DNA of 35,186 bases from Clostridia bacterium. GTDB taxonomy: Bacteria > Bacillota > Clostridia > UBA1381. The DNA lies in assembly GCA_017443895.1 (NCBI GenBank), contig JAFSXU010000045.1, forward strand, positions 1 to 35,186, written 5' to 3'. Of this stretch, positions 1 through 35,186 are shown piece after piece. The notes under the pieces are model-generated. The model worked only from the letters and a program-made list of their open reading frames with translations, was not told the origin of the DNA and did not search any database. A program made the position numbers and the translations under genes. Each line of letters opens with the position of its first letter. The first letter of the stretch is position 1.

Positions 1-105
1 GAGAAGTTAGAACAATACATTTACTATTACAACAACGAACGAATATCGCTTAAATTAAAAGGAATGAGTCCGGTGCAATACCGAACTCATTACCAATCAA
101 TTTAA
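1..105 (+). CDS. IS3-family transposase, C-terminal fragment (window-truncated)
   Basis: Frame 1 is open from the window edge to a TAA at 103-105 and encodes 34 residues. It contains YYYNNERI, then LKGMSPVQYR. This is the typical end of the DDE integrase (OrfB) of IS3-family elements (YNxxRxxxxLxGxSPxxYR). The rest of the gene lies left of the window, so it cannot be told whether the element is intact. A matching IS end follows at 113-140. The family is clear; the subgroup (IS150-like is my guess from the end sequence) is inference. Confidence 0.85.
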   Translation, partial: EKLEQYIYYYNNERISLKLKGMSPVQYRTHYQSI

Positions 106-112
106 TATTAAA

Positions 113-140
113 TTTTGTCTAAACTTTGGGGTTCACTTCA
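113..140 (+). mobile_element. Right terminal inverted repeat of an IS3-family element
   Basis: Just after the transposase stop, the complement read inward from base 140 begins TGAAGTGAACCCC followed by an A-rich TTTAGACA stretch. This is the usual form of IS3/IS150-group ends (TGA...CCCC...TTAGACA). Position 140 is the likely outer end. The left end is outside the window, so neither the full inverted repeat nor the target duplication can be checked. The insertion lies 26 bp beyond the 3' end of pcrA and does not break that gene. Confidence 0.7.
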
Positions 141-166
141 TTTTATCCGCAGCAGTCCCCTGTTTT

Positions 167-2368
167 TTAACCTTTTTTTATTTTTTTAAGCTTTGCAAAT
201 GCCGCCATAAGCTGTTTTTGACCTATTGAGTCAAAATTTATCTGCAATATTGCATCCGAGCCGAAGGCTTGGGCGGAAATTATAGTACCCTCGCCGAATT
301 TTCTATGCAATACTCTATCCCCTGCCTTAAAGTCAATCTCCGTTTTTTCATCATCATAGCTATGCTTGCTTTGTGTACGGGTCGGAGGTATATAAGATAT
401 TCCGATTTTATTTTGGGCTCTTTCAAAAATTGACGGCTTATCCTCCTGCTCGTCAAGGTACTCTTTGGGTATCTCATCAAAAAATCTTGACGCTCTTGCA
501 GGCGAGGTCCTGCCAAATATTGTTCTGCTATGTGTTTTTGTAAGGTACAGCTCCTCCTTTGCTCTCGTTATTGCAACATAGCAAAGGCGGCGCTCTTCTT
601 CTAAGTCCTCATCATCGCCCATTGAGCGAAGTCCCGGGAATAAACCCTCCTCAAAGCCTGCCAAAAATACCACAGGAAATTCAAGGCCTTTTGCGCTGTG
701 GATTGTCATAAGCACAGCAGAGTCTATGTCCTCATCAAGTGCGTCAAGGTCTGATACAAGCGATATATTCTCCAAAAGCTCGCTTAAAGTTCCGTTATAA
801 TCGGGACTGCTTTCAAACTCGGAAACAACACTCATAAATTCCTCAAGGTTATCAATTCTTGTCTGATTTTCAATGCTTTGTTCCGCCGTAAGACTTCCCA
901 GATACCCCGTTTGGTCCATAACCTTTTTCACAAACTCGGACAGCTTCATATTATCCTTTTTTGTTATAAGCCCCACCATCAAGGCTGCAAAGTCCTTGAG
1001 CCTTTGAGCGGCACTTTTAAGCTCGGGGAAAGTGTCCGCCATACAGATTATATCAAAAACTCCGCAATTATTCTCGTTTGCCAGTCTTTGCGCCTTTTCA
1101 ACCGTCGCATTGCCAATCTTTCGCTTAGGCTCGTTTATAATTCGTTTTAAGCTCAAATCATCGTGCGGATTATGTATAAGCCTTAAATATGCGATAATAT
1201 CCTTTATTTCCTTGCGGTCGTAGAACCTGAGACCTGCAAGCACTCTATAGGGAACGGAAGAGCGCATCAGCATTTCCTCTATAACTCGCGACTGGGCATT
1301 TGTACGGTATAGAACAGCGCAATCGCTGTACTTTCCGCCCGCATTGCAATGCTCCTTTATCTTATTGGCAATAAATTTCCCCTCGTCATATTCATTCGTG
1401 CCTGTGTATGCGGTGATTTTTTTACCCTCGCCGTTATCCGTCCACAAGTTTTTGCCCATTCGTTCACGGTTATTGTCAATAACCGTATTTGCGGCGTTTA
1501 GTATTGTTTGTGTTGAACGGTAATTCTGTTCAAGGCGTATAACCTTGGCGTTTTGGAAATCGTCTTGGAAATTCAAAATATTATTGATATTTGCACCCCT
1601 GAATTTATAAATGCTCTGGTCATCATCGCCGACAACACAAATATTTCTGTATCCGTCTGATAAAAGCTTTATAAGATTATACTGCGTGTTATTTGTATCC
1701 TGATACTCGTCTACAAGCACATATTCAAACCTGCTCTGATATTTCATAAGTACATCGGGGTTTTGACTTAAAATTTTTACGGTAAATAAAATTATATCGT
1801 CAAAATCCAATGCGTTATTTGCGCGGAGCTTTGCCTGATAGAGCTTATATATCCGTGAAATTATATTCATTCGATAGTCATTTTTATATTCACGCTCAAA
1901 TGTGTCAGGCTCCATCATATCATTTTTTGCACTGCTTATAACAGACGATACATTCCGTATCGGGAAGTTCTTTTCGTCAAGGTCAAGCTCCTTTAAGCAA
2001 TCCTTTAAAAGCGTTTTTGTATCTGCGCCGTCATAGATTACAAAGTCCCTTGTATAACCAAGCAGGTCTATTGTAGTGCGCAATATCCTTACGCATACGG
2101 AATGGAATGTGCCAATCCACATACCGTCGGAAACATTGCCTAAAAGGTTTGTAATTCTGTCCTTCATTTCCTTTGCCGCTTTATTCGTAAAGGTTATGGC
2201 AAGTATGTTATACGGCGATACACGGTGCTTTGCTATTATGTATGCAATCCTGTTTACAAGCACCGTTGTTTTTCCGCTTCCTGCGCCTGCAAGAACCAAA
2301 AGCGGTCCTTCGGTTGTAGTAACAGCCTCTATTTGCTTATCGTTTAAGCTCGATAATAATTTTTCCAT
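167..2368 (-). CDS. pcrA: UvrD/PcrA-type superfamily 1 DNA helicase
   Basis: ATP-dependent 3'-5' DNA helicase used in repair, plasmid replication and removal of RecA or stalled complexes; cytoplasmic. The 733-aa length is normal for PcrA. A Q motif (NDKQIEAV) lies near residue 10 and Walker A (GAGSGKTT) at about 28-35. The Walker B region reads DEYQDTN, motif III carries GDDDQSIYKFRGA, motif V includes TIHSAKGLEF and motif VI has YVAITRAKEELY. The C-terminal piece FKAGDRVLHRKFGEGTI is the PcrA-specific RNA-polymerase-binding Tudor-like domain, which separates it from Rep/UvrD. The ATG follows a GGAGAG ribosome site. It is divergent from spoIVB, and no ligA or pcrB is seen beside it. An IS end abuts its 3' side. 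I am confident of the family; its essential role is inferred. Confidence 0.96.
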   Translation of the reverse strand: MEKLLSSLNDKQIEAVTTTEGPLLVLAGAGSGKTTVLVNRIAYIIAKHRVSPYNILAITFTNKAAKEMKDRITNLLGNVSDGMWIGTFHSVCVRILRTTIDLLGYTRDFVIYDGADTKTLLKDCLKELDLDEKNFPIRNVSSVISSAKNDMMEPDTFEREYKNDYRMNIISRIYKLYQAKLRANNALDFDDIILFTVKILSQNPDVLMKYQSRFEYVLVDEYQDTNNTQYNLIKLLSDGYRNICVVGDDDQSIYKFRGANINNILNFQDDFQNAKVIRLEQNYRSTQTILNAANTVIDNNRERMGKNLWTDNGEGKKITAYTGTNEYDEGKFIANKIKEHCNAGGKYSDCAVLYRTNAQSRVIEEMLMRSSVPYRVLAGLRFYDRKEIKDIIAYLRLIHNPHDDLSLKRIINEPKRKIGNATVEKAQRLANENNCGVFDIICMADTFPELKSAAQRLKDFAALMVGLITKKDNMKLSEFVKKVMDQTGYLGSLTAEQSIENQTRIDNLEEFMSVVSEFESSPDYNGTLSELLENISLVSDLDALDEDIDSAVLMTIHSAKGLEFPVVFLAGFEEGLFPGLRSMGDDEDLEEERRLCYVAITRAKEELYLTKTHSRTIFGRTSPARASRFFDEIPKEYLDEQEDKPSIFERAQNKIGISYIPPTRTQSKHSYDDEKTEIDFKAGDRVLHRKFGEGTIISAQAFGSDAILQINFDSIGQKQLMAAFAKLKKIKKG

Positions 2369-2471
2369 ATTTTTACTCTCCGAATGTCGTTATCACCTTG
2401 TTAGTATACCACAGATTTTATAATATTGCTATTCTTTTTTTATAAGTTCCAATTATGAAACTAAAATCCTT

Positions 2472-2501
2472 GTATATTTCATTTAAAAATCGGTGAATTT
2501 A
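2472..2501 (+). promoter_or_regulatory. Candidate sigma-F type promoter of spoIVB
   Basis: GTATA at 2472-2476, a 15-bp spacer, then GGTGAATTTA at 2492-2501. The B. subtilis sigma-F consensus, as I remember it, is GYATA, about 15 bp, then GGnnAnAnTR; one position differs here. The predicted start would fall near 2508, only a few bases before the ribosome site. The B. subtilis spoIVB gene is transcribed in the forespore, so a forespore sigma factor is expected. No good sigma-A site was seen at this place. Confidence 0.45.
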
Positions 2502-2523
2502 AAATGCAGAGGAGGTGTTTTTG

Positions 2524-3489
2524 TTGAAAAAAGCAAAAATTCAATTTTTGATTTTTGTGTTTTGCTCTGTGTTTATAAACCCGTGTGTATATGCAAAGCA
2601 GGCCGCCGTAATGGGCAGAATGGTCGGTATAAAGATATATACAGACGGAGTAGTTGTAACAGGAACTGGTGAATTTTTAAGCGCTGATAATCAAAAGGTA
2701 AGCCCTGCAAGGGATGCAGATATTAAAATCGGAGATATTATAACGGCCATAAACGGCTCTAAAATTCTTACCTGCGAGGATATTACAGCACAGATCAACC
2801 AAAATCCCGTTACCCTGAATATAGAGCGAAACGGAGAGGAAATACAAACAACCATTACACCAACGCTCTCAAACGATAACACATACAAATTAGGTGTGTG
2901 GCTTCGTGACAGCTTGGCAGGTGTTGGAACTCTTACCTGTGTAAATCCCGATACAAACCGCTATTACGCATTGGGGCACGCAATAACGGATATTGATACA
3001 GGTAATATTATGACCGTAAATAAAGGAAGTATACAAAACTGCAATATTTTAGAGGTTTCAAAAAGCTCTGTAGGCGCTCCCGGTGCGGTAAATGCTGATT
3101 TTTTAGAGCCTGTTATAGGAGATATAACCTCAAACTCAAATTCGGGAATATCGGGGTATTTTAATTTGGATTATGATATGGAAAGCCTTATGGATATTGC
3201 CATGGCCGATGAGGTACAAAACGGAGATGCCTATATTTTAACCGATGTAGTAAACGGTACTGTCTCACCCTATGCCGTTAAGATAAAAAAGGTGTCGGAT
3301 ACGGGCGAAAAAAATCTCGTGGTTGAAATTTGCGACGAAAATCTAAAAAGCTATACAGGCGGTATTGTACAGGGTATGTCAGGCAGCCCTATTATTCAAA
3401 ACAATAAGCTTGTAGGTGCAATAACGCATGTGTTTGTAAATAACCCAAAATGCGGTTACGGAATTTTAGCGGAAAAGTTCATGGACTGA
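2524..3489 (+). CDS. spoIVB: SpoIVB peptidase (S55), forespore sporulation signalling protease
   Basis: Serine protease secreted from the forespore that triggers pro-sigma-K processing by cutting SpoIVFA. A hydrophobic N-terminal segment (QFLIFVFCSVFI) acts as signal or anchor. A PDZ domain follows (about residues 45-105, with IKIGDIITAING), then the S55 domain. The catalytic His is in YALGHAITD (about residue 152) and the Ser in QGMSGSPI (about 286); the end HVFVNNPKCGYGI is strongly family-like. The frame opens at GTG 2515, but this overlaps the ribosome site GGAGG (2511-2515); TTG 2524, 8 nt downstream of it, is the better start and gives 321 aa. It is shorter than B. subtilis SpoIVB (about 425 aa). 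The usual neighbours recN and spo0A are absent. The last 45 coding bases lie inside a direct repeat shared with 5924-5980. Confidence 0.9.
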   Translation: MKKAKIQFLIFVFCSVFINPCVYAKQAAVMGRMVGIKIYTDGVVVTGTGEFLSADNQKVSPARDADIKIGDIITAINGSKILTCEDITAQINQNPVTLNIERNGEEIQTTITPTLSNDNTYKLGVWLRDSLAGVGTLTCVNPDTNRYYALGHAITDIDTGNIMTVNKGSIQNCNILEVSKSSVGAPGAVNADFLEPVIGDITSNSNSGISGYFNLDYDMESLMDIAMADEVQNGDAYILTDVVNGTVSPYAVKIKKVSDTGEKNLVVEICDENLKSYTGGIVQGMSGSPIIQNNKLVGAITHVFVNNPKCGYGILAEKFMD

Positions 3490-3500
3490 CCCTGCACAAA
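3445..3500. repeat. Direct repeat, left copy (3' end of spoIVB)
   Basis: About 56 bp covering the last 45 coding bases of spoIVB and 11 bases after it. It matches 5924-5980 with one substitution (C/T at 3480) and one single-base indel near 3491. The two copies flank the restriction-modification genes. Similarity ends at CCAAAATGCGG on the left and CTGCACAAA on the right. Confidence 0.92.
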
Positions 3501-3501
3501 A

Positions 3502-3544
3502 AAGCTATGGGCTTTGGCGTATCATAGCCAAAACCCATTAGCTT
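3502..3544 (+). terminator. Stem-loop just after spoIVB
   Basis: Arms 3502-3518 and 3527-3544 pair over about 17 bp with one bulge and one imperfect pair (AAGCTA...TGGGCTTTGGC against its complement), with an 8-base loop. A clear U-run does not follow, so termination may be weak. It replaces the proper terminator of spoIVB, which now lies beyond the R-M unit at 5984-6015, and it may protect the C gene from read-through. Confidence 0.5.
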
Positions 3545-3596
3545 GATTGTTTATATAATCATTCTGTTATAAATTTACATACTCTATACCTTAGAT

Positions 3597-3621
3597 ACTT
3601 ATTGTATGTAGACTTATAGTA
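3597..3621 (+). promoter_or_regulatory. C-box operator of the R-M controller protein
   Basis: ACTTATTGTATG at 3597-3608 and GACTTATAGT at 3611-3620 form two tandem operator halves. They match, at nearly every position, the C-box pattern remembered from C.PvuII- and C.AhdI-like systems (ACTTATAGTC, TGTA spacer, GACTnATAGTC), with A in place of the final C in both halves. The site lies 39-63 bp upstream of the controller start, as expected for autoregulation. TATAGT inside the right half could also serve as the -10 element. Confidence 0.7.
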
Positions 3622-3659
3622 GTCGTTGTATTAGTATATATTGTATGGAGGATTAAAGA

Positions 3660-3872
3660 ATGGACATTATAAAAGTTTTTGGAACAAATCTAAAGAAATA
3701 TCGCACTGCCATAGGTATATCGCAAGAGGCTTTTGCTGCAAAATGTGGTATGCATCGCACATATATTAGTGCCATAGAATGCTATCGAAGAAGTATTTCT
3801 TTAGAAAATATTCAGCGAATAGCTGACGCTCTTGAAATCGAAACATACAAATTATTTATGGAGGAAAACTAA
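3660..3872 (+). CDS. Xre-family controller (C) protein of a type II R-M system
   Basis: 70-aa single-domain helix-turn-helix protein. The motif runs over about residues 17-45 (GISQEAFAAKCGMHRTYISAIE), the classic HTH_3 fold seen in C.PvuII-like controllers. It should bind the C-box as a dimer and delay nuclease expression after entry into a new host, then regulate itself. GGAGG at 3647-3651 lies 8 nt before the ATG. Its TAA overlaps the ATG of the next gene (TAATG), so controller and nuclease are translationally coupled. Size, operator and coupling all fit a C protein; this role is inferred from context. Confidence 0.88.
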   Translation: MDIIKVFGTNLKKYRTAIGISQEAFAAKCGMHRTYISAIECYRRSISLENIQRIADALEIETYKLFMEEN

Positions 3873-4708
3873 TGGAACATAGAAATCGAGCCACAGGATG
3901 GCAACATGCAAAAATATCGGGGCATAGAAATGAAGATTTGGTTAAAGAACTATTGGACAGCAGCAGAGACTTCAGACAATATTTTTTAGATAGAGTTAAT
4001 CGTTCTGGTCAAACTATTATACAAACAAGCGTCGGTGGTTTACATGAAACCAGTGTAACCAGTGTTAATGGGCGTAAGACCAAATCAAAAACTGATTTAA
4101 AAGTTTATTTAAACAACAACGAAATAATCAATGTTTCTATAAAGAAAAGTTTGTCCGGTCAAGTATACTTTGTTAAACCGGAATTATTTATTAGTACATT
4201 TGAATATCAATTCAGCAAAAGAATTCCTGATTCTGTACAACGGGCGATTAAATTGTTTTGGGCTTCGGCAGATGATGCCATAGATATAATCAAACAATAT
4301 GCTGATAAAACTAATACAAAAAATTATGACTTACAGATTCGACATAAGAGTTTAAATGCAACTACTTTAAAAAACTATAATGAATCCCTGTACTACGATA
4401 TGCTTTATTGGTTTGCAGATCATTCCTATGAACTCGCCAAATTGTCTTTTTCAACGGGAGCTGTTCTTAACGAGAGTGAGTGGTCGGACTTTATTTGGTA
4501 CATAAACCTTCTCGGCGAGCATGATATTGATGATATTTTCTATATTGATGATGTATGTAATGCTGCCCAACAAGTTTCAGAAGAGGAAACTTATTTTGGT
4601 TCAAACTACGGAGGAACCACCATTCAATTACCTTTTGGCTTTGTTGAGTGGCACCAAGGACAGCTACAGTTCCATCATAAATATGACAAAATTTGTAAAA
4701 TTATATAA
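3872..4708 (+). CDS. Putative type II restriction endonuclease
   Basis: 278 aa with no family I recognise by name; the call rests on position (C protein upstream, convergent cytosine methyltransferase) and a plausible PD-(D/E)xK core. Candidate catalytic residues are Glu21 on an N-terminal helix (GHRNEDLVKELL), Asp75 in KSKTDLKVYL, and Ser89-Ile-Lys91 in INVSIKKS, so the usual acid two before the Lys is a Ser. There is no signal peptide or membrane segment. The C-terminal half is rich in aromatics (WFADHSYELAK, FVEWHQGQLQFHH) and may hold the DNA-recognition part. The gene appears richer in A+T than its neighbours, in line with acquisition. The cut site cannot be predicted. It ends at a two-way terminator shared with the methyltransferase. 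Confidence 0.72.
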   Translation: MEHRNRATGWQHAKISGHRNEDLVKELLDSSRDFRQYFLDRVNRSGQTIIQTSVGGLHETSVTSVNGRKTKSKTDLKVYLNNNEIINVSIKKSLSGQVYFVKPELFISTFEYQFSKRIPDSVQRAIKLFWASADDAIDIIKQYADKTNTKNYDLQIRHKSLNATTLKNYNESLYYDMLYWFADHSYELAKLSFSTGAVLNESEWSDFIWYINLLGEHDIDDIFYIDDVCNAAQQVSEEETYFGSNYGGTTIQLPFGFVEWHQGQLQFHHKYDKICKII

Positions 4709-4712
4709 TAGC

Positions 4713-4750
4713 GATATAAGCACCAAAACAATATTCTTGGTGCTTATATC
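4713..4750. terminator. Bidirectional terminator between nuclease and methyltransferase
   Basis: Perfect 14-bp stem: GATATAAGCACCAA at 4713-4726 pairs with 4737-4750 around a 10-base loop. It occupies almost the whole 41-bp gap between the two convergent genes and can serve both strands. Confidence 0.8.
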
Positions 4751-5823
4751 TATGTCTGTAAAGCCTTAAGCATTTGCTTTGCAATGGCAATAGAAAGTAA
4801 TGGTGGCACAGCATTTCCTATTTCTAATCGTTTCATATTGTCCGAGCCATAAAATTTATAATTGTCAGGGAAACTTTGCAACCTTGCTCCCTCACGAATT
4901 GACATTGCTCTTGAATCTCGTGGATGAATACATCGGGAAGACGATGGACACGCAAAATTTCTTGTTATAGTGGTAGAGGGTTTGTTCCACCATAATTTAG
5001 CATAGGTATTACCGTAGCCACTCTTGGGGCGAATATCTTTAGGTAAATCGTCTTTTGATTGTCCATCCTTTAAAGTTTGCATTATCTTAATAAGATGCGC
5101 TCCATTTTTAGGTGCTATATGTTCAACAATGGTATTTAGCGAGTTATCTCTAACAAACTCAAGAAATTCGTTAGTGATTCCCTTTATATAGGTATTTTTC
5201 TCTTCTCCACTTTTTAAAGCAGGTAAATCTCCAATTGCATCATTTAATGTTACATAGGGCTTTAATCCCTCGCCATGTGTAGGAGTTGGATAAGTGAAAT
5301 TATTAAATCCTTTAAAACCAACAAGAATAACTCTTTCTCTATGTTGTGGTACTCCAAAGTTTACAGCATCCAAAACTTGATATTTCAGTTCATATCCAAG
5401 TTCTTCAAACTCAGCTCGAATTTGTCCAAAAAGTTTTCCTTTGTCCATACTTAGAAGACCGATAACATTTTCAAAAACAAATGCCTTTGGTTGTAAAATT
5501 TTAAGGACTCTTTTATACTGCATAAATAGATTAGCTCTTTCATCCATTTGTCTTTTCCCAAGAGTTGAATATGATTGACACGGTGGTCCTCCGATGACTA
5601 GATCTACCTTTCGACCTTGCAAAACTTTCTCTACCATTTCTTTAGTTAAGTTGTTAATATCACAATTTAACATTTGTACATTTGGATGGTTCAAACTATA
5701 TGCGGTAGCAATATCCTTTTCTATTTCATTTGCAACTAAAATTTTAAACTGAGGAAGTTTAGAAAAGCCATAACTTAGCCCTCCAACTCCCGAAAACAAG
5801 TCTATTACATTATACTGTCCCAT
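4750..5823 (-). CDS. DNA (cytosine-5-)-methyltransferase of the R-M unit
   Basis: 357-aa C5-cytosine methyltransferase that protects host DNA from the cognate nuclease. Motif I is DLFSGVGGL (9-17) for S-adenosylmethionine, motif IV GGPPCQSYS has the catalytic Cys82, motif VI is ENV (118-120), motif VIII QHRERV, and motif X GNAVPP near the end. The variable target-recognition region lies about residues 215-300. Its end (ITRNFACPSSSRCIHPRDSRA) resembles many uncharacterised Dcm-type enzymes, so the target sequence cannot be named. The ATG follows GAGGAAGGG and the gene has its own strong promoter at 5886-5914. It is therefore independent of the C protein and can be made first on entry. It converges on the nuclease gene. 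Confidence 0.95.
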   Translation of the reverse strand: MGQYNVIDLFSGVGGLSYGFSKLPQFKILVANEIEKDIATAYSLNHPNVQMLNCDINNLTKEMVEKVLQGRKVDLVIGGPPCQSYSTLGKRQMDERANLFMQYKRVLKILQPKAFVFENVIGLLSMDKGKLFGQIRAEFEELGYELKYQVLDAVNFGVPQHRERVILVGFKGFNNFTYPTPTHGEGLKPYVTLNDAIGDLPALKSGEEKNTYIKGITNEFLEFVRDNSLNTIVEHIAPKNGAHLIKIMQTLKDGQSKDDLPKDIRPKSGYGNTYAKLWWNKPSTTITRNFACPSSSRCIHPRDSRAMSIREGARLQSFPDNYKFYGSDNMKRLEIGNAVPPLLSIAIAKQMLKALQT

Positions 5824-5885
5824 TAGTGTTTCCCTTCCTCATTTTAAAATTTTGGTACTATTTTTTCAAAATATCTTACACATCG

Positions 5886-5914
5886 ATTATAACCGACCAT
5901 CAAAAAAAAGTCAA
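5886..5914 (-). promoter_or_regulatory. Sigma-A promoter of the methyltransferase gene
   Basis: On the minus strand TTGACT (5909-5914), a 17-bp spacer and a perfect TATAAT (5886-5891). It lies 63 bp upstream of the methyltransferase start and ends 9 bp before the right direct repeat, so the R-M unit carries its own promoter right at its border. No C-box is seen here. Confidence 0.85.
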
Positions 5915-5923
5915 TTACCTTTT

Positions 5924-5980
5924 CCAAAATGCGGTTACGGAATTTTAGCGGAAAAGTTTATGGACTGACCTCTGCACAAA
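5924..5980. repeat. Direct repeat, right copy (orphan 3' end of spoIVB)
   Basis: Second copy of the spoIVB 3' end (see 3445-3500). It includes a decayed spoIVB stop context (GGACTGACC) without any gene in front of it. Downstream it runs straight into a strong terminator, so this copy probably keeps the original downstream sequence of spoIVB. Confidence 0.92.
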
Positions 5981-5983
5981 GAG

Positions 5984-6015
5984 CGGAGCAGTGTAGTTAA
6001 CTGCTCCGTTTTTTT
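5984..6015 (+). terminator. Rho-independent terminator (original spoIVB terminator)
   Basis: Stem CGGAGCAG (5984-5991) pairs with CTGCTCCG (6001-6008), with a 9-base loop and then seven T. On the plus strand it is a textbook terminator although no plus-strand gene now ends here, which supports the view that spoIVB ended here before the R-M insertion. It may also serve the minus-strand gene that stops at 6014. Confidence 0.85.
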
Positions 6016-6688
6016 AATCTGCAAATACTGCAAGATTATTCTTCTTTAAGTTTTCGGTTATTATCATTTGTGCGGTATGTATAAATCCGTCAATCTTATC
6101 GGTTGAAAGGTACATATAATCCCGGTCTATATTATCATATCTTTCAGGTTTTTTATAATAATCCGCAATAAACTGTATCTGTCGTTTTAGCTGTCCCGGC
6201 TCGTAATATGAAAGGTAGTCACGGACATCCTTTACCCTGTCGATTATATGATACGATTTTACATCAGGATGCAGGTGAAAATACAGAAAATCAAGGTCGT
6301 TCCAGTCCTCTTTTACTGTACGCAGGAAATTCTTATCCTCCCTGTACTCATCGGCAAAATCACGCCTTGAGCCCATATAAATTTCCGATGACCACATAAT
6401 ATCCGTCAAAAGGTGTATATAATATCCCAAGTGGAACGAATATTCACCAATATCCGAAATTTTATGCAAATACTCCTTTGCATAGTCCTTATACCTGCAA
6501 TCACGCTTGTTGCCTGACGGCGACCAGTGCGTAACATTGGGCGGAGGCGTGAACTCGCCCCTGCTGTCCTTTTTTCCGTAACCGCAATCAGGCGCAACAG
6601 AGCCAATCGCAAAATCGGTACTGTCAATACCCTTTAACTTATCCAAAAAGTAATCTGCAATTCTAAAATGCACCATCCAAGTTGCCAT
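6014..6688 (-). CDS. Zinc-dependent phospholipase C-like protein
   Basis: 224 aa. The N-terminus MATWMVHFRIADYFLD, then FAIGSVAPDCG, THWSP and FHLGYYIHLLTDIMW, is the layout of the Zn_dep_PLPC family. In that family His and Asp residues spread over the protein (here His7, the APD motif, TH, HLGYYIHLLTD) bind three zinc ions. No signal peptide is seen, so it is probably cytoplasmic, unlike secreted Clostridium alpha-toxin. Its substrate is unknown; many Clostridia carry such intracellular relatives. GGGGAG lies upstream of the ATG. It follows the last M42 gene by 51 bp on the same strand and may be the end of the murD operon. Confidence 0.72.
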   Translation of the reverse strand: MATWMVHFRIADYFLDKLKGIDSTDFAIGSVAPDCGYGKKDSRGEFTPPPNVTHWSPSGNKRDCRYKDYAKEYLHKISDIGEYSFHLGYYIHLLTDIMWSSEIYMGSRRDFADEYREDKNFLRTVKEDWNDLDFLYFHLHPDVKSYHIIDRVKDVRDYLSYYEPGQLKRQIQFIADYYKKPERYDNIDRDYMYLSTDKIDGFIHTAQMIITENLKKNNLAVFAD

Positions 6689-6739
6689 TTTGCATATCTC
6701 CCCAAATCTATTTTATTTCCCCTTTAATTTACCTATTTT

Positions 6740-7714
6740 TTAGAAGCTATCCACCAAATTTATTGCAAGCTCCACACAAGCCTCCACATCGGACTTTGCC
6801 ACCATTTCAGACGGCGAATGAATATATCTTGACGGAACAGAAATTCCGCCTGTTTTTACGCCTGCACGGGTCAGATGTATTGCCCCTGCATCTGTTCCGC
6901 CGTCAGTCATAATCTCTAACTGATACGGAATTTTATTTTTCTTTGAAACCTCGCACATTAAGTTTCTTACGGTGCTGTCACAAAGTATGGACCTATCCAT
7001 AACCTTTATCGCCGCACCGTTACCCATTTTTACTGCCATTTTCGGTGCAGACGGCGTATCGCCCGTATCGGTTACATCAACCGCTATTGCATACTCGGGA
7101 TTAACCGAATATGCAGAGGTTTTTGCTCCCCTTAAGCCTACCTCCTCCTGAGCTGTGAACACGAAATACAGGTCGTTTTTATTCTTCTTTATCTTCTTTA
7201 GCGCCGATATTAAAATATAGCAGCCCACTCTGTTATCAAGCGCCTTTGATATGATACTTGTTTTGTTCTCGGTATAGTCGCCCACAAATGCTGCCCTGTC
7301 GCCAATCTGAACAGGAATTTTTTTTGTATCGGATATACCAATATCAATATAGAGCTTATTTATATCCGCCTTTTTTGAAAATTCCTCGTCCTCACTGCCT
7401 ATAACGCCTATAGTTCCGTCCTTAAAGCGAACTCTCCTGCCTACCAGGTCCTTTACATCAAGTCCGCCCACAGCGCCGAAACGGATAAATCCCAAATCGT
7501 CAATAAATGTTACGATTATGCCTATTTCGTCCATGTGTGCCGCAAGCATTACACGCTTACCGTTGCCCTTTTTATGCGCAATCAAGTTACCCATTGCATC
7601 GGTTGATATTTCATCACAGTATTTTTTTATCTCTTTTTCAATTACCGCTCTTATATCGCCCTCATCGCCCGATACACCGTCGGTTTGTGTAAGTTTCTTT
7701 AACAAATCTATCAT
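6740..7714 (-). CDS. M42-family aminopeptidase (first paralogue, intact site)
   Basis: 324-aa dinuclear-metal aminopeptidase of the TET/glutamyl aminopeptidase type. Members form dodecameric tetrahedra that trim peptides left by proteasome-like proteases. Metal and catalytic residues are all present: His60 and Asp62 (AAHMDEIG), Asp160 (KALDNRVG), catalytic Glu190 with ligand Glu191 (TAQEEVGLRGA), Asp213 (AVDVTD) and His299 (RYIHSP). There is no signal peptide. Its ATG overlaps the stop of the upstream paralogue (ATGA), so the two are co-translated. GGAGG lies 10 nt before the start. Specificity cannot be read from the sequence. Confidence 0.93.
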   Translation of the reverse strand: MIDLLKKLTQTDGVSGDEGDIRAVIEKEIKKYCDEISTDAMGNLIAHKKGNGKRVMLAAHMDEIGIIVTFIDDLGFIRFGAVGGLDVKDLVGRRVRFKDGTIGVIGSEDEEFSKKADINKLYIDIGISDTKKIPVQIGDRAAFVGDYTENKTSIISKALDNRVGCYILISALKKIKKNKNDLYFVFTAQEEVGLRGAKTSAYSVNPEYAIAVDVTDTGDTPSAPKMAVKMGNGAAIKVMDRSILCDSTVRNLMCEVSKKNKIPYQLEIMTDGGTDAGAIHLTRAGVKTGGISVPSRYIHSPSEMVAKSDVEACVELAINLVDSF

Positions 7715-8730
7715 ATGATAATATCCTCCAATCCGTGAGCAAACAGCACTGCCGTATCTCTCATCGCCTTTATATCACGCATATCCGCCATACTCTGCGG
7801 AGTATTCATATACCGTACAGGTATGCCCACACACGCCGTTTTAACACCGTCGGCACATCTGATAATTGTTCCTGCATCGCTCATACCGATAGAGCTTCGC
7901 TTTTTCTGTACGGGAATTTTCGCATCAGCTATTGCATTATACAGTTTATCGGTTAGTGTCTTATCGGGTATGGCGAATTTATCCATAAAATCAACACATA
8001 CGCCCCCGCCTAATTTTGCCGTTACCTCGTTTTCCTTTGTACCGTACATATCCGCAGACTCAAAAGCGTCAAGCACAAGTGCGGCATCTAATTTGAGTCC
8101 GTACCCTGCAACCGATGCGCCTCGCATTCCGACCTGCTTTTGTGCAGTGAAAACAAAGTAAATATTATCCTCATAGCTGTCCTTTACCATATCAAGAAGT
8201 ACATAACAGCCGACTCTTGCATCAAGCGCTTTTACGCTTATTTTTTGCCCTGCCTTTAGATACTCACTCTCAAAGGATATATAATCGCCTAAATTTACTT
8301 TTTTTAGTGCCTTTTCCTTTGACTTTGCACCAATGTCGATATATAAATCCTTTATCGCAACGGTGCTTTCTCTTTCGTCCTTTTTCTGAAGATGTATCGC
8401 TTTCATTCCGAGCACACCGTCTACGGTCTTGTTTATCTTAACACATTTTGAAACAATGTTTCTTGAATCAATATCCCCCACAGCTTTAAATTTTATAAAG
8501 CCGTTATCGGTAATATTACTTAAAATTAAGCCTACCTCGTCCATATGTGCCGTTAGCATTATTGTTTTTTTGCCCTTAACACCCTTTTTATATGCTATAA
8601 CATTTCCAAGACTGTCGATATTTATATCATCAACATAGTTTTTGATATGGTCGGTTATATAATCTCGTACATCCTGCTCCCTACCGCTTACGCCGGATAG
8701 CAGGCACAGCTCTTTTAAAATTTCAGCCAT
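7711..8730 (-). CDS. M42-family paralogue with degenerate active site (probable pseudoenzyme)
   Basis: 339 aa when started at ATG 8730, which follows AAGGAG; an upstream in-frame ATG at 8757 lacks a good site and would lengthen the overlap with the preceding gene. The fold-level match to its two neighbours is full length: AHMDEVG (His62, Asp64), KALDARVG (Asp170), Asp221 in LVLDAFE. However, the catalytic Glu-Glu pair is Lys198-Gln199 (TAQKQVGMRGA), and the last metal-binding His is Asn309 (RYMNTP). Three of the residues needed for hydrolysis are therefore lost while the frame is intact and translationally coupled. This suggests a selected non-catalytic or regulatory subunit, perhaps in mixed oligomers with the neighbours. 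That role is inference. Confidence 0.9.
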   Translation of the reverse strand: MAEILKELCLLSGVSGREQDVRDYITDHIKNYVDDINIDSLGNVIAYKKGVKGKKTIMLTAHMDEVGLILSNITDNGFIKFKAVGDIDSRNIVSKCVKINKTVDGVLGMKAIHLQKKDERESTVAIKDLYIDIGAKSKEKALKKVNLGDYISFESEYLKAGQKISVKALDARVGCYVLLDMVKDSYEDNIYFVFTAQKQVGMRGASVAGYGLKLDAALVLDAFESADMYGTKENEVTAKLGGGVCVDFMDKFAIPDKTLTDKLYNAIADAKIPVQKKRSSIGMSDAGTIIRCADGVKTACVGIPVRYMNTPQSMADMRDIKAMRDTAVLFAHGLEDIII

Positions 8731-9743
8731 GATGTATCTCCTTCCAATTCCTCGCAAAATGCCGTCAAAAGCTTGACCAAGGCCTTTACATCACTTATTG
8801 CAAGAGTTTCAACCGATGTGTGCATATATTTTAGCGGTATTGACAACAACGCCGTCGGGATACCGTTTCTTGCGTTTTGTATCTCCCACGCGTCCGTACC
8901 TGTTTCTCCGCCGTCTACCTCGGTTGCAAATTTTATATTATGCGCCTTTGCGGTTTTCATAAGCCTGTCCACCAATGCAGGGTGGATATTTGGACCTACC
9001 GAAACGGTTATACCCTCGCCCACAGGGAAGGCATTATACGCATTATCGGGGGTTATGCCGTGTGTTACATCTATTGCAATGGCAATATCGGGGTTTATGC
9101 CAAATGCCGATACCTTTGCGCCACGACAGCCAACCTCCTCCTGCACATGGGCGCAGGCGCAGACATTTACATTTAAGTCCTTACCCGATAATTTTTCCAT
9201 TGTCTTTATAAGTGCCGCAACGGACGCCCTGTCATCAAGGGTTTTACCCGAAAACTGTTTTTTGCCAAGCATTCCCACCGACTGCGGAAGCGTTATGCCG
9301 TCGCCTATCGAGATATATTTCTTTACACTTGATACACTCATGCCCGTATCAATCGCCATATCACGCATTTTTACGGCTTTTCCGCTCTCAATCAGGCAAT
9401 CGGGTTTTATCCCGATAACGCCCTTTATATCCTTTATGCCGTGTACCGTTACAACCGACGACGGTAAAATCCGTGTATCTATTCCGCCGACTGCGCCAAA
9501 GGTTATAAAACCCTCGTCTGTAATATCGGTTACGATAAGTCCTATCTCATCACAATGCGCCTCAATCATAACAGTAGGTGCATTGTTCTTATTACTCTCA
9601 CGCTTTGCAATTACACTGCCCAGTGCGTCAATCCTGACCTCGTCTGCATACGGCAGGAATTTATCACGGATACTTTCATTTATCCTGTATTCCGAGCCTG
9701 AAATTGCACGCATATCGCTTAGTTCTTTGATTAAATCTTTCAT
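8715..9743 (-). CDS. M42-family aminopeptidase (third paralogue, intact site)
   Basis: 342 aa. It has all expected residues: His63 and Asp65 (EAHCDEIG), Asp170 (KTLDDRAS), Glu202-Glu203 (VQEEVGCRGA), Asp225 (IAIDVTHG) and His308 (KYMHTS). It differs more from the other two paralogues than they do from each other (for example AHCDE and TLDDRAS). Its end overlaps the beginning of the next gene by 16 bp, and it starts 6 bp after murD. The three genes form one translationally linked set. An antisense open frame of about 418 codons runs over this gene and murD on the plus strand, but it is a composition shadow. Confidence 0.93.
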   Translation of the reverse strand: MKDLIKELSDMRAISGSEYRINESIRDKFLPYADEVRIDALGSVIAKRESNKNNAPTVMIEAHCDEIGLIVTDITDEGFITFGAVGGIDTRILPSSVVTVHGIKDIKGVIGIKPDCLIESGKAVKMRDMAIDTGMSVSSVKKYISIGDGITLPQSVGMLGKKQFSGKTLDDRASVAALIKTMEKLSGKDLNVNVCACAHVQEEVGCRGAKVSAFGINPDIAIAIDVTHGITPDNAYNAFPVGEGITVSVGPNIHPALVDRLMKTAKAHNIKFATEVDGGETGTDAWEIQNARNGIPTALLSIPLKYMHTSVETLAISDVKALVKLLTAFCEELEGDTSWLKF

Positions 9744-9749
9744 AATTCC

Positions 9750-11108
9750 TTATAACTCGTTTACTAATTTTTTAAAGAGATTTCCTCTTTCTTCAAAGTT
9801 CCTGAACATATCAAAGCTTGTGCTGGCAGGCGATAATAACACAACATCACCATTAACTGCCAAATCATGCGCAGTTTTTACAGCGTCTTTATACTCTGTT
9901 TTTCGTATTACCAAAACCTCGTCTGCCCTGCCTGTTTTTATAAGCGCCTCCTCAATCTTATCGGAGGTTGCACCTATTAAAATCAAGGTCTTTACATGGT
10001 CGGCTATTGCAGGACCGACCTCGTCATAAGGTATGCCCTTATCCTTACCGCCCGCAATCATAATTACCTTATTTTTAAATACTCTTAGCGTATTTATAGT
10101 ACGGTTCGGACTGGAGTCAATGGAGCTATTATAATAGCTTACCCCGTCAAGCACCCTTACAAGCTCAATTCTATGCTCAACACCGCCGAAGGTTTTTGCA
10201 ATCTTTAATATTACATCGTCACTAACCTTACCTTCAACCGCCGCAATTGCCGCCATATAGTTTTCAACATTGTGCATACCCGGTATTTTTATATCCGATA
10301 TGTTCAGTACAGGCGTATCACCACGGTAAATTGTATCGCCGTTTAAGTATACATCTGCCTTTTGCTGTCTTGAAAAATACGAAACCTTTGCCCTTGATTC
10401 TGCTCCGATTTTTGCCGTTACCTCATTATCGGCATTTACAATAAGGCGGTTATCCGCATTTTGATAGAGCATTATATTCTTTTTGGCGTCTATATACTCC
10501 TGATAGCTTTTATGCATATCAAGGTGGTTAGGAGAGATATTTGTTATAACGGCAATCTCGGGCGATTTTTTCATTGTGTGAAGCTGGAATGAGGATAATT
10601 CAAGTATTACCCAATCGTCCTTTGCCATTTTTTCGGTGTCGGTTAATAACGGGTTTCCGATATTTCCGCCAAGCCATGTTCTATACCCTGCCTCGCTCAT
10701 CATTTTATGGATAAGCGTTGTTGTGGTTGTTTTTCCGTCGGAGCCTGTAACGGCAATGATGTGTGACGGGCAAACATCAAAAAATACTTCCATTTCAGAT
10801 GTTATCCTTGCTCCCTGCTCCTTTGCCCTTAAAAGATACAGGTTATCAAAACGCATACCCGGGGTTTTAAATATAATATCGGCATAAATATCCTCTAAAT
10901 AGTTATCGCCCAAATTAAAGGTAACATTAAGCTCCTTTAATTCGTCATAGTTTTTGCCTAAATCCTCCTTGCTCCTCTTATCACACGCTTTTACATTTGC
11001 GCCAAGCGATACAAGGTACTTAATAAGCGGAAGATTGGAAATTCCTATACCGATAACCGTAATATTCTTACCCTTTACACTGTTTTTAAATTCATCAAGC
11101 TTTGTCAT
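9750..11108 (-). CDS. murD: UDP-N-acetylmuramoyl-L-alanine--D-glutamate ligase
   Basis: Adds D-glutamate to UDP-MurNAc-L-Ala in the cytoplasm, an essential step of peptidoglycan synthesis. 452 aa, the normal length. The N-terminal UDP-binding Rossmann domain has VIGIGISNLPLIKYL. The ATP P-loop is TGSDGKTTTT (121-130). The central domain has ISPNHLDMH and the C-terminal ligase domain has IAGGKDKG and LLSPASTSFDMF, all MurD signatures. The ATG follows GGAG, with its own promoter at 11158-11186. It is unusual in lying outside a dcw cluster and leading a set of peptidases. A role of those peptidases in wall-peptide recycling is possible but unproven. Confidence 0.96.
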   Translation of the reverse strand: MTKLDEFKNSVKGKNITVIGIGISNLPLIKYLVSLGANVKACDKRSKEDLGKNYDELKELNVTFNLGDNYLEDIYADIIFKTPGMRFDNLYLLRAKEQGARITSEMEVFFDVCPSHIIAVTGSDGKTTTTTLIHKMMSEAGYRTWLGGNIGNPLLTDTEKMAKDDWVILELSSFQLHTMKKSPEIAVITNISPNHLDMHKSYQEYIDAKKNIMLYQNADNRLIVNADNEVTAKIGAESRAKVSYFSRQQKADVYLNGDTIYRGDTPVLNISDIKIPGMHNVENYMAAIAAVEGKVSDDVILKIAKTFGGVEHRIELVRVLDGVSYYNSSIDSSPNRTINTLRVFKNKVIMIAGGKDKGIPYDEVGPAIADHVKTLILIGATSDKIEEALIKTGRADEVLVIRKTEYKDAVKTAHDLAVNGDVVLLSPASTSFDMFRNFEERGNLFKKLVNEL

Positions 11109-11157
11109 TTTTTATTCTCCAATTCCAAACAGACTAAAAATACTTAATATCCCACAC

Positions 11158-11186
11158 ATTCTACCATATATTATAAAAAAAATCAA
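11158..11186 (-). promoter_or_regulatory. Sigma-A promoter of murD
   Basis: Minus strand: TTGATT (11181-11186), a 17-bp spacer and TAGAAT (11158-11163), 50 bp upstream of the murD ATG. It probably drives murD and the M42 genes, perhaps through the gene ending at 6014. Confidence 0.8.
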
Positions 11187-11216
11187 TGTTTTTATAACTG
11201 CCGAATTTATATCTCA

Positions 11217-11258
11217 CAAAAAAATGCAGAGGGGGACATAATGTCCTTATCCTCTGCA
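11217..11258 (-). terminator. Terminator after the small 58-aa gene
   Basis: Minus strand stem TGCAGAGG...GGACA with TGTCC...CTCTGCA (11225-11258), followed by seven T at 11217-11224. It ends the LRR-protein/small-protein transcript upstream of the murD promoter. Confidence 0.85.
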
Positions 11259-11284
11259 AAATGTTGGGGTTGGCTTAAATTAAA

Positions 11285-11461
11285 TCAATCAAAAGTTGAC
11301 ATCTGATTCCAGTCTGCGACTACTCTGTTGGCATCATCATAACTACCATTTGATTTTATATTATTTGTTACAGTCTCGACGGAATTTCCCACACTTGAAC
11401 AAAGTATATTCTCTTTGCCAAACATGATAACTTCAAATTCAGGTTTTATATAATCTATCAT
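11285..11461 (-). CDS. Small protein of unknown function (58 aa)
   Basis: Not recognised. The frame opens at 11467 with Met-Lys-Met. The first ATG is only 3 nt from GGAGG (11471-11475), whereas the second (11461) is 9 nt away, so I take the second. The protein begins MIDYIKPEFEVIMFGKENIL, then a Cys-Ser-Ser and a polar tail rich in Asn, Ser and Asp, with no membrane segment or signal peptide. The pattern of a conserved YIKPEFEV-like head and a variable polar tail recalls short orphan or peptide-precursor-like proteins of gut Clostridia; that is an impression, not a match. It follows the LRR protein gene by 13 bp and ends before a strong terminator, so the two are one transcript. No peptide-modifying enzyme is nearby. 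Confidence 0.6.
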   Translation of the reverse strand: MIDYIKPEFEVIMFGKENILCSSVGNSVETVTNNIKSNGSYDDANRVVADWNQMSTFD

Positions 11462-11480
11462 TTTCATATTCCTCCAATCA

Positions 11481-12623
11481 TCAGTCTACTTCGGCTACTA
11501 CCTTTGCACCTGCATCATATAGGTTAGAAACAACAAATATTACAAATGTCGTGTCGTCACTTGGCAGAAGGTTGAACGCAGTAAAATCATTTGAAGTGCT
11601 TGTATACTTTCTCTTTGTACCGTCAGACGCTGTAACCTTCCATGTTATATGGTTAATTGTTACCTGTGTTTTTTTTGTTTTATTGTTTATAGCCGTTACA
11701 AAGCCCGTTGCACCGCCGTCATGCTCATCTGCCGTAAATGCAAAGGTTTCGGTTGTTGCCTCGCCCGTTTCATCAGTATTTGATACCTGTATATTTTCGC
11801 CCTCAAATTCAGTTGCAATTACAGAGCCTGCACCCGATTCATCAAGAGCGTCAGCAACGGTCTGATTATTACCTGTATAGGTTACGACGGCATTTTCGCA
11901 GTTTGTAAACGCATTTGCACCTACGCTCTCTACACTTTCAGGAATTGAAACCGTTTCAAGATTTGTGCAATTTCCAAATGCAGATCCGCCAATACTTGTT
12001 ACAGTATTTGGAATTATGATTTCTTCTATCATTGATTCCGGCGAGCCGTTAAAAAAGGCACTGTTTGCTATAGAGGTAACTGTATCGGGAATTGTATAGG
12101 CTGTACCGTGGCTCCTTGGATAATATTTTAGCTCTGTCTGTGTCTTATTAAATAAAACGCCGTCAACCGAACTAAAATAAGGATTTTCTTCACTTACAGT
12201 TATGGTTTCAAGCTTGGGACAGTAACAAAACACACCGTAGACCTCATGCACATCGGTTCCAATGTCTTGGAGCGAATTATATCCAAAACCTTTCCCTATC
12301 GTTATCGTTTTAAGATTTAAACAAGATGGGCTGAAAATTACCTCCACACTGTCAGGAATGGTAAGGTGTTCAATAACATCAGACTTTAGCATCTGCACTG
12401 CGAATACAGGATAGCCACCAATTTCTGACGGAAGTCCAACCTCTGTGTTTGTGCCGGTATACCCTGTTATTACTGCAACCGTTGTATTTTCATCTAACTC
12501 ACCGGTTAGATATTTAAAATCGCCTTCAGTGTATGTGGCAGCCTTTGCGGTAATGGGTAATGCTAATGTGGTAAGTACCAATGCAGTTGAGATAATTATA
12601 CTCAACATTTTTTTAATTCTCAT
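11481..12623 (-). CDS. Secreted BspA-like leucine-rich-repeat protein
   Basis: 380 aa. A Sec signal peptide covers residues 1 to about 28 (KKMLSIIISTALVLTTLALP...AKAA, cut near AKA|ATYTE). LRR_5 (BspA/TpLRR) units of about 23 residues follow between residues 45 and 255, such as VITGYTGTNTEVGLPSEIGG, LTIPDSVEVIF, YTIPDTVTSIANSAF, IIIPNTVTSIGGSAF and VSIPESVESVGANAF. The C-terminal 120 residues form an unassigned beta-rich domain (FVTAINNKTKKTQVTINHITWKV). There is no LPXTG anchor, cell-wall-binding repeats or C-terminal membrane segment, so it is probably released or held non-covalently. BspA-type proteins often serve in adhesion; the ligand here is unknown. AAAGGA precedes the ATG. It is transcribed behind a long structured leader (12624-13052). 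Confidence 0.82.
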   Translation of the reverse strand: MRIKKMLSIIISTALVLTTLALPITAKAATYTEGDFKYLTGELDENTTVAVITGYTGTNTEVGLPSEIGGYPVFAVQMLKSDVIEHLTIPDSVEVIFSPSCLNLKTITIGKGFGYNSLQDIGTDVHEVYGVFCYCPKLETITVSEENPYFSSVDGVLFNKTQTELKYYPRSHGTAYTIPDTVTSIANSAFFNGSPESMIEEIIIPNTVTSIGGSAFGNCTNLETVSIPESVESVGANAFTNCENAVVTYTGNNQTVADALDESGAGSVIATEFEGENIQVSNTDETGEATTETFAFTADEHDGGATGFVTAINNKTKKTQVTINHITWKVTASDGTKRKYTSTSNDFTAFNLLPSDDTTFVIFVVSNLYDAGAKVVAEVD

Positions 12624-12749
12624 TTTTAATCATTTCCTTTCATTTTAGTAAAATTAAACGGTTTTGCCAAATTTTTGGGCTTATGGCAAGCCAATCCTCC
12701 TCCCCTTTTAATCTCACTGTTAAAGAAAATGTATAATACCGTATGAAAT
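12624..12749 (-). other. Leader segment between attenuator-like terminator and LRR gene
   Basis: 126 bp between the terminator at 12750-12789 and the LRR protein ATG. It holds a purine-rich GGGGAGGAGGATT and a small hairpin TTGCCA...TGGCAA (about 12662-12687 on the plus map) before the ribosome site AAAGGA. No convincing separate promoter is seen, which favours transcription from 13024-13052 through the leader. A weak TATTAT/TATACAT stretch near 12730-12738 has no matching -35. Confidence 0.4.
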
Positions 12750-12789
12750 AAAAAAGCGTGGCACATTGATATGAAAATCCGCACCACGC
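12750..12789 (-). terminator. Intrinsic terminator inside the LRR-gene leader (attenuator candidate)
   Basis: Minus strand: GCGTGG (12784-12789) pairs with CCACGC (12756-12761), extended by a few wobble pairs, followed by six T (12750-12755). The 3' arm is also complementary to 12806-12819, so an antiterminator can compete with it. No gene ends just upstream on this strand, so it either ends a roughly 265-nt RNA or attenuates the LRR gene. Confidence 0.75.
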
Positions 12790-12819
12790 ATAAAATGCAG
12801 CTTCAATCAATGTTACCAC
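12758..12819 (-). promoter_or_regulatory. Predicted antiterminator helix
   Basis: Minus strand GTGG-UA-ACATTGAT (12819-12806) pairs with ATCAATGT-G-CCAC (12770-12758): 12 Watson-Crick pairs around one small internal loop. It uses the 3' arm of the terminator and also the GTGGT of the aptamer-like closing stem, so the three helices exclude one another. Confidence 0.55.
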
Positions 12820-13017
12820 ACATTTTTTATTTTGAATATTTATATGCTACGCCAAAAAAAGAAGCTTTTAAATATAATTTATGAAGCTGTATTTTTACAA
12901 AAAAATACCACTCCTTATATTTTGGCATAACTCAAAAGAAATATTCATAAAATTAAATTGAATATTCTCGCTTCTAAATAACCGATATTAACATTTCAAA
13001 ATAAAAAATAATGTGGT
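12758..13017 (-). ncRNA. Structured leader RNA, possible riboswitch/attenuator of unknown class
   Basis: Transcript predicted to start near 13017. Its first 24 or so bases (13017 down to about 12993) pair with 12835-12814: ACCACA with TGTGGT, a small internal loop, then about 15 further pairs, closing a domain of about 200 nt. Inside are a hairpin AGAATATTCA/TGAATATTTCT (about 12968-12938), a helix ATGCCAAAA/TTTTTTGGCGTAGCAT, a GTATTTTT/AAAAATAC hairpin and a GAAGC/GCTTC hairpin. The closing stem's 3' strand (GTGGTA) is also the beginning of the antiterminator strand. The whole is very A+T-rich. It does not match T-box, c-di-GMP or other riboswitch consensus motifs that I know. A MITE with long terminal inverted repeats is the main alternative. 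Confidence 0.5.
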
Positions 13018-13023
13018 AGAATA

Positions 13024-13052
13024 ATTGTAACACTCAAGGAATAAAAAGTCAA
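13024..13052 (-). promoter_or_regulatory. Strong sigma-A promoter of the leader RNA/LRR gene
   Basis: Minus strand TTGACT (13047-13052), a 17-bp spacer and TACAAT (13024-13029). The predicted start near 13017 coincides with the first base of the long closing stem. It lies about 400 bp from the LRR gene start. Confidence 0.85.
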
Positions 13053-13115
13053 CAAAAATTTGGGGCATGTTTATATTATATATAAATTTTGGTTTATATT
13101 ACAAACAACCGCACA

Positions 13116-13146
13116 AAAATAACGGCAGAAAATCCGCCGTTATTTT
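13116..13146. terminator. Bidirectional terminator after ispH-rpsA
   Basis: Perfect 11-bp stem AAAATAACGGC (13116-13126) with GCCGTTATTTT (13136-13146) and a 9-base loop, 25 bp beyond the ispH-rpsA stop. The A-start/T-end arms supply a U-run in either direction. Confidence 0.85.
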
Positions 13147-13170
13147 CGTTTTGTGTTATATAAAAATATA

Positions 13171-15312
13171 TTACTCAGCAGGTGTTTCCTCTGCAGGTGC
13201 CTCCTCTACAGGAGCCTCCTCTGCAGGTGTTTCCTCTGCTGCAGGTGCCTCCTCTGCAGGTGTTTCCTCTGCTGCAGGTGCCTCCTCTACAGGTGTTTCC
13301 TCAGCAGGAGCTTCCTCTGCTACTTCTTCCTCTACCTCGATAGGCTCTTCAACCTCTACCTCGGGGTCGGTTGAATAAACAAGAGTTTCACCCTCCTGTA
13401 CTTCTTCCTCTGCAGGGGCAACCTCCTCCTCTACAGGAATTAAAGCACGCATACTTAATGATATTTTCTTATTATCCCAGTCAATATCTGTAATCTTTGC
13501 CTCAACTGTATCGCCGATTGACAATACATCCTCAGGCTTCTCAATTCTTCTGTTTGCAATCTGAGAAATGTGAATTAAACCGTCAACATTCGGGATAATC
13601 TGCGCAAATGCACCGAATGGCATAATTCTTACAATCTTAACCTCAACTGTATCGCCTACATTTAATGTGTTCTGTGCGATAGTCCAAGGGTTGTCCTCAG
13701 CCTTCTTATAGCCCAAGGAAATCTTTTTCTTTTCCTCGTCGATATCCTTTATATAAACCTCAAGAGTGTCGCCCTCTTTAACAACCTCTGACGGATGCTT
13801 AATCTTGTTCCATGACAGCTCGCTTATATGAACAAGTCCGTCAACACCGCCTAAGTCAACAAATGCACCAAATGATGTAAGTGACTTAACTGCGCCCGTA
13901 TAAACCTTATCAAGAGCAACCTCTGACCAGAATTTGTCTTCCTTTTCTTTTCTCGCCTCGTCCAAGAGAACACGAACCGAGCCTACAACTCGTCTTCTTC
14001 TCTCGTCAAGCTCAATCAATCTTAATTTTACATCTTGTCCAACAAGAGTCTGAAGGTCCTGTACAAATTTTTCAGCAGCCTGACGAGCAGGAATGAATAC
14101 CTGGCTTCCATCACACAAAGCGATTACGCCGCCCTTTACTGCCTTAATAATCTTGCCATCGAGGACTTTCTTCTCTTCGTAAGCCGCTTTGATTTTGTTC
14201 CAGCTTTCCATTGCTACCAATTTCTTTCTTGACAGCACTACCTTTCCCTCTGCGTCGTTTACACCAACAACGTAGACCTTGATTTCATCGCCTTCTTTTA
14301 CAACATCAGACGGCTTAAGTGTAGGATCATCTGTTATCTGGTCCGCTGCAAGTTGGCCGTTATACTTGAAACCGCCTAAATCGACGATTACCTCGTTATT
14401 GCGTACTTCTACAACAGTACCGTCAACGATGTCTCCATTGTTGAGAGTTCGAATGCCGGACTTCTCAAAAAGTTCTGCAAAGCTCTCTTCAGTTTGTAAG
14501 TTTTCACTCATAGCCTTTACTACCTCCTCGATAATACCACCGGGCGTTGATGCTCCGGCAGTAATACCTATTTTATTATACCTTTCTTTCGGCAAATCCG
14601 CCGCTGTTTCAACAAGATAAGTATTGGGACAGTTATTCTTTGCTATCTCGAACAGTTTTTGCGTGTTAGATGACTCCTTGCCACCTATCACAATCATCAT
14701 GTCCGATTCCCTCGAAAGACTATCCGCCTCTTTCTGCCTATCTCTTGTCGCAATACATATTGTATCAAATATTATACTACTTTTGCAAGTTTTTTTTATA
14801 TTTTGTACAATTTTACCAAAAATTTCCCTGTTTATTGTTGTTTGTGCTACAACGCATACGCAAAAATCAGACAAATCCTCGTCTATTTCACCATTTTTGT
14901 TGTAAACTATATATGCGCTGTCATTGCACCAGCCGTTAATTCCTATTACTTCAGGGTGATTTTTATCGCCGACAATTACAATTTTATAGCCATTTTTATA
15001 ATGCTCCTCGACAATTTTATGTATCTTTTTTACCATGGGACAGGTTAAATCCCTGTAATCCCGCCCCTCAAGCTCCTCGTATACCCTCTTCCCAACACCG
15101 TGGGCACGGATTATTACCTTGCAATCTTCGGGAATTTGAGAAACGGTATCATAGGCAAATACGCCCTTAGACTCAAGATCGGCTATCATTTGCGGATTGT
15201 GTATTACAGGGCCTAAGGTTGCAATTCTGCCTTTTAAAAGCTCCTCATACACTCCGTCAACCGCTCTCTTTACACCGTAGCAAAAGCCTGCCGTTTTTGC
15301 AAGTTTAACCAT
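13171..15312 (-). CDS. ispH: Fusion: HMBPP reductase (IspH) and ribosomal protein S1
   Basis: 713 aa, two enzymes' worth in one frame. Residues 1-265 are IspH, the [4Fe-4S] enzyme that makes IPP and DMAPP from HMBPP. The cluster cysteines are Cys11 (AGFCYGVKRA), Cys91 (LTCPMV) and Cys186 (DTICIAT); His39, His71 and Glu121 (HPEV) are also present. Residues about 291-363, 381-450, 468-536 and 551-623 are four S1 RNA-binding domains; the last two are most canonical (FGAFVDLGGVDGLVHISELSW). Residues 624-713 are an acidic tail of EEAPAEETPAEE-like repeats. This fusion is known from many Clostridia. GGAGG precedes the ATG; it is the last gene of a nine-gene run. How stress on isoprenoid or Fe-S supply affects the ribosomal half is unknown. 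Confidence 0.95.
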   Translation of the reverse strand: MVKLAKTAGFCYGVKRAVDGVYEELLKGRIATLGPVIHNPQMIADLESKGVFAYDTVSQIPEDCKVIIRAHGVGKRVYEELEGRDYRDLTCPMVKKIHKIVEEHYKNGYKIVIVGDKNHPEVIGINGWCNDSAYIVYNKNGEIDEDLSDFCVCVVAQTTINREIFGKIVQNIKKTCKSSIIFDTICIATRDRQKEADSLSRESDMMIVIGGKESSNTQKLFEIAKNNCPNTYLVETAADLPKERYNKIGITAGASTPGGIIEEVVKAMSENLQTEESFAELFEKSGIRTLNNGDIVDGTVVEVRNNEVIVDLGGFKYNGQLAADQITDDPTLKPSDVVKEGDEIKVYVVGVNDAEGKVVLSRKKLVAMESWNKIKAAYEEKKVLDGKIIKAVKGGVIALCDGSQVFIPARQAAEKFVQDLQTLVGQDVKLRLIELDERRRRVVGSVRVLLDEARKEKEDKFWSEVALDKVYTGAVKSLTSFGAFVDLGGVDGLVHISELSWNKIKHPSEVVKEGDTLEVYIKDIDEEKKKISLGYKKAEDNPWTIAQNTLNVGDTVEVKIVRIMPFGAFAQIIPNVDGLIHISQIANRRIEKPEDVLSIGDTVEAKITDIDWDNKKISLSMRALIPVEEEVAPAEEEVQEGETLVYSTDPEVEVEEPIEVEEEVAEEAPAEETPVEEAPAAEETPAEEAPAAEETPAEEAPVEEAPAEETPAE

Positions 15313-15314
15313 AA

Positions 15315-15893
15315 TCAGACCTCCAAATTGTATATGGTTTCTAAAACATTGTCCGCCATTTTCTGTAATTCCTCGCCGTCGGGCTTTTTAGTGTAATATT
15401 CGCCAAACTCAATCGGTTTTCCGATATTTACGGTGATTTTATGCCTGAATTTATAGTCTCCGCTAATGCAAACAGGAATTACAGGCACCTTTGCCATAAT
15501 GCTTATAAGCGCAACACCCGATTTTGCCTTTGTATGCTCACCGCCGAAAACACGCTTTCCCTCGGGGAATATGAGCATTATATCTCCGCCCTTTAAAATT
15601 TTCAAAGCGCTTTTTATCGCTCCGACATCGCCCTTGCCCCTTTGTACGGGGAATGCGCCAAGCTTTGTTATAAGCCAACCAAAGAGCGGATTTTCAAACA
15701 AGCCCGATTTTGCCATATACCGAAGCGGTCTTTTTAAAAACGAGCCTGCAAAAACCACATCCCAATAGCTCCTATGGTTAAGCGCAACAATCGCACCGCC
15801 GTTATCGGGGATGTTTTCAATACCAATACGCTCGCATTTAAAGGAAATATTTAAAAAACCCTTTAAAAGAGCCTGCAATATCTTATAATCCAT
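15315..15893 (-). CDS. plsC: 1-acyl-sn-glycerol-3-phosphate acyltransferase
   Basis: Transfers an acyl chain to lysophosphatidic acid at the membrane, giving phosphatidic acid. 192 aa, short but normal for PlsC. The catalytic block NHRSYWD (HX4D), the glycerophosphate-binding FPEG in LIFPEGKRVF and the PVQRGKGD and VPVIPVCISG blocks are all there. A weakly hydrophobic N-terminus replaces a clear membrane helix. It lies 4 bp after cmk and 2 bp before ispH-rpsA, an arrangement common in Clostridia. Confidence 0.94.
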   Translation of the reverse strand: MDYKILQALLKGFLNISFKCERIGIENIPDNGGAIVALNHRSYWDVVFAGSFLKRPLRYMAKSGLFENPLFGWLITKLGAFPVQRGKGDVGAIKSALKILKGGDIMLIFPEGKRVFGGEHTKAKSGVALISIMAKVPVIPVCISGDYKFRHKITVNIGKPIEFGEYYTKKPDGEELQKMADNVLETIYNLEV

Positions 15894-15897
15894 AATT

Positions 15898-16566
15898 TTA
15901 TCCTACTGTCTTTGTTATTATTTCTTGTATTCTTCTTACGCTCTCATCAAAATCGCAATCGGAGGTATCAACCAAAACCGCATCATCGGTTTTTACAAGC
16001 GGAGATTCGCTCCTGTGCGAATCGTTATAATCACGCGCAATTATATCCTCTTTTATAGTTTCAAGGTCACATTCAACGCCCTTTTCCACAAGCTCTTTGT
16101 ATCTGCGCTGTGCCCTTGCATCGGCAGATGCGGTAAGGAAAATCTTAACCTGCGCATCAGGCAAAACGACTGAACAAATATCCCTGCCGTCCATTATGAC
16201 ATTATCGTGCTTTGCCATTTCCTGCTGCATTTTTACAAGCTTTTTCCTGACCTCGCCTATAACGGCAACAGACGATGCACCCTTTGATACTTCTTCTTGC
16301 CGTATGTCAAGTGTTACATCCTCGCCGTTTAGGAGTATAAGCTGTCCGCTGTCGCTATACTTTATCTCAATCTTAATATCATCAAGTGCGTCTATGATTT
16401 TTTGAGTGTCCGAAATTATGCCGTTTCTTATTGCATACAGTGCAACCGCGCGGTACATTGCGCCCGTGTCTATATATACATATCCCAAAGCCTTTGCAAC
16501 TGCCTTTGAAACAGAGCTTTTGCCTGCGCCTGCAGGTCCGTCTATCGCAACCGAAATATAGTTCAT
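15898..16566 (-). CDS. cmk: Cytidylate kinase
   Basis: Phosphorylates CMP and dCMP with ATP in the cytoplasm. 222 aa, usual length. P-loop GPAGAGKSSVSK near residue 10, YIDTGAMYRA for substrate binding, the MDGRDICSVVLPDA motif, and a lid with RDYNDSHRSESPL are diagnostic. A GGAAGGG site precedes the ATG. It lies between aroH and plsC, and the cmk-plsC-ispH/rpsA order is the standard one in many Firmicutes. Confidence 0.96.
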   Translation of the reverse strand: MNYISVAIDGPAGAGKSSVSKAVAKALGYVYIDTGAMYRAVALYAIRNGIISDTQKIIDALDDIKIEIKYSDSGQLILLNGEDVTLDIRQEEVSKGASSVAVIGEVRKKLVKMQQEMAKHDNVIMDGRDICSVVLPDAQVKIFLTASADARAQRRYKELVEKGVECDLETIKEDIIARDYNDSHRSESPLVKTDDAVLVDTSDCDFDESVRRIQEIITKTVG

Positions 16567-16571
16567 AACCG

Positions 16572-16943
16572 TTACCCTTCCTGTTCTTTAACCAAATCGG
16601 GGCGTAATATTTTTGCACCCCTTAAATATATATGCTTTAGCTCATCATTTCCCTTGTCGGTATTTATGTGTACCATAACCCGTATACATTTTTTAAGTGC
16701 GTTCTCTATATCGGGCGACAGCATATCCAAAAGCGGAACATTTGTTATTCCCATTTGCCTTACAGATGCCGCCGGGAACACCTTATCAAGGTCCTTTGTA
16801 ACGGTGAAAATAATGTCAATAATATCCGATGTATCAATACCGTTACAATCAATTATCTCTTTTACAAGCTCCTTGGTTGCCTCAAAAATTTCCTCTTTTG
16901 AGTTTTCACAGGTTGTTGCACCTCTTATTGCACGAACTGCCAT
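16572..16943 (-). CDS. aroH: AroH-type chorismate mutase with altered acid position
   Basis: Converts chorismate to prephenate for Phe/Tyr synthesis; trimeric, cytoplasmic. 123 aa, the same size as the B. subtilis enzyme, and it aligns with it almost without gaps. Arg7, Arg62, Cys86, Arg88 (CIRVM), Tyr106 and the LRPDL end match Arg7, Arg63, Cys88, Arg90, Tyr108 and LRPDL. The stretch after VP reads LLDMLSPD where B. subtilis has VTCMQEMD, so catalytic Glu78 is Ser76 and Cys75 is Asp73. An acid is thus kept in the pocket but moved one helical turn. Activity is likely but should not be assumed. It stands between the HutP-like gene and cmk. Confidence 0.92.
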   Translation of the reverse strand: MAVRAIRGATTCENSKEEIFEATKELVKEIIDCNGIDTSDIIDIIFTVTKDLDKVFPAASVRQMGITNVPLLDMLSPDIENALKKCIRVMVHINTDKGNDELKHIYLRGAKILRPDLVKEQEG

Positions 16944-16956
16944 AACAAACCACTCC

Positions 16957-17370
16957 TTATACCACTCTATGACCTAAGCCGATAGATATATCGTTTAAGT
17001 TTAACAGGCCTATTGCAAAGAAAAGGCACACGCTGATATGTGACCCATGCCTTGCAATGCCAATCTTACCGCCCAGATTAAGGCCTACGCATTTATCAAT
17101 TATCTGCTGCAGAGCCTCATGTGCGGCACCTGCAACGGCGCCCTCCTCAGAATGTGTATCGCCTATTAAATTCTCACGCTTTGCTGCCACTACGGCACGC
17201 TCTAAAATCTTAGGCACTGCGCTTGAAAAATCACTGCCAAAATCAACCGCCACACATTTTATATCGCTGTTTTTATAGTCCTCTTTTAATTTTGTTTCTT
17301 CTTCTCTGCTGTCTGTAAGCGCAATTCGTATTGCCGCCTTACAGACCTCTTTACTGCCATACTCCATCAT
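16957..17370 (-). CDS. HutP-family RNA-binding regulator
   Basis: 137 aa with clear HutP features: HSEEGAVAGAAHEALQQI, LNLGGKIGIARHGSHISVCLFFAIGLLNLND and GLGHRVV at the end. B. subtilis HutP binds L-histidine and a divalent metal, then NAG triplets in hut mRNA, and causes antitermination. The metal-binding His region is present. No hut (histidine use) gene is in the window; the gene is instead linked to aroH, cmk and plsC. Its target RNA in such Clostridia is unknown. AGGAG precedes the first of two Met codons. The family call is firm; control of histidine use is not supported by context. Confidence 0.88.
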   Translation of the reverse strand: MMEYGSKEVCKAAIRIALTDSREEETKLKEDYKNSDIKCVAVDFGSDFSSAVPKILERAVVAAKRENLIGDTHSEEGAVAGAAHEALQQIIDKCVGLNLGGKIGIARHGSHISVCLFFAIGLLNLNDISIGLGHRVV

Positions 17371-17417
17371 TTTTACTCCTGTTCCTCGCTTGCTAATGCT
17401 GTCAAGCTATCGTATGT

Positions 17418-18647
17418 TTACGGTAACTCCTCACTTGCCGATACCCCTGCTAAATACCCAGTTGAGTATGCCATTTGCAGGTTATATCCGCCTGTATAAC
17501 CGTCAACATCTATTATCTCGCCTGCAAAATACAGGCCTTTTACAAGCTTTGACTCCATAGTTGAGGGATTTATCTCACCTACAGCTACACCGCCCGATGT
17601 GACAATCGCCTCGTCTATCGGGCGAAAATCCAAGGCAGTCAATGTTACGCCCTTTATAGTATCTACAAGTGCGCCCCTTTCGGTCTTTGAAAGCTCACAA
17701 ACAGCTTTTCTCTCATCAACACCCGACAGCCTTATTATAACACCTATCAGCGCTTTTGGCAACAGGTCGCCAAGACTGTTTATTAACTGTTTTTTCTTAT
17801 ACTTCTCAAAATCCCGTAAAAGTCTTGCGTCTAATTTCTCATTATCAAGTGCAGGCTTTAAGTCAATCTTTATTGTATAGTTCCCATCTTTTATGTCCCT
17901 TAAATGTGAGGACATTGAAAGTATAACAGGACCTGTAACACCAAAATGCGTAAACATCATTTCGCCAAAATCCTCATATACGGGCTTACCGTTTTTATAT
18001 GCTGTAACAGCCACATTTTTAAGCGATAAACCCATTATATCCCGCACCCATTTTTCCTTTGTAACTATGGGTACAAGTGACGGTTTTATGGGCGTTACGG
18101 TATGTCCTGCATTTTTTGCCATACGGTATCCGTCACCCGTAGAGCCTGTTTTCGGGTACGATTTTCCACCTGTTGCAAGGATCACTTTATCCGCTTTTAC
18201 TGTCCCCTTATCAGTCTTTACTCCGACACATTTACTGTCCCTTATAATAAGCTCTTTCGCATTTGCCGTCATTAGTTTTACATTATCTGACATTGCAAAT
18301 GACCTTAGTGCCCGAACAACATCCGATGCTTTATCCGATACCGGAAATACTCTTCCGCCACGCTCTACCTTTGTTTTGACACCTAAACTTTCCAGCAGAT
18401 TTATTATATCATAATTTGTAAATGAATAGAGTGCCGAATACAAAAATTTTGCATTACGGGGATATTGGTTTATCATATCCTCAGTCTTGGCAATATTTGT
18501 GATATTGCATCTGCCCTTACCCGTTATGCCGAGCTTTTTACCTACTCTGTCATTATGCTCTATTAAAATTACATTATCACATTTTTTTGATGCGTAGCCT
18601 GCGGCAATCATTCCGGCAGGACCTGCACCTATTATTGCAATTGTCAT
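17418..18647 (-). CDS. HI0933/BaiN-family flavoprotein (NAD(P)/FAD-dependent oxidoreductase)
   Basis: 409 aa from ATG 18647; a TTG at 18662 in frame overlaps the GGAG site and is not used here. The N-terminus IAIIGAGPAGMIAAGYASKK is a dinucleotide-binding Rossmann motif, followed by GITGKGRCNITN, the family signature. Central VILATGGKSYPKTGSTGDGY and the C-terminal LYFAGEIIDVDGYTGGYNLQMAYSTG complete the FAD fold. Members include proteins proposed to act on bile-acid intermediates, but the usual reaction is unknown, so a substrate should not be given. Its start overlaps the stop of the substrate-binding-protein gene (ATGA). Confidence 0.9.
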   Translation of the reverse strand: MTIAIIGAGPAGMIAAGYASKKCDNVILIEHNDRVGKKLGITGKGRCNITNIAKTEDMINQYPRNAKFLYSALYSFTNYDIINLLESLGVKTKVERGGRVFPVSDKASDVVRALRSFAMSDNVKLMTANAKELIIRDSKCVGVKTDKGTVKADKVILATGGKSYPKTGSTGDGYRMAKNAGHTVTPIKPSLVPIVTKEKWVRDIMGLSLKNVAVTAYKNGKPVYEDFGEMMFTHFGVTGPVILSMSSHLRDIKDGNYTIKIDLKPALDNEKLDARLLRDFEKYKKKQLINSLGDLLPKALIGVIIRLSGVDERKAVCELSKTERGALVDTIKGVTLTALDFRPIDEAIVTSGGVAVGEINPSTMESKLVKGLYFAGEIIDVDGYTGGYNLQMAYSTGYLAGVSASEELP

Positions 18648-20242
18648 TTTCGTATACTCCAATTTGCACAGTTTCTGTAAATCATTCCCGATACGGGTGC
18701 AATTCCGCTTACAACATTTGAGGTCGATAAAAGCGCGCCGTCCTTAAAATAAAGTGTTGCAAACGGCATATCGTTCAAAAGAGTTTCACAGTACCGTGAA
18801 AAAAGCTCCTTTACCTCGTCCTCATTTCTTGTCATACCAATTTGCGCACACAGAGTATCAAGCGCTTCACTGCTATATGCAAAATAGTTATTTTCTGCCC
18901 TTGTAAGCGGTGATAAATCCATATTATTATCAAGCATTATTTCGCCTATAAATGTATCGTAGCTATTTGACTCAATCCTTGCTAAATACGCATCATACGG
19001 AAGAGGATTTATTGTTGCAGTTATACCAAAATCCATAAGGTTATCTGCCAAGGCTTCGGCAACCTGCGTATGCTCCTTGTTATCGGCATTTACAAGTATT
19101 TCAAGCTCCAGCTTTTCATAGTTATCCCCACTCTGTCTTACATATGTGCCGTCGGCATCAGGCCCCCAGCCATCATCACCAAGACAATCGTTTGCACCCA
19201 CATCATCAACCTTAAAATCGGTTTTTGTATCGGTGTACAGATACGAGTTTGGATTTATCGGAATATCGGACGGCTTGCCGTGTGAAAAGATTATTGTTTC
19301 TACAAGCTCACCCTTGTCAATCAGCTTTGACAATGCCTGTCTTGTTAAATTCCCCGACAGTACATGGCTTGATGTATTAAAGCCCCAAAATACCATATCA
19401 TTTTCGGGGTAGTTATTTATTTTAACATTGCCTTTAGGCATATATTCGGTAAGGTTGATAATCTTATTTGATGAGAAATCTATTTCGCTTACCTCAAGCA
19501 TATTAAGATAATCCTCATAGCTATCGAGCATATTTACATAAAGAGCATCAATCTTTGCCCTGCCGTCACGGTAGTTCTCAAATGCACCGAAATAGTATGT
19601 GTCCGTACTTGCCTTTGTACCATAACAAAACGCTCCTGTGCCGTTTGGCACATAGCTTGGATTTACAGTCATATCCGACCCGTATTTTACAATCGGGAAT
19701 GTAAGCAATGACTCATATGACGGCACGGAATAATTAAGGTCAATCCGTATCGAATAATCGTCTGTCATAAGATAATCACGCACATTATAAAGGGCGTCTG
19801 TGTATGAGGTTTGTCCGCTCCGTATACATTTTATTGTGTATGCCACATCTTCTGCACCAAATTTTGTTCCGTCATGCCACATTACATCATCACGCAGGTT
19901 TATTACTATCCGCTTACCGTCGGGAGATACGGAAAAATCCTTTGCAAGCACAGGCACGGTGCGCATCTCATCGTCCAACGAAAACAAAGGCTCATACACA
20001 AACTGCATAGCCTCTTTTACAGACTGCGACTGTGTAACAAGCGGATTGAAGGTGTCAAAATCATACACCCCTGCATTTATGATATTCGGTTTTTCGGATA
20101 CCACCTCTGTATTATCGGCTACAGCATCGTTACCCGGAACGGCAAAGCTAAACCTGTCCTTTAACCAATCCCCTGCCTTACACGAGCAAAGCAGGCTAAG
20201 CATTACCGTAACCGCCAAAACTGAAATAATCTTTTTTATCAT
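18644..20242 (-). CDS. Peptide/nickel-type ABC transporter substrate-binding lipoprotein (orphan)
   Basis: 532 aa, SBP_bac_5 family. Signal peptide with lipobox LLCSC (cleavage before Cys21), so it is anchored outside the membrane by lipid. Family marks are FDTFNPLVTQSQSVKEAMQFVYEPLF near residue 60, RIVINLRDDVMWHDGTKFGAEDVAYTI near 130, and RQALSKLIDKGELVE. It should bind an oligopeptide or similar ligand. No permease or ATPase genes accompany it, so it must share a transporter encoded elsewhere or act only as a sensor or chaperone. It lies 12 bp after pgeF and overlaps the flavoprotein gene, in a run of housekeeping genes. Confidence 0.88.
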   Translation of the reverse strand: MIKKIISVLAVTVMLSLLCSCKAGDWLKDRFSFAVPGNDAVADNTEVVSEKPNIINAGVYDFDTFNPLVTQSQSVKEAMQFVYEPLFSLDDEMRTVPVLAKDFSVSPDGKRIVINLRDDVMWHDGTKFGAEDVAYTIKCIRSGQTSYTDALYNVRDYLMTDDYSIRIDLNYSVPSYESLLTFPIVKYGSDMTVNPSYVPNGTGAFCYGTKASTDTYYFGAFENYRDGRAKIDALYVNMLDSYEDYLNMLEVSEIDFSSNKIINLTEYMPKGNVKINNYPENDMVFWGFNTSSHVLSGNLTRQALSKLIDKGELVETIIFSHGKPSDIPINPNSYLYTDTKTDFKVDDVGANDCLGDDGWGPDADGTYVRQSGDNYEKLELEILVNADNKEHTQVAEALADNLMDFGITATINPLPYDAYLARIESNSYDTFIGEIMLDNNMDLSPLTRAENNYFAYSSEALDTLCAQIGMTRNEDEVKELFSRYCETLLNDMPFATLYFKDGALLSTSNVVSGIAPVSGMIYRNCANWSIRK

Positions 20243-20254
20243 AATCTTTCCTCG

Positions 20255-21055
20255 TTATTTGAGCGCCAAAAATCCGCCCATTACTCCACGCTTACCCTGT
20301 GTCTGCCTATGCGAAAACAAAAGGTCATGCCTGCAGTATGTGCAGATTGCGCTATCGTCTATATGTGAATTTAATATTCCCGCATCTCTAAACTGCATTT
20401 TTATCGCACGCTGCATATTTACATGGTATTTTTCGCCGTGCTTTTCAACCGTTTCATAGCCAAACTCATCTATAAATTTATCCGCAACCTCGTCGCCTAC
20501 CTCAAAATGGCAAACCTGTATTGACGGACCGATGGCTGTTAAAATATCGGAAGGGTTTGAGTTATAGTCAGATACCATTTTTTCTACTACCCTCTGACCT
20601 ATCCTTAAAACCGTACCTTTCCAGCCCGAATGTGCCAAAGCTATAACCCTGTTTTTGGGGTCTAAGAAAAACAACGGTACACAGTCTGCGCCGAACACGG
20701 TTATTGCTACATTTGTTTTATCGGTTATGAGCGCGTCGGCACTGTCAAACTTATTCGGGAACATTATCCCGTTTCCTATATCGCTGTCCTTAACAGTATG
20801 CACATTTGCCTCATGCACCTGTTTGGACAAAACAAGCCTGTTTTTATCAATACCTATTTCATTGCAGATAATCTCATAATTCTTTTCTATATTTTTCGGG
20901 GCATCATCGCAGTTCCATCTTAAATTCATTGAACTGTAATAGCCCTTTGACACGCCTCCGCATCGGGTTGTAAAGCAATGCTTGGTCATACCCGTTTCTT
21001 CAAATGATGAAATTGTATAATATTTAAGGTTTCCGTTCTGATTTAATATAAACAT
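20255..21055 (-). CDS. pgeF: PgeF/YlmD-type purine nucleosidase-laccase family protein
   Basis: 266 aa of the Cu-oxidase_4 (YfiH/YlmD) family. Members remove wrongly placed amino acids during wall precursor synthesis (PgeF) and cleave or phosphorolyse purine nucleosides; which applies here is open. Conserved metal-site blocks are present: FTTRCGGVSKGYYSSMNL near residue 30, the ADCVPLFF motif near 125, AHSGWKGTVLRI near 140, and CHFEVGDEV. The CTYCRHDLLFSHRQTQGKRG end is typical. The ATG begins immediately after the uvrC stop and uses AAAGGA inside the uvrC end. Confidence 0.9.
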   Translation of the reverse strand: MFILNQNGNLKYYTISSFEETGMTKHCFTTRCGGVSKGYYSSMNLRWNCDDAPKNIEKNYEIICNEIGIDKNRLVLSKQVHEANVHTVKDSDIGNGIMFPNKFDSADALITDKTNVAITVFGADCVPLFFLDPKNRVIALAHSGWKGTVLRIGQRVVEKMVSDYNSNPSDILTAIGPSIQVCHFEVGDEVADKFIDEFGYETVEKHGEKYHVNMQRAIKMQFRDAGILNSHIDDSAICTYCRHDLLFSHRQTQGKRGVMGGFLALK

Positions 21056-22921
21056 TTAATTTCCTTTGGAATGAAAATAGTTATATACATTTTCCGCGGC
21101 GGCATATGTCATGCCCTCCGCCTGTTGCAAATCACTTATTTGCGCTTCTTTTATTTTATCAACAGAACCAAATTCCGTCAATAGCGATTTGCGTCTTTTT
21201 TCGCCTATGCCGGGAATTTTATCAAGCTCGGAGCTGATTTTACCATGCAATTTTCTGTGATACGATATTGCGGTATTGTGTACCTCGTCCTGAATATTGG
21301 TTATAAGCTTGAATGCGGCGCTTGCAGGACTTATTTCTATCTCGCCCGCCTTACCTATTAAGCCTCTTGTTCTGTGCTTATCATTTTTAACCATACCAAA
21401 GACGGGTATGTCAATTTCCATCATATCCATAAGCTCGGATATTGTGCTTAAATGCCCCTTACCGCCGTCAAGCAAGATAAGATCGGGGCGTGGTAAAAAC
21501 TTTGCATCGGAGCTTTTCATCGTTCCGTTTTTAATCGCCTCTTCCTCATCCATGGCGTGCTTAAAGCGCCTGTATATAACCTCGCTCATTGCCGCATAGT
21601 CGTCTGCGCCCTCAAACGATTTAATTTTAAATATCCTGTACTTCCTTTTTGCCGCCTGACCGTTATCAAACACGACCATACCGCCCACATTATCCGCACC
21701 CTGTATATTTGAAATATCATATGCTTCAATCCTGTGCGGTATATCCGCCATACCTAAAAGCTCCTTTAAATTATCAAGTACCGTATTTTTTTCTCTTGCC
21801 TTTAGCACCTTTATTTTATGGTTTTCAAGCGCTTTTTGGGCGTTTTTTTCAACCATTTTAACCATTTGCGCCTTTTCGCCCCGAACAGGCACAACAAAAC
21901 GAATATGCCTGTGCGCTCTGTCGCTTAGCCATTTCTCGATTGCGTCCTTATCCTCTATCTCAAACTGAGTAAGAATTGTCGGCGGTACATAGTCGCTGTC
22001 CTGATAGAATTGCTTAATAAAATCGGTTATTATCTCCTCATTTGACGAGTTCTGACCGTTATCAAGTCTGTAGCTTTCACGCCCTATTACCTTACCGCCA
22101 CGAACAAAGAACACCTCGCAAAATGTAATTGAGTTCTCCCTGGCTATTGCAACCACATCGCTGTCTGTCTGGTGGTTTGCATTTATCGCTTTTTGGTTCT
22201 TTTCAATCTCCTCTATTGCGTTTATCTTATCCCTTAAAGATGCCGCCCTTTCAAATTCAAGGTTATGCGATGCCTCTGACATCTTCTTTTTTAAATCACT
22301 TAAAAGCTCCTTATGGTTACCGTCAAGGAATTTGCAGATTTCCTTGAACACCTCTCTGTATTCCTCTTTTGATACCCTGCCCGTGCATGGCGCAATACAG
22401 GCATTTATGTGATAATTAAGGCACGGTCTGCCTTTACGGATATCCTCGGGGAAACGCCTGTGGCATTTTGGAGGCTTAAAGAATTTTTGGATAAGCTCCA
22501 GGGTTGATTTTATAACCGAGCCGCACACATACGGGCCGTAATATTTTGCTCCGTCACGGCTTAAACGGCGCACCTGAAAAACACGGGGATATTCCTCGTT
22601 CATTGTTACCTTCAAATACGGATAATGCTTATCGTCCTTTAACAGGATATTGTATTTGGGGCGATGCTTTTTTATCAGGTTACATTCAAGAACAAGCGCC
22701 TCCGTTTCGGTATCCGTTATTATATACTCAAAATAGGCAATATTTGAAACCATAGCACGGACCTTCGCAGTATGGTTTTGACTGTTTTGGAAATATTGGC
22801 GGACTCTGTTTTTTAACACCTTTGCCTTACCAACATATATTATCTCGCCGTCACTGTTATGCATAAGATATACGCCCGGATTTGACGGTAAGTTCTTTAG
22901 TTCTGTTTCAAAATCAAACAT
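21056..22921 (-). CDS. uvrC: UvrABC system protein C (excinuclease subunit)
   Basis: Makes both incisions around bulky DNA lesions after UvrA/UvrB loading. 621 aa, full length. GIY-YIG nuclease at about 13-90 (PGVYLMHNSDGEIIYVGKAK), a Cys-containing middle segment (GRPCLNYHINACIAPCTG), the UVR helix near 205-235, the RNase-H-like C-terminal nuclease (EAYDISNIQGADNVGGMVVF, PDLILLDGGKGHL) and helix-hairpin-helix ends (IPGIGEKRRKSLL). GGAG precedes the ATG. The ptsH terminator lies just upstream; no separate promoter is obvious in the 74-bp gap. Confidence 0.97.
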   Translation of the reverse strand: MFDFETELKNLPSNPGVYLMHNSDGEIIYVGKAKVLKNRVRQYFQNSQNHTAKVRAMVSNIAYFEYIITDTETEALVLECNLIKKHRPKYNILLKDDKHYPYLKVTMNEEYPRVFQVRRLSRDGAKYYGPYVCGSVIKSTLELIQKFFKPPKCHRRFPEDIRKGRPCLNYHINACIAPCTGRVSKEEYREVFKEICKFLDGNHKELLSDLKKKMSEASHNLEFERAASLRDKINAIEEIEKNQKAINANHQTDSDVVAIARENSITFCEVFFVRGGKVIGRESYRLDNGQNSSNEEIITDFIKQFYQDSDYVPPTILTQFEIEDKDAIEKWLSDRAHRHIRFVVPVRGEKAQMVKMVEKNAQKALENHKIKVLKAREKNTVLDNLKELLGMADIPHRIEAYDISNIQGADNVGGMVVFDNGQAAKRKYRIFKIKSFEGADDYAAMSEVIYRRFKHAMDEEEAIKNGTMKSSDAKFLPRPDLILLDGGKGHLSTISELMDMMEIDIPVFGMVKNDKHRTRGLIGKAGEIEISPASAAFKLITNIQDEVHNTAISYHRKLHGKISSELDKIPGIGEKRRKSLLTEFGSVDKIKEAQISDLQQAEGMTYAAAENVYNYFHSKGN

Positions 22922-22936
22922 TGTAATCTCCGATAT

Positions 22937-22972
22937 ATTAAAATAACCCTACACACAAAATGTAGAGTTATT
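22937..22972 (-). terminator. Terminator after ptsH
   Basis: Minus strand 12-bp stem (one G-U pair) between 22961-22972 and 22942-22953, with a 7-base loop and a T-rich tail TTATTTTAAT. It lies between ptsH and uvrC. Confidence 0.75.
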
Positions 22973-22995
22973 TATTGTTTACTTACTTAATCTAA

Positions 22996-23259
22996 TTATT
23001 CAGAAAAGTTTGACTCGATAAGCTCAACGAGTGCCTTAACTGCCTCTTCTTCATCACTGCCGTCAGCGACAAGATTGATTGCTGTGCCTTTTACAATGCC
23101 CAAAGACAATACTCCCAAAAGGCTCTTTGCATTTACTCGTCTCTCATCCTTTTCAACCCAAATGCTTGACTTGAATTCATTCGCTCTCTGAATAAAAAAT
23201 GTAGCCGGTCTTGCATGTAAACCTACTGAATTTTGAACTGTTACACCACTTGAAACCAT
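22996..23259 (-). CDS. ptsH: Phosphocarrier protein HPr
   Basis: 87 aa. His15 in GLHARPAT accepts phosphate from Enzyme I, and Ser46 in NAKSLLGVLSLG is the HPr kinase site for carbon catabolite control, so this is true HPr and not Crh (which lacks the His). The gene stands alone without ptsI, between recA and uvrC; a terminator and its own promoter make it monocistronic. The ribosome site AGAGGGGG lies 9 nt before the ATG. Confidence 0.95.
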   Translation of the reverse strand: MVSSGVTVQNSVGLHARPATFFIQRANEFKSSIWVEKDERRVNAKSLLGVLSLGIVKGTAINLVADGSDEEEAVKALVELIESNFSE

Positions 23260-23316
23260 TACAGGGCCCCCTCTTATACTAAGTAAAATTGTTAGCTGAA
23301 TACTAAATACAATATA

Positions 23317-23345
23317 AGAATACTATGAAAATTCAATTTCGTCAA
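23317..23345 (-). promoter_or_regulatory. Sigma-A promoter of ptsH
   Basis: Minus strand TTGACG (23340-23345), a 17-bp spacer and TATTCT (23317-23322), giving a start near 23310 and a leader of about 50 nt. A second TTGACG lies at 23372-23377, but its -10 is poor. Confidence 0.8.
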
Positions 23346-23402
23346 TAGATTTTTAGCAAATAATTTATTTTTCGTCAATATGGACTATTGCAAAGATTTT
23401 TT

Positions 23403-24470
23403 TTAATTATTTTCGGTTATTTCAACCACTTGCGTTTTTGTATTCTGTCCCAATAAATCCCTTACCTGATTTTCTATCATTTTGGTAAATTCTTGGTTCT
23501 CTACCATATATTTGCGGACATTATCCCTGCCCTGACCAATCTTTTCGCCGTTATAGCTAAACCATGCGCCTGATTTTTTGATAATATCGTACTCCACCGC
23601 AAGGTCTAAAATACCGCCCTCTTTTGAAATACCCTCGCCGTAGAGAATATCAAATTCAGCCTCTTTAAACGGAGGTGCAACCTTGTTTTTAACTACCTTT
23701 ACACGGCAATGGTTGCCTATAGGCTCCGTGCCGTTTTTAATGGTTTCCTGGCGTCTTACATCCAATCTTACGGATGCAAAGAACTTTAGCGCTCTTCCAC
23801 CCGGCGTTGTTTCGGGGTTTCCGTATATGACGCCAACCTTTTCACGGAGCTGGTTAATAAATATTACAACCGTTCCGGATTTTGCAATGATTGCCGTTAA
23901 TTTCCTTAATGCCTGTGACATCAACCGTGCAAGCAAGCCTACATGGGTATCGCCCATTTCGCCCTCAATTTCAGCCTTTGGAACAAGCGCCGCAACAGAG
24001 TCTATAACGATAATATCCAATGCCCCCGAGCGTACCAGTGCTTCACAAATATCTAAAGCCTGCTCGCCTGTATCAGGCTGTGCAACAATCAAATTATCAA
24101 TATCAACGCCTAATTTCTGCGCATACACAGGGTCAAGTGCGTGCTCTGCATCAATAAACGCAGCCTCACCGCCCATTTTCTGAGCCTCGGCAACAGCATG
24201 GAGCGCAACCGTTGTTTTACCCGATGATTCGGGGCCGTATATTTCAATCACTCTGCCTCGTGGGAAACCGCCCACACCCAATGCCATATCCAGTGTCAGC
24301 GATCCTGACGGGATAGCATCGACAGATGCAACATGTGTATCGCCAAGCTTCATAATCGAACCCGTTCCGTATTCTTTTTCAATTACGGCAAAAACCGATT
24401 CGAGCGCTTTTTTCTTTTCTTCGTCAACTTTTCTTTCTACTCTTGGTTTCTCTTTGCTATCCTTTGCCAT
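23403..24470 (-). CDS. recA: Recombinase RecA
   Basis: ATP-dependent strand-exchange protein and SOS co-protease. 355 aa, normal. Walker A GPESSGKT at 79-86, then the central [22 protein letters not shown] loop, [28 protein letters not shown] and the C-terminal [17 protein letters not shown] are all RecA signatures. No intein. AAGGAG lies before the ATG. Promoter and SOS box are at 24486-24540. cinA lies upstream, the usual neighbour in Firmicutes. Confidence 0.98.
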
Positions 24471-24485
24471 TATTATTCTCCTTAT

Positions 24486-24499
24486 CGAACATTTGTTTT
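24486..24499. promoter_or_regulatory. LexA (DinR) SOS box of recA
   Basis: CGAACATTTGTTTT matches the Firmicutes LexA consensus CGAACRNRYGTTYC at all but two fixed positions. It sits between the recA start point and the ribosome site, where a bound LexA would block transcription. No other such box was noted at pcrA or uvrC. Confidence 0.75.
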
Positions 24500-24511
24500 A
24501 ATTTCAGGTTT

Positions 24512-24540
24512 ATTATAGCATATGTTTTTTTACATTGCAA
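24512..24540 (-). promoter_or_regulatory. Sigma-A promoter of recA
   Basis: Minus strand TTGCAA (24535-24540), a 17-bp spacer and TATAAT (24512-24517). The start point would be near 24505, just before the SOS box. Confidence 0.8.
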
Positions 24541-24605
24541 GCATTTTTAAATAAAAATTTAGTGCGAATTTCAAAAATCCCGTTTTCTGTACGACTTTTG
24601 GTACA

Positions 24606-25073
24606 TTAAATGCGGTTTGCAAGGATTTTCATAACCTCGTTGCAGGTTTTATTCCGTACCTCTTGCCTATCTCCCGAAAAATGAAATTCAAAGACCTCAA
24701 TATCGGATTTTATATTTATTCCCACAAAAACCGTGCCCACAGGCTTATCCTTTGTGCCTCCGCCCGGTCCTGCGATGCCCGTTATTCCAACGCCGACATC
24801 GGCTTTTGTATGCTCACATATTCCCTTTGCCATTTGATATGCTGTATCATAGCTTACAGCGCCCTCTGTATTTAGAGTTTCCTCCGATACATTAAGCTCC
24901 CTTATCTTTGCCGAGTTTGCATAGGTTACTATGCACTCGTCTATTACCTCCGATGCGCCCGGCACATCTGTAAGCATGGCGGATAACAGTCCGCCCGTAC
25001 AGCTCTCGGCAGTGGAAATTTTTAATTTTTTATCTATCAGCTTATCTATAAGCTCTTTTGCCAAATCAGTCAT
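24606..25073 (-). CDS. CinA C-terminal domain protein (nicotinamide-nucleotide amidase, PncC-like)
   Basis: 155 aa, only the CinA C-terminal amidase domain and not the full CinA. It converts NMN to NaMN, recycling the product of NAD-dependent ligases. The motifs STAESCTGGLLSAMLTDVPGAS near residue 20, TYANSAK, EGAVSYDTA and GITGIAGPGGGTKDKPVGTVFV are family marks, including the Ser and Lys involved in amidase activity. GGAG lies before the ATG. It lies upstream of recA on the same strand, but recA has its own promoter. Confidence 0.92.
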   Translation of the reverse strand: MTDLAKELIDKLIDKKLKISTAESCTGGLLSAMLTDVPGASEVIDECIVTYANSAKIRELNVSEETLNTEGAVSYDTAYQMAKGICEHTKADVGVGITGIAGPGGGTKDKPVGTVFVGINIKSDIEVFEFHFSGDRQEVRNKTCNEVMKILANRI

Positions 25074-25149
25074 TATTTATCTCCATTCCGACACAAAGTA
25101 TACGACATAAATATGCAGGGTGGAAAAGAAGCAAGCAGATTGCAGTTTT

Positions 25150-25225
25150 AAGCGAGCGGTGCTGTTTATGCACCGCAAAGATGTGCGGCAGCCATTAGGC
25201 TGACTTTTGGCTTTGCCAAAAGTTG
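25150..25225. repeat. Cluster of three hairpins in the pncC-thiI gap
   Basis: Three adjacent inverted repeats: GCGGTGC/GCACCGC (25156-25176), CAGCC/GGCTG with a 4-base loop (25189-25202) and a perfect 9-bp ACTTTTGGC/GCCAAAAGT with a 3-base loop (25203-25223). No T-run follows on either strand, so it is not a plain terminator. The G+C-rich arms stand out from the A+T-rich gaps elsewhere. The surrounding 25074-25285 holds no gene. It could be an interspersed palindromic repeat or a structured 3' UTR of the thiI transcript. Confidence 0.6.
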
Positions 25226-25285
25226 CTGACCATCAGATACCGCCCCGAGTGAAAAAACTGTGAGATGCGCCGCTTATTTTTCGCA

Positions 25286-26470
25286 CTAATTACCCTTTGG
25301 GAATACTTCTATCCTCTCTACTCCTTCAAGTGCCTTGTCAATCAAAGCTTCAACATCCAAACGGCTTTCTGTGCGTTCAATATTGGCTCTTTGAGGGTTT
25401 GTTGTGGGATGCTTTGGTGTAAACACCGTACAGCAATCCTCATACGGAAGAATAGATGTTTCAAATGCGCCTATTTCTCTTGAGCGTTCAATAATTTCGT
25501 TTTTATCCATACCGATAAGCGGTTGTAAAATCGGCATATCAACAACGGAATTTGTTACATCAAGTGCAGCCAAGGTCTGGCTTGCAACCTGTCCAACACT
25601 CTCGCCTGTTACAAGTGCCAAGGACTTATTCCGCCTTGCAATACGCTCTGAAATTCTCATCATAAACCTGCGCATAATAAGCGTCATATGCTCCTCGGGG
25701 CAGTTATCCCTAATCTGAAGCTGAATTTCTGTAAACGGCACGATATAGAGATTTATTTTTGATGTATACTGCGCCAAAATCGAAGCAAGCTCAATAACCT
25801 TTTCCTTTGCACGCTCCGATGTATACGGGAACGAGAAAAAGTTTACAGCGTCAATTGTTACACCTCGCTTTGAAATCATATGTCCTGCAACGGGACTGTC
25901 TATACCGCCCGACAGGAGCAAGGTAGCCTTTGAGCCTGTGCCGATAGGCATTCCGCCCTGACCTTGGATTTTATTCTCCATGCGGTATACATACGCGCCA
26001 AAGTCCCTTACCTCAACACGCACATTTATATCCGGGTTATGCACATCGACACGGACATTTGGGTATTCGTCATCCAAAAATCCGCCAACCTCAAAGCAGA
26101 TTTCGGGCGATTTTAAAGGGAATTGCTTATCGGAGCGCTTTGCCTCAACCTTAAAGCTGAGTCCGTCACGAAAATCAGGCTCTAAATACTCCTTTGCAAC
26201 CCTTTTTATATCCTCTATATCCTTATTTGCAACCGCCGCCTTTGTTATGGCAACAAGTCCGAAAATTTTTGACAGTCTCTCAACCACCAAATCAATTTTT
26301 TCACTGTCCGAAACATCTATATACACCGTTGCCTGTGCCAATCTCATATTAAACTCGGCAACATTCTTTAATGAGTTTCGTATATTGTTTAAAAGGATAT
26401 TCTCAAACTTTACTCTGTTTCCGCCCTTTAGAATAATCTCCCCATATTTTGCAAGAATTATTTCTTTCAT
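25286..26470 (-). CDS. thiI: tRNA sulfurtransferase ThiI (4-thiouridine synthase)
   Basis: 394 aa. It adenylates U8 of tRNA and inserts sulfur from a cysteine desulfurase. An N-terminal ferredoxin-like part, a THUMP RNA-binding domain (about 60-165), and the PP-loop SGGIDSPVAGH (about 188-198) are seen, with the family block NFFSFPYTSERAKEKV after it. The E. coli rhodanese extension is absent, as in Bacillus. It begins directly after the stop of the cysteine desulfurase gene, which fits a dedicated NifZ-ThiI-like sulfur relay. Confidence 0.95.
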   Translation of the reverse strand: MKEIILAKYGEIILKGGNRVKFENILLNNIRNSLKNVAEFNMRLAQATVYIDVSDSEKIDLVVERLSKIFGLVAITKAAVANKDIEDIKRVAKEYLEPDFRDGLSFKVEAKRSDKQFPLKSPEICFEVGGFLDDEYPNVRVDVHNPDINVRVEVRDFGAYVYRMENKIQGQGGMPIGTGSKATLLLSGGIDSPVAGHMISKRGVTIDAVNFFSFPYTSERAKEKVIELASILAQYTSKINLYIVPFTEIQLQIRDNCPEEHMTLIMRRFMMRISERIARRNKSLALVTGESVGQVASQTLAALDVTNSVVDMPILQPLIGMDKNEIIERSREIGAFETSILPYEDCCTVFTPKHPTTNPQRANIERTESRLDVEALIDKALEGVERIEVFPKGN

Positions 26471-27601
26471 TTACATAAATCTCCTTATCATTGCAGTTTC
26501 ACTTTTTATAATCTCCACTGCCTCATCAAGCTCCAAAATGCTTGTAGCATATGAAAAGCTAAACCGTACAGCTCCCCCTACCTCTTTATCGTTCTTGCCC
26601 ATTGCGACAAGCACATGGGAGGGCTGGGGCTTATGGCTTGAACAAGCCGAGCCTGTTGACACATAAACGCCCTTTGCCTCTAAGGCATGGAGCAGTATCT
26701 CTGCCTTGATACCCAAAAATGAAACATTTAAAACGGTATTTGAGTTAAATTCATCAGAGCCGTTTATAACAATATCTGGAACTTCGTTTATTAACCTGTT
26801 TTTAAAATGCTCACGCAAGGCTTTAAATTTTTGGGTATCCGTCTTTATATCCTTTGCAGCCGCGCCAAACGCCAGTATTCCGCCCACATTTTCAGTGCCA
26901 GGCCTTAATCCCGACTGCTGTTCTCCGCCGTATATAAGCGGTGAAACATACCTTGTATCGGATATGTACATCGCACCCACGCCCTTAAAGGCGTGGATTT
27001 TATGCGCGCTTATTGTTGCAAAGTCCAATTTCATTTTCTTCACATTTACATTTATCTTACCAAACGCCTGAACACAGTCCGAATGTATAAATGCATTTTT
27101 TGCAATATCGGATATTTCATCCTTTATCATATCCACAGGCTGTATAACGCCTGTTTCATTATTTACATACATTATGCTTATAAGCGTGGTCTTATCAGTC
27201 ACGGCATTTTTTATATCCGAAATTGACACTCTGCCGTCATTATCCGCATCAAGATAAGTTACAGAAAAGCCCTCACGCTCAAGCCTTTTAAATGCCTCTA
27301 ATACCGAGGGGTGTTCTATCTTTGATGTTACAAGATGCGTGCCCCATTTTTTTCGGGCGTTGGCAACACCGAATATTATGGTATTGTTTGCCTCTGTTCC
27401 ACCCGAGGTAAAGTATATGCAGTTTGGACTGCAATTTAATTTACTTGCAATTTGTGCCTTTGCCTCTTTTATTGCTTTTTCAGCCGCAAGCCCCAGTCCG
27501 TGCAATGACGACGGGTTTCCGAACATCTCGCCCACACTCATCATCGCATCAACAGCATTCTTTGACGGCTTCGTTGTTGCGGCATTATCAAGATATATCA
27601 T
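26471..27601 (-). CDS. Cysteine desulfurase partnered with ThiI
   Basis: 376-aa class V PLP enzyme, IscS/NifS type. The N-terminus YLDNAATTKPS, FTSGGTEANN for PLP phosphate, the PLP Lys in SAHKIHAFKGVG, and the persulfide Cys in STGSACSSHKPQPS are all present. It lacks scaffold genes (iscU/sufU) next to it and is coupled to thiI, so its sulfur most likely goes to tRNA 4-thiouridine as with Bacillus NifZ. GAGG lies 9-10 nt before the ATG, inside the end of the hydrolase gene. Confidence 0.94.
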   Translation of the reverse strand: MIYLDNAATTKPSKNAVDAMMSVGEMFGNPSSLHGLGLAAEKAIKEAKAQIASKLNCSPNCIYFTSGGTEANNTIIFGVANARKKWGTHLVTSKIEHPSVLEAFKRLEREGFSVTYLDADNDGRVSISDIKNAVTDKTTLISIMYVNNETGVIQPVDMIKDEISDIAKNAFIHSDCVQAFGKINVNVKKMKLDFATISAHKIHAFKGVGAMYISDTRYVSPLIYGGEQQSGLRPGTENVGGILAFGAAAKDIKTDTQKFKALREHFKNRLINEVPDIVINGSDEFNSNTVLNVSFLGIKAEILLHALEAKGVYVSTGSACSSHKPQPSHVLVAMGKNDKEVGGAVRFSFSYATSILELDEAVEIIKSETAMIRRFM

Positions 27602-27605
27602 TTAA

Positions 27606-28376
27606 TCAGTCCTCTGCTAAAAAAGTTACCACTCTCTCCCTTACCTCATCAAAGGCGAAAGCGTCAAGGCTATGTATTTCATTTTCAATCAAAACCACTT
27701 CCGTATTTTGAGGCATATGCTCACGGTAGCGCTTTGCACCGATAACGCCTACCGCATCATCGTTTGTGCCGTGTATGATAAGCGTTTTACCCCTGAACAG
27801 CTTTGTTGTTTCATATACGGGCAGGGTTTTGTTTACCCTGAACATAAATCCCCATGCCTTGGAGTTGTTATCATTTTCCCACGGTATTATATAATCGGGC
27901 ACATTTACAGGATCAAATGCCGTACCGAAACAACTGCCCCTGTTTGCATCGTCAACCATGGTTGCCGCAGGTGCAAGCATTACAAGTTTTTTTACAATAT
28001 CCGTATAGTAGCCTGCCATCATGCCTGCAACCACTCCGCCCATTGAATGACCCAGAAGGTATATATCCTCTGTAAAGTCCAACGACTTTGTATATTCAAT
28101 AATCTTTGCGGCATCTAAAAGCTCGCCAAGTATCGTCATATCCGAAAACTTACCGTCGCTTATGCCATGACCGTTAAAGTCAAACTTAATACTTGCAATA
28201 TTATGCTTTAGAAGCTCGTTTGTTATCTCGTAAAACTGATGGTTGTCCACATCATCGCTCGATGATCCCAAAAGCCCGTGAAACATTATAACAACAGGAC
28301 ATTTTTTAACCTCGGGTTTAAAAATTCTGCCCCTTAATGTAAGTCCGTCACGAATTATCTCAACTTTTTGTTCCAT
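27606..28376 (-). CDS. Alpha/beta-hydrolase (serine esterase-like)
   Basis: 256 aa. Oxyanion-hole region FHGLLGSSSD near residue 33, nucleophile elbow GHSMGG near 109, acid in HGTNDDAVG near 203, and His in NEIHSLDAF near 236 make a complete triad. There is no signal peptide, so it is cytoplasmic. The layout resembles feruloyl/cinnamoyl esterase-like hydrolases of gut bacteria (LRGRIFKP..., HGL.GSS.D), which would fit the GH43 gene nearby, but the substrate cannot be told. It sits within the rsgA-thiI run, 1 bp from thiN. Confidence 0.85.
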   Translation of the reverse strand: MEQKVEIIRDGLTLRGRIFKPEVKKCPVVIMFHGLLGSSSDDVDNHQFYEITNELLKHNIASIKFDFNGHGISDGKFSDMTILGELLDAAKIIEYTKSLDFTEDIYLLGHSMGGVVAGMMAGYYTDIVKKLVMLAPAATMVDDANRGSCFGTAFDPVNVPDYIIPWENDNNSKAWGFMFRVNKTLPVYETTKLFRGKTLIIHGTNDDAVGVIGAKRYREHMPQNTEVVLIENEIHSLDAFAFDEVRERVVTFLAED

Positions 28377-28377
28377 A

Positions 28378-28986
28378 TCATTCTCCGTTATTTATTACTA
28401 TTATTCCCATTCCGCTCTCGCTCTTTATAGTACAGTCATCGCTTACAATAACATTGCTTACACCTCGGCTTTTGCCAAAATAAAGCGTTTCATTATCAAG
28501 AGGATAGTCAAGTCCTGCTGTGCTGATACCTATAATATCGCCGTTTATCGGGATAATTGAGAGGGTTTTACCTTTTCTGTTTTTAATTGATACTTCCCCT
28601 AAAAACGCAAAAATCTCGTTTTTATCATCAAGTATCTTTGCCTCTGCATATCTTGTAAGCATCAATATGTTATTTAGCATATGGTCTGCCCTATCGCCCG
28701 TAAATCCAAGAAGCAATATTTCATCAGCGCCTTGCTCCTCTGCCAAAGACAGAGCAAGCTCGCTGTCAGTTTCGTCTTTTCGTACAGGGAATTTAAGCGT
28801 TTTAATACCTTTTGGAATATCACGAATTGAATCAAAATCACCAACCAAAAGGTTTGGCACAATACCCATATTTTTTGCATGGTTATAACCGCCGTCCGCA
28901 CAAATTATATAATCATCTTTGCGGATTTGTTTTTTTAAATGTGCATAGTCATTTATCTGACCGCTGCCTATTATAACTACTCTCAT
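28378..28986 (-). CDS. thiN: Thiamine pyrophosphokinase
   Basis: 202 aa. Makes thiamine diphosphate from thiamine and ATP. ADGGYNHAKNMGIVPNLLVGDFDSI near residue 30, the FPVRKDETDSELAL block near 67 and LGFTGDRADHMLNNI near 97 are the core of the TPK family. Its ATG overlaps the rpe stop (ATGA). The order rsgA-rpe-thiN matches B. subtilis. Confidence 0.95.
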   Translation of the reverse strand: MRVVIIGSGQINDYAHLKKQIRKDDYIICADGGYNHAKNMGIVPNLLVGDFDSIRDIPKGIKTLKFPVRKDETDSELALSLAEEQGADEILLLGFTGDRADHMLNNILMLTRYAEAKILDDKNEIFAFLGEVSIKNRKGKTLSIIPINGDIIGISTAGLDYPLDNETLYFGKSRGVSNVIVSDDCTIKSESGMGIIVINNGE

Positions 28987-29615
28987 TTGCTCATTAAAGT
29001 CTTTATATTTTTCTCTATATCACCGGCAAAAACGCAAGTTCCCGCAACAATTACATTTGCGCCTGCGTCCATTGCCACACTCACATTATCAAGTGTTATT
29101 CCGCCGTCTACCTGTATAAGGTAGTCCTTACCTACGATTTTACGGAGCTTTGTAATCTTTTCATTTACGCTGTCTATGTATTTCTGACCGCCAAGCCCCG
29201 GAACTACAGTCATTAAAAGCACCATATCAATATCGTCTACATAAGGAAGAACCGTTTCAAGCTCTGTTGCAGGGTTTATGGCAATAGCCGCTTTCTTGCC
29301 ACGGCTGTGTATCATATCTATACACTGCTTTGGGTCCTTTGCCGCCTCGATATGGAAGCACACGCTATCGGCGCCCGAATCAATGATTTTGTCAATGTAT
29401 TTTTCGGGATTTTCAATCATTAAATGTGCGTCAAAAAATATATCAGAGTATTTTCTGATTGATTTTATAACAGGCATTGCAAAGGAAATATTCTCAACAA
29501 AATGCCCGTCCATAACATCAATATGAAGCCACTGCGCTCCTGCTTTTTCTATTGTTTTAATCTGTTCTCCCAAAATCCCAAAATCTGCCGATAAAATTGA
29601 TGGTGATAGTATCAT
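28983..29615 (-). CDS. rpe: Ribulose-phosphate 3-epimerase
   Basis: 210 aa from ATG 29615. An in-frame TTG at 29627 includes part of the GGGAG site and is unlikely. Interconverts ribulose-5-P and xylulose-5-P. LSPSILSADF, WLHIDVMDGHFVENISFAMPV, FDAHLMI, VLLMTVVPGLGGQKYI and QVDGGITLDN are the conserved blocks, with metal-binding His and Asp residues present. ATGA overlaps with rsgA before it and thiN after it show tight coupling. Confidence 0.96.
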   Translation of the reverse strand: MILSPSILSADFGILGEQIKTIEKAGAQWLHIDVMDGHFVENISFAMPVIKSIRKYSDIFFDAHLMIENPEKYIDKIIDSGADSVCFHIEAAKDPKQCIDMIHSRGKKAAIAINPATELETVLPYVDDIDMVLLMTVVPGLGGQKYIDSVNEKITKLRKIVGKDYLIQVDGGITLDNVSVAMDAGANVIVAGTCVFAGDIEKNIKTLMSK

Positions 29616-30478
29616 TTTTTCTCCCAATCCTTTTTTTCTTTTAAAATATTGTAAATTTCTACATAGCTTTCGTATCGGCTATGCGCAATATTTCCCATAT
29701 CTAATTTTTCCTTGACCGCACAATCAGGCTCATTTATGTGCAGACAACCTCTGAACCTGCAATTATCCCCCACAGCTTCCATTTCGGGGAAATAGTGCCA
29801 AAGCTCATCGGCTTTTATATCAGTTGGTTCAAAGGTGCTAAACCCCGGGGTATCAAGAACATATCCGCCATACGGAAGTTCAAAAAGCTCTACATGGCGA
29901 GTTGTATGCTTGCCACGCTGTATTTTATCGCTTATTTCACCCGTCTGCGCGCCAACATCTGTAAGCTCATTTAAAAGGCTCGATTTTCCCACGCCCGAAA
30001 TTCCCGCAAATGCAGAAATTCTGTCTTTTAAAACAGAATTTAACTCATCAATTCCTTTGGACTCCTTTGCGCTCACTTTAATAACCCTATACCCTGCATT
30101 ATGATAGACAGCCTCTAATGTATCTCCGTCCTTTATATCTGTTTTATTGATACAGATAATCGGCTCAATACCTGCTACCTTGGCATTGAGTATCATTTTA
30201 TCAATTATTTTTGTGTTTGGCTCGGGCTCTGCCGCCGCAACGACAATGATAATCGTATCAATATTTGCAACGGGCGGTCTTATAAGCAAGCTCTTACGCT
30301 CATAAATCGTATCAATACTGCCCTTATTATCCTTTATGGTTATTTCAACCCTGTCGCCAACGGTAGGAGTTATCTTATCCTTCCTGAAAATACCCCTTGC
30401 CTTGCACTCATATACAGAGTTATTGGCGGTTTTTACATAATAGAAACCGCCAATTCCTTTTATTATTATCCCTTTCAT
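29612..30478 (-). CDS. rsgA: Ribosome small-subunit-dependent GTPase RsgA
   Basis: 288 aa from ATG 30478, which lies 7 nt after GGATGG; an ATG at 30496 has no site. Checks late 30S assembly. N-terminal OB fold (to about 65), then a circularly permuted GTPase: G4 INKTD, G1 GISGVGKSSL, G2 region KIQRGKHTTRHVEL, G3 DTPGFS, and a C-terminal zinc knuckle with CRFRGCLHINEPDCAVK. It has its own strong promoter at 30510-30539 and is probably the first gene of a six-gene operon. In B. subtilis it follows prkC directly; here a GH43 gene intervenes. Confidence 0.96.
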   Translation of the reverse strand: MKGIIIKGIGGFYYVKTANNSVYECKARGIFRKDKITPTVGDRVEITIKDNKGSIDTIYERKSLLIRPPVANIDTIIIVVAAAEPEPNTKIIDKMILNAKVAGIEPIICINKTDIKDGDTLEAVYHNAGYRVIKVSAKESKGIDELNSVLKDRISAFAGISGVGKSSLLNELTDVGAQTGEISDKIQRGKHTTRHVELFELPYGGYVLDTPGFSTFEPTDIKADELWHYFPEMEAVGDNCRFRGCLHINEPDCAVKEKLDMGNIAHSRYESYVEIYNILKEKKDWEKK

Positions 30479-30509
30479 ATAAATACCATCCGACATAATA
30501 TACAGTCTA

Positions 30510-30539
30510 ATAATACCACCGTATGTTATATTCTGTCAA
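30510..30539 (-). promoter_or_regulatory. Sigma-A promoter of the rsgA operon
   Basis: Minus strand perfect TTGACA (30534-30539), an 18-bp spacer and TATTAT (30510-30515), with a start near 30503 and a leader of about 25 nt. It may drive rsgA through thiI. Confidence 0.85.
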
Positions 30540-30611
30540 CCGTTAATTATGCCTTTTTACTGTGAATTTCAAGCCCTTGTTAAGCCTTTAATATGTCAAG
30601 TATGCCATATT

Positions 30612-32105
30612 TTATACGCATTTATAATTATACACATATGCTTTTGAATTAGTATCGGTATCAGCCTGCGCAAACACTCCTATAACCGTACCCGTAAAGC
30701 AACGGTCTGCAACATCCGTCGTCAGGAATTTTGCCGATACTTTTGCCGTGCTTATATGGGTGCCACCGTTTATAGAATAGAAAAATTCGTATTTTCCGTT
30801 ACCCGAAACAACTCTGAATTTAATCCTGCCATCCTCAGCCTCCGCACGGTAGTCCTCCTGAATAAAATCGTCTGCATACCGCTTAACTATTATATAATTC
30901 TTACCGTTTTCACGCCTTTTTGATATTCGGTAATTATTTAGCGGTGTGAGGTATACAACAAGTCCTGCCTCATCGCCGTCGTTTTGAGGTATAAAATCAA
31001 GCTCTGCCTCATTTATGCACTCAAAATCGGGCTGGCGTATAGCAACAAATGTCGGTACACCAAGAACATCGGTCAATTTTTCCTTTGACGGCTTGAGGAT
31101 AAGCCTGCCGTCATAACGCCCAATATTAGTTCTGCCCCTTACAGACAACCATTCATTTTCCCATTTTTCAGATTTAAAATCGAAGCTCTTTTCGGTTACT
31201 ATCTCCTTCTTAGCATCAATATCACCTTCAATAAACGCCTTTTTATCTTCTGCAACAGGCCAACCGTTATGCCATGTAACAGGAGTTAAAAATGTTTCTC
31301 TGCCAAGCATTGTTTTTCCGCCAATATAAGGCCTTGTTGCAAGATGCAAAAGCCACCACCTACCGTTATTGCCCTCTATTAAATCCGCATGACCGGAGCA
31401 GCTTGCCTGCTTTGTGGTATCATTTCGATTGGTAAGTATAGGATTGTATGGGCAATTCTCATACGGCCCCCATATACTTTTACTCCTTGCGCAAACCTCG
31501 GTATGACCTGAACTTGTACCGCCCTCTGCGGCAAGTATGTAATACCAATCTCCTATACGGTAAATATGCGGAGCCTCTATCCAGCCACCGCCTGTACCTT
31601 CCCATACACGCTTTATTTTGCCTATAACCTTGCCTGTTTTGGGGTTCATTTGCGCAACGGAAATCCCTTCTCTTTTATATAAATCCCCTCTGTTGCCACA
31701 GTCATTGGCACAGTAATACATATCATCACCGTCAAACAGCATAGACGGGTCTATTCCGTCCATATCCGTCCAAACAGGGTCTGACCATTCCCCATACGGG
31801 TTATCGGTATAAATGATGAAGTTCCTGCCTTCACTAAATGTTGCCGTTATGTAAAAATATCCGTTATTATACCGCAGAGTAGGCGCCCATATTCCTGCCG
31901 AAGCTTTAACGGTTTCCAACGGTAATTGTAACCGTCTTGTAACCGCATTTGTAATATGCTCCCAGTTTACAAGGTCGCGACTATGGTATATGGGTATGCC
32001 CGGGAAATATTCAAATGTGCTTGTAGCAAGATAGTAATCCTCTCCTACCTTGCATATGCTCGGATCGGGATTAAATCCGCTGATTATGGGATTTTTATAT
32101 TTCAT
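30612..32105 (-). CDS. Glycoside hydrolase family 43 (beta-xylosidase/arabinofuranosidase type)
   Basis: 497 aa, no signal peptide, so it likely acts on imported xylo-oligosaccharides. The five-bladed propeller domain comes first: Asp14 (NPDPSI, base), Asp119 (GIDPSM, modulator) and Glu177 (GWIEAPH, acid) fit the GH43 triad spacing of known xylosidases. A C-terminal beta-sandwich (about 300-497, with FDFKSEKWENEW, LSVRGR and GLVVYLT) is the domain usual in subfamily 1/10/11-type beta-xylosidases. The ATG follows AAAGGA. It has no sugar transporter or regulator beside it and sits between prkC and rsgA. Exact specificity is not decided. Confidence 0.92.
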   Translation of the reverse strand: MKYKNPIISGFNPDPSICKVGEDYYLATSTFEYFPGIPIYHSRDLVNWEHITNAVTRRLQLPLETVKASAGIWAPTLRYNNGYFYITATFSEGRNFIIYTDNPYGEWSDPVWTDMDGIDPSMLFDGDDMYYCANDCGNRGDLYKREGISVAQMNPKTGKVIGKIKRVWEGTGGGWIEAPHIYRIGDWYYILAAEGGTSSGHTEVCARSKSIWGPYENCPYNPILTNRNDTTKQASCSGHADLIEGNNGRWWLLHLATRPYIGGKTMLGRETFLTPVTWHNGWPVAEDKKAFIEGDIDAKKEIVTEKSFDFKSEKWENEWLSVRGRTNIGRYDGRLILKPSKEKLTDVLGVPTFVAIRQPDFECINEAELDFIPQNDGDEAGLVVYLTPLNNYRISKRRENGKNYIIVKRYADDFIQEDYRAEAEDGRIKFRVVSGNGKYEFFYSINGGTHISTAKVSAKFLTTDVADRCFTGTVIGVFAQADTDTNSKAYVYNYKCV

Positions 32106-32160
32106 AACAGTTATTCCTTTCTTTTTGGGCGCAAAACCAGATGTCAGAGGTTTAATAAAT

Positions 32161-32188
32161 TATAACCACCGGCAAAGCGGTGGTTATA
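32161..32188. terminator. Hairpin between prkC and the GH43 gene
   Basis: Perfect 11-bp stem TATAACCACCG (32161-32171) with 32178-32188 and a 6-base loop. On the minus strand it follows prkC by about 40 bp, with a weak T-rich tail (AATTTATT). It probably separates prkC transcription from the GH43 gene. Confidence 0.65.
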
Positions 32189-32226
32189 TGAAAATAAAAA
32201 CTGTCGATTTATTATTCCTTTGGTAC

Positions 32227-34248
32227 TCAGTTACCGAAATTGATTGTCTGTGACTGTGCAACGCCGTCAACATACGCTGTTACATTGACCTCGCCGCTGC
32301 CCGAAATATCAACGGGAACCGTTCCCGTATCCGACGGGTATTCGCCCTCATGTACAAGCGTACCGTTTACATACACCTCGACATAAACGCTGTCCTGACC
32401 GTTATTGGGAATAGAAACAAAGAAGGTCTGTGTTCCTGTAGTGCTATTATTACCCGTTTGTGTGTTTGTGTTTTCCTGTTCGGGCTCCTGGTATACCTCC
32501 TGCTCCTGCGCCGGTCCGCCTGATATGACAATACCTATGCTTGAGCCTGAGTTTACGCTGTTTCCTGCGCCTACGCTCTGGGATATAACCGTTCCGTATG
32601 CGCTGTCGGATGTAACACTGCTTACACTGCCAAGCGTCAACCCTGCATCCGATAAGAGGTTTCTTGCAACATCAATATCAACGCCTGTGACATATGGAAC
32701 AACTGTCTTTCCAGTCTGTGTTGTATCGCCCGATACGCCCTTACTTAAATATATAGTCACATAATCGCCTGCAAAGAGCTTTGTGCCGGAAACCGGAATT
32801 TGTCTTATTACATTTCCGGCCGGTACGGTCTTTGAGTTTTCCTCGATTACCGTAGCTCTTAACTGTGCGCTGTCTATCATCTGCATTGCCTCTACCCTGG
32901 TTTTGTTTATAAGATCGGGTACTGCAATGTTACCGCCTCTTGAACCTATGGATACAACAATTCTTACCTCTGAATTTTTCTCGGCAGTTTTACCCTTTTG
33001 CGGAGACTGCGTTACAACCTTTCCGTCCTCAACGGTATCGGAAATGGAATACTCAATATCGCTGTCTAAAATCTTGAGGTGCTTGTCCTTGGCTAATTGC
33101 TTTGCTTCCTCAACCGTCATATTCGTAAAATCGGGAACGGATACATTTAAGACAAAGTTATTAACTATCATATACACGCCCGTTCCGATAAGTCCGATAA
33201 CTGCAATTGTAATTATTGCAAGGAGGGTTGCCATTCTGTTTGCACGCTTTTGGGCACGCTTTTTCTTTTCCATTTCCCTTGCCTTTATAAGCTTTGCTTT
33301 TCTTTGGCGAAGTTCAAGTTCTTCCTGAATTTCTTTAGCTTTTTCATCGCTGTCCTCATCGTCATCAGTATCTGCCAATCTGTCGGGATCAATTATATTC
33401 TTGCTCGGCAATGGCTCGGATGCCAAAACTGCGTGGATATCGTTTAACATCTCCTGAACAGTCTGGTATCTCTTAGATTGCTCCTTGGATATGGCTTTCA
33501 TCACCACATACGCAAGATCTGTAGGAATATCAAGGTTTATACACTTAACATCAACAGGTTCTTCCTCCAAATGCTTCATCGCAATACCAACTGCGCTGTC
33601 ACCGTCAAACGGAACTTTGCCTGCAAGCATCTCATAAAGCACGATACCCATTGAATATATATCCGTTCTTGGGTCGGTATGCCCGCCCCTTGCCTGTTCG
33701 GGTGAGATATAATGTACAGACCCCAAAGCCGTACCGCCTACAACAGTTGTTCCCGACGATACCGCCTTTGCAATACCAAAATCCGTTACCTTAACCGTTT
33801 TATCCTCGGTTAAGATAATATTTTGCGGTTTTATATCGCAATGTATAATATCATTTGCATGCGCCTCGCTTATGCCCTGCCCTATCTGGATAGCATAATC
33901 GCAAGCCTCCTGCCACGGGAGCATACCCTTTTCCTTTATGTATTCCTTTAAGGTTATACCCTCAACCAATTCCATAACGATATAGTTTAGCCCGTCGCTG
34001 TTGCCTACATCATAAACCGAAACGATATTATTATGTGCAAGTCCTGCCGATGCCTGCGCTTCCTTGACAAAGTTATTTACAACCGTTTCCTCTTCTTCAA
34101 GCGAATCACGCAATATTTTTATTGCAACATTTCTGTTTAGCAATGTATCCTTTGCCTTATATACAGTCGCCATTCCGCCTGTACCTATCTTATCTAAAAT
34201 CTCGTATCTTTCGCCGAGGATTTCACCCACAAGATTATCTCCAGTCAT
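32227..34248 (-). CDS. prkC: PASTA-domain Ser/Thr protein kinase
   Basis: 673-aa membrane kinase that senses wall fragments. The kinase domain is about residues 15-275: glycine loop IGTGGMATVY, Lys44, HCDIKPQN with Cys in place of the common Arg of HRD, DFGIAKA, and SPEQARGG. A Lys/Arg-rich linker leads to one membrane helix (about 338-362, LLAIITIAVIGLIGTGVYMIV). Outside, three PASTA units follow (about 370-435, 438-505, 515-580), then a Gln/Asn/Thr-rich linker and a short beta-sandwich-like end (VYVEVYVNGTLVHEGEYP). AAAGGA lies 9 nt before the ATG. The phosphatase gene prpC is 4 bp upstream. Dormancy exit and wall control are known roles of the family. Confidence 0.95.
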   Translation of the reverse strand: MTGDNLVGEILGERYEILDKIGTGGMATVYKAKDTLLNRNVAIKILRDSLEEEETVVNNFVKEAQASAGLAHNNIVSVYDVGNSDGLNYIVMELVEGITLKEYIKEKGMLPWQEACDYAIQIGQGISEAHANDIIHCDIKPQNIILTEDKTVKVTDFGIAKAVSSGTTVVGGTALGSVHYISPEQARGGHTDPRTDIYSMGIVLYEMLAGKVPFDGDSAVGIAMKHLEEEPVDVKCINLDIPTDLAYVVMKAISKEQSKRYQTVQEMLNDIHAVLASEPLPSKNIIDPDRLADTDDDEDSDEKAKEIQEELELRQRKAKLIKAREMEKKKRAQKRANRMATLLAIITIAVIGLIGTGVYMIVNNFVLNVSVPDFTNMTVEEAKQLAKDKHLKILDSDIEYSISDTVEDGKVVTQSPQKGKTAEKNSEVRIVVSIGSRGGNIAVPDLINKTRVEAMQMIDSAQLRATVIEENSKTVPAGNVIRQIPVSGTKLFAGDYVTIYLSKGVSGDTTQTGKTVVPYVTGVDIDVARNLLSDAGLTLGSVSSVTSDSAYGTVISQSVGAGNSVNSGSSIGIVISGGPAQEQEVYQEPEQENTNTQTGNNSTTGTQTFFVSIPNNGQDSVYVEVYVNGTLVHEGEYPSDTGTVPVDISGSGEVNVTAYVDGVAQSQTINFGN

Positions 34249-34252
34249 ACTC

Positions 34253-34981
34253 CTAATTCCTTTCCATTACGGCAACGGTTATGTTATCATAACCTCCTGC
34301 CTCATTCGCCTTTTCCACCAAAGTTTCTGCTGCCGTCTGACTATCTGTTGCATCATTTATTATGTCAAAAATTTCGTTATCATCAAGCATATTTGTAAGT
34401 CCGTCAGAGCAAGCAACTATTTTTTCTCCGTTATACGGCTTTATGATAATATCGACCTTTATTATATCCTCTACACCCATTGCTCTTGTTATGTAATTCT
34501 TCTGAGGGTGATTTTTAGCCTGTTCCTTGGTTATCTCGCCACGCTGTACCAGCTCCTGTACATAGGAATGGTCTTTTGTAATTTGCTTTATCGCCTTATC
34601 ATCCAATGCATACACTCTTGAATCGCCCACATGCGCAATTATAATCTTATTCTGATATACCATTGCAAGGGTAAGCGTTGTTCCCATGCCCATTACCTTG
34701 AAATTGGCTTTTGAATATGTATATATCGCACTGTTTGCACTGATAAACGCCTGCCGTATCACCTCGCCCACCTCAACATAGTCAAGGTCGGTATTTAGGT
34801 TTTTGGTGAGTTCTGTATCAATTACTTCTATCGCCATTCGGCTTGCGACCTCGCCTGCACGGTGTCCGCCCATGCCGTCTGCCACTACGATATACGGAAA
34901 ATTCTCATCAGTGCCGATAAAAAAGTTGTCCTCGTTGACCTTTCGCACCCTGCCGATATCGGTAGCTACTCCAAATAACAT
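34253..34981 (-). CDS. prpC: PP2C-type protein phosphatase, partner of PrkC
   Basis: 242 aa, metal-dependent Ser/Thr phosphatase that reverses PrkC action. FGVATDIGRVRKVNEDNF at the start, the metal-binding VADGMGGHRAGE near 33, IIAHVGDSRVY near 113, VACSDGLTNML near 188 and GGYDNITVAV at the end give all PPM motifs. GAGGTG lies 8 nt before the ATG. It is normally preceded by rlmN in Firmicutes; that position here is the tandem-repeat region at the window edge. Confidence 0.96.
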   Translation of the reverse strand: MLFGVATDIGRVRKVNEDNFFIGTDENFPYIVVADGMGGHRAGEVASRMAIEVIDTELTKNLNTDLDYVEVGEVIRQAFISANSAIYTYSKANFKVMGMGTTLTLAMVYQNKIIIAHVGDSRVYALDDKAIKQITKDHSYVQELVQRGEITKEQAKNHPQKNYITRAMGVEDIIKVDIIIKPYNGEKIVACSDGLTNMLDDNEIFDIINDATDSQTAAETLVEKANEAGGYDNITVAVMERN

Positions 34982-35022
34982 CTCTAAAAATCACCTCTTT
35001 TCATTGCTTATTTATATTCATA

Positions 35023-35186
35023 TATAACATAAACGCAAGGCGCATTCGTGCCGCAGCGATATGTTTCAATGTTCTCTCAGGCACCAAAATCTTTGATTTT
35101 GCCTGTGCCGTGAGGTTATTATAACATAAACGCAAGGCGCATCCGTGCCGCAGCGATATGTTTCAATGTTCTCTCAGGCACCAAAA
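35023..35186. repeat. Tandem direct repeat, 97-bp period (cut by window end)
   Basis: 67 bp at 35023-35089 recur at 35120-35186 with one difference (T/C at 35046/35143). The unit includes ATAAACGCAAGGCGCAT, GTGCCGCAGCG and TCTCAGGCACCAAAA. The 30 bp between them extend the unit's end into an imperfect hairpin (CAAAATC/GATTTTG within GGCAC...GTGCC). The second copy runs to the last base, so the number of units is unknown. It lies upstream of prpC and holds no gene; the repeat is too long for CRISPR. Confidence 0.85.

Follow-up and report, generated by a model that had tools for sequence, protein, structure and literature searches.

A structured 269 nt RNA leader precedes the gene for a secreted BspA-type LRR protein in the window, the whole 35,186-nucleotide stretch of Clostridia DNA analysed here, and comparison with its relatives leads us to regard it, with good though incomplete confidence and without any experiment, as a cis-acting transcription attenuator (an OFF switch) of an unreported riboswitch-like class. 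The leader class is real, widespread and apparently unreported; that the leader works as a transcription attenuator is likely, and its being a riboswitch for a small molecule or ion is plausible, ligand binding being inferred. The leader and the elements around it are arranged in the window as follows.

12750 to 13018, minus strand: whole leader RNA, 269 nt, from the start inferred from promoter spacing (~13018) to the terminator U-tract
13024 to 13052, minus strand: sigma-A type promoter, TTGACT (13052-13047), 17 nt, TACAAT (13029-13024)
12995 to 13018, minus strand: P1 5' strand, UACCACAU..., from the fold and own-versus-cross duplex energy
12814 to 12837, minus strand: P1 3' strand, ...AUGUGUGGUA, from the fold and own-versus-cross duplex energy
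12940 to 12966, minus strand: P2 hairpin, 12966-12959 with 12947-12940, GAAUAUUC type, read from the sequence
12846 to 12931, minus strand: P3, 12931-12920 with 12857-12846, enclosing P4, from the fold and co-evolution
12889 to 12908, minus strand: P4 hairpin, 12908-12901 with 12896-12889
12882 to 12889, minus strand: pseudoknot 5' strand, CAGCUUCA, in the P3 interior just after P4
12798 to 12805, minus strand: pseudoknot 3' strand, UGAAGCUG, part of the toggle strand, just 3' of P1
12763 to 12813, minus strand: antiterminator hairpin, toggle strand with the terminator 5' half and loop, -17.5 kcal/mol
12750 to 12789, minus strand: intrinsic terminator, GCGUGG (12789-12784) with CCACGC (12761-12756), then U6 (12755-12750)
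12664 to 12704, minus strand: second conserved element, SD-like GGGGAGGAGG then an H-type pseudoknot (GGCUU/AAGCC, GCCA/UGGC)
11481 to 12623, minus strand: regulated gene, secreted BspA-type LRR protein of 380 aa (LRR_5, E 7.7e-17) with a signal-peptide-like N terminus

The original prediction, drawn from the letters of this DNA alone, had placed here a promoter (TTGACT-17-TACAAT) with its start at a long closing stem, an intrinsic terminator followed by six T, and an antiterminator formed by complementarity of GTGGTAACATTGAT (12819-12806) to ATCAATGTGCCAC (12770-12758, minus strand), and each of these is present in the sequence; the closing stem is P1, whose 5' strand, from 13018, is paired with a 3' strand that ends at 12814, the start itself being inferred rather than mapped. 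The window -10 box is of the extended TG type. The segment 13020-12748 folds at -75.5 kcal/mol, 27.7 lower than its dinucleotide shuffles (-47.8 +/- 4.35, z -6.4), none of 200 of which was as stable. A weak promoter-like sequence, TTGGCA-17-TAAAAT (12670-12642, minus strand), lies after the terminator just before the LRR start codon and overlaps the second pseudoknot; it bears on the alternative, named with the original prediction, of a later promoter that by itself drives the LRR gene, and counts to that extent against the attenuator reading. The gene just upstream of the leader (13171-15312, minus strand) encodes an IspH (LytB) and S1-domain fusion, with a long C-terminal repeat rich in E, P and A (EETPAEEAPAE), and has a terminator-like hairpin at 13149-13113, and three M42-family aminopeptidase genes stand in a row elsewhere in the window (6740-9743, minus strand).

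The layout of the leader is not due to chance, because homologues with the same layout are present in many genomes. A DNA search found three further places in the window's own genome that match the 3' part, and relatives give many more; the copies are 74-86% alike over the shared part and covary, and their flanks are diverse and unrelated. In 27 aligned copies the shared unit consists of the -10 box, TACCACAT, a variable domain with UUUGUAAAAAYGCAGGCUU, AAUGUGUGGUAACAU, the toggle (AAAUCYAAGCCGCG) and the terminator. Scanning genome contigs by pattern retrieved 67 stretches, nearly all from Clostridia MAGs whose source was the gut of rabbit, goat, mouse and other hosts. A covariance model (R1) identified, at E<0.01, 11 copies in the genome that the window comes from; of 70 genomes from the family, 48 contain members, and the richest, that of the named isolate Lachnospiraceae bacterium MD329, has about 20. 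The model's weaker matches, inspected by eye, are real members in which P1 is fully different yet compensated, e.g. TGCAACACACTTAA with TTGAGTGTGTTGCA. At E<=1e-4 a second model (R2), built from 75 matches, reaches by our count 76 of 391 Clostridia genomes in 46 of 220 genera and 17 families, with up to 12 copies per genome in this survey; at 1e-5 it passes 61 of the 391 and matches none of ~383 genomes belonging to the phylum's other classes, nor the 14 other Clostridia in that sample. The E-values of both models are rough, the full anatomy has been read in only some distant families, and the weakest class-wide matches may include chance ones. Removal of duplicates leaves 98 distinct copies, which have in common the promoter, P1, the P4 motif, the toggle and the terminator. 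Tandem copies a few hundred bases apart are seen in L169 (1030-1097 and 1501-1570, each with its own promoter), L051 (2530 and 2903) and L100 (793 and 1299).

Nearly every copy has its own promoter and terminator, and the uridine tract is found in essentially all members. In 84 of 95 members exactly 5 nt separate the -10 box from the P1 5' strand, and transcription should therefore begin at P1, an inference from this constant spacing. Despite its likeness to the P1 3' strand, the extended -10 (TGTGGTATAAT) is taken as promoter sequence, since it varies little where P1 differs. Leader length varies (median 246 nt), P2 is present in many, not all, members, and many bases outside helices are strictly conserved in the P4 loop (family consensus UUUGunAAAAA) and after P1, while the strand after P4 (GGCUUUNNNN) can pair as a pseudoknot with the strand just after P1 (NNNNAAAGCC). 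Closed upstream ORFs that have a ribosome site are rare, occurring in only 2 of 70 leaders, and ribosome-mediated attenuation through a leader peptide was rejected on this ground.

Covariation was scanned over all column pairs of 70 non-redundant members, with the null simulated along the tree. The seven highest ranks are all P1 or terminator pairs and the eighth is an antiterminator pair, so that the check proposed with the original prediction is passed: there are homologous leaders in which P1, terminator and antiterminator covary. P1 position 2 is A-T in 56 members and G-C in 14, paired in 70/70, and position 4, likewise paired in all, is C-G in 60, T-A in 8, A-T in one and G-C in one; one terminator pair shows five pair types and is always paired. 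Formal E-values under the tree null are modest (~0.08 for the top three pairs, up to 0.7 for the next two) because the null is small and conservative. In a test that needs no alignment, the duplex energy of each segment paired to its own partner was set against that with the partners of other members. P1 (own -23.4, cross -12.1 kcal/mol) and P3 (own -19.2, cross -7.4) did better with their own partner in 70/70 members each, the terminator in 66/70, the antiterminator hairpin (own -17.2, cross -13.6) in 65/70, P4 in 55/70 and the pseudoknot in 55/70 (46/70 with a shorter toggle segment); three unrelated segment pairs from the same sequences, serving as negative controls, gave 36/70, 38/70 and 39/70. 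The p-values of this test ignore relatedness, and the P1 5' segment was found partly by complementarity, which could favour P1, although the constant spacing to the -10 box argues for only a small bias. As far as comparison of sequences can do so, these data demonstrate the helices, their conservation and the alternative pairings, together with the gene association described below.

The toggle strand has exclusive pairings, pseudoknot versus antiterminator and antiterminator versus terminator, judged from co-evolution and complementarity and not from probing. The original prediction had taken closing stem, antiterminator and terminator to be mutually exclusive, which stands for the last two and only partly for P1, as the minimum-energy fold of the window leader contains P1 and the core antiterminator hairpin (12813-12763) together; P1 alone is, on this predicted fold, not decisive for switching in the window. 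The longer antiterminator proposed at the same time, which draws on the P1 3' strand, remains possible, with less clear co-evolution behind it (P1 3' strand with terminator 3' strand, own better in 56/70, and in 10/14 among P1 variants), and strict exclusivity of P1 with the antiterminator was rejected on both counts. Judged from pairing, it is the pseudoknot (12889-12882 with 12805-12798), absent from that earlier account, whose exclusivity with the antiterminator is clearest.

Of 84 testable copies, 74 are followed by a gene on the same strand, compared with 40 of 84 on the mirror side, and a simple hydrophobicity rule assigns a signal-peptide-like or lipoprotein-like N terminus to 60 of 94 downstream ORFs. 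Among downstream products 100 aa or longer, 55 of 64 (86%) look secreted versus 76 of 485 (16%) for other ORFs of the same loci, a 33-fold enrichment in odds. The LRR gene, seen at the outset as an odd context for such a leader, does have a secreted product, but this is the rule rather than the exception, since secreted targets stand before most members. Pfam searches of 68 downstream proteins gave LRR_5 (18), Cu_amine_oxidN1 (5), CHAP (4), DUF5067 and DUF6273 (3 each), and SLH and ricin-type lectin (2 each); the remaining targets include two families of small soluble proteins, and after a few copies repeats follow rather than a gene directly. One soluble family, of ~45 aa (MENYKEMYIKLFDAISEAIETLQ...), is a recurrent partner (L044:3444-3575, L046:2064-2186, L147, L115, L122, L161, L169:1590-1766). 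The other, of ~77-86 aa (MELKLELL...FDAIEEIVNIFEKY...RHDF), lies directly after the RNA in different genomes (L162:1610-1840, L165:1592-1849, L139:1253-1483) and has no secretion signal; searched against PHROGs, the small downstream proteins returned weak matches only. The second conserved element sits between terminator and start codon in many secreted-gene loci (the window, L143, L060, L040, L041, L128, L062), its family form being an SD-like GGAAAGGAG, a few bases and an H-type pseudoknot (CGGCU/AGCCG with CCGCAA/UUGCGG type) with compensatory changes; a strict pattern for it hits two places only in the 70 family genomes, both beside the main element.

The leader meets the criteria of a riboswitch in being a promoter-bearing 5' leader of same-strand genes, in having a covarying structured domain, and in coupling an exclusive terminator and antiterminator to that domain; the reading of the layout as an OFF riboswitch, made in the original prediction, is supported, ligand binding remaining an inference. 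In the mechanism we propose RNA polymerase would start at the first base of P1, at the inferred start site, and the leader would fold into P1, P3 and P4, with the strand 3' of P4 able to form the pseudoknot just 3' of P1. A toggle strand held by the pseudoknot would let the terminator form, leaving the secreted-protein gene off; a free toggle strand would pair with the terminator 5' half once this is made, creating the antiterminator, and the gene would be read. Read-through is the expected default because the mean energies are nearly balanced (antiterminator hairpin -17.1, terminator -16.1 kcal/mol) and the antiterminator can form before the terminator 3' half is made; stabilisation of the pseudoknotted domain would cause termination, and the leader would therefore be an OFF switch, a direction that is inferred. 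A ligand may provide the OFF signal by stabilising the pseudoknotted domain, and it would probably be a small molecule or ion that reports general cell state; both its existence and its nature are inferred.

The trigger need not be a small molecule; it could also be a protein or another RNA. Control of the same attenuator by a protein, such as an antiterminator or RNA-binding regulator, would suit targets that form a functional group, the secreted proteins, as for a global regulator, and also the long leader of variable length, but the many strictly conserved bases outside the helices, in the P4 loop and following P1, and the pseudoknot, are more typical of small-molecule aptamers, and we consider a protein trigger unlikely without setting it aside.

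The leader was also compared with known families. Rfam 15 (4227 models, gathering score) has no match over the element in the window, and none over it in member loci including L043, L047, L134, L135, L137-L139, L162-L167, L169 and L172-L183; nor does a permissive threshold give any, the best weak matches, SpF25 and MIR844, being chance. The leader was assigned from the start to an unknown class lacking a T-box or c-di-GMP consensus, which agrees with the absence of any Rfam model for it and of T-box, c-di-GMP-I and c-di-GMP-II matches. An RT-14 RNA match (59.5 bits) at L167:2395-2571, plus strand, is away from the element. Terminator-type OFF riboswitches are similar in their 5' leader position, closing P1, pseudoknotted domain, toggle strand between sensor and antiterminator, and intrinsic terminator, whereas the present family has neither a known ligand nor an Rfam riboswitch match, and targets secreted proteins rather than one pathway. 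T-box leaders are also long Clostridia leaders with terminator and antiterminator, but their model does not match here and the downstream genes are not amino-acid related. The trpB motif, one of the strong orphan riboswitch candidates of recent surveys (PMC11109978), likewise has its antiterminator on the right shoulder of P1, then an intrinsic terminator, and has varied downstream genes, but mostly amino-acid transporter-like ones; the main text of that report contains no mention of secreted proteins, signal peptides or surface genes. In the literature searched no riboswitch upstream of LRR or secreted proteins was found, nor the core sequence in print; the searchable papers on orphan candidates describe no such leader, and an unnamed entry in their supplementary alignments is not excluded.

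The c-di-GMP-I and -II riboswitches (RF01051, RF01786) are likewise multi-copy in Clostridia, where they control surface and adhesion functions (PMC6366702), and the leader might be a divergent form of such a known second-messenger riboswitch. The regulated genes are of a similar kind to those under c-di-GMP switches (PMC6366702), and GGDEF proteins are encoded in 10 of 12 examined RNA-carrying genomes, which is suggestive at best. However, the fold is different, neither covariance model matches any tested member, and genuine c-di-GMP-I switches coexist with the RNA in some of these genomes (the window's genome has no RF01051 match), while G338, a well covered genome in which the RNA has 11 copies, lacks any GGDEF match at E 1e-10. 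The data neither establish nor rule out a link to c-di-GMP, and a divergent riboswitch of this kind seems to us improbable.

A stand-alone, trans-acting small RNA of ~265 nt, to which the downstream gene would be incidental, is consistent with a promoter and terminator in nearly every copy and with the repeats that come after some before any gene, yet it accounts neither for a same-strand gene within reach in 74 of 84 cases nor for the enrichment of secreted proteins, and a co-evolving antiterminator would be purposeless in a constitutive RNA; we hold this to be very improbable. A repeat or MITE that happens to fold, suggested by multiple copies per genome (up to 20), is held to be highly improbable given compensatory P1 changes among 70 members from many genera, a promoter within the unit at conserved spacing, positions upstream of same-strand genes, diverse flanks, and no copy on phage or plasmid records or viral contigs; the copies do not look like the MITE that would have refuted the original prediction, with no systematic search made for target duplications. 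Exact-pattern scans of viral contigs and blastn against plasmids and phages gave no copy, and a phage or plasmid origin was dropped.

With a cis-acting attenuator as the preferred reading, it can be advanced only tentatively that this widespread unreported class senses one common signal (a second messenger, an ion, or a host or gut metabolite) and, placed at the promoter, is a global OFF switch of the secreted and surface proteome of many gut Clostridia; the regulated genes do not name a ligand. If true, some 1 in 6 to 1 in 5 of the Clostridia genomes sampled would carry an unlisted regulatory RNA class, largely dedicated to secreted proteins (BspA-type LRR, stalk-domain and CHAP-domain proteins, and lipoproteins). 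The class is testable now, because the genome with about 20 copies belongs to an isolate, MD329. It would provide a handle on surface changes in uncultured gut Clostridia, and its ligand would reveal a signal used by them.
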